DNA from: Chrysoperla carnea
Lineage: Eukaryota; Arthropoda; Insecta; Neuroptera; Chrysopidae
DNA length: 64,000 bases
Direction of reading: 5' to 3'
Assembly (NCBI RefSeq): GCF_905475395.1
Contig: NC_058338.1
Span: forward strand, 71,187,435-71,251,434
A model generated the notes under the pieces. That model was not told the origin of the DNA. It did no database searches and saw only the letters and a list, made by a program, of their open reading frames with translations. Made by a program: the position numbers and the translations under genes. Numbering within the stretch: position 1 is the stretch's first letter; each line of letters opens with the position of its first letter. Below are positions 1 through 64,000 of the stretch, piece after piece.

Positions 1-227
1 CATACATTTTTTTGGAGCTGTATTCTACTGTTCGCTCAAATATCTGGTCTTAACCACAATGATCGGGGCTAATTTATGAAAATTTTTGAGCTGGCCAGGT
101 CTTTGAGACATTAATATCGATTATAAATGATTATTATCTAGTACCAATTTCTTTATTTTATAGACGTTTCTCTTATTATTTAAGGCAAAATCTTAACACA
201 GCTTGATTTTCTGTGAACGCTTTATAC

Positions 228-527
228 CAGGCGTGGGCGAGTAATTTTAAGTCAAAGCCACCCTTGTTATTAAGTTTATTGCGTGCCATAAAGTTTATTG
301 TGTGTCTTTTTATGAAAGTTCGCATTGTTCATAGAGGAGGAAGCGAGACAGGTATACGACTCTTCTACCTATCTCAGTTTCTCTAATAGTAATGATATAG
401 GTAGAAAAAAATGTTGTCTCTCTGTCTTACTCGTATTATTGGTTGACACTGGTTAGGGTATCGTCTTACTCGTATGTTAGATACAGAAGTCTGGGTGACT
501 TCTCTAAGCCACGTTTGCCCATGGATG
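228..527. mobile_element. hAT-type non-autonomous element with perfect target duplication
   Basis: The 300-bp element starts CAGGCGTGGGC and ends in an inverted partner (GCCCATGGATG). It is flanked on both sides by the same 8-mer, CTTTATAC (220-227 and 528-535). An 8-bp duplication with CA-starting ends is typical of hAT transposons. There is no transposase, so it is a MITE. The intact duplication suggests a fairly recent insertion. Confidence 0.75.
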
Positions 528-1861
528 CTTTATACGATTTAAATATTCTTGTTCTGGACTTTCTCCAAATGAGTTCAATATTTATAAAAAAAAAGAGATA
601 GAAAGAAACTGAGTGAAATGATTTTATTTTCAATAAAACAAGACCGCCGTGGATTATATAAGTGTTAAGAATTCTTCTATCTCTTTTTATTGCAGCATTT
701 TTACGGTGGTTATAAAATCCCAGCCTCTTATTTCTAAATTAACTATAGTTGTTTCAATGGTTTTTAAACAAGACCGAGTTTACTCACTTAAGCGAGCTTA
801 TATAGTGATAGGAAAACTTCGAAATTTTAAATAATCTATTCAAGGACGTTCCCAAAAAATCACGTTTTCTTAGGTTCATCTTTAAATTGTGTATATCTTT
901 ATAACAGGTAAATTTTTTAATACCCCTTCTGCGGTTTTAAATTTATAGATTTTGGCTGTCAAAGTTTGCGTTCTTAACATATAAATTCTATATTGAAGTG
1001 TTTTTAAAGGTATGCTTTATTATGTAACAAGGTTAATTTTCTTAAGATTAATTTGGAAAACTAATATTCATCAAAGCATTTAAAATATTATCCTATAAAG
1101 AAAATTATAACAAGTGGCATTTAAAGTGATGAAATGAATGGCAACTGTGTGTTATTTCTTCTATAAGTGATTTTCTCTTAATCTTTTGACATCAATATTT
1201 CAAAAACTGTGGTATATATCGAAAAATTTTACTCCTAATTTTCCCAAGTTCTTACAGAATTTACCCCTAAAATTTGAAACGTAAGTCTCAAATATTTTCA
1301 TACACTCATTTTTTTTTGGGAACGTTCTTAATTTTGCTGAAACTAGTTAAGCACGAATATCATTTCTAACGTACCTACTTAGTAGCTACGTTAGTTGTTT
1401 CATCTCTAAAAGTACAGGCAGACTGAAATAGTAAAAGTTAGGTACGTTTCTCTTAATGCACCCTATACAAAATATAAAAATATATTAAAATAGGTATAAA
1501 AATGCTTACACATATAAGTCTCCTTTTTTATACCACATTAAAATGTATAGTTCTATTTTACTCTAATAAAAATACCTTCAAAAGTTTTTGTACAGCTAAG
1601 CAACAGGGACTTACTTAATTCAAACATATGTTTGAAAAAAAAACTTACCTATATACACATCTATATTATGGGGCATTATTATCCCCTCTATCCCCTTACA
1701 ATTTTATTTTTACAAATAGGGTAGAATATTGCAGTCATGAGAACGTTTTTGAAATATATCAGAAACGTTAATATTTTGAAAAAATAATTATAACAGTTAC
1801 CACGCGTCACCATCAAACTCGATTGTTGATTATAATTTTAACCGCCCATTTTGGATAAGTG

Positions 1862-1899
1862 ATAAATATAATTGTGTAAAAATTAGTGTCCTTATCAGT
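1862..1899 (+). promoter_or_regulatory. Probable core promoter of the asense gene (TATA + Inr)
   Basis: An ATAAATA element at 1862-1868 lies about 30 bases upstream of a TCAGT insect initiator at 1895-1899, which is the usual TATA-to-start spacing. Transcription from the initiator A would give a 5' leader of about 60 bases before the ATG at 1958. This is inferred from motif spacing only. Confidence 0.5.
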
Positions 1900-1957
1900 G
1901 AAAACTACCCTCTCAATGATTTTAAATTAATTTTTTTTTTTAAATCGGTTAATCAAA

Positions 1958-4911
1958 ATGGCTGCAATCTCAAGTGTTATTGTTTCTGCGAAAAATGGCA
2001 TGGATACAAATCCTGCAGGGAATAAAAAACGTATGAAAAAAGATACAATACGAGAAACTACCCCTACAAAAATTGCGATAACTCGACGTAATGCCAGAGA
2101 ACGAAATCGTGTTAAACAAGTGAATAATGGTTTTCTTACGTTACGACAACATATTCCAACGGATATTGCTGCAGCTTACGAAAATGGTCGTAGCAATAAT
2201 AAGAAATTAAGTAAAGTAGAAACTTTACGAATGGCAGTTGAATATATACGAAGTTTAAAAGAAATTCTGTCAAGGGATCATCATTTAGAAGATAATGATT
2301 TGGGTCCAACAGATGCATCCGTTACATATCAGCAATATGTGTTGATTCCTGGAACCGATACTTATCGATTAACTAACACATTCGATTATGAAGATGAAGA
2401 AAATATTAAACCGGTTATTACTGATGCTGTTGAATTACCATTAAATGAGAAAGGATTGGACGATAGTATACTTTATTCAAATGTGGGATCCCCTTATAGT
2501 CAAAAAAGTAGTGTTTGTTCACCTGGTTATGGAGCAGATGGAATGGTAAATATTATTAATACAGTCAAAGTAGTTGAGTTTATGTTAGTTTGAGACTAAT
2601 AGATAACTTCTGAATGATTATTGCAGAAGATTTTGCTTTTAATTATTTAGGAATCTATTACGAAGTTAACTTACGGTTAAAACGATCATCTAGTGATATT
2701 TGATATATCGCAAATTAAAGTAGCAAAATTTTGATTCATTCAGAAAAACGATAACTTCAATCACTATTCTTACGCTGCTGCTATTATCAAATATGCTTTT
2801 TCTACGTAGCATCTATTTGGTAACACTCAAAATTTTTTACATTTCCGATTAAACCGGAAATCGACAAAACTTTAGTTTTTAAGAGGATATGATACCAAAA
2901 AACATTGCCATCTGTTGACTTTTACGTCATATATGTGTAAAATCAACAGATGGCATTGACATCAGAGTGTTTATCAGTCAATTTTTTCAAATTTTACATT
3001 TGCTTTTCACATTTCCATGACGATTGTCGATAAATAATAATAAAAAAACACCCCAATGCAATACGATTTTTTAAACCCGACTATCTTTTGATAATATATT
3101 TTCGAAATAAAATTGGTATGAATCGATGACGTGTTTTCGAAAATACAAAAGTGCGTTGTCATTCATAATTTCGATCAATATTATCCAAGTAATTAATAAA
3201 AATCAATAATTGCGTTACTTGGCAATTAGATAATCAAGAATGCAGTTTCGCAGACGGCATTACACGCACCCGTGACAATAAAAGATGTCATTATCTCGGA
3301 AATATATAAATTTAAAAAAAATAAATCGAATTCAAAAAATCGTACAGCACCTGTACCCAATAATTTTGCAAAAGGCATTGGAATGCGCCGTTCATGCGCA
3401 ATTATTTTAATTATGTAACAATAAATATTTTTTTAAGGGTGCTCGGGTCACGGGAATGTTTTCCACTATTATAGCAAAGTAATCGCTTGAGTTTTAAATA
3501 ATCTATATATATATATAAAAAGAGAGTGTTTGTTTGTATGTCCCCGATTTTCCCTAAAACTAACCATTGACCTTCGGTAGGGGATTATGTCATTGGGTAG
3601 CCCTTAGGCTCCCATTGTGAATAAGGGAGTTTGGTGGGGGTGGAATTAAAAATGATCTAGGAATTCATAGAAAATAGATTAAAAAAATAGTTCTAATAAT
3701 TTTCAATAGATGGCGCCACTGCCAATAGTACAATTTTCACTAGATGGCGCTACTGGCGCAAATGTCTTTCGATTTTTTAGTTTTAATAATTTTCAATAGA
3801 TGGCGCTACTGGCGCAAATGTCTTTCGATTTTTCTCGAAAATTCTGGAATGTTCTATGGATTTCTATCGAATTTTCTAGAACTTTCTCGAATATTCTCGA
3901 ATGTTGTATGGATTTTTATTGAATTTTATCAAACTTTCTCGAACAATCTGGAATGTTCCATGGGTTTCTGTCGAATTTTCTAGAATTTTCTCGAACATTC
4001 TGGAATGTTATATGGATTTCTATCGAATTTTCTAGAATTTTCTCGAACATTCTGGAATGTTCTATGGATTTCTATCGAATTTTCTAGAACTTTCTCGAAT
4101 ATTCTGGAATGTTCCATGGGTTTCTATCAATCTTTCCCTTACTTTTCCGTACACACAGAGAGTGTAGACATAATATTGGGATCGGCCAAAAAAATCTTAC
4201 TGTTCCGTACACACAGAGAGAATTAAAAAAAAAGTCTTTCATTTAACAATTTTGATATTTAAATGTGCAAAAACAACCCAGCGAAGCGGGTTTAACAGCT
4301 AGTACCTGTATAAATTTAAATCAACTAATTCAACTATCAACCCGCATTAATTTAGAGTTTCTTTGAAGTAAATTATTCCGAACACGATGTTAAATAGAGG
4401 AGAACAATGGAGATAGTTAACTATTATTTTGACGTCCTATTATTTTAAAAGGATGGAAGCTGTAGAAAATTACTTTAACTTAATATCGTTCACAACAATT
4501 TTTTTTTTTATATAAAATCCCAATTTTCCTCCACAAGAGGATATTTTTGCTGGACTAAAAATGAATAAACTTTTTCAGATGCTGCCACCCATTGAAGTAC
4601 TGTATCCACGTTCTGTTATTCAAAATAATCTTACAATACAACCTGCGACATTACCATTAAATCAATCGCTAAACATTAACAACAGTTTTGAATCCAATTT
4701 GACATTATTTCATCATCAAACGTCTGAAGTTTCTTCGCTATCAAATTCATCAGTAAATTCTTGTGACAGTGACTTTATCAAATCAGAAACATTATCTGAT
4801 GACCATACAGATTTTAATTTTAGGTATAGTGATGTTAAAACGGAAGAAGAAACAATTGATGTGATGGATTGGTGGGAAAATCATTCTAAGCTCTCGATAA
4901 TTCAGAGCTAG
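1958..4911 (+). CDS. ase: Achaete-scute family bHLH factor, asense type (2 exons, 306 aa)
   Basis: Exons 1958-2545 and 4579-4911 are joined in phase 0 (donor ATG|GTAAAT, acceptor TTTTTCAG). The product is a proneural transcription factor that binds E-boxes as a heterodimer with Daughterless-type partners in neural precursors. Residues about 42-104 form the bHLH: the basic region [17 protein letters not shown], then a helix with [25 protein letters not shown] is typical of asense; the other achaete-scute proteins usually have KVDTLR. The C-terminus carries the acidic/aromatic tail expected of the family (MDWWEN, close to the end). The start ATG sits in CAAAATGG. Reading on past the donor would replace the family C-terminus with an unrelated tail, which supports splicing. 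Drosophila achaete-scute genes lack introns, so this 2 kb intron is notable. A polyadenylation signal AATAAA lies at about 4969. Confidence 0.8.
2906..2955. repeat. Hairpin with an E-box in each arm, in the asense intron
   Basis: Two near-complementary arms of about 20 bases (TGCCATCTGTTGA on the left, TCAACAGATGGCA on the right) surround a short loop. Each arm holds the E-box CATCTG/CAGATG. It lies 360 bases downstream of the first exon. It may be a regulatory site or the core of a small foldback element. Confidence 0.6.
3502..4302 (+). mobile_element. Non-autonomous Helitron with both ends
   Basis: The left end is TCTATATATATA after an A. The right end has a short GC hairpin (AACCCAGCGAAGCGGGTT) about 8 bases before CTAG, followed by T. 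These are the classic Helitron ends with A|T insertion. The body has no Rep-helicase. It carries tandem repeats: a unit containing AGATGGCGCTACTGGCGC and, from 3840, a 52-bp minisatellite. It lies entirely within the asense intron, on the gene's strand. Confidence 0.8.
3840..4125. repeat. 52-bp minisatellite inside the Helitron
   Basis: About five and a half copies of a unit beginning GAATGTTCTATGG start near 3846, 3899, 3951, 4003, 4055 and 4107, a steady 52-53 base period. Because 52 is not a multiple of three, the open frames seen across it (3744-4226) are repeat artefacts and not a gene. Confidence 0.85.
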
Positions 4912-5578
4912 TATTTATTTATTTATTTATTATTTTATTTATTGTAAAAATATTGCCCTGATCTGTAAAATAAAAATATTGCCACGAACTGTAACTAGTG
5001 TTCCTGGAAGTCAGCAAATAATTATTCAAAGAGACCAAAAATTTGGAAATCTTACGTCTCAATTTCTTGTACGACAAACTTTATCAATCGTTTTTTATCC
5101 AATTATTACTTACTATCGAAATAAAAAAAATCATATGTTTAGTTAAAGGCTACTCATAACAAATAAAATAAGCTCTCTCCAATAGCTCTTTCCAAATTGA
5201 ACCAATTTTTTTCAACCAAAGCTAAGAACAATATATTACCCATATTTCAAACACACAAAAATAAAATCAAAATCGGTTTAACCATTTAGGAGCTACGATG
5301 TCACAAGCAGACACACACACAGTGGTCAAACTTATAACAATCCTCTTTTTGGTTCGAGAGTTAAAATAGGACACATTAAAATACTAAGGGGGAAAAAACA
5401 ATCTAGAGACAAAATAACTCAGCTATAATTAAGTTCAATTTTTCTAATTTATATTTAAATTATGGTCGAAGTTCTATTTTAAATAACAAACAAAGCAACG
5501 CATAACTAATTTGACTTTGACACAATCTTTTGTTTGTTTATTTAGAATCGGTACTCTTTTTTGTTAAAAATTTTTTTT

Positions 5579-6010
5579 ATAGTAGTACTAGCGCCAAGGC
5601 AATTTTAGACTTAGTATTCAACTTTGATAATTAATTTTTTTATAACTTCATGAATGTAGACGAAAGATAATAATACAATTTTTCAATATCTGCCTTGGTT
5701 TTCGAAATATCGAAAGCTAAATAATTAAACAAAATTTTCAATTTTCCATATTTTGAAAATTATTCCAGATATCGAAAAATTTTATTCTTTTCGTCTTATA
5801 TTGTCAAGTTATAAAATTTACCATCAAAATTGAAAGTATATATTTTTTTAAATTTGTGGCCCCCTTACCGTGCTCATACACATTCTTAATTAGTCGGGCA
5901 CATTTTCCCATAAGACTAATATTAAATATTCAGAATTGATTTAGACAGAGTCCAACTGCATATAAAAAAAAAAAAAAGCTTTTTATTTAAAATTGCCTTG
6001 GTGCTCGTAC
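5579..6010. mobile_element. TTAA-type MITE, family A, copy 1
   Basis: The ends read GTAGTACTAGCGCCAAGGCAA on the left and TTGCCTTGGTGCTCGTAC on the right, so they are inverted repeats. The interior (ATATTTTGAAAATTATTCCAG, a TCGTCTTATATTG segment) matches three other copies at 8694-9222, 48970-50008 and 52591-52836. There is no coding capacity. Confidence 0.7.
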
Positions 6011-6656
6011 ATTCTTAATAACTTCGATGCGCTAAATATTTTCTTAACGTGCTTATTATTGACTGTGTTTAGCCGAACTGATTGCTTGTTTATAGAACCA
6101 TCTCCAAAACTCAGCACCCCTTATATCGATGGTCTATTTTAAAGATAAAAATGGATTTTCGATATATGAAGTGCCATAATAGCTACCTAGAATTTCGACA
6201 ATAATTCAACATTCCTCATATTGTAAGATTTTTGAGTATATAAAATACCCAATTTCTAGTAAAATTTCATAATTTTACAAAAAAAAACAAAAATAAAAAT
6301 TTAAACCCTATGTTTATTCAGAAAGCATACATACATCATTTAAAAAAAAAAATCTATCTTAAAACAAGCGATATCTTTAATAGCTGCCTTAAGAGATGCG
6401 TAACAATTGTCTTTCAATTCTTTCTTATTCTACCGTAACCGTAATATTTTGAATACTACTATGGCTTACATCTCTAGTTCTAGTATCAAATGATAAAATC
6501 GATGATAAAGTATTCATCAACTTTAGTGAAGTGACGTCAGCTTTTGCAAAAATGTAGAAATAGGGTATCGCTTGATTTGACAAAAATTATGATACATGTA
6601 TGCTCTTTCAGTATCGTATAGACCGCATGCATATGCTGAAATTTTTCGGGTGAAAT

Positions 6657-7078
6657 GAACCACCAGGAATTATATTGAAAAAGATGCTCTTATATGTAAA
6701 AGTAAGTTTAAACACCATGGCGTCGGTTTTGAGCGGTACAGATGAGTACAGGTGAAAATTTGAATGTCACACCTCTTGGTACCTCACCCCTGCACCAGCA
6801 AATATGTACGGCGTTGCTGAATACTAACTGTGCATAAGTATTCGAAGCGAATAACATCAATGTCGTATGTACATGTTACCGGATTTATTTCTGTACGGCA
6901 TTTATGTAATTCGCCAAAAATACTTATGCAGGGTTAGTATCTAGCAACGCCGTACACATTTGAAGGTGCAGGGGGTGAGAGAACAAGTGATGTGACATTC
7001 ACATTCTCATCTGTACCACGCAAAAATGAAGCCATAGTGTTTAAACTTACTTTTACATAACATGATTCCTGGTAGTTC
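6657..7078. mobile_element. Foldback MITE with long inverted arms
   Basis: The left arm runs from GAACCACCAGGAAT and the right arm ends ATTCCTGGTAGTTC. Further inverted matches include GTAAAAGTAAGTTTAAACAC against GTGTTTAAACTTACTTTTAC. The arms are each about 170 bp and the whole is 422 bp with no open frame. The transposon class cannot be assigned from the ends. Confidence 0.7.
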
Positions 7079-8693
7079 CAATTATTTTTTTAATTAATTT
7101 AATATAAAAGGTATTTAATTTTATTTAAGTTTAAATAATTTATTAATTTTTAATAATGTAAGATTCAGAATTTATATAAATAGAAAAATCATCAGAATGT
7201 CTAAATATATTTCGTAATGTTTCTCTTTATCTAGAATCGAAATTAAAAAATCCTCCGTTGAACAATCACTATGTCAAGTCGAACTAAATGCTTGTGCTAT
7301 CGCTCAGCTAGTTCCGGTATCCCACGTATCTTAAAACATGGATTATTGATATAAGGGATTTTGGTACTAAAGATGAAGGAAAAATTATTGTTTATTTTCG
7401 TGTTTTAAAAGTAAGGAATAATTAAAAGCGTGATTTTATTGAAGCATTTGTTTTTCTATTTATATAGGTACAAAGTCGATGTAAAAAGTAATGCTAATGA
7501 ATTTTAATTCGTCAATAAAATTGATTATTTATGTTTTCTATTGTTATTAATAAAAATCACAGAGAAGCAAAATTTTAAAGTAGAAATCTCATCCTAGTTT
7601 TGGAAATCCTTTTCAGTAAAACGAATTGCGGTTTTGCGTTTAATTCACTTCCAATCTCAAAATTGCTGTTGGGTTTTTTCAATTAAAATTTCAGCGCCAT
7701 AATGTCATAAATATCAACTATCATATAACCTAATAAACAGCGGAGATCAAGGCGCAAATAACGATACCTTTAATTGATGATAAGTAGGTTCTATAACCTT
7801 CGTGATAAGTAGTTTAGAAGAACATACATACATACATACCGGTCAAACCCGCCGTAATCGGATAATAAAAAATCGTTATCGTTTATTTTATAATTATAAT
7901 ATATTTTTAAGAATAATTAACATTTTTTATTAAAAAAATATTTTATATAAAAAATTAAAATTATAAAAAGCCAATAGTTCTAAGACCAGGTGAAGTATTT
8001 GACAGCCATTTTAGAACGACTGGAAATTTGAGAAGTTGTTCTCAAGGTCGTGCCTAACAAGTTTTTCCTCTTAAATGGAGCCTGAATAATTTTTAATACG
8101 AAAATAATTTTGTCTGACACACAAGAAAGCACGAAGTCCATCGTTCGACACCGTGAAAATTACAATTTTCAAAGTATCGAACAACGGACATCTAACTCTT
8201 TAGACCTTGGCTATGCAAATTTTCGTAGGGGAAAATTTTTTGGACACAAATTTGATAACAGCCTCTCAAATTTTCAGCTATTCTGAAGTGATCCTAAAAT
8301 ATTACGCCCGTACGTAGACCTATAACTTAACTAACTTAACTCTTTTTTACAAACTATAGTGAAAATGTTTTTTACATAATTTAGTTGCAATTTATTTATT
8401 TTTTAGCAACAGCTTTAATTTCGAATGACGTATAATTATATGATACATACTTAATGGATTTTATAGATTACGTAGTGTAAACTTACATAAAGCGCTATCT
8501 CAAAGATTGCTCAGAAGTAAATCTGTAAATTCCAAAGACTACCAATATTTAAAATCAATATAAGTTTATTGTTTACACTGCGATATAACGAATTACTACT
8601 ATTACATTGACGAATTCAATGGCTTATGCTTGGGCGAGACAATATTTCTCACTCGACTCAACATTTAGCACCACATATTTATTTTTACTTTAA

Positions 8694-9222
8694 GGTAGTA
8701 CGAGTACCAAGGCAATTTTAGATTTAGGGTTGAAATTATTTATACCTAATAAAACAAAATTTTCAATTTTCGATATTTTGAAAATTACTCCAGACATCGA
8801 AAATTTTTATTCTTACTTTTCGTCTTATATTGCCAAGCTATAACATAATTCACCATCAAAACATTGAAAATATATATTTTTTTTAAATTTGTGTCCCCAC
8901 AACCCTGACCATACCTCCTTAATAAATCGGGCACAACGTTTTTTTTTTTGTGTTTTCAATAATTTATTAAGGTTTAACTTTAAATAGTTTATTTTTAATT
9001 TCTACCGACTAGTTTTGGAGAAATCTATGAAAACATATCATCCATCTACCGATTTACCATAAAACAACTAATGTTAAATGTGCCTACTTTTGAAGTCATT
9101 TATTTATTTAAATAATCGAGCAACCCCCATCCCTCCTAAAGTTTTCAGAATTGATTTAGGCTTAGTTCAACTTCATATAAAAAAATCAAGCTTCTCGTTT
9201 AAAACTGCCTCGGTGCTCATAC
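8694..9222. mobile_element. TTAA-type MITE, family A, copy 2
   Basis: It starts GGTAGTACGAGTACCAAGGC directly after a TTAA (8690-8693) and ends GCCTCGGTGCTCATAC. Its interior is close to the copy at 48970-50008. The right flank is decayed, so the second TTAA is not visible. Confidence 0.7.
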
Positions 9223-9890
9223 ATTCTCGGTCAAACTTAATTTCTTTTTCGACAATTGCAGTAAATAACACGGTAAAATCAGGTTTCGAAATGCAAATGT
9301 TACGTCATCGATTTTAAGGCAATTTTTTATCTAGCAATTTCTCAATTTTTGGGAGAATTGAAGCACATTTTCTTGTTCAATTTTTTACAGGTACAATTTT
9401 AACAATAAATATTCTAAATTTTTAAAATAAACGTTATTTTTCTTTTACGACTTGTAACATAAGTGCATTATAAAAAAAAAATTTTTCAACTTGTTTTTCA
9501 ATCACATTAAAAATTAAACTCAAAATTATTTTGTCTAAAATAAACAATCAAAAATTAGATTCTTGAAATATTCGAGACGAATTCCGTTACTACAGAAATC
9601 CGTCCAATTCCTCGTGACATTACACTTATTTAAAAAAAAAAATGACATTTAGAAGTTTTTAGAAGTAATTATATTAAAAATTATTACAAAAACGAAGAAT
9701 TTAAATAAAACTTGAGCGTACCAAGGAATTTATTTTAATGACCATAACTTTTGAAATTTTGTAAAGGTACTAATAATTAAATAATTTGAAAATTTATTTA
9801 TTTTTTTTTTTAATATTTAAATTTTTGTCTAAAACATTATCTTTAAAAATAAAAATTATAAAAATATTATAATTACCAATAATAAAAAAT

Positions 9891-12800
9891 TTAAATTGTT
9901 AACCGACCAATAATTTCATCGAGTTTCGACCCTTCTACTGGATCCGCCAAAAAAACTTGAAATTGTCTTACAACATCTAAAGTAACATCAACCTAAAATT
10001 AAAAAATATATTAAATTTATTATTATAATCGTAGATATTTTTTTCAAACCTTTTTATAATTTATAATTGCCCTTGTAGGGCTTGATGTATTTCTAAAAAC
10101 ATCTACAAAATCTTGGCAACCGAAAAATTCAGCTAACTTTTCCCATAAATCGGATCCATCACAAATAACTGCCAAATCTTCTGTATATAATACATCCGGC
10201 TTAGTTTCCACCATTTCTATTTCTTCCTCTTTAATTTCCATTTTTATATCATCATCTTCATGGAAATACATTTGAGGTTCTTGTTTTAAAATATCTAAAA
10301 GCTGTGAGAAAAAACAAAAATCGCTATAAATTGGGTATAAAATACACATTAGCGATTTACTCGTAAGCAAAACTATGGAAGATAGAAGTAAAGAAAATCA
10401 TCTCTGTATATATATAACAGTGTCCGCGAAAAGCAGAAAATTTGCGCTGCAGTAGCAAAAGTGCAAGTTTCTAAACAAGTTTAAGATCTACACAAATTGT
10501 TAGAGAAGGATAGAGAAGTTCACATCGTAATGAGGGTTAGATAATGAACTAAATAAGTTGTTTGAGAAGGATAGAGAAGTTCACATTAAACATCTTTTGC
10601 TACACAAGCGCCATTCTGGTCAATTCTAAAACTCTTATTTTCTGTTTTCAGTTGCACACTTTTTCTTTAATCCCTATTTAAGATTGTCCTCCTTACCTCC
10701 ACCCTTCATAGACAAAACTCATTTTAACAAACAATTTTAATTGCAAAAATTGATCCACAATGTAAAATTGATCGATCAATTGACTTAATTCCCGAACTAT
10801 TTCTACAAAGCCGAACTATTTTATTATTAAAAAAATTAATTAAAATTAGGAACTTACATATTTGTTATGTAACGCCAATTGTACAGAAGTTATCCCTCCT
10901 TCTGGATCTTCCTCTTCATCTTCTTCGTCTTCATCATTTTCTTGTTTGATTTCAACACACATATCGTTATTTGGGATATTTGGATCCGCCTAGAAATTAT
11001 ATATTTTATAAGTTATTTCGCAAAACGTTGAAATAAAAAAAGTTTTTCCCTTACGTTATAGACGCGGAGTATTTTACAAATATCTGCATTTTCTTCTGCA
11101 ACCGCCTTATGTAAAGCAGTATAACCTCCAAAGTTTTGTTGATTTATATTGATTTTTGAAAATTCTAATAAATATTTTACAATATCTATATTATTATTTG
11201 TCACAGCCATGTGCAACGCACTATCTCCATCATGTGAAGATATGTGATTTACATCTGCACCTTTTTCAATCAATAATGAAGTAACCGCTAAATTATTTGA
11301 TCTCACAGCCAGATGAACCGCCGTCAAACCATCTATAAAATACAGGTCAAATTTAAATTTTATTTAACAATAATTTTAAGTAATTGATCTCTCAGTGTAG
11401 ACTATTTTGACTGTCGAAATTTTGCCAATCTGCTTCTTAATAGTTCGAGATTATTACTTTTGTTTTAGAGGAATGTATTCGCTAATTTATATTGAATTGC
11501 ATGACAAAATTTCGATTAAGAAATAGTTTACAGTATATGGTGACCTTTAAAACACTCAAAGTGCAATAATTACCATCATTCTCCAAATCAAAATCTAAAG
11601 AATTATAGTTGCATAACATCTTTACGATGTCATATATTTTCTTAGCATTTTGCTGGCTTTTTAATGCAGTATGAAATACCGTATCACCTTTGGCGTCTGG
11701 ACAATTTGGATTTGCATTAATTTTCATTAATGACCTGACAATATTTTCTTTGCCGAGTTCAACAGCTCTATGGAGAGCTGTCTCTCCAACATTATTAGCG
11801 AAATTAACTAAAAATCCATCATCAACTTCTTCTAACAATTGTATTAGGTAGTAAACATCGTTTTCCAGGTTCATTTTAATTGCCATGCTTAATACACTGA
11901 AATAGGAAAAAGTTTTTTTTATAACTCGAAAAATATGGACATTAAATAAAAAAGTTTCAAATAAAAGTTGAGAATAAATTGATCTTTAAAAATGGATAGG
12001 TGCATTTTATTGATTAATCTAATATTATAAGTGTTATCGGCTGAGATAGAAAAACCTGTTTATTAAAAATAGGCCATAAATCGTAAGCGATAAGTTTTAC
12101 AAAAAATATATGGGAAACAAATGATGCAAAATTTATTCTTTACATTAATGGTCTTTATGACTTTTGCTCTCAAGTGCATAGTCTCCGAGATATCGGCCAA
12201 AATTTTTTTTTAAGATGAAACCAGAATCTGTTAGCATTTTGTTATTTTACACTCAGTAAATGATTCTAAATCATATTTTTTTTAAACTTGGTTAGATAAT
12301 TTAGTGCGAAGTTAAATTGTATTTTTACTGTCCTAACTAGTTTTTAGCGAATTTCCGCAGGAAATGGGTTTTGCGCCAATTACAAAATAATTTTTATTTT
12401 TGATCAGTTTTAAACAAGTACTCTTGTGATTTTTTATCATGACGCTTAGTTTTCGCAATAAAAATCTAAGATTGAAAAATGCAATATTCGATTTTAAGAA
12501 AAATGTGTTAATTTTTCCATCTCTGAGGAAGTTTGATTTGCTAACACAGCTCCTACGCTACAAATTTTTATTTACAAGTAACTTTAAAACCACGGTTTTG
12601 TTTTAGCAAAGATTAATAATATTAATATAAGTTTTAAAACTATTTTTGTAATTATGAAAATTTTTGCAAATAAATTATATCAGAAACCTCTGGTCTTCGA
12701 AGGTCAGATATTATACAATTTCTGTAAAAAGGGTATTTAAGAATTAATTTTTTCAATAATCATATTTACTTACTTGTCACCTGTAGGATCCAATCTTAAT

Positions 12801-15800
12801 TTAAAGACAGTTAAAGCCAAATTTTTTAAATTTGGATGATTTGCCTTCATCGCATCTTTTAAACGTATGATCACTTTTTTGTATGCATTTTTCTCGATTT
12901 CTTTGATTTCTTTTTCTTCATCGATATATCTATTTAATATGAATATTATTTTAGGCACTTTATAAGTACATCAAAATATCAGATAGTAAAGAAATGCACA
13001 CATTTCCTTTCCTTAAAGCATTCTACACACATTAGTTAGTTCAGCCCCCCTATTTGGAGCCCAAATTTTTTGAGGTACACCCTTAATAATGATCATGGAG
13101 GATGGGTTCGTAATGTTATCAAAAACAAAAATCAGAAACAGAAGTTTCACAAAAATTTGCCCCGGAACAATCTTTTGGGCTTTTTTTGAAAAATTTTGAA
13201 GAAAGACGATTTTTTGGGAAAAAATTATTGATTTTTGCTGATAAAATGGGAGAGTTGAAGATAATTCAAAAATGCGTACTTTGAGCTAAGTTTTGATCCT
13301 TTATCTTTATCCGTTCTCTACTTATAAGCAATTGAATTTTTGAAATTGACAAAATTTTTTCTCGTAAAACGGTGAGAGTGGAGGTTGGTTATAATAAGAG
13401 TATGAAAAGTAGCACTTTTTATGTATTATTTATGATATTTTTTTCGAATTGATTTTAATATTAGAAACGGGTCTATAACTGTTTGTTTTTGAAAATTGTG
13501 GAACCGCCGCTAACAATTGAGGAGGTTAGTGACCAAAATGAACCCTGTGCATATTATTAACTTGCCTTGCAGTAATTGAAGAATTAACATTTGGGGCATA
13601 TTTCAAGAATTAATTAAAACATTTTTAGTTAATAATTAATTTTTTTTTTAATTTTTGTATAAAAATATTAAATTTATTTGTTTTAAAAATACCTCCAATG
13701 TTAATTCTGTAATTATTACCAAATAAGTTAATACAAAAATTTGATTTTTTGATATTTCGTAGATACTTCGACTTGAGGGGATTCATTTTGGTCGCTGTAA
13801 ACCGACTCAATTATCAGCGGAGGTCCATCAATTTTCAAAAACAAACATTTATAGATCCGTTTCTATTATTCATACAAATTCGAAAAAAATATCATAAATA
13901 GTACAAAAAAACTACCTTTTCATACTATTATTATAGTCCACCCCCGCTCCCACCACCGTTTTCGAAAAAAAAAAATTTTAATTTCAAAATTTCAAAATTT
14001 CAATTTCTTATAAGAAGAGAACGGATAAAGAAACAGGGTCGAGAAGTTGAAGTTATATAGCGAATCAATGATTTTAACAAAAAATCGCCTTTTTTCAAAA
14101 TATTTCAACATTTTCCAAAAAAGCCGGCAAAAAGATCGTTCTGGGGCAAATTTTTGTACAAATTTTGATAACATTGAGAATTCATATCTCATGATCACAT
14201 AGTAAGTTGGTAAAATGCAAGCCTAGAATGTTAGGTATCTTGGATTCGATGCGCCTAAACGTGTATATTTCTTCAAAACAGATATTGATTAATACGGAAA
14301 TGTTTAAATTATTCAAACGCATTACTTATATTTTTATTTAGAATGAAAGGGGCATTAGTAAAATCTATTTTCTTGTCCTATAAAACGATGTCAGCATACC
14401 TAATTATACTTTAAGACCGCCTAGCTCTCAAACGAAGCAACTTGGTACAGAGGCAAGTTTAGCTAAAACGATTTATTTTGAGATGTTATATACCTGGTAG
14501 TGTATTGCACAGATCTTTTAGAGGAGCAGCCTGTATATCTCTGGGTCATTTTTAAGCACTCCGAATATTTTTATAAAATTTCGACACTCGATTCTTCCAC
14601 GCCTCTGTTAAGCATATTATTATTTCTACTTACTTATCGCCTGTGGAATTCAGCTTACACCTCAAAATACTTTGAGTATTTTTTTTCAATTTCGGATTAC
14701 TTTCAATAACTGCATCTTTTAAACTATCTATTAACTGGTTGTAAACTTCATTACTTTCTTTTACTTCTTCGTATCCGCCCCTAAGTTTATATATTTTTGG
14801 TATTTTTTTAGACATTAAATTATCAGTGTAACGTCGATGATGTCCATCTGGTGTTAATTCTGTAGAAGATGATGTTAAGGACCCACTGAAATTTTTATAT
14901 ATTGTATTAAAAAAAAGGGGAGAACATTTGATAAATTGTTTATCTTAAGATTCACAAACGAACTATGGATAATATTTTGTTTATAATAGCTCTCTCAATG
15001 ACAAAAAAAAACTACGAAGAAGTTATATTCAGATAGATTCGAATGGTCGCAGATACTTCATTTTGCCCTTTTCAAGCATTCTATCAACAACGGGTATCCT
15101 CTTATTATGAGCAATGCACTATTTGGTTAAACACTTTATTAAGTTGTTTGTAGCATTTTTTGTCACCGGAGCGGAGGAACTGTACTCTTTAACCAAATAC
15201 CTATATTCTGGTAAATCCTTTTCAAAAATATCCAAAAACTTTTGAAATTCAGATGAATTTACTCCTTGTGACATTTCTTCAATAGCTTGAACGCAATCTT
15301 TACCATCCAATAAATTTCCTGGAATATCAATTTAATTATCGTTTATTACACATTAAGAAAATTTAAGAACGTAAACTCATAATGATTTGTTCTCTCTCTG
15401 GAATTTAAATAAGAATAAGACAAAAATTCCCTGAAAAAAACTCACCTGATAAATCACCCGATTCTATTGTGGTAGGAATAATTTCGTCATTAAATCTTCG
15501 TTTTTTACCAACTCCAGATTTTTCATTAGGTTTATACCGAAACGCACGTGGTTCACTTCGGTCGCCATCCGAAGGTCGAAATAACTCTACATAAACTAGT
15601 ACTTGTTTGTTTATATTTTGGTCACGATATGGTGGCGTTCTTAATGCAATCGCGTACTGATGATGCACATCCAAATCATTAAAAATTCCTTTACCCGTCC
15701 ATGTGATTTCTTCGGTCTCATTATTAATTTCAAAAAATCTAACTTCTATATTCTTTTTTACCACTTTCTCAACAAACATAAATATTTCTTCGCCGCCGGA

Positions 15801-18800
15801 ACAAGGGCTCACTGCTTTATCCATTCTGCAGATTTTTAATTCGCCCGTCATGGCACTTTCTAAAATATATCATAAATATTACATTAAATTTTAGTGTTAG
15901 GAATAGATTTAAAGACGTTTTATCAAATAGTTTGGGTTACTGGCAAAATATTACCGAAAAGCGCATGTTTTTTCTTCTTTTCTTGTAGGAAAGAACATTC
16001 GAATAACTTTTGAATTGCGTTTTTTTTTTATAATTTGGCGTTGAGGTATCGTTAGATAATTTAGTAATTAACAAATAATTAATTAGAGATACAGTGCGTG
16101 GTTTTCAGTGGCGAATTCAATAGGGTACGGTAGGCTCTCTCCCAGAACGAATAAAAAAGTTTTTCGGGCAAATCTAAATAATTAATTCGAAATTCATATA
16201 GCCAAAGTTAAAAATTTTTAATCTGCTAATTTTTCTAATCAATTTATAGTCATTTTTTACTTAAAACGTACTTACTTGAATTATTTATTGGATCTGAAAA
16301 AACTTTATCACATATTGAATATAAAGATCCATCAAGTCTTCGTTCAAATGCCTCAAAGCATAAGGTAACAGTATTTAAATTTATTCGCTTAGTTTCTTCT
16401 TCAATTTCATTTTTAATCTACAAAAAATTATCAACAATAATCATCACGTATCACGATGGCCACAAGAATCAACTTTCAAAATTTCCTGACTTCTCGATTT
16501 TCAACTATCCCTATCCCTATTTATTATAAATGTGAAAGTAAGGATGTTTGTTTGTAACACTTTTACGCAAAAACTAATGAATGGATTTGAATGAAACTTA
16601 ACATATTCAAGTGCACTTACGGATTGACCCAAAAGTTTTGACACTAGATTTTTTTATTTATTCATTCGATAGGGGATTGTTTGAAGACCTTAAATCTGAT
16701 TTTGCGTATTCGGGAAGTTAAAATTTTCGCCTCCATCTTGGAAAATGACTTTTTCTACGTTTTGACCTATATCTTATTTCTATTCATTCAAATTTGATGA
16801 TTTTGATGTCGTTGGACTAGCCTGCGTTTTATCTTCAAACCCTTTTCATCAAAGTACACGCTACACTATTTTTTTCGTGAGTCTCTTTTTGTAACAGTAT
16901 TTTGCAAATAGTTTTTTAATAGTGCATCTTCTTCTTCAAGAGATATCTAGGTGAAATTTTTACAGCATGCTAAGGACGTAAAAAGTGAGATCAAGTTCGT
17001 AAATGAGCAACATAGGTCTATTGGGTCTTTGATAGAACCCATCTTTTAAATGGTTAGAGATAGAACGAAAATTTAAATGTAAAAAATGTTCCTTATAAAA
17101 AATAAACAACTTTTGTTTGAAACATTTTTTCGTAAACACCACTTTTTACTCATAAAGGCGCAAATTAGGTTAAAAACGCAAACTGTTACAAAAGAAACTC
17201 ACGAAAAAGTTTTGACTTTGAACACGAATAACTTTTTTGGTATCAATCGTAGCGTGTACTTTGACATAAAAAGGTTTGAAGACAGACGCAGGCCAGTTCA
17301 ACGACATCAAATTTGAATGACTAGCAACGCAAGATATAGGCCAAAACGTAAAAAAAAGTCATTTTCCAAGATGGCGGCGAAAGGGTTAATTTCCCGAATA
17401 CGCAAAATCAGATTTAAGGTCTCCAAACAAGCCCCTATCGAATGATTAAATAAAAAAATCTAGTGTCAAAACTTTTGGGTCACACCTCTACGATTTATGT
17501 AAGTACACTGGACTAAACAATAATATGGCTCATACATCAGAATAACACATGAGCTATAATTTATTAAAAGATATATTTAAAAAAAAAAAATTTTTTTTTG
17601 TTGAAATTTCATAAGACAGGGTGAAGGTGAACAATTTACTCTGTATTAAAGAGGGTATCATACAAACTTCTTACATTAAAAAAAAAAAAAAATTAATGAT
17701 TATTTGAGACATATCTGTGTAAAACAATCGAATTTTTACATAATGTTTTGTTTAACGGTTAGTGAATTATATTTTCTCTTTATTTATTCCCATTTTTTAA
17801 GCAATAATTAATATATTTCTAAACAAATTTATTGAAGTTAAAACTTCTTTTGACACGTTGCGCATTTTTTGGGAGAAAAAAAATCATGAAACTAGCGTCA
17901 TCGGTGTCTGAATTTGAATTTAACTCCTATTACATTAGGTCTTACTATTCAAATGAATTTATTCCCACCATATATCTAAAATTGTGAACAGCTATTTGAA
18001 TAGTATTGAGGTGTTATTTATTATTATTCAGGTATAGTGAATATATTTTTATTAGAGCTATATGCGATCTCAGGCCGAAGGAAGCCAGTCAGGTTAGCCA
18101 AGGTATATGTTAAGCGAGATAAAATATCAGAAATCAGATATTTCTTAGATTTTCTGATTTCCATATCTTATATTTAAAAACATATAAAATAGATACTTAC
18201 AGCAACTTTATCATGCGTTTTTAATTCTTGCTTTGGTCCCAACCTTCTCTTTTCTCTATACATTCGTGTTTTTTTCTTGGTTAATTCATCGTTAATAAAC
18301 TTACGGGCGGTGTGAATGATTCCCATATTAGAAAAACTAATTAAACAAAATTTGGTATTTTTAAAATCACTTATGACCAGGGGTAGAGATCTGAAAATTC
18401 TTTCTTAACTTTAAATTTGAGGTAACATTTCGGTTTATCTATAATTTCCATGACGATGAGAACATACATTGATCTAGCAAGGATTGAATCGTAGTAGAAC
18501 TCTTAACGTATTTAAATTGATCACGTATACTTAGGATCGGAATCTATCCTAGCCTTGAACGATTGAATCCTCGAGCAATTTAATTGAAAGATGTCACTAC
18601 TGAATCGCTCCTTGAGTTGAGCCTCAGAACGAATAGTCACTGTAGTTTAACTCGAGGAGTTAACAAGAGGAGTTGACAAAAGATTGTACTCGTTTTTAAT
18701 TCATCTAGATTTTCTATAAATTAAAATACATAACTTTTTACTAAATTTTGAATAATTCTGAAGGAAAAAATAAAATAAAAATCTTGCAGGGTAAAAATAA

Positions 18801-21800
18801 CGAAACAGCATAGTATTATTTACCAGAATTTTAATTATTTTTACTATAAATTTTCCAGTGTTCTTCAACTCTCTAAGGATCCGCTTTCCTACTGATTCAC
18901 TCAAGTCTAATTCTGTTGGTAGTCTATACTAGACGAGACCGTCTCGCAGTATGATTTCAGGTAGACAGTCAGTAAGTTGAGGCAATACATGCAGCAGTAA
19001 CACTAATAGTTCCTATGAAGGATTCAATTCTCAGACGATTGAATTGTTCAAGCGTTAAATATTTGTACTCTCCTATTTTAACTTCCTGCGGATATCAATA
19101 CCTATTTTGATCATAAGTTATCCAAATTTCGAAATTTCAAACCCTACCCCTGATTATGAGATATCAAAAATGACTAAATAAATTTTATTTCTTACACCGC
19201 TTCAAATCCTAAATCGGGGCCCACTTCGATGTCATGAGGATCCGGATCATCTTCTCGCATTAATCGATGCGGATGAGGAAATTGCTCGTGCCCGTCTTTT
19301 GTTGGTGCTGTATACAAACTACAGCGTACAATTGCCGGTTTTGAATAATTTCGAAGCTATAAGTTAAATAAACAAGAAAAATTTATCAACTGAAATATTA
19401 AATAAAATATATGAACATACCTCAACGGTCGGATAAGTAACTTTTACAGACTTGTCTGAATTTTTCCCGTTAAGACATCCATGTGTCCCGGCCATTTCCG
19501 ATTTATAACGGAAACGAAATTTTTCCACTGGTTGTTCTGTGATAACCAGTTGTGGTTCATCTAATAATAATTAATTTGTTAGCTTTGAACGCAGTAAGAC
19601 AAATGAGGACTCAGCGGATTTTATCGAATTTCATAAAAAAGTTAGCATTTTTATAAAAAAACAATACTTCGAAAAAATCCACCGCTTCAATTTAAATATC
19701 TACTCGAATTGATAATTAGATTAGCAAATCGAATAACAGAAAAATTTTACCCAAATAACAAGTTTTTTTTTTTTTTTTTGTTATTTAGAGAAAATGTCTT
19801 ACAAATTTTCAGTCATTTACGCGGATAATTAAAATTTATGCCTCGCTTTAAAATCTTACAGAAAATATAGTCGTATGAGAAATCTACAACTCTTTTATGA
19901 TAAACATTTGCATTTTACTACTTAATAATAGTCTTAGAGACGGTATAAGGTCGACCTTCACCCATATGACAACCACATGAGACATATTTCTTATGAAATT
20001 TTATTATGTATGAAAATAATGGTATAGACTGCAAAAATTTGATTAAATTTGATTTATTTAAAAATAGCCATGAACACTTTTCAATAGGCAAGTTATCAAA
20101 GCCGTGTTGATTAATCAATAAAATTTCTTAAAAAATATGTCTCATATGGTTATCAGATGGATGAAAGTCCCCCCCTAAAATCTTAACATTTCGGTAAATA
20201 TTAGATTTATAAAATGATCTAGGAAAATTCATTTTCTACAACTTAGCTAATTATTATTATTTCCTTTTTATACCATGCATATATGTAATATGCAAGGTAT
20301 ATTAAGTTTAGTCACAAGTTTGTAACGCTTGAAATATTGATGCTAAGCAAAAAATCTTTATTTTCGTCAACAACTAGTTTTCGGAAAAAATCCGCAATTT
20401 TTTTTTTTCAAATGCTTATATCTCGAAAACGGTGAGGTTAAGTAAAAAATGTACAGGATCAAAAAATGCTTAGAATTGTCCAAAATATAAAGTCCATTAG
20501 TTTTTTTTAAATGTTTAATAAAGACAACATGGTGTCCGAGAGTAGGGAACTTCTGCCCCGCCGGATGGGCCTAAATCGAAAAATCACAAGCGCTCACGTA
20601 TATAACATTTTTGAGTACACTCAGACAAACATTTTCCAACTTGCGTAATCATTACAGTCTATATATGGTATTTCAACAATTAACTCAGTCAATAGTTTGT
20701 TTTCACTTGTTAAGTGTAATAATCGAATTGATGGACACACTTGAAGTAAAAAAATTAAAAACTACATATATTGTCGGAGTTAAAACCATTGAGTCCCGAA
20801 ATAATAACTATAAAAGCATTGTAACCATCTATGAATTATTCTCTGTTAAGAAATTATTTACGATGTTGGTTAAAATTTACCAGAATCAAATATTAACACA
20901 TGGTTCTCGGTCGAATACTCGATTCGTATAAATATTCCCAAAGATAAAAAAATAATATAAAATAAAAAATTAAACCTTTTCTGTAATTCGAAAAACCCAT
21001 CGCTTCTGGAGATGATAAATCACAATATCTGTTGTCGGAGTCTTGCGATTCGCTTTCAGGAGGGCTAGGTAAAATCTCCATTAGATTTGGTAAATCTAAA
21101 ATTAATAAACAAAAATTAATATTTTAAGCAAATTATTTGTTTTAAGAAAATTTGTTTCCCATTCATTTTCATGAAATTAATGGAAAATTCAGTTTTGACT
21201 TAGGAAAATTAAAGATTGCAATTCTAGTACAATATGTTTTTTTATGGGATTCAGCTCAAAATGTTGTATGTGTGTCTAGAACAAAGTCATATTTATTAGA
21301 ATGGTTGCTTTCGTCATGCCACGAGCGAGAGCACCTATTAATAGAAGTTAAATCAATCTAATTCTGCTGAAAAATTTTAAAATTTGAGGAAAAAGCAATT
21401 GAACCTTATATTTTGGGCTATTCTAAACATTTTTAATGTTGTGACATTTTTTCCTAAATTACACTAACACTGTATTTGAGATACAAGTGATTAAAAAAAC
21501 CTAATTTTGATGAAAACTTGGTATTGATAAAGAAGTCTGCTTTTTTCTCTTCTATGATTTTTCAGCAGAAAAAATAGTTCTTTCTAATCAATATGGATTT
21601 GTTCTACACACGAAAAAAATCATATGGTACTTTAGAATTACAACCTTAAATGCATCATTTTCTGCAGTATAAAGGTCTTTGTCTTAGATAAAGCTAGATC
21701 AGATTGTAAAATTTTTGTCAAAACTGAATTTTCCATTAATTTCAGGACAGTGAATGGGGATAACGCCAAAAAAATTAGATTAATTTTGATTGAGTTCCAT

Positions 21801-23920
21801 TCATTAAAATTGAAAATTTTAAATAAGTTTGTCTCAATGGGAGTGAATTTAAAATTAAAATCTAAAATTTTGTCCCATTCAATCCCTTTCGTTTAAATTT
21901 TGAAAATGTTGAATAGCCTGAAACGAAATTTTTGTGAAATTTATAAAAACAAATATAGTCAATTTTTACCATTTTCTTAAGGGCTGGGAACCTCTTGGGA
22001 AAAATATTTTTTGATTCCAATTTTAATAACAATAATTGATTGAGATAATTTTGACCCAAAAATCAATCAAAATCGGATTCATTTCTATGTTTTATGCGCC
22101 TTTTTGAAAATATATGCATTATGCATACAAAAGGATAGAAATCATCCCAGGAACTGAAAGCCAGCCGGTTTCAAGAGCGATGTTAAATATACGCACTATT
22201 GTTTTAACTAGTTGTCAGTTCATTGGATTTTATAGATTCCTGAGAGATTTATGCTGCTTCTTTTTTCAACATATTTAAATTAGTTTTAAACTGGGTTTTC
22301 CTAAAAATGTATTTTTTAAAAATTTTCGGATTATTACGATTTTCTTAAAGAATTTTCTTTTTCTCATTTTTATTTGCAATTTTAATAAAAAATATCTACT
22401 AAGATAATTTTAACTAAAATATTATGAAAATCATATTCGTACGTGTTAATCTGTCTGTTTCATGTTTCATATGATCCATGCTAATTCATTGGATTTTAAA
22501 TTTGCTCCCTGTTAAGCAGGTATTTTGAGAACCATACTTTAAAACGGATTTTATCCGATGGCACAAAAAAAGTTATCATGAAAATTGAATAAACAAATTT
22601 TTTATCGAGGTTCTACGATTTTTTCTTTTTTTTTTTTAATAAAATCTTTTCGGAAAAATGTTACCAACCCTATAGATTTAGGATCCGTTTGAAAATTTGG
22701 AATTGATTGAAATAGTAATGAATCGAAAATTTTAATTTGCCATGGTTCGATAATTCATAATAATAGGAAATTGACTGGAATTTTTTACAGAGCATTATAA
22801 AAAGAAATTGATTGAAATTTTGTTTTCCTCCAGTGCCTCTACTGTTAATGAGGCTCACCGGGCGCACATATTCCTACCCTCGTACAGTGGCGTGCTGGGT
22901 TATATACCTCTAATAAAGATAAAAAGTAAAAATCTAAGACATGGTTCACTTTGTAAATAATATAAGAGTTTTTATAGGCAGGATATCTCCGGAAATGTTC
23001 GGAGATAATCAATTTTTACAAGCTTTTATTTAACTTGGAATGTATGTATTCATATATGTTTATCCGGGTGGAATCTTGCAACTCAATTTTGAAGCAGTTA
23101 CCGTGAACCGAGTGAGCTGAAATTTTGCATACGCCCTAAGTTTGGATAACAACGCATGGTTAGATAAGTTAATCAAGAATGAATCAAAAAATTAATAAGT
23201 ATGTGAAGTGGATGAGGCGCTCCGATACATTTTTGATATTTTAAATTAAACGCCGCCTCAAGCTTTTACAATAGTCGTGTATGAGTGACTCATAGAAAAA
23301 AAATTAAAAAATTTTTTTTTTAATTATTAAATTGATATTTATTAAAATTGCTTCCTGGAAATAACCTTTCCTTGCTAATTATGATAAGACTAAAATTTCA
23401 AAGCAATTTATCAGTTATGATACCATTTTTTTCATACATTGTTCTTCCAACTAGAGAGATTTTCTTAGCTGAAATCGCTGACAATCGTTATGTATTTTGT
23501 GAAAATAAGCAAACATTCCAAATTTGATCAAGGAGGATTATAACGTTCGTGAATTCTCTAAAAAGCATATAAATTTATTTAATATATTAACGAGTTTGGG
23601 GGGAATAACAGAATTTATCACTCTGATAAACATTGTATATTTTTGTGTTGCCCTAAACTAAAAACAAATGTTTTCATTGTTTTATATAAAAAGTTCGACT
23701 TATATTATTGATAGCATTGATAATGTTTGCCTATTAATATTAATTTCTAATATAATATCTAATCAAAAAATAATATTTTCAAAACTGAAAGTGTAATTGA
23801 TAAGCAAAATTCTTTTTTCTACCCAATGTAAAACTTACCAAGTTCATGTTGTGACGCATAATCAAAATTATCCATAATATTAAGCGAAATTACTGGACGA
23901 CGATTAAAAATTGTTTCCAT
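9891..23920 (-). CDS. Rel: Relish, NF-kappaB p105-like factor (15 exons, about 935 aa)
   Basis: Exons in reading order: 23839-23920, 20976-21095, 19421-19560, 19196-19356, 18201-18336, 16276-16417, 15446-15859, 15201-15318, 14634-14885, 12774-12929, 11574-11896, 11055-11332, 10858-10989, 10050-10301, 9891-9992; phases agree throughout. It is the precursor of the immune NF-kappaB factor activated by the IMD pathway: the C-terminal inhibitor half is cut off and the Rel half enters the nucleus. Residues about 68-400 form the Rel homology domain (RFRYKSEM at 83-90, then an IPT half) with a nuclear signal KKRR near 379. Six ankyrin repeats follow in exons 11-13 (GETALHRAVELG, TAVHLAVRS, SALHMAVTN, TALHKAVAE). 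After an acidic stretch comes a death-like domain (LWEKLAEFFGCQDF). Length is close to Drosophila Relish (about 970). The end of exon 8 is uncertain, exon 10 may be optional, and the start rests on the first in-frame ATG of exon 1. Confidence 0.88.
10440..10614. mobile_element. Small inverted-repeat element in a Relish intron
   Basis: GCGCTGCAGTAGCAAAAG on the left and CTTTTGCTACACAAGCGC on the right are inverted matches at 16 of 18 positions. Between them a direct repeat (GAGAAGGATAGAGAAGTTCA) occurs twice. The class is unknown. It may be a short MITE. Confidence 0.45.
12774..12929 (-). other. Relish cassette exon (exon 10), duplicate of part of exon 9
   Basis: This 156-base exon is a multiple of three and is flanked by phase-2 introns, so including or skipping it leaves the frame intact. 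Its end reads LKDAMKANHPNLK...LDPTGDK, matching LKDAVIESNPKLKK...LNSTGDK at the end of exon 9 (14634-14885). Both use the same donor context, AA|GTAAGT. It therefore looks like a tandem exon duplication placed just before the first ankyrin repeat. Confidence 0.7.
13091..14196. mobile_element. Large foldback palindrome in a Relish intron
   Basis: The left arm (13091-13548) and right arm (13780-14196) are inverted partners, for example AATGTTATCAAAA against TTTTGATAACATT, TATCCGTTCTCT against AGAGAACGGATA, and TTGTTTTTGAAAATTG against CAATTTTCAAAAACAA. A spacer of about 230 bases separates them. It lies between the two duplicated Relish exons. No transposase is present. Confidence 0.75.
16610..17509. 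mobile_element. Foldback MITE, 900 bp, in a Relish intron
   Basis: The ends are AGTGCACTTAC and GTAAGTACACT. Arms of about 400 bp pair along their length: CCAAAAGTTTTGACACTAG against CTAGTGTCAAAACTTTTGG, and GGAAAATGACTTTTT against AAAGTCATTTTCC. The unpaired centre (about 16930-17100) has a relative at 29985-30130. The element sits in an older repeat that begins near 16505. Confidence 0.75.
18378..19152. mobile_element. hAT-type MITE, family B, copy 1
   Basis: It is 775 bp with terminal inverted repeats CAGGGGTAG and CTACCCCTG, a common hAT end. The flanks (TTATGA on both sides) look like a decayed 8-bp target duplication. It lies in the Relish intron between exons 4 and 5. A second copy of the same length is at 44559-45324. 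Confidence 0.75.
19955..20167. mobile_element. Short foldback element
   Basis: Two arms of about 50 bases, containing CATGAGACATATTTCTTATG and its inverted partner ending AATATGTCTCATATGG, are separated by about 110 bases. It is in a Relish intron and non-coding. The open frame across it is not a gene. Confidence 0.6.
21155..21760. mobile_element. Foldback MITE in the first Relish intron
   Basis: The left end reads TTTCCCATTCA and the right end TGAATGGGGA. Inside, ATTAATGGAAAATTCAGTTT pairs with AAACTGAATTTTCCATTAAT without a mismatch. The element is about 606 bp and non-coding; the frame at 21152-21361 is part of it. Confidence 0.7.
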
Positions 23921-24122
23921 TTTTTAATAATTTTTCAAATAAACACAAGAATTAACCTTAAAACTATTTATCCGAGCACACAAATAATATACAAATAAAA
24001 TATGAATATTACCAAGTAAATTGTTTTACATGAAACATACCTCAGTTATCTTTTAAACGTAATAAATATTTCCATGAATAACATTGAAAATTTTTGTATT
24101 CAATTAATGTACTTTTTTTACT

Positions 24123-24134
24123 GGGTACTTCCCC
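24123..24134. promoter_or_regulatory. Possible kappaB site upstream of Relish
   Basis: GGGTACTTCCCC fits the loose insect pattern GGG, four to five bases, CCC. It lies about 200 bases upstream of the Relish start codon, where an autoregulatory site would be expected. A single 12-base match is weak evidence. Confidence 0.3.
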
Positions 24135-24466
24135 GGCTGGAAACAAAGCAAATAAATTTGTGGTTTGTTTTCTTTTTCTAAAAGCCCGTTTTACAATCAA
24201 CACTACAACGCATCAACTAATCAAGCTGTATGTCATGTCACATCACGTGAGTATAATTTAAACCATCATAGTTAAAATTTAACCCTTTCAGTACTTATGC
24301 GATGCCTTACTTATTTTAGTACATTATACCTTATTCAGACTTATTCTAACAATCGCCATGTTTGCCTTGATGTAATCGAAAATTCGTCATGTTTGGCCTA
24401 GCGTAAAAATCTATTCAGAAGAACAATAACAATAATGCTGAGCTAATAAGACATTTAAATCGTAAC

Positions 24467-24660
24467 CAGGCCCGTAGCCAGACCAAACTAGTAGTACGGG
24501 CTCAAAGTAGCAAAAGATGGGCAGGATTATAAATTTATATCAATTGATTCAATGCTTGATATTTTTCTAAAGTTTAGTTTTTTCTTGGATGGGAAGTACG
24601 GGCTAAGAAGTTTAGAATACGGGCATCGCCCGTACATGCCCGTACGTGGCTACGGACTTG
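24467..24660. mobile_element. hAT-type MITE with perfect target duplication
   Basis: The ends are CAGGCCCGTAGCCA and TGGCTACGGACTTG, and ATCGTAAC is duplicated exactly at 24459-24466 and 24661-24668. At 194 bp it is non-coding. The exact 8-bp duplication makes the boundaries firm. Confidence 0.85.
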
Positions 24661-25857
24661 ATCGTAACAGCAATGCTTTTTTAACTTCAAGAAATTGGTC
24701 CTTAAAAATCACTACCATTCAACACTTTTTGTTATTATACATATTTGGATGGATGAAAAAATTTAGTTTAGACTCGAGACAGTCTTAAAGACATCCTTTT
24801 TTGGCAAAAAAATAAAAAATAGCATTGTGTAAATATTGATTTATTTTTGTCAGCCAGCGTTTGAAAACATGAATATTCAATCTTAATATGTGCAAATCAT
24901 AAACAATGGCATACGTTTTACTTCTTTAGGAGCATTATGAAAAAATTATGAGAGTGAATTTTTATTTTTGCGCGCGCACAGTGTGACGCAAAAACTACAT
25001 GTTCAAGTTATTTTTAATTTTTTAACACTATGAAGTTAGTAGATAAACGAAGTGTCACTCACAACCACGCACAACAGACATTACCTGGAGTATGTATTAT
25101 TTGCATACGGTATTTATAAATTAGAAGAAGTATTACCTAATATAGGAGGTAATAATAACTATGGCGTTTCTTAATGTAAAGCGGGCACTATAAATTGCAT
25201 ATCAGCATGATTATGTGTCATTCTTTGTAAATATCCGCAAACCTAGCACCTGTTTGGAAGATTTTTCTTAGGTTTTTTGAGCTTTGATTTTTCTTAGATC
25301 ATTCTTTTTCTCTTCTAATAATACCAATTGAAACATTTTAAAGGAAGTGCTCCGTGTAAATATTCAGGCAAATATATTTATTTCCTATTCTTGAACTTTT
25401 GATAATGTTTATCAACAAATTATCACATTTTATTCAAAAAAAACATTGAATACTGCAATTTTTAACTTATTGTTATACCTAATAAGAATTTGTCACTTAT
25501 TCTGCTCTCGTGCGAAAATCTTACTAGACGCACTGGGCGGGTGATAGCTTGGGCCTGAGGCCTGAACTAGGCTTATAGTCATGCCTCAGTTAGCCTTTGT
25601 AGGCCTGACCAAGTAGAAGGTGGAAACTTAACATGCGTTTTATGATAACAAAATTTATAAATATAATGCAAAAAATAATAAATAAACTATAAAGGGGAAG
25701 GAGGTAGTAAAATCATAAGCATACTTGATAAAAACTTATTGAGATGTTTGTTTAATTTTTCTATTAATTAATTAGAGTTTGATTATTCTAATTTCAAAAT
25801 ATGCTTAATAAAATCGCCTGATTAAATATAAATTTTTTTTCCTATGAATTTCGATTC

Positions 25858-26061
25858 TTATGAAAATTGTTTGAAGAGTTGGTGGTAAGCGGAGAACGGG
25901 ACGGCCGAAGAAACGGTGGTTAGAGTCCACCATAGAAGATCTCCGGCAGATAGGAGTACAGAACTGGAAGAAGGATGCTTTGAACAGGAAAAAGTGGAAG
26001 CAAATTGTCAAAAAGACAGAAGCCATGAGCCCTTGAGGCTTGAAGTGCTAATATATATATA
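25858..26061 (+). mobile_element. 5'-truncated LINE tail (end of reverse transcriptase ORF)
   Basis: One frame reads RTGRPKKRWLESTIEDL, then GVQNWKKDALNRKKWKQIV, before a stop. This is the familiar C-terminal end of endonuclease/reverse-transcriptase polyproteins of RTE-like and related LINEs. A (TA)n run ends the copy. Only the last 50 or so codons remain, as expected from 5' truncation. The clade is inferred from this short motif only. Confidence 0.7.
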
Positions 26062-27868
26062 TATACTAGCGGACCCGACAGACGTTGTCCTGTACACACG
26101 TCTTTTTTTAATGAGCTGAAACAATCTGGACGTAACTACAATTCATTAATACCTATACTACATTTAGCCTGTCTGCTACACTCATCCCGCTAAACCCCAA
26201 TTTAACTCCCATTTATTGGACCGGCCTGAGCTTCGACCTTTGGCCTGGCCTTCGGCAGTGGAGCTCGCTGCGCTCGCATATGGCTCTATTAAATGCCTAT
26301 TGACAATAAAAAATACATAGTACACATAGTAAGTTGTAATATAATGTGATATGATTTATATGCGCTCCCACCATTTAATGAAATTTCATTTTTTTGGTAC
26401 GGAGCCCTCAAAAACAGTTGTACTGGACCAAATTGTAAATCTAAACCATCCTCGAATCCCCTTGAACTTATGAAGACTTCACTTGAACCTTCTCCTGAAA
26501 GACGCGCAAGAAATAATAAATCAAACTCAAAGTTAAGAATTTATTAATCGAATGAATGTTTATACAATTTATGTCGTTATGGTAAATGCATCGTCACAGC
26601 CTTCCTCGTCTATTAATTATAATTGAATAATTAATAGCCAACGGAAAGATGCGTCCGCTACATCTACTCCCCCCCAAAAAAAGAAAAAAATCTAAAGATA
26701 GTGAGATAACTTTGAAAAAACAAAAAAAATCTGCATTAAAAAAAAAAAAACGGACCAAAAACAATTTTAGAATTGGAAAAAAAAATTTTTTAATCTAATT
26801 TGGAAGAAAATAGAGACATTTTAACTTAGGTGAATTATTGGTTTGAATTAAAAAATGATTGATATTTAAAAGAAATATCACAAAATTTTGAAACAATATA
26901 TTATTTTCCACTACAATATTTAACAAAATAAATAAATAATAATAAATGAAATTAACTATCCAAATAGTATGCTGGTTTGAGTCGATCTATACTAATAGAA
27001 GTTGGTTTGTTGTTGAAATATTGTAGTGGAAAATAATATATTGTTTCAAAATTTTGTGATATTTCTTTTAAATATCAATCATTTTTTAATTCAAACCAAT
27101 ATATTATTTTTCATTTTCTTTAATTGTTCAATTTTTCATTTTATCATTAATTTTTTTTTTCCCTGGCCAAAAACAATAATTATCAATAATTACATTTTCT
27201 TTTCTTATTCACCTAAGTTAAAATGTCTCTATTTTCTTCCAAATTAGATTAAAAAATTTTTTTTTCCAATTCTAAAATTGTTTTTGGTCCGTTTTTTTTT
27301 TTTAATGCAGATTTTTTTTGTTTTTTCAAAGTTATCTCACTATCTTTAGATTTTTTTCTTTTTTTGGGGGGGAGTAGATGTAGCGGACGCATCTTTCCGT
27401 TGGCTATTAATTATTCAATTATAATTAATAGACGAGGAAGGCTGTGACGATGCATTTACCATAACGACATAAATTGTATAAACATTCATTCGATTAATAA
27501 ATTCTTAACTTTGAGTTTGATTTATTATTTCTTGCGCGTCTTTCAGGAGAAGGTTCGATTCCCGGTATCGGAACCAAAATATGAAGACTTCACTTGAACC
27601 TTCTCCTGAAAGACGCGCAAGAAATAATAAATCAAACTCAAAGTTAAGAATTTATTAATCGAATGAATGTTTATACAATTTATGTCGTTATGGTAAATGC
27701 ATCGTCACAGCCTTCCTCGTCTATTAATTATAATTGAATAATTAATAGCCAACGGAAAGATGCGTCCGCTACAAACTCACACAAAAAATTTCATCAAAAT
27801 CGGTCCAGCCGTCTAGGAGGAGTTCAGTCACGTACACACGCACACAAGAAATATATATATTAAGATGA
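26062..27868. repeat. Interspersed repeat split by the LTR-type insertion
   Basis: The left part (26062-26464) starts CTAGCGGACCCGACAGACG. The right part (27778-27868) contains AAAATCGGTCCAGCCGTC and ends in a TATATA run. Removing the inserted element and one copy of AACT rejoins them as CTTGAACTCACAC. The class is unassigned. Confidence 0.6.
26469..27773 (-). mobile_element. Short LTR-type element (TRIM-like) with an extra inverted LTR
   Basis: Two terminal repeats of 194 bp (26469-26662 and 27580-27773) read as identical, and AACT flanks the whole on both sides (26465-26468, 27774-27777), a 4-bp duplication as in Ty3/gypsy-type integration. On the minus strand the first repeat is followed after three bases by a tRNA-Glu-like primer site (TGGTTCCGATACCGGG, within 27552-27576), and a purine tract (GGGGGGGAGTAGA) precedes the last. 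A third, partial LTR lies inverted at 27379-27556, making much of the element a hairpin. There is no coding capacity, so it must have moved with help from a related element. Identical ends imply a very young insertion. Confidence 0.8.
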
Positions 27869-28499
27869 AAATTGTTTTTCAGGGTATTTTTTATTAAGAA
27901 ATAAATAATTTTCATACAGGTTTTTATAACTCAAAAACTCAACGGTCAAAATTAACCTAAAGTTATATCAAATTCTGAAATAAAAAAGTTTTTTGTGCTT
28001 TTCTTGATGAGGTGTGTATTCCTTTAGAAAACTGAAAATAATCGGCAAAATTTTTGTAGGTCCAATTTTAATAGAAATAATTTTCTAGAGTAACGTTGAC
28101 GAAAAAACGAAAAAATCGAGCACTTTTTTTTATTAGACGTGAAGTTTACGAATTTTGCTCGAAATTTATTACGAAGAGCGATATCTCGTATCCATTTCAG
28201 ATAATATTTCAGAAACTTTCGTTCAATCGCGATTAAATTATTAAATAACATTAATTGTTTTAATATTTGCATGTATGATTCATAATAAAAATAATAATAT
28301 GTAATTAAAATATTACAATATAATGAATGATTATAAAAGCCTGGAAATGGTCCGCTCAAAATAATGCTTTTTGTGTGAATTTATTCAAAGGCAAAAAAAA
28401 ACTAAACAAAAGGGAAGGTTTCGGCACCCAGTTTAAGACCCGGCCTACTAACGCACAGTCTCAAAACTGCTAGCTTTGCGTTAATTATCGCTATGTATA

Positions 28500-28500
<1 letters not shown>

Positions 28501-28531
<31 letters not shown>
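28501..28531. repeat. Poly-A run of about 31 bases
   Basis: An uninterrupted A run follows GCTATGTATAC. It could be the tail of a short retroposed copy covering about 28400-28500, but no promoter boxes or target duplication are clear. Confidence 0.6.
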
Positions 28532-28533
<2 letters not shown>

Positions 28534-29236
28534 ATTTTTGGCCAATATCTCGGAAGTCATTAAATTTATGAAAAATAGTTTCAAACAAAAATTGTCGTAA
28601 ATTTTTTTTCCTAAAATAAAATATTAAATCTGAAACTAATTGATTTTATAAAAAAAAATATAGAGTGAACAAATTTCAATATATTTAGCCGCTTTCAAAA
28701 CGATGTGTGTAAAAAGTCCTGAATTTTGTTACTCGGGGGTTTTTGAGGTCCCTGATTGCGAATATAACAATAAAAAAGATTTAGAGCGCATCTGGAGGTA
28801 TGTTGAAATGTAAAAAATCTCGCTAATGTTATTGTGATATAAATGTATTTTTTGTAGTTATCTGGAAGATGTGGTTGTCGAAAATGTTGTAAACACTTCA
28901 AAGATTGCGATTGTTTTAATTCTGAGCAATCTAATTTTGATGATGATCTTGATATTTAAAATTCTTATCAAAACTATTGCTTCACAACATTCGATGATAT
29001 AGATAGCGAGATGAAGGTGCCTAAATTTTACACCGACTAAATATCGGGTAGTAATTGCTATAAACGACGTCGATATCAGGGCTGCGTAATTAACGCTAAA
29101 CTAGATGCCGAAAGCTTTCTTTTTTAAAAATTTTTTTTTTGCCTTTGAATAAGTTCATGAAATCGCTTATTTTCAGTTATTTTGGGCAGCCTAAAATATA
29201 AAACATGATAAAATACCACAGCGTTTATTTTGGTTA

Positions 29237-29527
29237 TGCACTAAATAGCTCAGTTGGTTAAGACGTAACCAATTCCGTCCGAGTTATGCTTAGGGTAAAT
29301 GGTTCGATTCCTGCCGTCGCAACAAAATTAATTTAATTAATAGTTGTGATGGGCTGGTGTAGTGCAGGGTATGTGCATGAAGGAAGTACACTCAGCCTCT
29401 GAAATTGAGGAGCTGATAAATGAAATTATCAGCGGAAAGGTGGTAAAACACATATATGGTATCACAATGGGCTCTATAGCCTAAGCGTGTCTTTCGTGGA
29501 CAGCCAATCTAACCTAACCTAACCTAA
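29237..29527 (+). mobile_element. tRNA-derived SINE with a (CCTAA)n end
   Basis: A tRNA-like head has an A box (TAGCTCAGTTGG, 29247-29258) and a B box (GGTTCGATTCC, 29301-29311). The body of about 200 bases contains TGCATGAAGGAAGTACACTC and ends in AACCTAACCTAACCTAA. The head does not fold into a full cloverleaf, so this is a SINE and not a tRNA gene. The end matches the complement of the insect telomere repeat TTAGG, but a short CCTAA tail may just be the SINE's own 3' repeat. Confidence 0.7.
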
Positions 29528-31365
29528 ATTAGAATAACTTTTTTCCATACAGGTCATCTTTCTTCTGATGTGTCTGTAGAACATATTAGAATAATCTGAA
29601 GTAAGAATCCAAGAGGAACAAATGAAAACAATTGAAGTTCATTGTTGAAATACCCTGTATAGACAATGTTGAATGTCAGTGTTTGCATTATTTTTAATAA
29701 ATTAGAAAAGTTTAAAAAAATCAACTTGGTTTCAACAATTTTGTTTTAAAAAATTTCGAAAATTTTCGAAAGGGCTTTTTTAATTTTTTGTTTATCGAGA
29801 AACTTTTACAAAGCCATTAGTTAAAGCTACCTGCAAATTTTCAACTGCCTATCTGTTATTGTTGTAGAGAACACCAAGTTTTGTCCCAATTTGTGTCCTC
29901 ACGGGTAAACAGTGATGTTTACGAAAAAATGTTTCAAACAAAAGTTATTTCTTTTTTTACATTTCAACTTTTCTTCTATCTCTAATGGTTGACAAAATGG
30001 GTCCTAAGCACTCAATACCCAATTGACCTATGTTGCTCATTTACGAACTCAAACTCACTTTTTACGTACTGAGCACGCTATAAAAATTTGCTTGATATTT
30101 CTTTTTCGTTTTTGACTTATCCTGCTCACAGACAGACAGGATAGGCAGGCGGACGTGATACCAAAATTTTGTTTGTATCATCAATATTTCTATATTGCGT
30201 TTCCTATATCTATACAGATCTATGGTATTATCTCTATGAAAAACATACCACTATACTGCACATCACTGTTTTGTCGGGAATAACAAAACAAAGACAAACC
30301 ATGATGGACAGCATGGCGGCTTGAGCTTTACGAGCTACGCAGCATGCATATGTATACTCCTCTGCGTCACAAAAATGAACATTATATCCATGTAAATTCG
30401 TACGATTGTTGTGACACAAAGAGAAGGTAGTTGTCTATACAATTGTACTTAGAGGCGTCACGTTGAAACTAGGAAAAATGGATTCGGGGTCCTCATAATG
30501 TTTAAATATGCTGAGATATCTCAGTAACCATACTTCCCTACTTAGTGCCAGGAAGTTATAAAAATCACTATTCTTCAACACAATCTCTGCGGATTTACAG
30601 AGTACAGACTAGACAATATTTTACCCCAAGTTATGCACAGTTATATTATTCCATGGTCATGCAGCTTCGGGATGAAAGCTTGCTTGGATTATAAACAAAA
30701 TTTAATCTATGAATTTATTGTTGGCTTACCCACGGCTTACCATTTCAAGGTTTTTGAGCACAGATTATAGTTTTTAATTTAAAACAGATCTGCAACTCTC
30801 TGAAAAATTTTTACTATTTTAGTTCTCTGAAGGTGCCTTACTCCAGGTGGCTCTATTTATGTAATAAATAATAATCTGTGTTTCTGAGTAAAATTGCTCA
30901 TAATTCAACGCTGTCCCACTCAAACTCTCTTGAGAGTAATACTTTTGTGTTTAAAACTGTCTTCTTGTGTGTCTAAAATTATTGAAAGTAACTTTCAGAG
31001 ACAGTAAAGATATATTCGCCGGTAACTTCTAACAGTTTTTTCAAACCTCTTAAAAATGCTGTTTTTATATTTACAAAAGTCAAACAAATTTTACAAAATT
31101 GAATAAAGAAATTACGGTATCTATTAAGATAACAGTTATTAGTGAAATAGGCGAGAAAGTATTTTTATAGGAATTGATTTTTTTCAGGTTTTGACATTTT
31201 CTTTAAAATAATCGTAAATAGAATGTAGCAGAAGAACGTCCTCATAGATGTTGAACAACGTAACGTAACTTTTAGTACTCTAATACGCATACTCAGTGTC
31301 CCACCGGTACCTTTCTATGCTGTATGAAATCATTTCAATTTCAAAGCAAAGAGAATTGTCATAAA

Positions 31366-31370
31366 TCAGT
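31366..31370 (+). promoter_or_regulatory. Possible initiator of ALiX
   Basis: A TCAGT initiator lies about 39 bases before the ALiX start codon. No TATA box is visible at the right distance. The motif is common by chance. Confidence 0.25.
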
Positions 31371-31405
31371 TGCTGATATTTTTTTAGTTGTCAAAATTTT
31401 TAACA

Positions 31406-34400
31406 ATGGTTGAATTAATTTCAGTGCCTTTAAAAAAACCAACAGAAGTGGACATAGTAAAGCCATTACAAAATTTGATACAATCGACATACAGCACAGC
31501 AGATAAACCACAAGATTATACTGAATCAATTAACGAATTACAGAAACTTAGAAATACAGCTATCTGGCGTGCTTTTGATCGATATGAAAGTTCGTTGGAC
31601 GTTATCTACAAGTATGTGTTTTATTTTTATTAAAATATAATTTATTGTTATTAAAAATTGTATTACGGCTTATATTATTATTGGGCTTAAATTATTCTTA
31701 GGCAAATAACAAATATGGATGCTTTTTTATGAGTCATATTTAGATAATTAATGTTAATTTGGGTAACTTTAGATAGAAATCAGCTCTTTCCTTTAATGAA
31801 AACTGCGTAAAATTTTCAAGTATTAAAAAATAAAATTTTACTAATTAATCAGATGATAAACGTATCGTAACTATAAAAACAAATTCGCCTCAAATTTTCT
31901 ATTGGTCTTGTAAATACTGATTGGGTTTGGGTTTGTCACAACTCACAAGTTATTCATTGTTCTTTCGCAGGAATTGATAAAAAAATAATTATTAGGTTTT
32001 GGTGATATTTAAAAAGTTTTTATATTTTAAACAACGCGAATATTGAGTTAAAAATTTTGAGAATATTGTTGAGCTAAAATGTAAATAATATTTTTTATGA
32101 TTAAAGAGCTGCTACTGTGAGATAAACAATTTACGAGAAAAAATAAAAATTTGTTTGCACGATACTTTAGAAAAGTAACAAGATAGGCAAGAATTATTGT
32201 CTGCCTTATTCGATTAATTATTAATATTCGTAGAAATCGAAATTTGATATTTGCATTTACATACAATAATAATCAATTCGATATTTTATAGAATGGAAAT
32301 TATGTTTTGAATTATCAATAAATTTGACAACTGTTTAAAATATGAAATGAAAAAAAGGTAAAAAGTACAAGAGTAAAAAGACCTTGAAGTTTACATAAAA
32401 TTAATGAGAATATTCCAAATTGCAAAAAAGTAATACTACTATATTACAAATATTATTTTTTTTCTGCTTTTTTTTTTCCATTACCTATTTACAGTTTTTG
32501 AGATGTTACTGTTTGATATAGCGGGTTTTCCAATAAGAGCTTTCATTTTGAATAGTCCGTTATTTGGACAGTTGCCACTTTTCAGGCTGTCATCTTTTGA
32601 CATTTAACAAGTAAAAATTACACCATTACTAAAAATGGAACGATACACGCTTGAATAGCGCATTAAAATTGTTAAAATTCACTAAAAAATGGTTTACTAC
32701 AAAAATTTTATCGTCGGAATTGGAAGATATTGATGTGGACGACGTTTATTTTCAACAAGACGGCGCTACGTGCCACACAAGCAACGAAACCATCGCAATT
32801 TTGCAAGAAAAGTTTCATGCAAAATGAAACTGTCTTTTCTCAAAGAGATGATCACAATTGGCCACCGAGATATTGATTCTAATTTAACACCTTTAGACTT
32901 TTTTCTTTGGGGCCACGTGAAAGATAAGGTCTATGCCAATGTTCCATAATCGATTCAAGACTTTAAAGATGGAATTCGCGAAGTTATCGAGGACATACAG
33001 CCGCAAATTAGCGAATTTGCCATGGTAAATTTGATGAAAAGGTTACGGTGCTGCAAGCGTAACCGTGACGGCTATTTGGAAGATATCATTTTCCATTATT
33101 AATGGCATACCTTCCTCTTTACAATGAAATAAATATCCATTGATTTCTCTTAAAAACTAGTCGGTTTTTTTTTTAAATATCAAAATGAAATGTCTTATTT
33201 CAAAACCTTTATGTAAACAAACGATTTTTTGGTACACGTTACCACAGCGGGGCTTAAATATTTTCTGTAGTATAAGAAAATACTCCCCCCCCCCCACTTC
33301 GAGAAAAATTTAATATTTTATGTTTAAGAGTTTTAATTACCGAAGAAATTTTTCGTAAGATTTTCAAATGGTAGGAAAACGAACATAATGTTTTATTAAG
33401 TGAAACACTTTTATTCTTCTCAAATCCAAATTTAAAATCTATCGAGTAAAAAAGATACATCCATGGAGGCTGTACAAAGTTGGCTTAACGCTCTCTGTGT
33501 CTTAAGATATCAAAAAGGTGTACTAAGTGTTTAATAATAAACCTTTTTTCAGCTATTATGACGAAATATCAGCATTGGAAGGGAAAATACCAGCACATGA
33601 GGTTCAAATACCTTTTAAATGGAAAGATGCTTTTAATAAGGCAACATTATTCGGCGGCCGGCAGTCATTAAGTAAGTCTTAATTCACAATTTCTTTTTAA
33701 AAAAATATTTCTAAACAGACAAAAAAAAAAAATTTTAATAATCAAAATACCCGACTGCGTTAAATAAAAATTGAAAAAAAAACAAGTCCAGTAAGTTGCA
33801 TAGCGTCCTAAACGGTCGGGACTAATTATTGGGAAGATTTGAGAGGGTCACAACTTGATTTTAACGAGTCCCGACTTAAAGTCCCGTAAAGTCGCTATCT
33901 TAACTACTGCACTTATTTTTCTTAAGTTTTTATTTAACATTGTCTGGTTTTTCGATTTTTTTGAATTTCATTTTTGTGTTTTATACTTTTTAGTAGGGAT
34001 TTTCAAATACCTAGAGGCCAAACGCGGCGGCCGATTTTAAAGCTTTTTTGCGCCAATCGATTTGTCAATTTAACACAATTCAATGATATCCCCCCTAACA
34101 TAGTTCGTCAACTTTCGATTTTAATGTTTATCATGAGATTTTTAAAATTTGTCATATAAAATATGTTGGAAACATTGACGGCGCCCAACTTTTTATTATT
34201 ATTCGATAATGACTCTGCTATTGCTAATTAGACACTGGCTATGTCTTCAAAATTGGGGTGTGCCATTATGATTCACATTGTTTTTAGTAGACATCTAAAT
34301 GAGTTTTGTTTTTAGCAATTTCTTCGTTATCTTATGAACGTGTTTGTGTCTTGTTTAATATTGCTGCATTGCAAAGTGCTGTAGCTGCTAATCAAATTTT

Positions 34401-37400
34401 GGATAGCGATGAAGGACTTAAATTAGCAGCTAAGCTATTTCAGGTAAATCAAATTATTATATTTTGACCTTACTTGGAGCTTTATTCGAATACCCAGTAT
34501 ATAGACATTGTACTTTCAAATTCTGAATAATTCACTTCGACCAACTGACTAAATAAATTTTTGTAAATTTTAGCAAGCAGCAGGAATATTTTACCATTTA
34601 AAAAATACTGTTATGAGTGCAGTTCAACAAGATCCCACACCCGATTTAAATCCTGAAACGTTACAAGCATTATCTTCATTAATGTTAGCTCAAGCTCAAG
34701 AAATTTTCGTAGTAAAATCTATTCATGGTAAGTTTTAAAAAAACTAGTGATTTATCTCGTGAAATTAAAAATTGAAAATGTTAATTTAAAAAATTTTTCT
34801 TATAGATAATATGAAAGATGGTATTATTGCAAAATTATGCTGTCAATGTGAAGATATGTATGTTGAGGTGCTTAAAATTTTCCAAAAAGAAAATTTAAAA
34901 GTTTTATGGGATAGGGAATGGCTTTCTTTGGTAAGTTGAAATACTATTGAGTGTTGTACTAGAAGAATGATTAATGTGGAATTTTACTGTTTAGATTGCT
35001 GGAAAACAAGGAGCCTATCATGCTTTAACAGAATTTTATCAAAGTTTAGTTTGTAAAGCAAGTAAAAAAGTTGGAGAAGAAATTACTCGATTAGAGGTAC
35101 AGAAAAATTATTATACAACCCATAATGAAATATTTGAATGTCTATTATAATAATAATTGGGTTTAACCTCCGTTTCTCTGACATATACGCCTATAACAGA
35201 AGCCACCCACATCATTATTTGTTAATCTTTATTTATTTAACTACAAACATATTTAAAATTACATTTTGATGTGGGTGGAGTCGGTTACTTCGTTCTTATC
35301 GAAGCGACGACAATGTGATCAATTCTACCGCCCCCATTAATTATATATTGTTCACACTGCCGCTGCCTGGAATGTCTATCATTAGTTTTAGAAGGTGTCA
35401 TACACACACAGGGGTTAAAATTATAACACACCTCTTTGACATTCAAACATTTCCTCACATCTTTAAATGTTTCTTTTAATATAGTATTTTAATTCCAGCA
35501 AGCGTCACAATTATTAAAAACAGCTCAAACACGATCGGGACGAACAGGATTCTTCGATGAATTTATGTCAAAGATTCAACGAAATCTTACAGAAGCAAAG
35601 AAGGATAATGATTTTATATATCATGAACGAATTCCAGATCCAAAAAGTTTGGAACCGGTTGGCAAGGCAATGTTAGCTAAAGTAATTTCGTTACCAGAAA
35701 AATTAGGAACTAATTTTAAAGGTATTTAAAAATTGAATATTTTTATAACGTTATTCGATATTTCAAAAATGATTATTTGGTATATTTTAGATTTATTCGG
35801 AGAATTGGTACCAGTTGCTATTCATCAAGCTTTAGCTACTTTTGATGTTCGCAAAAATGAAATTGTTAACACTGAAATTTCACGATTAAGAGAATCAACA
35901 CAATTGCTTAATAGGTAAATTATTTCAATTGATTTAAAAAAAAAAAAAAAAAAGTTGAGCAAGGATTACCTCGAATTACTATTTTTTTAATGAAATTAAC
36001 CTCGGTTTTATTTACTCAATTCTACAATCACTCAATAACTCTTTTTTATTTTCATTTAAATAATTTTTTATTTTTCAGTATTCTAGCGTCTTTAAATTTA
36101 CCAGCTGCCATAGAAGACACAGAAGGCACAGATTTACCACAATCTCTTATCGAGAAAGCAAACAATGTATCAAGTGAAGGTGGTATTTCAAGTTTACAAA
36201 ATTTGATTACAGAATTGCCAGAGCTATTAAAACGGAACCGAGACATTTTAGATGAAGTGAGTTTCTTCTTTTTTTACTTACATTAGCTTTGTTCTCTCGA
36301 CGTGTGCCTTGGAAATTGTCAAGTGAGACTTGTTATCCGGCGAGTTTTAATGATAATAAATCGAAATTCCGAATGTTTTTATCCTGGGTCGAATGTTTTT
36401 ATCCTGGGTAATTATGATCATTTAAAGCCTCATTGTGCGCTTTAGAAGCAAGAAAGTTGAATTCTAATGTAGCCACAGGTGACGGAAAATTAAAAGTACT
36501 CTGTGGAAATTTTATGTAAGATTGGTGTGTATAATTGTATCTGTAGCATGCTTTCCACAATGATTAGGGCCGAATTACTCAGTACTTAGATCAGTATTTG
36601 TGTAATACCCAATGCCAGATGTTTTTGATCGACAAAACATTTAGAGGAATATTGAAGGCCGAGTGCTCAAAGCGCCACATAATTCAGAGAAAATGGCTAA
36701 TTTTGGATTCGATTACATATTTACGTAACTAAGTGGGAACCAAGGCTTTTAATTTTAACATAAAAATATTATAAATTTAACAGCAAGATTGGAATTATAC
36801 AAATTTAATTAAATTTTTTTAGTGTGAACGTTTATTAAACGAAGAGAAAGAATCTGATGATAAATTACGTAGTCAATTCGAAAGTCGATGGACACGAACT
36901 CCCTCAGAAAAATTAACAGAAATGTTTAAATCAAATATTGCAAAATATCGTCAAATTATTAATAATGCGATTGAAGTAAGTTATTTTTTTTAAAAATTAA
37001 TTCGCCATTTTCAAAAATTTTAATGATTATTTAATTTTTAATTAAGGCGGATAAAGTAGTGAAAACAAAATATGAAATGCATTTAGCAGGTATGCAGCTA
37101 TTGAGTAAACCTATATCTGAAATTGAATCAGCGGTTCCTCAGTCAGCCGGTGGTGGTAATGTTAAGGATAGTTCTGCTGTAACCACTCTACGACGGCTAA
37201 TGGAGGAAGTATGTTAAAAATGTTTATTTAAGATTATTTCTTATAAAAACAATTTTTGCTTCAACTTTTAGAAGAAAAATAGCTTATGAATTTTTCTTAT
37301 TTAGGTGGAAACAATAAAAGCAGAACGCGATGTGATTGAACATGAATTAAAATCAGCTACAATTGATATGAAAACAAAATTTTTACATGCATTAGCACAA

Positions 37401-39090
37401 GATGGCGGAGTTAATGAAACCGCTCTATCCGTTGAATCTTTAGGACAACTCTATGGACCATTACAAAAACAAGTTAAAGCCAGTTTAGCTAAACAAGAAA
37501 CACTAGTATCTGAAATTCAAGTAAGTTTTAAATCATAATTTTATTCAAAATATTTGAAAATTTAGATTCGAAGAATAGTGGGAGAAAATCGTTTTTACAA
37601 TTTTCAACCCTTGAACCAAAAAGAGTGATTTGTGTGTCTTTCTGTAGTATTGGTTATCCTAAACGAATGAACTTATTTTGATTTTTTATTTGAAAAGTAA
37701 TTTAATGAACAGTGTTCTTATCTATATTTCAAGAAAATCGGTCAATTTTAGAGAAAAATAAAAATTCGATCAGTTGAAAAAAAATTACACTCTGTGCCTA
37801 GAGCTCGTATGGCCGAATTGTCTAAGGCGTTTGGCATGAATCCAAAAGGTCCGGTTTCGATTCCTGGTGAGAGTGAATTTTTTTTCAATTCTCTTTATTT
37901 GTAAAATAAATTTATAAAAATAATTGGACTATTTAAATTATTTTCTCTAGGCCGCTAATACTCAATTTATACGAGAAAATGGCGCTGGTTCCAGTAGCCG
38001 TGATACAAAAATGAAAGAACTTGCAGCTGCACATGATGCGTTTATTGAATTGAAAAATAATTTGAAAGAAGGAACAACATTTTACAATAACTTAACACAG
38101 GTTTGTTTCATTTAATAATTTTTTGACTAGCCTAGGAAAAAGTGTAATGATACAAAATGTAATAGAGAATTATACTTGGGTCGAATGGTATTATTCTTCT
38201 CCTAGTCATGGCATCACACATTTTTTTAGTCTATACACAAACTTGATTCCCATTTTACTAAGCGCTTCTTCATTTCTATAATTTTTAGTTATTGGTATCA
38301 TTCCAAAATAAAATTTCTGATTTTGTTTTTGCTCGTAAAACTGAAAAAGAAGAATTATTAAAAGATTTAACCCATGAATCCAGTAGACAATCTCCTGGCT
38401 CAGCCCCAACTTTACCCACTCATCATACCACAGGTAATAATTAAATTAATTGCAAGTAAATGTCTCATTGACTTTGTGGTTAATCAGTTTAATAAAGTAA
38501 TAATAAATTATTTTTTTAAGATGGCGGTACTCATGGAACAAATGCTCCGAGTCAACCTGATAACTTACCTTACCCCGTAAATTATCAAGGAATGCCGATA
38601 CCTTATGGTGCTTCGACTCAAGCTCCTTATCCAACATATATACCACCACCAATGCCTCAAGGGTATAATCCTTATGGAACTTTGCCTGGAACAATGCCCT
38701 ATCCTGGTACGTTTTAATAAATTTAGTTATCAAGGTTAATTTTACGGTTTTTGAAGAGTTTTTGACTATCGCCAAGAACCTAAAAATTCTGCCCTTTTTT
38801 GCTTAATTTTTTATATTATTTATAGTTTATGCCTATCCAGCACAATATCCTCCAGCACCATCTGGTGATGTAAATCCAGTTTATCCAAAAATATTATCCT
38901 TTTATATAATAAGAATTAATTGGTATTTATGTTTAATATTTCATTATTTTTAGCTACATATAACTATCCAGGAGGATTTCCTCAACCGCCACCTGGTGGT
39001 GTAAATCCAGGTTATCCAGGATATTCTGGCGGTGCAGGTTCTAATTATCCAACACAACAACCACCACACCAACAACCTCCTAAATGGTAA
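31406..39090 (+). CDS. ALiX: ALiX / PDCD6IP, ESCRT-associated Bro1 protein (17 exons, 848 aa)
   Basis: Exons: 31406-31611, 33553-33671, 34316-34443, 34574-34727, 34806-34930, 34995-35096, 35499-35721, 35791-35914, 36079-36256, 36823-36975, 37047-37208, 37305-37520, 37951-38100, 38289-38433, 38521-38706, 38826-38864, 38954-39090. All phases agree. The product is a cytosolic adaptor that links ESCRT-III to cargo and late-domain proteins in endosomal sorting, membrane repair and cytokinesis. Residues 1 to about 370 are the Bro1 domain ([31 protein letters not shown]), the middle is the helical V domain, and the last 130 residues are a Tyr/Pro-rich tail ([27 protein letters not shown]). Length is near human ALIX (868). 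The ATG in ACAATGG is chosen; an upstream in-frame TTG is not needed. Donor GTGATG after exon 16 is weak. Two AATAAA signals lie downstream at 39344 and about 39393. Confidence 0.9.
32518..33209 (+). mobile_element. Mariner-type transposon with large internal deletion
   Basis: The transposase starts MERYT, is broken early, and resumes at the catalytic core with [19 protein letters not shown] and [18 protein letters not shown], ending DIIFHY. These are the second and third acidic residues of a Tc1/mariner DDD/E fold. Terminal inverted repeats are recognisable (GGGTTTTCCAATAAGA against TCTTATTTCAAAACC). At about 690 bp it has lost about half of the usual 1.3 kb, with stops and frame changes, so it is dead. 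It lies in ALiX intron 1. Confidence 0.8.
35148..35395 (-). mobile_element. Retroposon 3' tail with (ATT)n end, copy 1
   Basis: On the minus strand it reads CAGGCAGCGGCAGTGTGAAC through GGCGTATATGTCAGAGAAAC and ends in ATTATTAT. The same sequence is at 59953-60152. A 36-base AT-rich stretch interrupts this copy. It lies in ALiX intron 6. It is probably a 5'-truncated LINE tail or SINE. Confidence 0.6.
37805..37885 (+). repeat. tRNA-like SINE head or tRNA relic
   Basis: TATGGCCGAATTGTCTAAGG resembles the A-box region of class II tRNAs, and GGTTTCGATTCC resembles a B box with one extra T. A T run follows. It does not close as a tRNA. It lies in ALiX intron 12. Confidence 0.45.
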
Positions 39091-41017
39091 AAAATATTTT
39101 AGCTTCTAAAAGATCTAACAACAAAAAATGAAGTGTATTTGATTAATTATTTTATATTAAGTTTAAATTTTTTAAGTATATTAATTATTGTTATATTGAA
39201 ATTATTACATAAATTCATATTTTTTTTAATAACACTTTTTAAAATATATATTGTTAAGTTATATAATCACCTTTTTTTTTTATATTTTATACGCACGAAT
39301 CACCTTTGCAAGATGGTAAGTACAATCTATAAACAATCGAGTGAATAAAGATCGAACCAAGAAGGTAAGTGCAATTTGCAAATGAGCAAGTCAATAAAGA
39401 TTTCACATCTTTAACCTCAATAATAGTTCGTTTGAGTTATTGTGCTCAATTGTTTGTTCTTTGCAAAATTCTAAGACATTTCTTCTTTGTTATTTTATAT
39501 TCAAGGTATTACTTTCGATGGAAACGAAATAATCGGAGCATGATTATTATCTAATCATTCGCGGAAATAAGCAAGTAGGTGATATTTACTACTGCACTTC
39601 ATCATACCTTTTATTTCTCTAAAAGGACATCTAAACTGCTGTGGAATGGACAGAAATGATCCGCTGAAACCGATATTAAATGAAAACGGTCACCATTTGG
39701 CAATTGTATGGTTTAATAATATAAACATTTGACTCAGCTATTCGTCCTTTTTCAGTGAAGATAATAAGAGACGAAAACTAAAGGAAAGAGAAGTAACACA
39801 GCAATTACTCTTTAATTGGTTTACTTTAATTAATAGGTACGCGGCCAAGCATAGTTTTAGTGAATCAGGAAGAATTTTGGCCGCAATAGAATGCCAAAGA
39901 TGTAGCGTCTAAATTGCAAATATTTTCGGCCAAGCATAGTTTTAGTGAATCAGGGAGAATTTTGGCCGCAATAGAATGCCAAAGATGTAGCGTCTAAATT
40001 GCAAATATTTTCAAAAAAAATATACAGGTGTAAGATTGTCCGCAATGGTATTGGAATGGGGGGGGGGTAGGCTAGCCCGCAACGCTAATATGATTTAAGA
40101 ATGACTGAATATCTACTCATATAAAGAATTAGTGTACCGAATTAATCCTAAAAATCATATCGTTCGCAATGAAGGATTGAGGGGGGGGGGGGGGGAGATT
40201 CCATGTGCCCAGTACTCGTTCATCCCTCTAACGATGAAATAGGAGCAAATATTTTTTATCGTTTTTTCTACAAAATCAAGGAGGCCTAATATGTACTCAT
40301 TTTTAAAAAGGCCAGAAGTGGGTCTGCTTAACACCTTTTGTATATAGAAACATGAATTGTAGATGTTAGATACCAAACAAAAACAAATCCAAACTTTGTG
40401 GCTTGAGTTTTTTTTTAATTATATTTTAAAGTGTTTTTTCTGATTGGATACTGACTAAACCCCTAACCTACATTGCGGATAATATGCTTTTTGTAATTTT
40501 TAGGCATAATTCTCCATGTCAGCAGATTTTCATCCCTATCGAAATCAGTTTTCTGATGAGACATTGCGAATGATCTCACTTCGTCTATATTTTTTGAAAT
40601 ATCAGTCGTTTAAAACCAGTTCTACACTTTCTGGAATCAGTTCAAACTTAAGATAGACGTTACAGATTTTGGCACTCTATTGCGGCCTAAATCTTGCCTA
40701 AATCCTTCACTTAAAGAGCGCGGAAGAATTTCGTACCTAGAAAAAAAATTATTAATTTGTAAGCTTAGCCGTTTCCGCAATATTTAATAACATATATTTT
40801 AAGGCGGTAAGGTGTTTCAAACAAACTTCACTTCATACTCACGGGACTTCTTTAACAATTTTCAAAACAAATTGCTTTGTTCTAGAGAAATGTAGAACAT
40901 AATAATATTTAACGAAGAACGCTTTGAATTGTTTTATTTTTTGTCTCCAACATAACAATACGATAAAAATTTAAATTTAAATATTTTTGTCTTGTTTTTA
41001 AATAATTTGTGTTTACA
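39091..41017. other. Spacer between ALiX and the coiled-coil gene
   Basis: It holds the ALiX 3' end with two tandemly duplicated polyadenylation regions (39308-39405) and a 0.9 kb inverted-repeat element (39834-40740). No gene is supported; the small frames at 39133-39554 and 40155-40376 look fortuitous. Confidence 0.6.
39834..40740. mobile_element. Inverted-repeat element with internal 93-bp tandem copy
   Basis: The left end is AGGTACGCGGCCAAG and the right end reads TTTCGTACCTA. Inside these, GGCCGCAATAGAATGCCAAA pairs with TTTGGCACTCTATTGCGGCC. A stretch starting CGGCCAAGCATAGTTTTAG is present twice in tandem (39841-40010). Two long G runs (near 40056 and 40182) lie inside. Non-coding. 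Confidence 0.6.
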
Positions 41018-42866
41018 ATGTCACAAGAATTTATAATAGAAAATGGTGATCAACAAAATTTGCATAACAAAAATGTTGAAAATGATCAAACCAATGCATC
41101 CGATACTGAAAAGGCCGACATATTAATGCATTCAGAAGACACACGGCAACCACTCATTTATTTAGATGATGATACTTTGAAGTTAAATAAACATATTGAA
41201 GAAAGAATTCGAAATTTACAAAAGGTATCCATAAAATATTTTTAAAAAATCTTGATATCTAAAAACGACGGTACTTTTAAGAATATTCATTCTAATTATA
41301 TTGTAACCTCAAGAATTTTTTACTGAATCTGACCTTTTTTAAGATATTTCAATTTGGAACTTAGAAAACAGGAATTTTTTTAAACTCATCTTTCTCGAAA
41401 TAATAAAATTTTTTTCTTTAATGATTACTATCAAATTAATTAAATATTAGATCAAAGGATCAACTATCTCGAAATTATTTTAAAATACAATCGAATAAAA
41501 TAAATTTTATTTAAATACTTCGATTATAGACAATGTTATCCTTAAAAAGTGCGTTAACAGAGGAGAAAGAAGCTTGGAGACGGGAAATAGAAGAAATGGC
41601 TCAGTTATATAAGCATAATGAATGTGATTGTGAATCATATGTATCTCCATGTATTACAGATTCCGATAATGACATTAATTATTATCCTGAGTTAACTGTC
41701 AGTGAATCTGTTATGGACTACGAGCAAAAATTATCAATGTATCAAAGAACATTAAAAGCGGCTCAATATGGAAAACGGTAAATTATTTTAAAACTAATTT
41801 ACCGCTAAGTGCCCCAACTAAGTATCCACATTTAAGTTTTTTCCTGCACACAGTGGCCCTTAATTCTCCAGTACATATTAGTACTAATATAAAAAGAATC
41901 CTTAGTTAATTTTAGAAGCTGTTGGTGTAAACGAATGTTATCATACAGAGCTGGCGAACCTTTATATATCAACGTGTCATTTTTTCTTGTTTTCTGTCAA
42001 CGTGTCAAGAAATGCTTAATGAAATCATAGATGTATGAGCGTTCGTGCGTGATATAATACTTCATGGTAAACTTTTTGATCGGTGGTATGCCCATAAATT
42101 GTGTCATGTGCCACCAATAGCACCGCATGCTATTATTTCGCCATCCTTGTCATAATCACTTAAATATGTAAATCACATGACTCAGCACTTCACACTTGTC
42201 ATGTAAGGTACTTGTCAATAACCAGTTTATAACCAAATGCAATATACAAATAACAAAGGACGCAATCATATGCAAGCAATTTGAAACTCGTACACAGCAG
42301 CTTTAATCTCAACGTGGGTAGTCTCCCGTTAGGTGATTGGGTTAGAAGAAATTCATTTATAACTATATACTAATTTTAGGTATCAATTAAGAAGGCAATT
42401 GGCTGCAAGCGCTTATAAAAGACGTTTGCTAGAAGTTGAAAACATGTGCAATTTAGAATTATTGCGAGTAAAACAAAGTGTTCAATTTTTACAACCACTT
42501 CAGCAGCTTGCCTCTGAATGGGATTTTCGACACTCGGGAGAATCAGGAGATGGAAATATGAAATTTTCGTTAGATGATAATCCATCCAATATTTCAAGTT
42601 CCACTTCACAGGCAAATTTCCAAGAAAAAACTAATGAATTCACAAATGACACACCACCAATCGAATGTATCGGAAGTATTATTTACGATGAAATGGCTAA
42701 ACTAGCAATGGCTATAAATAAGCCAATCAATTTTAACAGTAAGACCAAAGAACTATTAACAAAAACTGAAGAGTCTACGTCAACCATTGAACAATCTCAG
42801 TCTGCTGTTTGGGGTAATGATTCGAATAATGTATCATCTACCAGTACCGTGGGTAGTTTACCATAG
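41018..42866 (+). CDS. Unrecognised coiled-coil protein (3 exons, 313 aa)
   Basis: Exons 41018-41224, 41530-41777 and 42380-42866 join in phase (phase 0, then phase 2). The ATG is in TACAATGTC; an upstream in-frame alternative is not an ATG. The N-terminus is acidic and polar. Residues about 50-95 form a charged heptad-like helix (LNKHIEERIRNLQK, then EEKEAWRREIEEMAQLYK). A second helical, basic segment follows (QRTLKAAQYGKR, LRRQLAASAYKRRLLEVENM). The C-terminal 100 residues are Ser/Thr-rich and probably disordered. There is no signal peptide, membrane segment or enzyme motif. It may belong to insect cytoplasmic coiled-coil proteins such as quick-to-court, but I cannot confirm this. AATAAA at 42939 marks the 3' end. 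Confidence 0.75.
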
Positions 42867-44558
42867 AACTTTTTCCATTATTCAAAATTTTAATATGTTC
42901 ATTTGTCGTTTTTTTGTAATAAGTTTTTTGGGACATTAAATAAATTTAGAATTTGTTAAAATTTTTATTTGTTGCTGCAAAAATCTATCATCATATCATA
43001 TAAACATATCTCTATATGGAAAATGGCTATATGGTTTGCATTCAAAATTTGATATCATTTTCCAATAATTTTAATTTGACATTTACTATACATTTTACAC
43101 GTAAAGAATTGAAACAGCCCCCTTTAACGCCAAAATTATCCACTGAAAGCGCTAGCGTCAATTTGCTTGTCCCTACCATGGATACGCAACCAACGAATAT
43201 ATAAAATCGAAAACATATATACTAGAGAGATACTCTGGGAATGTTGAGTAACTTTGGCAAAAACCAATTCATTCTAGTCATCGTTTCAAGCGCGTTAATT
43301 ATGCGATTGCATATGATATCACCTCTTGAAATTCAATGAAAATCGGGAGCTTTGACATGGCACGTAGGCGAAATTTGTACCTATTGAGGCATTTGTTGAG
43401 ACTGACAAGAATAAAAAAAAATTCTGGCAATATTTGTTCGAAAGCCATTTTCCATATACAGTGATCGATCCGTCGTCTTTTTTGGTCATCCAAAAAGTAA
43501 GTGTTAATTTTTTTTCTTTAATACTAAAAGTATTATCTTCAAAGACGTGTGTTGTCATTTACGAGGTGCTTAAAATTTTCTAAAAAGAAAATTTAAAAGT
43601 TTTATTTGTGATTTCTTTCGTAAATAAAATTAAAGGATAAAACTTGTGACTCATTGCTCTTGTCGGGACATAATAGTATATAGAATTGTTATAACGAGTA
43701 GTTTTGAAATAAGACACAAGATTTGATGAAATTAATAATTTATTGTACTATTTATGTTACTATTTACTATGATTTATTTTTATTTTGATGTAACTATTAA
43801 AAAATAATATCATTGTAATTAAAAAAACAAATATATATCAAAGATTATACAGACTTTTATTTTGGCTTATCAGAATTATCATTTAAAAACGTTTTTTATT
43901 TTATTATGTAAAGTTGCCATTTTATTTATTTAAAAAAAGGAGTTTTTAGTTAGTGCTTCTGATACAATCACTTTACAAATCTACACCTGCTTTATTTTAC
44001 ACACAACTTGTTTATTAAAAACGTTACACATCACTTGTTTTGTGTCACTGTCATTGTGTTATTTATATATACAAGGATTAATCAAGTAGTTTAGAAGGTG
44101 ATCGCAAAAATAATAAGGTGGTATTATACACTTAACTAGACAGGCGTGAAGGAAGGACAGTCTACAGCGTAGAAATCTCACAACAAATTTTCACAAGAAC
44201 ATCAGTACTAGCATACTAAATCACCCACTTTTTGCGATATCCTCTTAAACTCAAAGGTTTGATACCTATTAAGAATAGTCTCCAGTCCTAGGCGCTTTTG
44301 GCAAGTAATAACTAACAAGTGGGCACTATTTTCTTTAACAAAACTCTGAAAATTTTTAATTGTGATTCAACCTTAAAAGGATGTTTCTTTTGCATACACT
44401 TTTTACACACGGTATAAGTAGAAAAAGATGCTATCCTCTGTTAGTAAGCATTTGTGAAAAGAGGTCTAGAACTTCAGACTATAAGTGTTTCATTTCTGAT
44501 GCTTTCCTAATAAACTAATATTTATTACTCCCATTATTTTTTTAAATGCAATATTTAA

Positions 44559-45324
44559 CAGGGGTAGGAATCTGAAGATTAAATCTTTCTTAAATTTAAA
44601 TCTCCGAGCGAGCGTTTTGACTATTTTTATAGTTTCCATGACGATGAGAACATATTGGTCTAGCAAGGATTGAATTGGAGTAGTATTCTAACGTATTTGA
44701 ATTGGTTAAATTAACTTATTCTAGGATTGGAACTTACTCTAGCTTTGAACGATTGAATACTCGAACGATTTAATTGAAAAATGTCACTACTGTATCGCTC
44801 CATGAGTTGAACCTCAGAACGAATTGTCACTGTAGTTTAACTCGGGAGTTAAACAAAGATTATACTTGTTTTTAACTCAACTAGATTTTCAATAAATTAG
44901 TATATATAATTTTGTACTAATACTAAAAGATTTTTAGTAATGCTGTGGAAAAATAAAATAAAAATAATAGCCTTGCATGGTAAAAATAACGGAACAGCAT
45001 AGTATTATATTAAATACTAGGAAATCAACTAACCTTCAAATCTCTAAAGGTTTGTCTACTGTTTTACTCAAGTATAATTCTTTCGTAGTCTATACAGGAC
45101 GAGACCGGCTCGCATTATGATTTCAGGTAGATGTTCAGTAATTTGAGGCAATACATGCAGGAGTAATACTAATAGTTCCTATGAAGGATTCAATTCTCAA
45201 ACGATTGAATCGTTCAAAAATCCAAATATTTTTACTCGCTTATCGGTTAAGTTTCTACGGATAACAATACCTATTTTAATTATTAAAGAGTTAAACTAAC
45301 ACGAAGATTCAATCCCTACCCCTG
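44559..45324. mobile_element. hAT-type MITE, family B, copy 2
   Basis: It is 766 bp with ends CAGGGGTAG and CTACCCCTG and is colinear with the copy at 18378-19152, sharing for example CCATGACGATGAGAACAT and AGTTCCTATGAAGGATTCAA. The flanking 8-mers (ATATTTAA, ATTTTAAG) are only similar. Confidence 0.75.
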
Positions 45325-47890
45325 ATTTTAAGGTAGGTATGTTTTTTGTTATTTTTCAAATGTTTTCATTATTTTCGAGAAGTTGATAAAATTAATTTCA
45401 TTAAATTGCACATATTTGTTATGATTTTGGACAGGATTTGGCCTTATTTATGATTTTTCTAAAATTAATTTTTATATAAATGCTATTGTAAAAAAGACTT
45501 TTACCGTATCACTACTCTCGATGCTCAAACGACAAAGCATTGTTTTGATTCAACAGCTGCCGCCTTATTTAATCTAATTGTACAAAATAAGGTGACTATG
45601 ACGGGGTCAAAATAGTGTGTGATACAACTCGATAATTTTGTTGCTTCGTTACATGCATCTGAAGATAAAAATTTCCTCTCTCCTTTAATATTAAATTTAA
45701 GACTACTAGTATTTTACGGAAGTAAAAATAAGGAGACACTGTGATTTAACTTTTGTGCGTTATCTAAATTAAATGAAGGGTAAAGGAGTCAGAGAAATTT
45801 ATTATACAAATCTACAAGCTTTTATACAAATTGTGATTACTTGGCTCTAAAAAACAAGAGGCAAGTAAATTGCCTACATCAATTTTCATTAAACTGCGCC
45901 CATTTTATAAAATTCTCCTATGTAACTGAATTCATTGCCACTCCTTATACGATTATCGTGTACTTTAACGGACAATACTGGGCTATTTAAAACTACACCA
46001 ATATTTTTCAATATTCTGGGCAAAATCATTAGCCCCCATCCTTAAAGTAAAAAACAAAATATTATATATTATTAAAAAATATAACATTATTCACAGGATA
46101 AAAGGATTTTCATGGCTAAATTCGTATTTATGAAAATATATCTGCAATTTGGTGATTTTTTTATTGTTTTCGAATATTATAAATAGCATTAGTTTCTATA
46201 AAAAAGTTATATCAATCAAATATGTGGCATTATTGTTGAATACTGACATGGAAAACTGCAGTCTCCTGTTTTTGAAACCTCTTTTCAGACTCTGCAAAGT
46301 TAATATAATTATAAAAAATTATATTATAAATATAATTAGAGAAGAAGAAAGGGAATTAAGAATTATTTCATGAAAAAAATATAAAATATTCTCCAGATCA
46401 AAAATTTTTCTTTCTATAGACTGTGTTTTAAAAAGCAAGTTTTAAAGTTAGGAAGACGTATGATATCAAAGCTTACGAACTAAAAAATAATAAAATGTAA
46501 GCCAAAAAGAATTTCAAGCTTTCAGATCGTATTTATTACATTAAAAATATAAATCCCAATCCCCAAAATTTAAACTTGTATAAAAATTGTCTTTTGTGAC
46601 GTTTTTTTTACTACACCTTTATGAAAAAAAAAAAAAAAAAAATAGATAAAGCATTTTCAAAGGCTTGTTTGTCTTAATAAAATGAGTTTCTATCACCTGC
46701 TAAATTATGAAACGCAATTTCTAAAATCGTGTAGAAATGATATTATAAACAAAGAATTAGCGTTACCATTTAAGATTAAACCATTTTAAGATTTTTGAAT
46801 CACCAATTGGTACATCCATTGGTTTTAACTTTATCTTGACAAGGGAAGAGTACGATTTAGGGAATTAATTTCGGGAATGAGATAAAAATAAAAGATCTGG
46901 GAAATTATAGACAATTTAATATTCTATTTGGTATTCAATGTATGCAAATTTACTGCTTTTATGAAAATAGGCTTAATTTTATTTTAGGTATCGGGAGGAT
47001 CTCCTTAACTTTACTCCATTTTTTTTTTTACAAATTGTGAAAGTGCTAAATCGGCAGTTAATTTTAGTTTGTATTTACAGAAATTTTTTAACTTTACTTC
47101 AAAACTAAATACAATAATTATTTCATGTTTTTACATTTTTAACGTTGACACGTTATTTTTTCAAACTCCATACCCGGCTAGTTTGTAGACATTTTCAAAA
47201 TTGAAATGAGAGTGTATAAACTGACGAGTTTTAGTGGTTTCCCTATGTTTCGTATGTATAACAGCTTTTAACATAAAGATACCTTAATTCATGTGTAAAT
47301 AATTACGAACGTTAAAAATATTAGAAAACTAATTTTGAACTAAGTTAATCATAAATTAAATAAAAATCAAAAAATTTCAAAGTTAATTCCAATCTATGTT
47401 ACGAATAGTAAGATTTTTCTAAACAGAGCTAAAATTTTGAATATTATGTAATAATGCACGATTTTTATTTGATAATTAATAACATTAAACGTTAAAGTCG
47501 AGAATTTATACTTAATTATATTAAGTAAAGGCAATCGCTTGTAGAAGTTAGCTACGGGTTGTGAATCTGTAATTAGCTATGTTCTGTGAATCTGTAAACA
47601 TTTCCAACATTTTTCGCTTAAAGCATTTTTATCGATAAAAGTTATTTTTCGAGTATATCACTCTGTATATTGATCGTGTGAACGTCGTTTTAGCCGGAAA
47701 AATTATTACTTCATTTAAATAAATATAAACAATAATATTGTAACTCACGCGAAGTTTTGATCAAAAGTGTTTTTATTCTTCATGAAAAATGTTATCAATC
47801 ATCAAATATAAAACGTATTAAAAACATTTCAGCTCTTTTGTACAAGTACAATTTTTTTTTAATAGAGAAATAATTTGAATTCCAAATTAA

Positions 47891-48253
47891 GGTGATCCTC
47901 AAATAACATTATGGAAGATAAAATAAAAATTGTGAGTCAACGAACTTTTTTCAAAAAAATAAAAGCATTTACATACATTTATAGTGATATGATGTTATAA
48001 AAACATAAGGTCATCAAACAGTCTTTTGTTATGATATTTATAAGTAGTTATTTTTCACAAACAATTTTCTTATTTTGGCTAGTTTTATGCTTGTTACATA
48101 TTTTAATTGAGACAATTTCAATGAACGCAAGAACGAAATAGTTATTTTTCACAAACAATTTTCTTATTTTGGCTAGTTTTATGCTTGTTACATATTTTAA
48201 TTGAGACAATTTCAATGAACGCGTAAAAAATCGGGTCTTATTGCAGGATCACC
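47891..48253. mobile_element. TTAA-type MITE, family C, with internal duplication
   Basis: TTAA|GGTGATCC at the left and GGATCACC|TTAA at the right give clear inverted ends and the TTAA duplication known from piggyBac-like transposons. A 92-bp unit starting TAGTTATTTTTCACAAAC is repeated in tandem without visible change (about 48044-48226). Non-coding, 363 bp. Confidence 0.75.
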
Positions 48254-48593
48254 TTAAATATATAAATTCAGAACAATGAAAATTAAAGAGTTTTTCCTTC
48301 AATCAATAAAGTACTAAATATAAAATTTTAAATTAAAAAAAAAAAAAAGTTATGTTAAGATAAAGTAAGCGCGCATTAGGACGGGGTAAATCAGATCAGA
48401 TTATGTAAACTTGTATTGATTTAGACAATGCAATTCGTCTCAAATCGGACTACATCGACCTAATGTACGCTTATCTTCAACCGTAATAGTGCAGTAAATT
48501 ACAGGTACGTATCATAATGTTATTAAAACATGGTTGAACAGGAGTATTTGTGTTTTAGGTATTCGGAATGTCGAGATCTAAATAAATGTGATT

Positions 48594-51500
48594 TCACGCT
48601 AACATAGCAACATTTAATGTATCGGTTTGTTGTTGTTGAACATCAGATATTCGAAGTGTACCAGAAAATCTACTTTGCATTGCTATCCGTTCCATTACAC
48701 ATGATGCAGATAATCGTGCTTCTGCATCGTGATCCCAACATTCTTCCATTGTATCGCATAGCATTGACATGCCCTAAAATCATACATTTTTAGTGTTAAA
48801 AATAGCGAACTATTAAGCAACTGTTTAATCTTCCGGCCTCAAATCCCCTCAATATGCTTAATAAATTATTCTTTTGAATGTCGAAATTGATGATCCCAAC
48901 AAAGTTTTCAGTCTTTATAATATTGAATTTTTACGTGGGATAATCTCAAAATCAATAAAAATAATAATGAATCGCAAGGGAATTTTAAATAAATAGCTTG
49001 ATTTTTTTTATATGAAGTTGGGCTAAGAAAGTTTTAGGCGGGGTTGCCCGATTATTTAAATAAATAAATGACTTCAAAAGTAGGCATATTTAACATTGGT
49101 TTTATGATAAAACCGTAGATGGATGATATGTTTTCATAGCATTCTCCAAAAGTAGGTGGTGGAAAAAAAAAAAACTATTTCAATAAAAGTTAAAACCTTA
49201 ATAAATTATTAAAAACAAACAAACTCGTTGTGCCCGACTAATCAACGATGTATAAGCACGGTAGTGGGGACACAAACTTAAAAAATATATTTTTTCAATT
49301 TTGGTGGTGACTTATGTTATAACTTAACAATATAAGACGAAAAGTAAGAATAAAATTTTTCGATATTCGGAGTAATTTTCAAAATATCGAAAATTGAAAA
49401 TTTGGTTTCATTATTTAGCTTTCGATATTTCGAAAACCAAGGCACTTATTTTTAGTCTACATCGTAGACTAAAAATAAGAATAAAATTTAGAAATGTAGA
49501 CTTTACATTAATAGGGACGAAGAGATAGAGGCGTGTTCTGCTCGTGATATGTAGCCTTTCCAATTTTGTTATCATTATGTAAAGGGGGTGTGAAAATTAC
49601 ACTATTTAATTAAAACTCCAAACTTATCAGTTCTTACATTATTATTAACAGATGTGCATAAATTGTATCTCCTTCACCCTAATTTAAGAAATGTCAAAAG
49701 AAAAATTATGATTTTTTTAATTTCTTTTTTTCACTCCTTAGACAAGACCTGGTCATCCGCCCACATCAATTATCACTTCTTAGGTGACGTAAATTATATG
49801 GGAAAAAGTACGGACATATTACATGTCATGAGCAGATTTTCACCTTCACCCTCACATCCTCCGCCCCCACATCAGTGATTTTATCCGCCATTATCAGAAC
49901 ACGTCTCTATCTCTTAGTCTTTTAAAGATACAACAAAATTCAAAGTTGAAAATAAGGAACAAAAAATTTCAACTCTAAATCTAAAATTGCCTTGGTGCTC
50001 GTAATACCTAAAACATTTATGAGTAATGAAAGATAAAAGATTTTCTGAGAGAGGAAGACAACAAAAGAGCGATATTCTTGAGAAACTGTGCCAATCAAAA
50101 AACCCTCTAAACAGTTAAAACGCCTAAAGACACATCCCGAAGCTGGCTTTTATGAGATTGCGTGTCTTTATCAGGTAGCTCTCCAAATTGCAATCAGATC
50201 TTATTCTTCATAAAAGAAAACTTTGTTTAATCTAGACAAAAATTAATTAACAGCCGATGGGGAAGTATATTATCTTAGGTTATGGTATAATAAATCCGTC
50301 TAGCTTATTCAGTCATTATGTTAAAGAAAATTAATGTCTTACTGGATGCATTCTCCATTCTGATTTTATTGTTGGCCGCACTTTTCTTTGTACAACAGCT
50401 TCTTGCATATCTTCAAGTGTTGGAAGTTGGCCGACTTCCTCTTCTAAAGGTAAATGATATTCTTTGAGAGTTGCCGAGGTGACTGTACATCTTGATGCCA
50501 ATTCCCATAACACTAAACCGCATGCATACATATCTATTCGCAAAAATGAATCCCTTGTGAAATTAATAGCTCCTTCTAACACTTCTGGTGCCATATATCT
50601 TCGTGTACCCACCTACAACGTATGTAATTAATCATATTTAATAAATTTTAATAGGATCTTAAAAGTTATTATGTAAATAAATACATGAAATAAACTGATA
50701 TAAAATAAATAATAGTTGAAAAAACTAAAAATCCACGCTTTTATAACTAGCTGACCTAAAAAGTAGAAAATAAGTTCGAAAAAAAATGACTAAGAAAAAA
50801 GCTTGTGGTGTTTATCGTAAAAATTGCGTTGGGTTTATTGGTAGATATTGGTAAAAGTAAAGTTATTATAAAATACAGTAGAACCTCGATAACTTAAACC
50901 TCGGTAAAAACCTCTGTTACTTCAAAAAATACTATGTTCCCTTCCCATCAGAGCCCAAAACCTCTATAACTTAAAATACGCAACCTCTATAACTTAAATA
51001 AATAATCTCTGTATAGGCCCTCAGTAACTCATAGAAACATGTACATACCTCTATATTAACTAGGGTACATAGAAACATGTACATACCTCTATATTAACCT
51101 TTACCTAACATAGACCCTTGATAACTTAAAACCTCTATAACTTAAAATATTTTGTGTTTCCCTTGGACTTTAACTTATCGAGGTTCTACTGTATCTTAAA
51201 AAGTACCCCATGCTTTTTTAAAGATAAAATGAATTTTTTCTTAGTCTTTTTTTTCTTAGAACCATTAGGTGGACTGGTAATTTCGTAGGCTGGCGCATAG
51301 ATGGCGCTTCTGTGTTAAATCCATATTATTTTTAGATAATCCTAACCTTTAAAAGACATGTGTTCAAATTTGACAGCTGTCGTACTATTAGTCTGTGAGA
51401 TAAATCATTTTGAGTGAAGCAACTAGCTGTTTCATTAAGACAATGCACCGCCATGTCTCAAATCAATGATAACGATGATAAAATTGCATGAATTGGGCTT

Positions 51501-54500
51501 CGTATTACTTTCGCATCCACCGTATACTCTTATCTCAGATCTCTAGAGAATGCTCATCGGAAACAGATTTTGCGCCGATGAATAGGTAGGTCATCGCCAA
51601 AACCGAAGCCTCGAAATCAAAAAAATGTTTTACTATGTTAGCCTACGAACTTTTCAGCCCAACTGATATTATTTATTTTTGCTTTTTTAGTCTTTAACGA
51701 TGATAATTAGTGTTAAATCGTTAATCCTGAAGCTTCTGGTCAGGGTAATCGAACTAACTTATTAAATTATTTTCTTGTCATCGGTCCTTGATAAGTGTGC
51801 GAAGTTACAACTCAATCCGACGTTTTCAAGTGGATGAAAATCACGGTCAAAGATTTCGTTACATAGATACATAATAAGCTAATAAAAGTGTGTTAAAAAT
51901 AGTCTTATTTAATAAAAATCATTTGTCATTTGTAAGGATATAAAAAAAAATTAATAAAACTCACTTGACCATGCGTATCACCGCAAGGTTGTCCAGGTTG
52001 AAAAATTAAAGCAAGACCAAAATCTGCAATACACGCAGTCAAATCAGATTTGAGTAAGACATTTTTACTCTTAAAATCTCTGTGTGCTACTGCTGGTTTA
52101 TAACCATCCGATTTACTAGCTTGAATTTCTTCATGTAAAAACATTAAGCCTCTGGACATTGTTTCAGCAATACGGCACAGTTGTGACCATGTTAATACAT
52201 TTGATTTAAGGAAATCACATAAGGAACCTTTTTCATGGTAAGCAGTAATCAACCAAAATTCTGCATGTAAATTATCGCCACGTTTTTCGGCTCCAATATA
52301 TTGTAATATATTTGGATGACAACTCATTCTTGGTAACTGAAATATTTCTTGTTCCGATATCCAAGATTGTTTATCCTTAAATTAATAATTTTTATTTTTA
52401 ATTATACTTTCAATTACATACAAAGTTTTATTTTTCCATTTACAAATTTCGGCAAAGTTGAGAGAAATGAATTTTGTCTATCCTTTCCTTTTATTGAATC
52501 TTGCAATGTGGTGGAAGTGAGAGTAAACGAATAATCAGCCATGTACTAAAGTTTTCACATAGCGGACAAGTTAAAGCTGCTGAATTTAAGGATGTACGAG
52601 CACCAAGACAATTTTAAATAACAAGCTTGATTTTTTTAAGTATTAATTTGGATTAAGTTTAAATCAATTCTGAAAATTTAAGGGGGGGGGGGGCGATATT
52701 TCGAAAACCAAGGCAGATATCGAAAAATTATATTCTTATTTTTCGTCTAAGTTAAAACAAAATTCACCACCAAAGTTGAAAATAAGGTACAAATAATTTC
52801 AACACAAAATCTAAAATTGCCTTGGGGCTCGTACTACCTTAAATATTATTTACCTAATTTTACATATTAGCGAGGAAAAATACTTCAAAGTTACATTCGT
52901 TAAACTCTAATAAGTAATTAGGAAAAAGCATTAAATAAAATGCAATGAATTTTACGTACGAAACCAAACGGATACTAGGTTTTAATGCTTTGACTTATTC
53001 TCTTCTGTGCGAAAATTTGTAAATAGAATGAAATCAATAATTAAACAAATAGTTTTTACTTGAATTGGGAATATTTTAACTGCTACTTCATCTGTTTTAT
53101 ATTGAGCTTTCCAAACTGCACCATATCGACCTCTAGCTTTCACTTCAATTAATTGAATAGGTCGTACGCCTAATCTTGGTGACGACGGTGCTGTAGGACG
53201 ACCACCGTCTGTTGGAATCTAATTTCAAACAAAACATCAATGTAATATACATAACAATGGTATAATTTTTGTATCAATTGATGTACCTCCATAAATAAAG
53301 TTAAACGATGAGGTCCATAGAACCAATAGACTCCACCGATAAGTATTATGACTGCTAATATTGATATTAGAACGTATACCATAACTATTTTCACTTGCAT
53401 TTGTTCTTCATATTCTGTTGTATCTATTGCTGCAAAATTATAAGAATACTTGATAATAGAGCTCTCCTTGAATGCAACCAATCTTTTGGAGACTGATATG
53501 CATTTTAGTTGCAAATAAAGATATAATTTTCATTCAATATTAAGGGCGGTAAGATTTCTTTGGCAGAATTCCTCTCATAATGAATGAATTCAAGATTTGA
53601 GACCTAAGCATTGGTTAAATAATCCTGTACATTTTTACAATTACAAATAACATATTTGTCATCCTCCATGAGAGTTTCTGCTCGAGAGTTCTCGAGACGG
53701 GAAAAAAAGCTCAACGCCTCGAAAACTCAAGAAATTATTACCATGCGCTGGGTAACTAAAAAAATGCTCGTATATAACACGTGACGAGTCTAAGTATCAA
53801 AAAAAGAATTTCAGTTAGTTGAGTCTACTACGCATAGAACGCTTAATCTTGAAAAATGACTATTAAGCCAACATCAACGGCGAATGAGCGTGTTTTCTCA
53901 TTATCGAGAAACATTATCACTAAAATAAGAAACCGTCTATCAGATGATGTTGTTAGTATTTCTGAAAGTCTAGTTCGAATTAAAATTTGATTTCTTAGTT
54001 GATTATTTTGCGGGTTACTAAAATTATATTGAAAATTATGATTTATTTAATCGAAAGACTGATGTTACATCACAGTTTTTCAAACATTTTAATTATTAAC
54101 AATTAAAATGTTTATTATATTAAGCAAGTTTTTATAGTTATCTAAATATGTACTATATAATTTTGTTAATTTAATTTAGTTAATTATTTTTTATTTAAAT
54201 TAAAGACTGTCCTGACTGTCGTACATTTGGCAGCCGAGTATAGTTTGTTTAATTTATTGTTTGTTGTTGATTTGTTAATTAATGTGCAATTTATGCTAAC
54301 TAAAAATTTATCATTTGATTTTATTGATCTATCAGTCTAATTAGTAAGTAATAAAGCAAAAATTTGAAAATTACATCGTATTCTATTAAAAATTTCAAAA
54401 TTTTTCGAGTAACTTGGGAATTTTGGTCGAGAAATAAAAAAGGTCGAAAAACAGAAACTTTACCATTCATACACACACCACATGTGCGATCAGCGAAGAT

Positions 54501-56593
54501 TCCCAAAGTATAGAAGTGATTTCATTAAGAGTTAATACTTTATACTTACTGATACCGAGTTTTGGAGGTTCCGTAGGTGATGGATCCCATGTAAAATTTT
54601 GATTACACATATCACCTTCACAACAACAAAATAGGTAACTCTTATTTGGCGACTGTGATTTTTCCACACATTCCGTCTTGTTATAACATTCAAAACTATT
54701 TAAAAAACAACCCTAAAAATAATTAATTTTGTAAATATTTTATTTAGTCGCTTTTCCGATCAAGTCTTGTACAACGATATCAATCATGGATTTAATATTC
54801 AACTATTAACGGAAAAAATAAAGGAGAAAAAAAAAAAACGTTTTCTTTCAATGCCTGTACTTACTTTCAACTTAATTGTACGTTTTCCATCACTTTCCAA
54901 ATGCCATACAACAAAACAATGATTTCGTTTTCCAGATTCATGTGGACTACATTCCTGTTTTTCATTACATCCTTGTCCAGAACCATTAACGCAAGTTGTT
55001 TCATTGTAATATTCACAATGGGTAGTTACAGGTACTCCACTTTTTGAATTTGTTATTATGGAACTATTGGCACCTATGAATAAAAGACTTTCTAATTATA
55101 AAGTAATTGATAAACTATTTTGAAACTACTAAATACTAAGAATCTACAGTATCCGTAAAGCAAAATAGACACGTATATACAGATATAAGGTTATAAAGGG
55201 GAGCGCGCATGGAAGTTTTTAAACAAACATATAAAATTAATTTTCTAAGTATGCAAAAAATTAAAGTCCGTTGATATTAACATTTGCACAGATATTCAAA
55301 TGTATGAAAGTCTAATTCATATAGTTTCTGAAGAAAGGGAAAATTTTAATAAAAATTAACAGCAAGCCTTGAAGCTCACACACAATAGTCAAAGAATATT
55401 GAAAGGACAGAAACAGGATACTGAAGAGAAAGCTCACAGCAGATGGTATGCCACAGATATTTCTTCTTTATTATAGTAGTAATTAAAGACTGAAATTCAA
55501 AATATTGTACAGCAATTTTTACAGTAAATTTTCGTTTTTAAGCAATTTTATCAATTTCAAAAATGAAGAAGTTCAAAATAGAGCAAGTATGTTAGTAACA
55601 ATGTATTCTGGTGATTTAGAAAAGTGCTTTTTTGATTAATGTATTTGACAGCGACAGTTCAAATCGGAGAGCCGCCCGCGATATTACAGGTTCTAAGAAA
55701 TAAAGAACTTAATGTGCCAGCTGCGCTTCAATAAAAACACTTCTGTAGGGTAAATTAGATAAGCGAAAAGTTTCAAACAAGCAATAGGAATGAGTAAACT
55801 GAATTTTTTCGGCAGTGGTATCAAAGTGTGTGTACAATTTTATAGAAAATTATATTAATTAAATTAAATATAAAAACACGCAGGCATGCAAATGGCAGTT
55901 ATGAAAAAAAGCCAATTAAGGCCAAGAGTAAAACTTAAATTATTTGAGCTCGTGGGATTCATCAAAAGCATTCACATTGAAATAAGTGTGATTTTTTAAC
56001 AAGAGTATAACTATAAAATTAAATTTATAAGTTTTAAAACAGTAAAAAAATTTGGCAGAAATCACATTTTTTTATTAACTTTCATAGAATCTTTTCATTA
56101 CATAGATTTTAAGCGTTCGTTTCTTGGACTACGATTTGTTTATTAATGTATCTTACTGATGGCAGCGGAATGGAATAAATTTGGTACTCTGGTAACAATA
56201 TCAACGGACAGTAAACAAAATACGTTACACTCCGTAAGCATGCAGAGGTGGTACAGAATTTATCACTTTTGATTAAAATTCATTAACTTTTATTAATTTT
56301 ATAACAAGAAATACTTCCATTGAGAGAACTTTATAATTAACATCATTAACAGTTTTTATTTCATAGCCTCCTGCTATCTCGTAATATTATTAATAATTAC
56401 AGTCTCAAATATTACTTAGAATAACTTCCTTACGAAATTTTTCGAGTACATAATAATCGAATAATATATGTACATATTTTGAATACATCTAAAAGCAAAC
56501 TTATCATAAAATGTTATCAAGGGATTTACCAATAGTCAATAGAAGTAAAATAGTCAAAGAAATAATCCAAAACATAACAATTTTGAAATTCAT
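48594..56593 (-). CDS. put: Activin/BMP type II receptor Ser/Thr kinase, punt (8 exons, 532 aa)
   Basis: Exons in reading order: 56530-56593, 54865-55073, 54550-54712, 53287-53429, 53060-53218, 51965-52375, 50343-50612, 48594-48773; phases agree. The product is a plasma-membrane receptor that binds activin/BMP-type ligands and phosphorylates type I receptors. Exon 1 is a signal peptide. Residues about 23-130 form the Cys-rich ligand-binding domain, ending in [10 protein letters not shown] membrane segment spans about 160-183 ([19 protein letters not shown]). The kinase follows: [11 protein letters not shown] loop, Lys 241 in VAVKIF, catalytic HRDFKSKN (Asp 346), DFG at 364-366 and [17 protein letters not shown]. 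The end of exon 3 could be seven bases earlier (the stronger GTAAGT donor is used). Exon 6 starts at 52375 because DKQSW continues the conserved kinase N-lobe. Length and order match human ACVR2A (513 aa) and Drosophila punt. Confidence 0.9.
48970..50008. mobile_element. TTAA-type MITE, family A, copy 3, with a nested element
   Basis: The inverted orientation of the copy at 8694-9222 is recognisable (TTTTATATGAAGTTGGGCT at the left, TTGCCTTGGTGCTCGTAATACC at the right). About 400 bp is inserted (49514-49918) with its own inverted ends. A near-perfect 35-base palindrome (49445-49479) sits beside the insertion. Confidence 0.65.
49514..49918. mobile_element. Nested MITE inside the family A copy
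   Basis: AGAGATAGAGGCGTGTTCTG near the left end pairs with CAGAACACGTCTCTATCTCT near the right end, one mismatch apart. Non-coding, about 405 bp. The open frame at 49654-49878 lies inside and is not a gene. Confidence 0.65.
50877..51191. mobile_element. Pogo/Tigger-like MITE
   Basis: The ends CAGTAGAACCTCGATAA and TTATCGAGGTTCTACTG are perfect inverted repeats flanked by TA, as in Tc1/mariner-pogo elements. The 315-bp interior repeats short CCTCTATAACTTAAA-like units and a 31-base tandem copy around CATAGAAACATGTACATACC. It lies in a punt intron. Confidence 0.8.
51265..51664. mobile_element. Mariner relic with terminal repeats
   Basis: The left end TTAGGTGGACTGGTAATTTCG and the right end ACGAACTTTTCAGCCCAACT are diverged mariner inverted repeats. 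Between them, short pieces resemble transposase: DNAPPHVSN and [16 protein letters not shown]. Only about 400 bp remains of a usual 1.3 kb, with broken frames. It lies in a punt intron. Confidence 0.65.
52591..52836. mobile_element. TTAA-type MITE, family A, copy 4
   Basis: TTAA|GGATGTACGAGCACCAAG at the left and CTTGGGGCTCGTACTACC|TTAA at the right define the family ends and the TTAA duplication. At about 246 bp it is the shortest copy and lacks the middle of the others. A 12-base G run lies inside. It is in a punt intron. Confidence 0.8.
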
Positions 56594-58144
56594 CGTTAAA
56601 AAACACCCAAAATTAAGTCATGAATTCAACATTCACGATTAACCTATTTGAATATAACATATAATATTAAACTAAAAAAATTATTTAATTCACGTTAACT
56701 TTTTTTGTATTTACATTAATAACAAATATATACTTTCAAAAAATAATTTCTGTATAAAATTTCAAATAAAACATATTTTAAAAAGTATTTAATAATGTTC
56801 GTGGTAACATTCTTAAATCACAATTTTTATTATTGAAAAATAAATTGTTGATACGCAAATAAGTTCTTAAAATTCAGTTATAAAAGTTCATTTTTGCCAC
56901 AATATTATTTATGTTTACACATATTTGTTAATCACATATTTTACATTTACATTTTAATAATTTCATGGCTAAAATTATTTTTATTTTATTAAAATGTTTT
57001 ATTTATATAAAGACAAAGTCTTTTTAATGGAATTGAATAACATGGCTGTCCTGTAAACATGCGAAATTCTCAAATATAAACTGGATTGATAACCACAAGT
57101 GACAGCAATCCAAGAATTCTGTTCATGAACATAAGCAATATATCTTGGATCCTCGAGTAAATCACAGACTATAGACTTGAATATATACCGATAATACAAG
57201 TTTTCCGTGTATTAAATAGGTATTAAAAAAATAATTGAAATTAACGAAACATAAATTCGATTGATGTTTCAAAAACCACAGTATTGTTAAATTTTGTATT
57301 ATTAATCTTGAAATCCCAGAAAATAAACTCAAATCAATAAATAAAAATTAATTGGTTTTGAAATAAAAGCAATAATCTATATTTCAAACTGAGTATGACA
57401 GCATTGTTTAACAAAGGGATTTTTTTTAAATATTCTGCCCGAATAAAAAAGTCGCAATTTAAAATAAAGTGGTCTATGTTAGTATTAACTATTTCTAGAA
57501 ACTATAAGAACTTTGGCCAATCTTTAAATTGGAAACATGGTCTAAAAAAATCCTAGCTTACGATTCTATTTTAAAAGAAACATTTTCAATGTTCTCAGCT
57601 TTTTTAAATGGTGGATAAAAAATTAAAAGTAAAAAGATATCACAGAATTAACAAAAAATTTTATAAATAAATTTTAATAATTTCCGCCATTGCAACATAT
57701 GCTAATGTTAGAATTGTTGTGAATTTAGAGGCTGTTAAAAACTTGCATACACAATAGTTCTGCCGTCTCGCTTCACGATGGAAGAATTTTTCAGCTGGAA
57801 GTGAAGAAAATATGACCCTAATTATATCATATTTTGCGATAATTTCCAATAGAAATGATTATATAATAAGACCTTAATTACAATACACAATCTGGTGCCA
57901 GAGTAAATTTATTTTGTAATGAGACCACCTCTGACTGATGCTTGGGCCAGCGTTGTCAACAAAAAATCTGTCTAGGTGGTAGATATGATTTAAAAAGTTG
58001 GTAGTTTTCAACAATTTCTGCTTAAAAGTTGGTAGATCTAATCTTAGATCTAGTTACTTTGAGTTACTCAAAGTTGGTAATCTACAAATTAGCTATCAAT
58101 CTACCAATTATACTATTTAGCAAACGTATTAAGTTAATTATATT

Positions 58145-58215
58145 ATAATTAAAAAGCTGGGTAGCTGTGTGGATATAGCATTGGACTATGAATCCAAGGT
58201 ATGCTGGATTATTAA
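58145..58215 (+). repeat. tRNA-like segment
   Basis: GGGTAGCTGTGTGGATATAG and TTGGACTATGAATCCAAGG resemble the D-arm and anticodon arm of a tRNA. The B box is not intact, so this is a SINE head or tRNA relic. Confidence 0.4.
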
Positions 58216-58338
58216 AAACCAGCTCCTCCAGTAACTCCAGTTCCTCATAACTCCAGTTATACATATGCCATAAATCACTATTCTGTCAGGGGGTGGGAAT
58301 TTAAATAATCATAAATACATCTCACTCTTTAATATCAT

Positions 58339-58695
58339 GTTCTCCGGTTACAAAATATTAAAAATATGTGCAAAAATGGCTTGGTTTATGTTAAAAGTTG
58401 AAACTTTTTAATAGGAGAACATGTCATATAGTTTATCACACTCATATTCTCCTATTACACAATATTAAAATTAGTATTTATAGAATTAAAAAATCGCTCG
58501 TTAAGACTTAAATTTGAAATTTTGTAACAGAAGAACATTTTGTATATTTATCCCCCTTTTTAATAACATATTCGCCTATTACAAAATATTTTAAAAAAAT
58601 ACTTATTTTGCTTGCTTTTTTGTTGTACATGTACTCTTCTTCTTCATTCTTGTTAAATAATTAAATCTTTTATAAGATTTTGAAATAGGAGAACA
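58339..58695. repeat. Three alternating hairpin-type repeat units
   Basis: The motif TTCTCCTATTACAAAATATT occurs forward near 58339, 58446 and 58568, and inverted (AATAGGAGAACAT) near 58410, 58520 and 58683. Each forward/inverted pair could fold into a stem. Units are 75-130 bases long. Confidence 0.6.
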
Positions 58696-58911
58696 TAATA
58701 TTTCAAAAAAAAAAATTATGTTAGTCCCAGTTTCCTACTTATGTCATAAATCACTCTTCCGCCAGAGAGAGACAGGGAGGGGAGAGGGAATTAAAATAAC
58801 ATAAAATATACCCCCCTCTCTTACTTACTTGTCGCTTTTGGTTCTCATAATAATTATCTAAAAAAACGAATTTATCTCAGCATAATAATATAATTAATAT
58901 TAATCGGGGTA

Positions 58912-58982
58912 ATGCTAGATGCGAACCGAGGTGCTCTGTAATCTGAGGCGACAGGGCTAGCCATTACTCCACCTTTGACATA
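58912..58982 (-). repeat. tRNA-like SINE head
   Basis: On the minus strand, GGAGTAATGGCTAGCCCTG gives an A-box-like start and CTCGGTTCGCATCTAGC a B box. Followed downstream by AT-rich sequence. Not a functional cloverleaf. Confidence 0.45.
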
Positions 58983-59952
58983 TTATAATTATCAATAATG
59001 TAATATACATACCTTTTACTCACCTTTTTTCAATAAACTTGTTTTCTTAAACTTAGTATTTATTTTTCTTTTACTGTTTTTTTTTCCTTACCCATTATGT
59101 ATTTCTTTTTACTCACCCTTTTTCAATAAATTTACCTATAAATGAATAATTGTAGTAACATTTTATTAAAAATATAGGTTCTGTTTGATATTCCTGAAAT
59201 CGATGAAAAGGATAAAAGGTAGGTATAATATTGAATAATAATAATTAAACCAGAAAAATTGGTAAAAAGATATTTTATTATATATATTTGTACATATTTC
59301 ACCTAAAATAAATATGATTGAATAAATGGTAATTTTATACAGTATAAAATCATTTTTGGGGGTAACGTTTTCATTTTTTCTAAATTTTCAACAATTTTAA
59401 CATCAAATTTCTTTTATCAGTTCCCTGTTAAGTTTTATTTTGGATTTTGTTGAACATGTTCTCCTAATACATAAATACAAAAAAATTCATGGATATAAAG
59501 CTAACGTCGAATAAATTAATCTTTTTTAGTCTATTGTTCGTCGCTTGTTCTTCATTTTTTAAGCATTAAAATTATGTGGTCTATCGCTGTTTATTTATTA
59601 TTTATTAAACAATTATTTGTTATTAAGTTATAATACCCCCATAATATTAGTTTCCAACATTTCCTCTTTATTCAATGTATATTTTAAGGAGTTATTGATT
59701 GTTCGTTTATTATTGGCAATTGATGGATTATAAATATTTCATATTTATTATTTTTTTAATTAATTCAATTCCTTCTCAGGTATGTAACTTCTTAGTAATA
59801 AATTATATAAAATGACTTCCTTTCTTTGATATTATACTTTAATATTCCGTTCTGTATGATTTAATAAAGCAATATTTATTATATGAAAATAAGTAAATTT
59901 CAAATGTTTTTGATCTGTTATAAAATCTGAAATGTTTCTATATTTTAAATTT

Positions 59953-60152
59953 ATAATAATAATAATAATAATGGGGTTTAACCTCCGTTTCTCTGACATA
60001 TACGCCTATAACAGAGGCCACCCACATCATTATTTGTTAATGACATTTTCATGTGGGTGGAGTCGGTTACTTCGTTCTTATCCAAGCGACGACAATGTGA
60101 TCAATTCTACCGCCCTCATTAATCATAATTGTTCACACTGCCGCTGCCTGGA
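59953..60152 (-). mobile_element. Retroposon 3' tail with (ATT)n end, copy 2
   Basis: It matches 35148-35395, including CCGTTTCTCTGACATATACG, CACCCACATCATTATTTG and GACAATGTGATCAATTCTACC, and ends (minus strand) in six ATT units. Lacks the 36-base AT-rich stretch of copy 1. The frame at 59932-60162 is part of this repeat and not a gene. Confidence 0.65.
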
Positions 60153-61001
60153 AATTTATTAAAAATTGATAGTTTAATAATTTTAGACGTGTAAAGACTC
60201 TTTGCGGAATTTGTAATTATCCTAGAAGAGTATTAAGTTTACTAATAAAAATAAAAAAAATAAATTTTGAACTACAAATCTACATAATGATATCAATAAA
60301 CCCACGCTTATCATTTAAACATTGGCGATGACATATAGACAACATGCGCAAGCGCAATAAAAGAGAAAAATTGTCTGCAATTGAATTAATGAAAAAAAAA
60401 AAAAAAAATTATTAATGTGAAATATTTATAAACCAACAATTGCTAATAATAAACGAACAATCAATAATTCCTTAAAATACATTGATTAAGGAAGTAAACA
60501 GTGGAAATCAATATTATGGGGGGCTAACTTAATGACAAATAATTGTTTAATAAATAATAAATAAACAACGATCGATCACATAATTTTAATGCTTAAGCAA
60601 TGAAGAACAAACGACGAACAATGGATTAAAAAAGATTTTTAATTAATCAACCAAGTGGGAGGCCAAATTACGTTAGCTATTCTAGCGGTACTCAAAGTTG
60701 GTAGAGTTGGCAACGCTGCTTGAGGCAAAGAATACAGAATACCTATTGAGGGTAGACGATTCTGATTTTAAAATAATAATTTTCCTTCTTAATTTGTTGT
60801 CAGTCTATGTTTAACAGGTCTGTAAATTATAAAAGTGACATTCGAGATTATTCATTTTTGGATTTTAATATATGTCAACTTCATTATCCAAAATATTACC
60901 GCGAAAATAAATGTGAACATGATATTACATTTAGAATATATCAGTTTTGTAAATTATTTATTTAAGTGATAAATGCAGCTAGTAATTATTTAGTTTATAC
61001 A

Positions 61002-64000
61002 ATGAATAAAACATTTCTCGTAAGAAAACTATACATATTTCTCTAAATTAAATTTTATTAATTTAAATTTTCATATTTTATTTAGAAATCACCACCACCT
61101 GCAAATCAAAAGAAAATTTTTGAATTTTTTAAAACTAAACCAACAATACCATCTCAATCACCTGCTAAACAATTAAGACTTACCAAATCACCTGCAAAAC
61201 AAAATGATGAAGTACTTGGTAACTAAATCCTCATCCAATTTTTATTCACTTAAAAGAAATATATAAAGGTTCAGAAAAATTACGTCAAATTTTATTTTTG
61301 TCTTAAATTTTCTTTGAATCAATAATTTTTCACGAGCCGCGTTTTTCAGCAATCTAAGTATCCAAATTTTTGGAAGCCTATTGGTTTTTCAAAGGCATTT
61401 CGGAAAAATCGAAAGAAAAAAAACACTATTTTCTGTGTAAAGATTCTCTGAAGGTCTTTTTTTTTCAGATAGTAGTATTATAAATGTAAGTAGTGATGAT
61501 GATTTTCAACCAAAATGTATGATCGGTAAAAAAACAATTTTCAAAAGCAAGAAATTAACTAAGACACGTCAACATACTACATCTTCAGAAAATGCGAAAA
61601 AGAGAAAGCGTAATACATCCGAGGACGATGCTAAGAAATTCTTGGGAACAAATCCAAAAATAATTGTTCGGCCCGGTAAATGTAAGGTGCAATCAAGTCC
61701 TATTAAATCAAATTCAAATGATAACATAAAAATTTTTACAAGTACACAAAAAGAAGTTTCCCAAATTGAAAATCCTAAAAGTAAAGAAAATTGTGATATT
61801 CTGAAATCGATAGAAAATACAGATATGAAATTTCTAGATGATAGTGATTTTATGGCAGAAGAATTGAATGAAATCGAAAAAAATTGTGCAACTTCAAAGT
61901 GTAATGCGAATACAGATAACCTAATAACGGTCGCAAAAGAAATTTCTGATGAATTATTAAATGTTAGTCTTAACGATAGTATGAATAAATATTTTGAGGA
62001 AGAAATGCAGCTAAATGATGAGCTACCCGTCGTACATGAGGTAAATATATTACAAATTATACAGGGTTAGTCATCTTTTATGCCGGTTTGCAAACATTGA
62101 ATAACTTTGGCATTTATCAACCGATTTAGTTGATTAAACATGTTTTTGGAAAGTCATTTCAGTAAAATTATCTCGCTTCAAACCAAAAGAATGTGGCGAA
62201 ATAGTGACACTGTAACATCGAAAATTTCCTGGCCAACAGGCACCGCCTGATAACACTGTTCGTCGTTTGGTGTCAAATTTTTTTCTAAGCACAAGACAGG
62301 CAGAGATCGTCAATATGCCGTTCATCAACGAACAAGGCGTTCCGGTGAACTAATTGAAGCGGTCAAATCCTGATGATGACGAGGATCATTTTACAAAATT
62401 ACCGCATTTGGGGAACGGTGAATTCACACGAGATCCATGAACACGCAGTTCCATGCCTAAAGAGTGACTATTTGGACCAAAACGCAGCAAAAAGGGCACA
62501 TTTTGTTTTGGGTAATAGAGGCGGCCACTTGATTGTATGTTATATTCAAAAACTAGTCCAAATAAAATTCAAACAACCAAATTGAATAAAAATACCTCAT
62601 ATACAGAAATCGGCAATTGTCTTTCAAAATTAATCAATGTTTATATTCCGACATAAAATTTAATTTAAATATCACCTCCATTAGGAAAGGTACAACCTTA
62701 CAAGAACCATTTACTAATAATAGATTGATATATTGTAATTTTTGAATTAATTGTACCCAGCTATCGTATAATTCGATAGCTCAGATGGAAGAGATTGATT
62801 CGGAAAACCAGAATATTCGATCCCTGTTTGAGAATACTTTTATTCATATCTAGCATTGATTGACTCAATTTAAAAGGGTATTAGAAGTTTTTCTTTATCT
62901 AAAACAAATAAATAAATTTACAGGAAGAATCATTAAACTTGGATAATTGGCAAAAATGTACAATTTTGAGTGTAGAAGTTATTAATTATAGTATATCCAT
63001 AAAAGTAAAGTCGGTGTTATCAAATGCTGAAAATTCGTGTCTTCTGAAGCAAACATGGTACATATATTTTAATTTTAAATAAAAAATGTTTCCCAATTCA
63101 GTTGAGCAGGCATTATTTCTATATTTTATACAAAATTTAATAACACTATTTTACATGGTTTTTGTTCTTTAAAGAAAAGTGTTTTTTCTGAACAATTGAG
63201 GTGAAGAATTATCAACAGAAATCTTGGAAACAAGTTGGAAACTACTGTACAATCAAATGAATTTTTATTTTTATTTTTTTTAATTACCTGAGTAATGATT
63301 TTTATCCAAATCGCATTAATTATATTATTTTTTTAAATTATAAAACAACTTTTTACAATTTTTCGATTTTATCGTTATTTGATTTTTAGGATTGTATTGA
63401 TCCACTTAGAAAAATATCAACAAATTAAAAATTTTTATTGTTTGTGGAATACATCCGGTAACAAAAACTTAAGAAGCACAAAAATCCCGTTCATTTGACT
63501 ACTAGATAAATATGTTCTAAGAAATTCTCTGATATAGATCTGAAAAAGAAGCCCTTAGAATAGGATTCTGAGCGATATCACCGAAACCATGCATTCAATC
63601 ATCAAATAAATCTTGTAATTTTTTTTAAATTACTCTATGGAGTTTTATCAAATTCTGAAGCAGAAGCTTGGTTGTGATTTTTTCGATTTTTCCAATAGGG
63701 GTAAAAGAGTTACAAGAATCGAGAAAATTGAACCAAAAACAAATAAAAATAAAAAATCGGGTTCATTTGATGATTTGATGCATAGTTTCTAAGATATTAA
63801 TCAAAACCTCATAGGAAGAGTAATTTCTCAGATGTATTTCAGGCAAATTTTTGGGTCTCAATTAATATAAAATATTCAAAAATTCAGACAAATTTTTTTT
63901 TGTTATCTTACAATTTTTTAAGTTTACAATTAAATCACAAAAGGTCGGGGGTAAAATTGCAAAAAGTATTTTGTTTCCGATTTGGATAAAAAACAATATT
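61002..64000 (+). CDS. Probable DNA2 nuclease-helicase, 5' part (continues past the window)
   Basis: Exons 61002-61019, 61086-61218, 61469-62040 and 62924-63057 are in phase, with consensus donors at the first two. The protein starts MNKTFLKSPPPANQ and carries a canonical PCNA-interacting box, QKKIFEFF, at residues 14-21. SPAK repeats follow, then SSIINVSSDDDF, which fits a SUMO-interaction motif. A long Lys/Ser-rich disordered stretch ends the N-terminal region. The last visible exon (NLDNWQKCTILSVEVIN, CLLKQTW) resembles the start of the DNA2 OB/nuclease region, where Cys-Leu and a Trp are conserved. DNA2 trims Okazaki flaps and resected ends. The nuclease and helicase domains lie outside the window, so the identity rests on weak similarity plus the PIP box. 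A further exon may begin at 63390 after TTTTTAG, but its translation does not clearly fit. Confidence 0.55.
62055..62610 (+). mobile_element. Mariner-type relic in the DNA2-like intron
   Basis: Fragments in several frames resemble Tc1/mariner transposase: PDNTVRRLVSNF (helix-turn-helix part) and YRIWGTVNSHEIHEHAVP (catalytic region), with a terminal GGHLIVCYIQ. Stops, frame changes and an internal loss separate them. It lies in the intron 62041-62923. It is unrelated in sequence to the copy at 32518. Confidence 0.6.
62770..62838 (+). repeat. tRNA-like segment in the DNA2-like intron
   Basis: GATAGCTCAGATGGAAGAG matches a tRNA A-box region and ATATTCGATCCCTG a B box. The acceptor arms do not pair, so it is a SINE head or tRNA relic. 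Confidence 0.45.
63058..64000. other. AT-rich right edge, probably intron
   Basis: It probably belongs to an intron of the DNA2-like gene. Related AT-rich segments around TTCATTTGA are seen at 63481 and 63766, suggesting a degraded repeat. No confident exon; 63390-63462 is an open segment after an acceptor-like TTTTTAG. Confidence 0.4.

What the first reader, a model, noticed from the sequence alone, without database searches (positions are those of the whole stretch)
26469..27773. LTR-type element with a third, inverted LTR fused to its tRNA-primer site
A standard short LTR element has LTR-primer site-body-purine tract-LTR. Here the primer site is followed within about 25 bases by an inverted LTR (27379-27556) and an inverted copy of the body, so the element is a large hairpin with LTRs at both ends and a third inside. 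At the junction, the tRNA-like sequence and the inverted LTR share GGTTC, and the tRNA match runs to 25 bases, beyond the usual 18. I infer that reverse transcription ran into the tRNA primer and then switched template at GGTTC to an LTR on the other strand. The two terminal LTRs look identical and the AACT duplication is exact, so the rearranged form itself appears to have integrated, recently. It would transcribe as long double-stranded RNA.
Basis: partly seen in the sequence, partly recalled or inferred. Interest (0 to 1): 0.75.

Follow-up and report, generated by a model that had tools for sequence, protein, structure and literature searches.

The report
Retrotransposon that copied its tRNA primer
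A recently inserted lacewing retrotransposon is a giant hairpin, probably made when reverse transcription overran into its tRNA primer and jumped strands, and dozens of places in the same genome carry the same kind of overrun.

Summary
In detail: identical 194-bp LTRs, exact AACT duplication, a 25-nt tRNA match, and a third, inverted LTR (178/178) fused to it at GGTTC, followed by an inverted body. Flanks joined with one AACT match all 40 scored places, 25 at 100% over full length: a clean empty site.

Of 53 loci read, 51 fall in three LTR families; all carry tRNA-Glu complement of 25-73 nt, past the usual 18. Of 16 family-A LTR hits with a primer side, 13 are overrun, 3 have a normal leader. 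One insertion is an LTR plus 55-56 nt of tRNA, as its empty site shows: integrated strong-stop DNA. Three other inverted-LTR joins exist (L009, L062, L096); L009 and L062 have two U3 ends inside exact 4-bp duplications.

Best explanation: plus-strand strong-stop DNA overran the primer and switched by GAACC/GGTTC onto a cDNA that had itself turned back. The hairpin was found once. Double-stranded RNA is predicted, not shown.

The parts
26465..26468 (.). target-site duplication AACT, left copy
   Evidence: joined flanks with a single AACT match 40 of 40 scored places, 25 at 100% over the full query
26469..26662 (-). 3' LTR (element sense is the minus strand), 194 bp
   Evidence: 194/194 identical to 27580-27773
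26663..26675 (-). polypurine tract GGGGGGGAGTAGA just before the 3' LTR
   Evidence: sequence; the same tract, with 7 or 8 G, precedes the LTR in L010, L011, L012, L013, L017, L019, L020, L022, L023, L025, L026
26663..27016 (-). sense body arm (3' end of the parent's interior), lacking 105 nt between 26835 and 26836
   Evidence: the stretch is spanned in 8 other copies (L011, L012, L013, L017, L022, L023, L025, L026)
27007..27016 (.). turn point; 10-column overlap, 8 matches; lies at a hairpin-forming spot of the normal body
   Evidence: of 21 places matching the turn query only the window matches in full
27017..27378 (+). inverted body arm, including the 105 nt (27102-27206) and an inverted polypurine tract (27366-27378)
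27379..27556 (+). third LTR, inverted, positions 1-178 of 194
   Evidence: 178/178
27552..27556 (+). GGTTC shared by the LTR and the tRNA: switch point
27552..27576 (+). 25 nt of tRNA-Glu 3' end incl. CCA (primer site read on the minus strand); its first 5 nt are ambiguous with the LTR
27580..27773 (-). 5' LTR, 194 bp
27774..27777 (.). target-site duplication AACT, right copy

Best explanation
A Ty3/gypsy-type element primed by tRNA-Glu was reverse transcribed wrongly. (1) Supported by the family, inferred for this copy: plus-strand strong-stop DNA did not halt at the end of the 18-nt primer site but ran on into the tRNA. (2) Inferred: a cDNA strand halted at a hairpin-forming spot in the body, turned back on a short imperfect match and copied the complementary strand, giving body and LTR in inverted order. 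(3) Inferred from the junction: the overrun 3' end (..GAACC) paired with GGTTC in the U5 of that molecule and extended through it. (4) Shown: an insertion with proper outer LTR ends and an exact 4-bp duplication; found once; young, judging by identical LTRs and arms. Snap-back within one molecule and a switch to a second molecule cannot be told apart here; L096 (C LTR joined to an inverted A LTR) shows that switches between molecules occur.
For: Overrun recurs: tRNA-Glu complement of 25-73 nt at the 53 loci read (34 loci holding all 35 exact 25-mers, and 19 others); 51 of them in LTR families A, B or C, which BLAST does not align to each other. Of the 42 family-A LTR hits, 16 have a primer side: 13 overrun, 3 with a normal leader. 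L035: its empty site shows LTR + TTT + 55-56 nt tRNA inserted alone. 15 of the 53 loci have an exact 4-bp duplication round the composite. Isoacceptors: 4 of 4 informative GGTACC copies read as CUC, 3 of them securely, as gene-like places without CCA do; GATACC copies read 13 UUC, 5 CUC. Inverted joins at L009 (AGTT both sides), L062 (AGTC both sides), L096. L096 repeats the window's plan in small: tRNA, inverted LTR, turn at an internal inverted repeat, direct LTR. Found once.
Against: Only two tRNA bases past 18 are unambiguous in the window itself. The sense arm lacks 105 nt that the inverted arm has, with no microhomology, so simple self-copying needs an extra deletion or a second template. 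The match at the turn is imperfect, 8 of 10 columns. Steps 2 and 3 rest on junctions alone. For 38 of the 53 loci no 4-bp duplication was found, and L035 has none.
Confidence: 0.77

Rival explanations
1. The long tRNA complement is an inherited part of a master element (an extended primer site), and the varied junctions are later template switches or deletions within it, not fresh overruns.
For: L011, a 4.7-kb element with gag, RT and integrase reading frames, carries 54 nt of tRNA complement, so overrun sites can sit in long elements. Some loci may be descendants rather than new events; no tree of tRNA segments was made.
Against: The normal leader (L024, L114, L014) has a bulged primer site TGGTTCC[T/A]GATACCG and no tRNA match beyond it. 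Three LTR families that do not align carry it. UUC and CUC isoacceptor sequences both occur, each in all three families. End points cluster at 40-43 nt (22 of 54 copies) and 52-56 nt (14 of 54), windows chosen after looking.
Confidence: 0.13
2. The element inserted as an ordinary short element and the inverted arm arose afterwards by chromosomal rearrangement or gene conversion.
For: Palindromes do arise by rearrangement (general knowledge); the 105-nt deletion could be a later event. The empty site alone does not date the inversion.
Against: The GGTTC junction lies where an overrun strong-stop DNA would end; three further inverted joins with different tRNA lengths exist, two of them with two U3 ends inside 4-bp duplications, which is hard to get other than by integration of the inverted form.
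Confidence: 0.07
3. Assembly artefact: a fold-back read or misjoin produced the inverted arm.
For: Fold-back artefacts are a known hazard of long-read sequencing (general knowledge). Raw reads were not available.
Against: The genome paper reports PacBio long reads and a contig N50 of 67.8 Mb (passages). A fold-back would mirror flanks as well; here three LTRs, a turn with a spacer of about 80 nt and a 4-bp duplication are present, and L009 is an independent case.
Confidence: 0.03

Closest known systems
Primer tRNA over-extension in HIV-1 plus-strand strong-stop synthesis (PMC13191261, a review; passages read)
   Same: Plus-strand synthesis runs past A58 of the primer tRNA when m1A58 is missing; minor stops further inside the tRNA are reported in vitro
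   Different: There it is seen in vitro or in mutant cells, and products running to the anticodon or the tRNA end are called inactive; here overrun copies are fixed as insertions, up to 73 of 75 nt (L057)
Retrotransposon cDNA captured at chromosome breaks in yeast (PMC10802722, preprint; passages read)
   Same: Incomplete cDNA intermediates enter the genome, as L035 without target duplication may have done
   Different: 15 of 53 lacewing loci have exact 4-bp duplications round the composite, which points to integrase in those; in the other 38 the limits were not resolved or show none
Strong-stop-DNA hypothesis for the origin of tRNA-derived SINEs (Ohshima, Okada and colleagues, 1993; recalled, not read)
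   Same: Predicts joined tRNA and LTR sequence from strong-stop DNA
   Different: None of these composites was shown to amplify
TRIM-type short non-autonomous LTR elements (recalled)
   Same: Short, non-coding, LTR, primer site, polypurine tract, target duplication
   Different: Third inverted LTR, hairpin interior, found once

Membership tests
Ty3/gypsy-type LTR retrotransposon (non-autonomous derivative) | Direct LTRs with short exact target duplication | tested here: met
Ty3/gypsy-type LTR retrotransposon (non-autonomous derivative) | tRNA primer site after the 5' LTR and polypurine tract before the 3' LTR | tested here: met
Ty3/gypsy-type LTR retrotransposon (non-autonomous derivative) | Relative with RT and RNase H followed by integrase (order recalled as Ty3/gypsy) | tested here: met
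   L011: RVT_1 and RT_RNaseH, then H2C2 and rve in the next frame; no RT tree was made
TRIM | Short non-coding element repeated in many copies in this form | tested here: not met
   turn and junction each found once (searches give lower bounds)
Foldback / inverted-repeat DNA transposon | Terminal inverted repeats at both outer ends | tested here: not met
   outer ends are direct LTRs
tRNA-derived SINE | Pol III A and B boxes of a tRNA head, amplified family | tested here: not met
   only the 3' 25 nt of the tRNA here, so no A-box region; found once

The most novel reading that the evidence does not exclude
In green lacewings the stop at m1A58 of the primer tRNA fails as a rule for tRNA-Glu-primed LTR elements, so plus-strand strong-stop DNA regularly copies most of the tRNA; integrase and repair then fix a whole class of LTR-tRNA composites (strong-stop insertions, two-U3-end palindromes, hairpins, between-family chimeras). 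This would be a natural record of the strong-stop route once proposed for making tRNA-headed retroposons.
Probability: 0.45. Interest if true: 0.78.

Novelty: new variant of a known kind. Interest (0 to 1): 0.62.

Why it matters
Primer overrun is known from retrovirus biochemistry, where far overruns are described as inactive (PMC13191261, passages). Here its products make up 13 of the 16 primer-side LTR hits of one family and sit in the germline, so the length at which the enzyme stopped in the tRNA can be read from the genome, and the fate of failed second-strand transfer (microhomology jumps, snap-back, two-U3-end integration) becomes countable. It also gives a concrete place to test the strong-stop idea for how tRNA-derived retroposons begin. 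The hairpin itself is a candidate source of long double-stranded RNA against its own family.

Tried and rejected
An early reading that the turn rests on a perfect 10-nt inverted repeat was wrong: direct alignment gives 8 of 10 columns. L039 was first taken as tRNA joined to an inverted B LTR; BLAST gave no hit and it was dropped. L071 has a 19-nt inverted B hit, but that LTR end is itself near-palindromic, so it was not counted as an inverted join. L035 was first read as having an ATGC duplication; its empty site shows none, and one extra T or two missing bases. Simple self-copying of one strand was considered and does not explain the 105-nt deletion. L009 has no empty site elsewhere (only its own two flanks). 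L052 has a boundary 4-mer (AACT) but no matching copy after its LTR end.

So it is untested whether overrun is special to tRNA-Glu.

Papers: strong-stop DNA with SINE origin: 0 papers; 98 papers, 15 listed, of which two were opened (PMC3747384, which has no 'strong stop' passage; PMC13191261). Searches that showed no report of LTR-tRNA composites or inverted-LTR joins like these: as listings only; passages were read in PMC13191261, PMC10802722, PMC10116181, PMC3747384 and PMC10085805. This is not proof of absence in print.

Full report
Where it is. The window is contig C2:71187435-71251434 of its own genome, 559,487,470 bases in 337 contigs. Contig lengths 139.98, 100.74, 77.48 and 76.43 Mb and the count of 337 agree with Chrysoperla carnea inChrCarn1.1 (PMC10116181, passages); contig 3 (94.12 against 94.41 Mb) and contig 6 (38.56 against 38.62 Mb) differ slightly.

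The element. LTRs 26469-26662 and 27580-27773 are 194/194 identical and flanked by AACT. Element sense is the minus strand: 5' LTR, TTT, 25 nt complementary to tRNA-Glu, inverted LTR (178/178), inverted polypurine tract and body, a turn at 27007-27016, sense body, polypurine tract, 3' LTR. The arms differ by no substitution over about 436 aligned columns, by one A in an A-run and by 105 nt missing from the sense arm. Flanks joined with one AACT match 40 of 40 scored places (1,383 candidates): 25 at 100% over the full 143-nt query, one at 100% from base 2, 14 at 99%. The insertion is exact and hit a high-copy repeat. As one RNA strand it is predicted to form a long duplex.

Copies. The turn query (91 nt) matched 21 places; only the window matched in full, the others stop at the turn or before. 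The junction query (62 nt) matched 37 places; only the window and C2:74235202 cover the inverted side. So this hairpin was found once, and L009/L030 at C2:74235 is a second join. The tool warns that its counts are lower bounds.

The family. One search gave 42 LTR hits (174 candidates, 40 scored). I placed all 42: 13 LTRs followed by tRNA complement longer than 18 nt; 3 with a normal leader (L024, L114, L014); 14 3' LTRs next to the polypurine tract; 9 solo LTRs, 8 with exact 4-bp duplications; 2 inverted LTRs; 1 partial. For nine of the 14 3' LTRs no 5' partner is among the 42 hits; I did not look further. The normal primer site is TGGTTCC[T/A]GATACCGAAAG, a bulged fit to tRNA-Glu. A long copy, L011, has reading frames with reverse transcriptase, RNase H and integrase domains.

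Overrun of the primer. The 25-mer with CCA occurs at 128 places with up to 2 mismatches, 35 exactly (reversed-pattern control 0); the 32-mer at 166 with up to 3 (control 0). These counts include tRNA genes without CCA. I read all 35 exact places (34 loci) and 19 more loci. All 53 have tRNA-Glu complement of 25-73 nt; the search demanded about 25, so shorter sites are unseen here. 51 of the 53 were assigned by BLAST to one of three LTR families that do not align to one another, A 194, B 196, C 192 bp (some only over part of the LTR); L050 and L076 were not assigned. Ends fall at 40-43 nt in 22 of 54 copies and at 52-56 nt in 14 of 54 (L089 has two copies). Against a uniform spread over 25-75 the windows, chosen after looking, give p about 3e-11 and 6e-4. 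By counting they correspond to tRNA nucleotides 33-36 (anticodon) and 20-24 (D arm). Modified bases there (recalled for tRNA-Glu; PMC13191261 reports a minor stop in the anticodon loop of tRNA-Lys) could explain them.

What follows the tRNA differs from locus to locus by eye: an LTR end and target duplication (L040 AACT, L045 TACC, L057 ACCT, L089 CTAT, L055 AACT, L058 ATAT, L071 TTAC), an LTR end of another family (L032, ATAT; L060, AGAG), family body (L036, L092, L069), gag (L041) or pol (L031/L012); for many loci it is unidentified. In 40 copies with a readable 5' boundary, 10 copies (9 loci; L089 counts twice) have an LTR end plus the same 4-mer within 320 nt; with duplications permuted among copies the mean is 0.62 and the maximum 5 in 5,000. 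The other 30 copies showed none within that distance. Counting also the elements whose far end was found otherwise (window, L009, L062 and, with a whole 3' LTR, L011 CTGT, L012 GATA, L013 AGCC), 15 of 53 loci have an exact 4-bp duplication; 38 do not or were not resolved.

Strong-stop insertion. L035 is one LTR, TTT and 55-56 nt of tRNA. All 40 scored places (1,134 candidates) matched its joined flanks over the full query at 97%, with two bases more; aligned with one of them, the interrupted repeat shows no duplication. Three other LTR-tRNA loci end at 54-56 nt with nothing recognisable after (L034, L037, L038), but their empty sites were not sought.

Inverted joins, 4 of 53 loci. Window: tRNA 25, GAACC shared. 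L009: AGTT, LTR, tRNA 28, inverted LTR, AGTT; both LTRs share two variants absent from the window's LTR and differ once in 178. L062: AGTC, B LTR (first base changed), tRNA 46, 19 nt, inverted first 58 nt of B at 86%, AGTC. L096: C LTR, tRNA 55, inverted A LTR from TCCT, a turn at an internal inverted repeat of the A LTR, direct A LTR, then unassigned sequence; no matching duplication was seen in the stretch read. L009 and L062 thus carry U3 ends on both sides. L011 holds a 34-nt inverted piece of leader after its tRNA stretch (by eye; the hit there lies on the opposite strand).

Fresh tRNA or inherited? Gene-like places come as UUC with GGTATC, and CUC with GGTATC or GGTACC; none of the 13 places at 0-1 mismatches pairs UUC with GGTACC (letters shown for 48 of 67 places; only L087 was confirmed as a gene by ARAGORN). 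Among element copies long enough to tell, 4 of 4 with GGTACC read as CUC (L041 rests on bases at its junction); with GATACC, 13 read as UUC and 5 as CUC, of which L089 and L091 are again at a junction. One further copy with another base there (L102) reads CUC. Both kinds occur in all three families. This fits repeated copying of cellular tRNAs; numbers are small.

The turn. The normal body has a hairpin-forming palindrome (TTTGTTGTTG ACGT CAACAACAAA in L026); the window's sense arm begins inside it, and the other side joins about 80 nt away on an 8-of-10 match. A strand that halted there and re-paired would give this turn. Whether it copied itself or a second molecule is open; the 105-nt difference favours a second molecule or a later deletion.

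Judgement. The larger result is that overrun of the tRNA primer, described elsewhere as a dead end, is the state of 13 of the 16 primer-side LTR hits of this family found here. On checking, the share of loci with a proven duplication is 15 of 53, less than I first wrote; I lowered confidence from 0.78 to 0.77 and raised the first rival from 0.12 to 0.13.

Noticed in passing
window 1958-2593: Open frame of 211 aa with a helix-loop-helix domain (PF00010, E 8e-19), achaete-scute-like by eye.
   Followed up: partly
window 26400-26464 and 27778-27870: The element sits in a very homogeneous high-copy repeat (1,383 first-look candidates; 25 of 40 scored places identical over the full query).
   Followed up: partly
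L089:1-601: Two tRNA-Glu complements in tandem (40 and 41 nt) between an A-type LTR and an LTR end, with CTAT duplication.
   Followed up: partly
L060, L032, L096, L069: Chimeras between LTR families (C with B end, A with B end, C with inverted A, C with A body), suggesting that different RNAs meet in one particle.
   Followed up: partly
L012:1033-3042: LTR end and tRNA stretch happen to read in frame into the RT-integrase frame.
   Followed up: no
G000, 14 places: tRNA-Gly 3' ends followed by CCA exist too (11 of 14 places), mostly an ACGATGC variant; not read, so it is unknown whether other primers are overrun.
   Followed up: no
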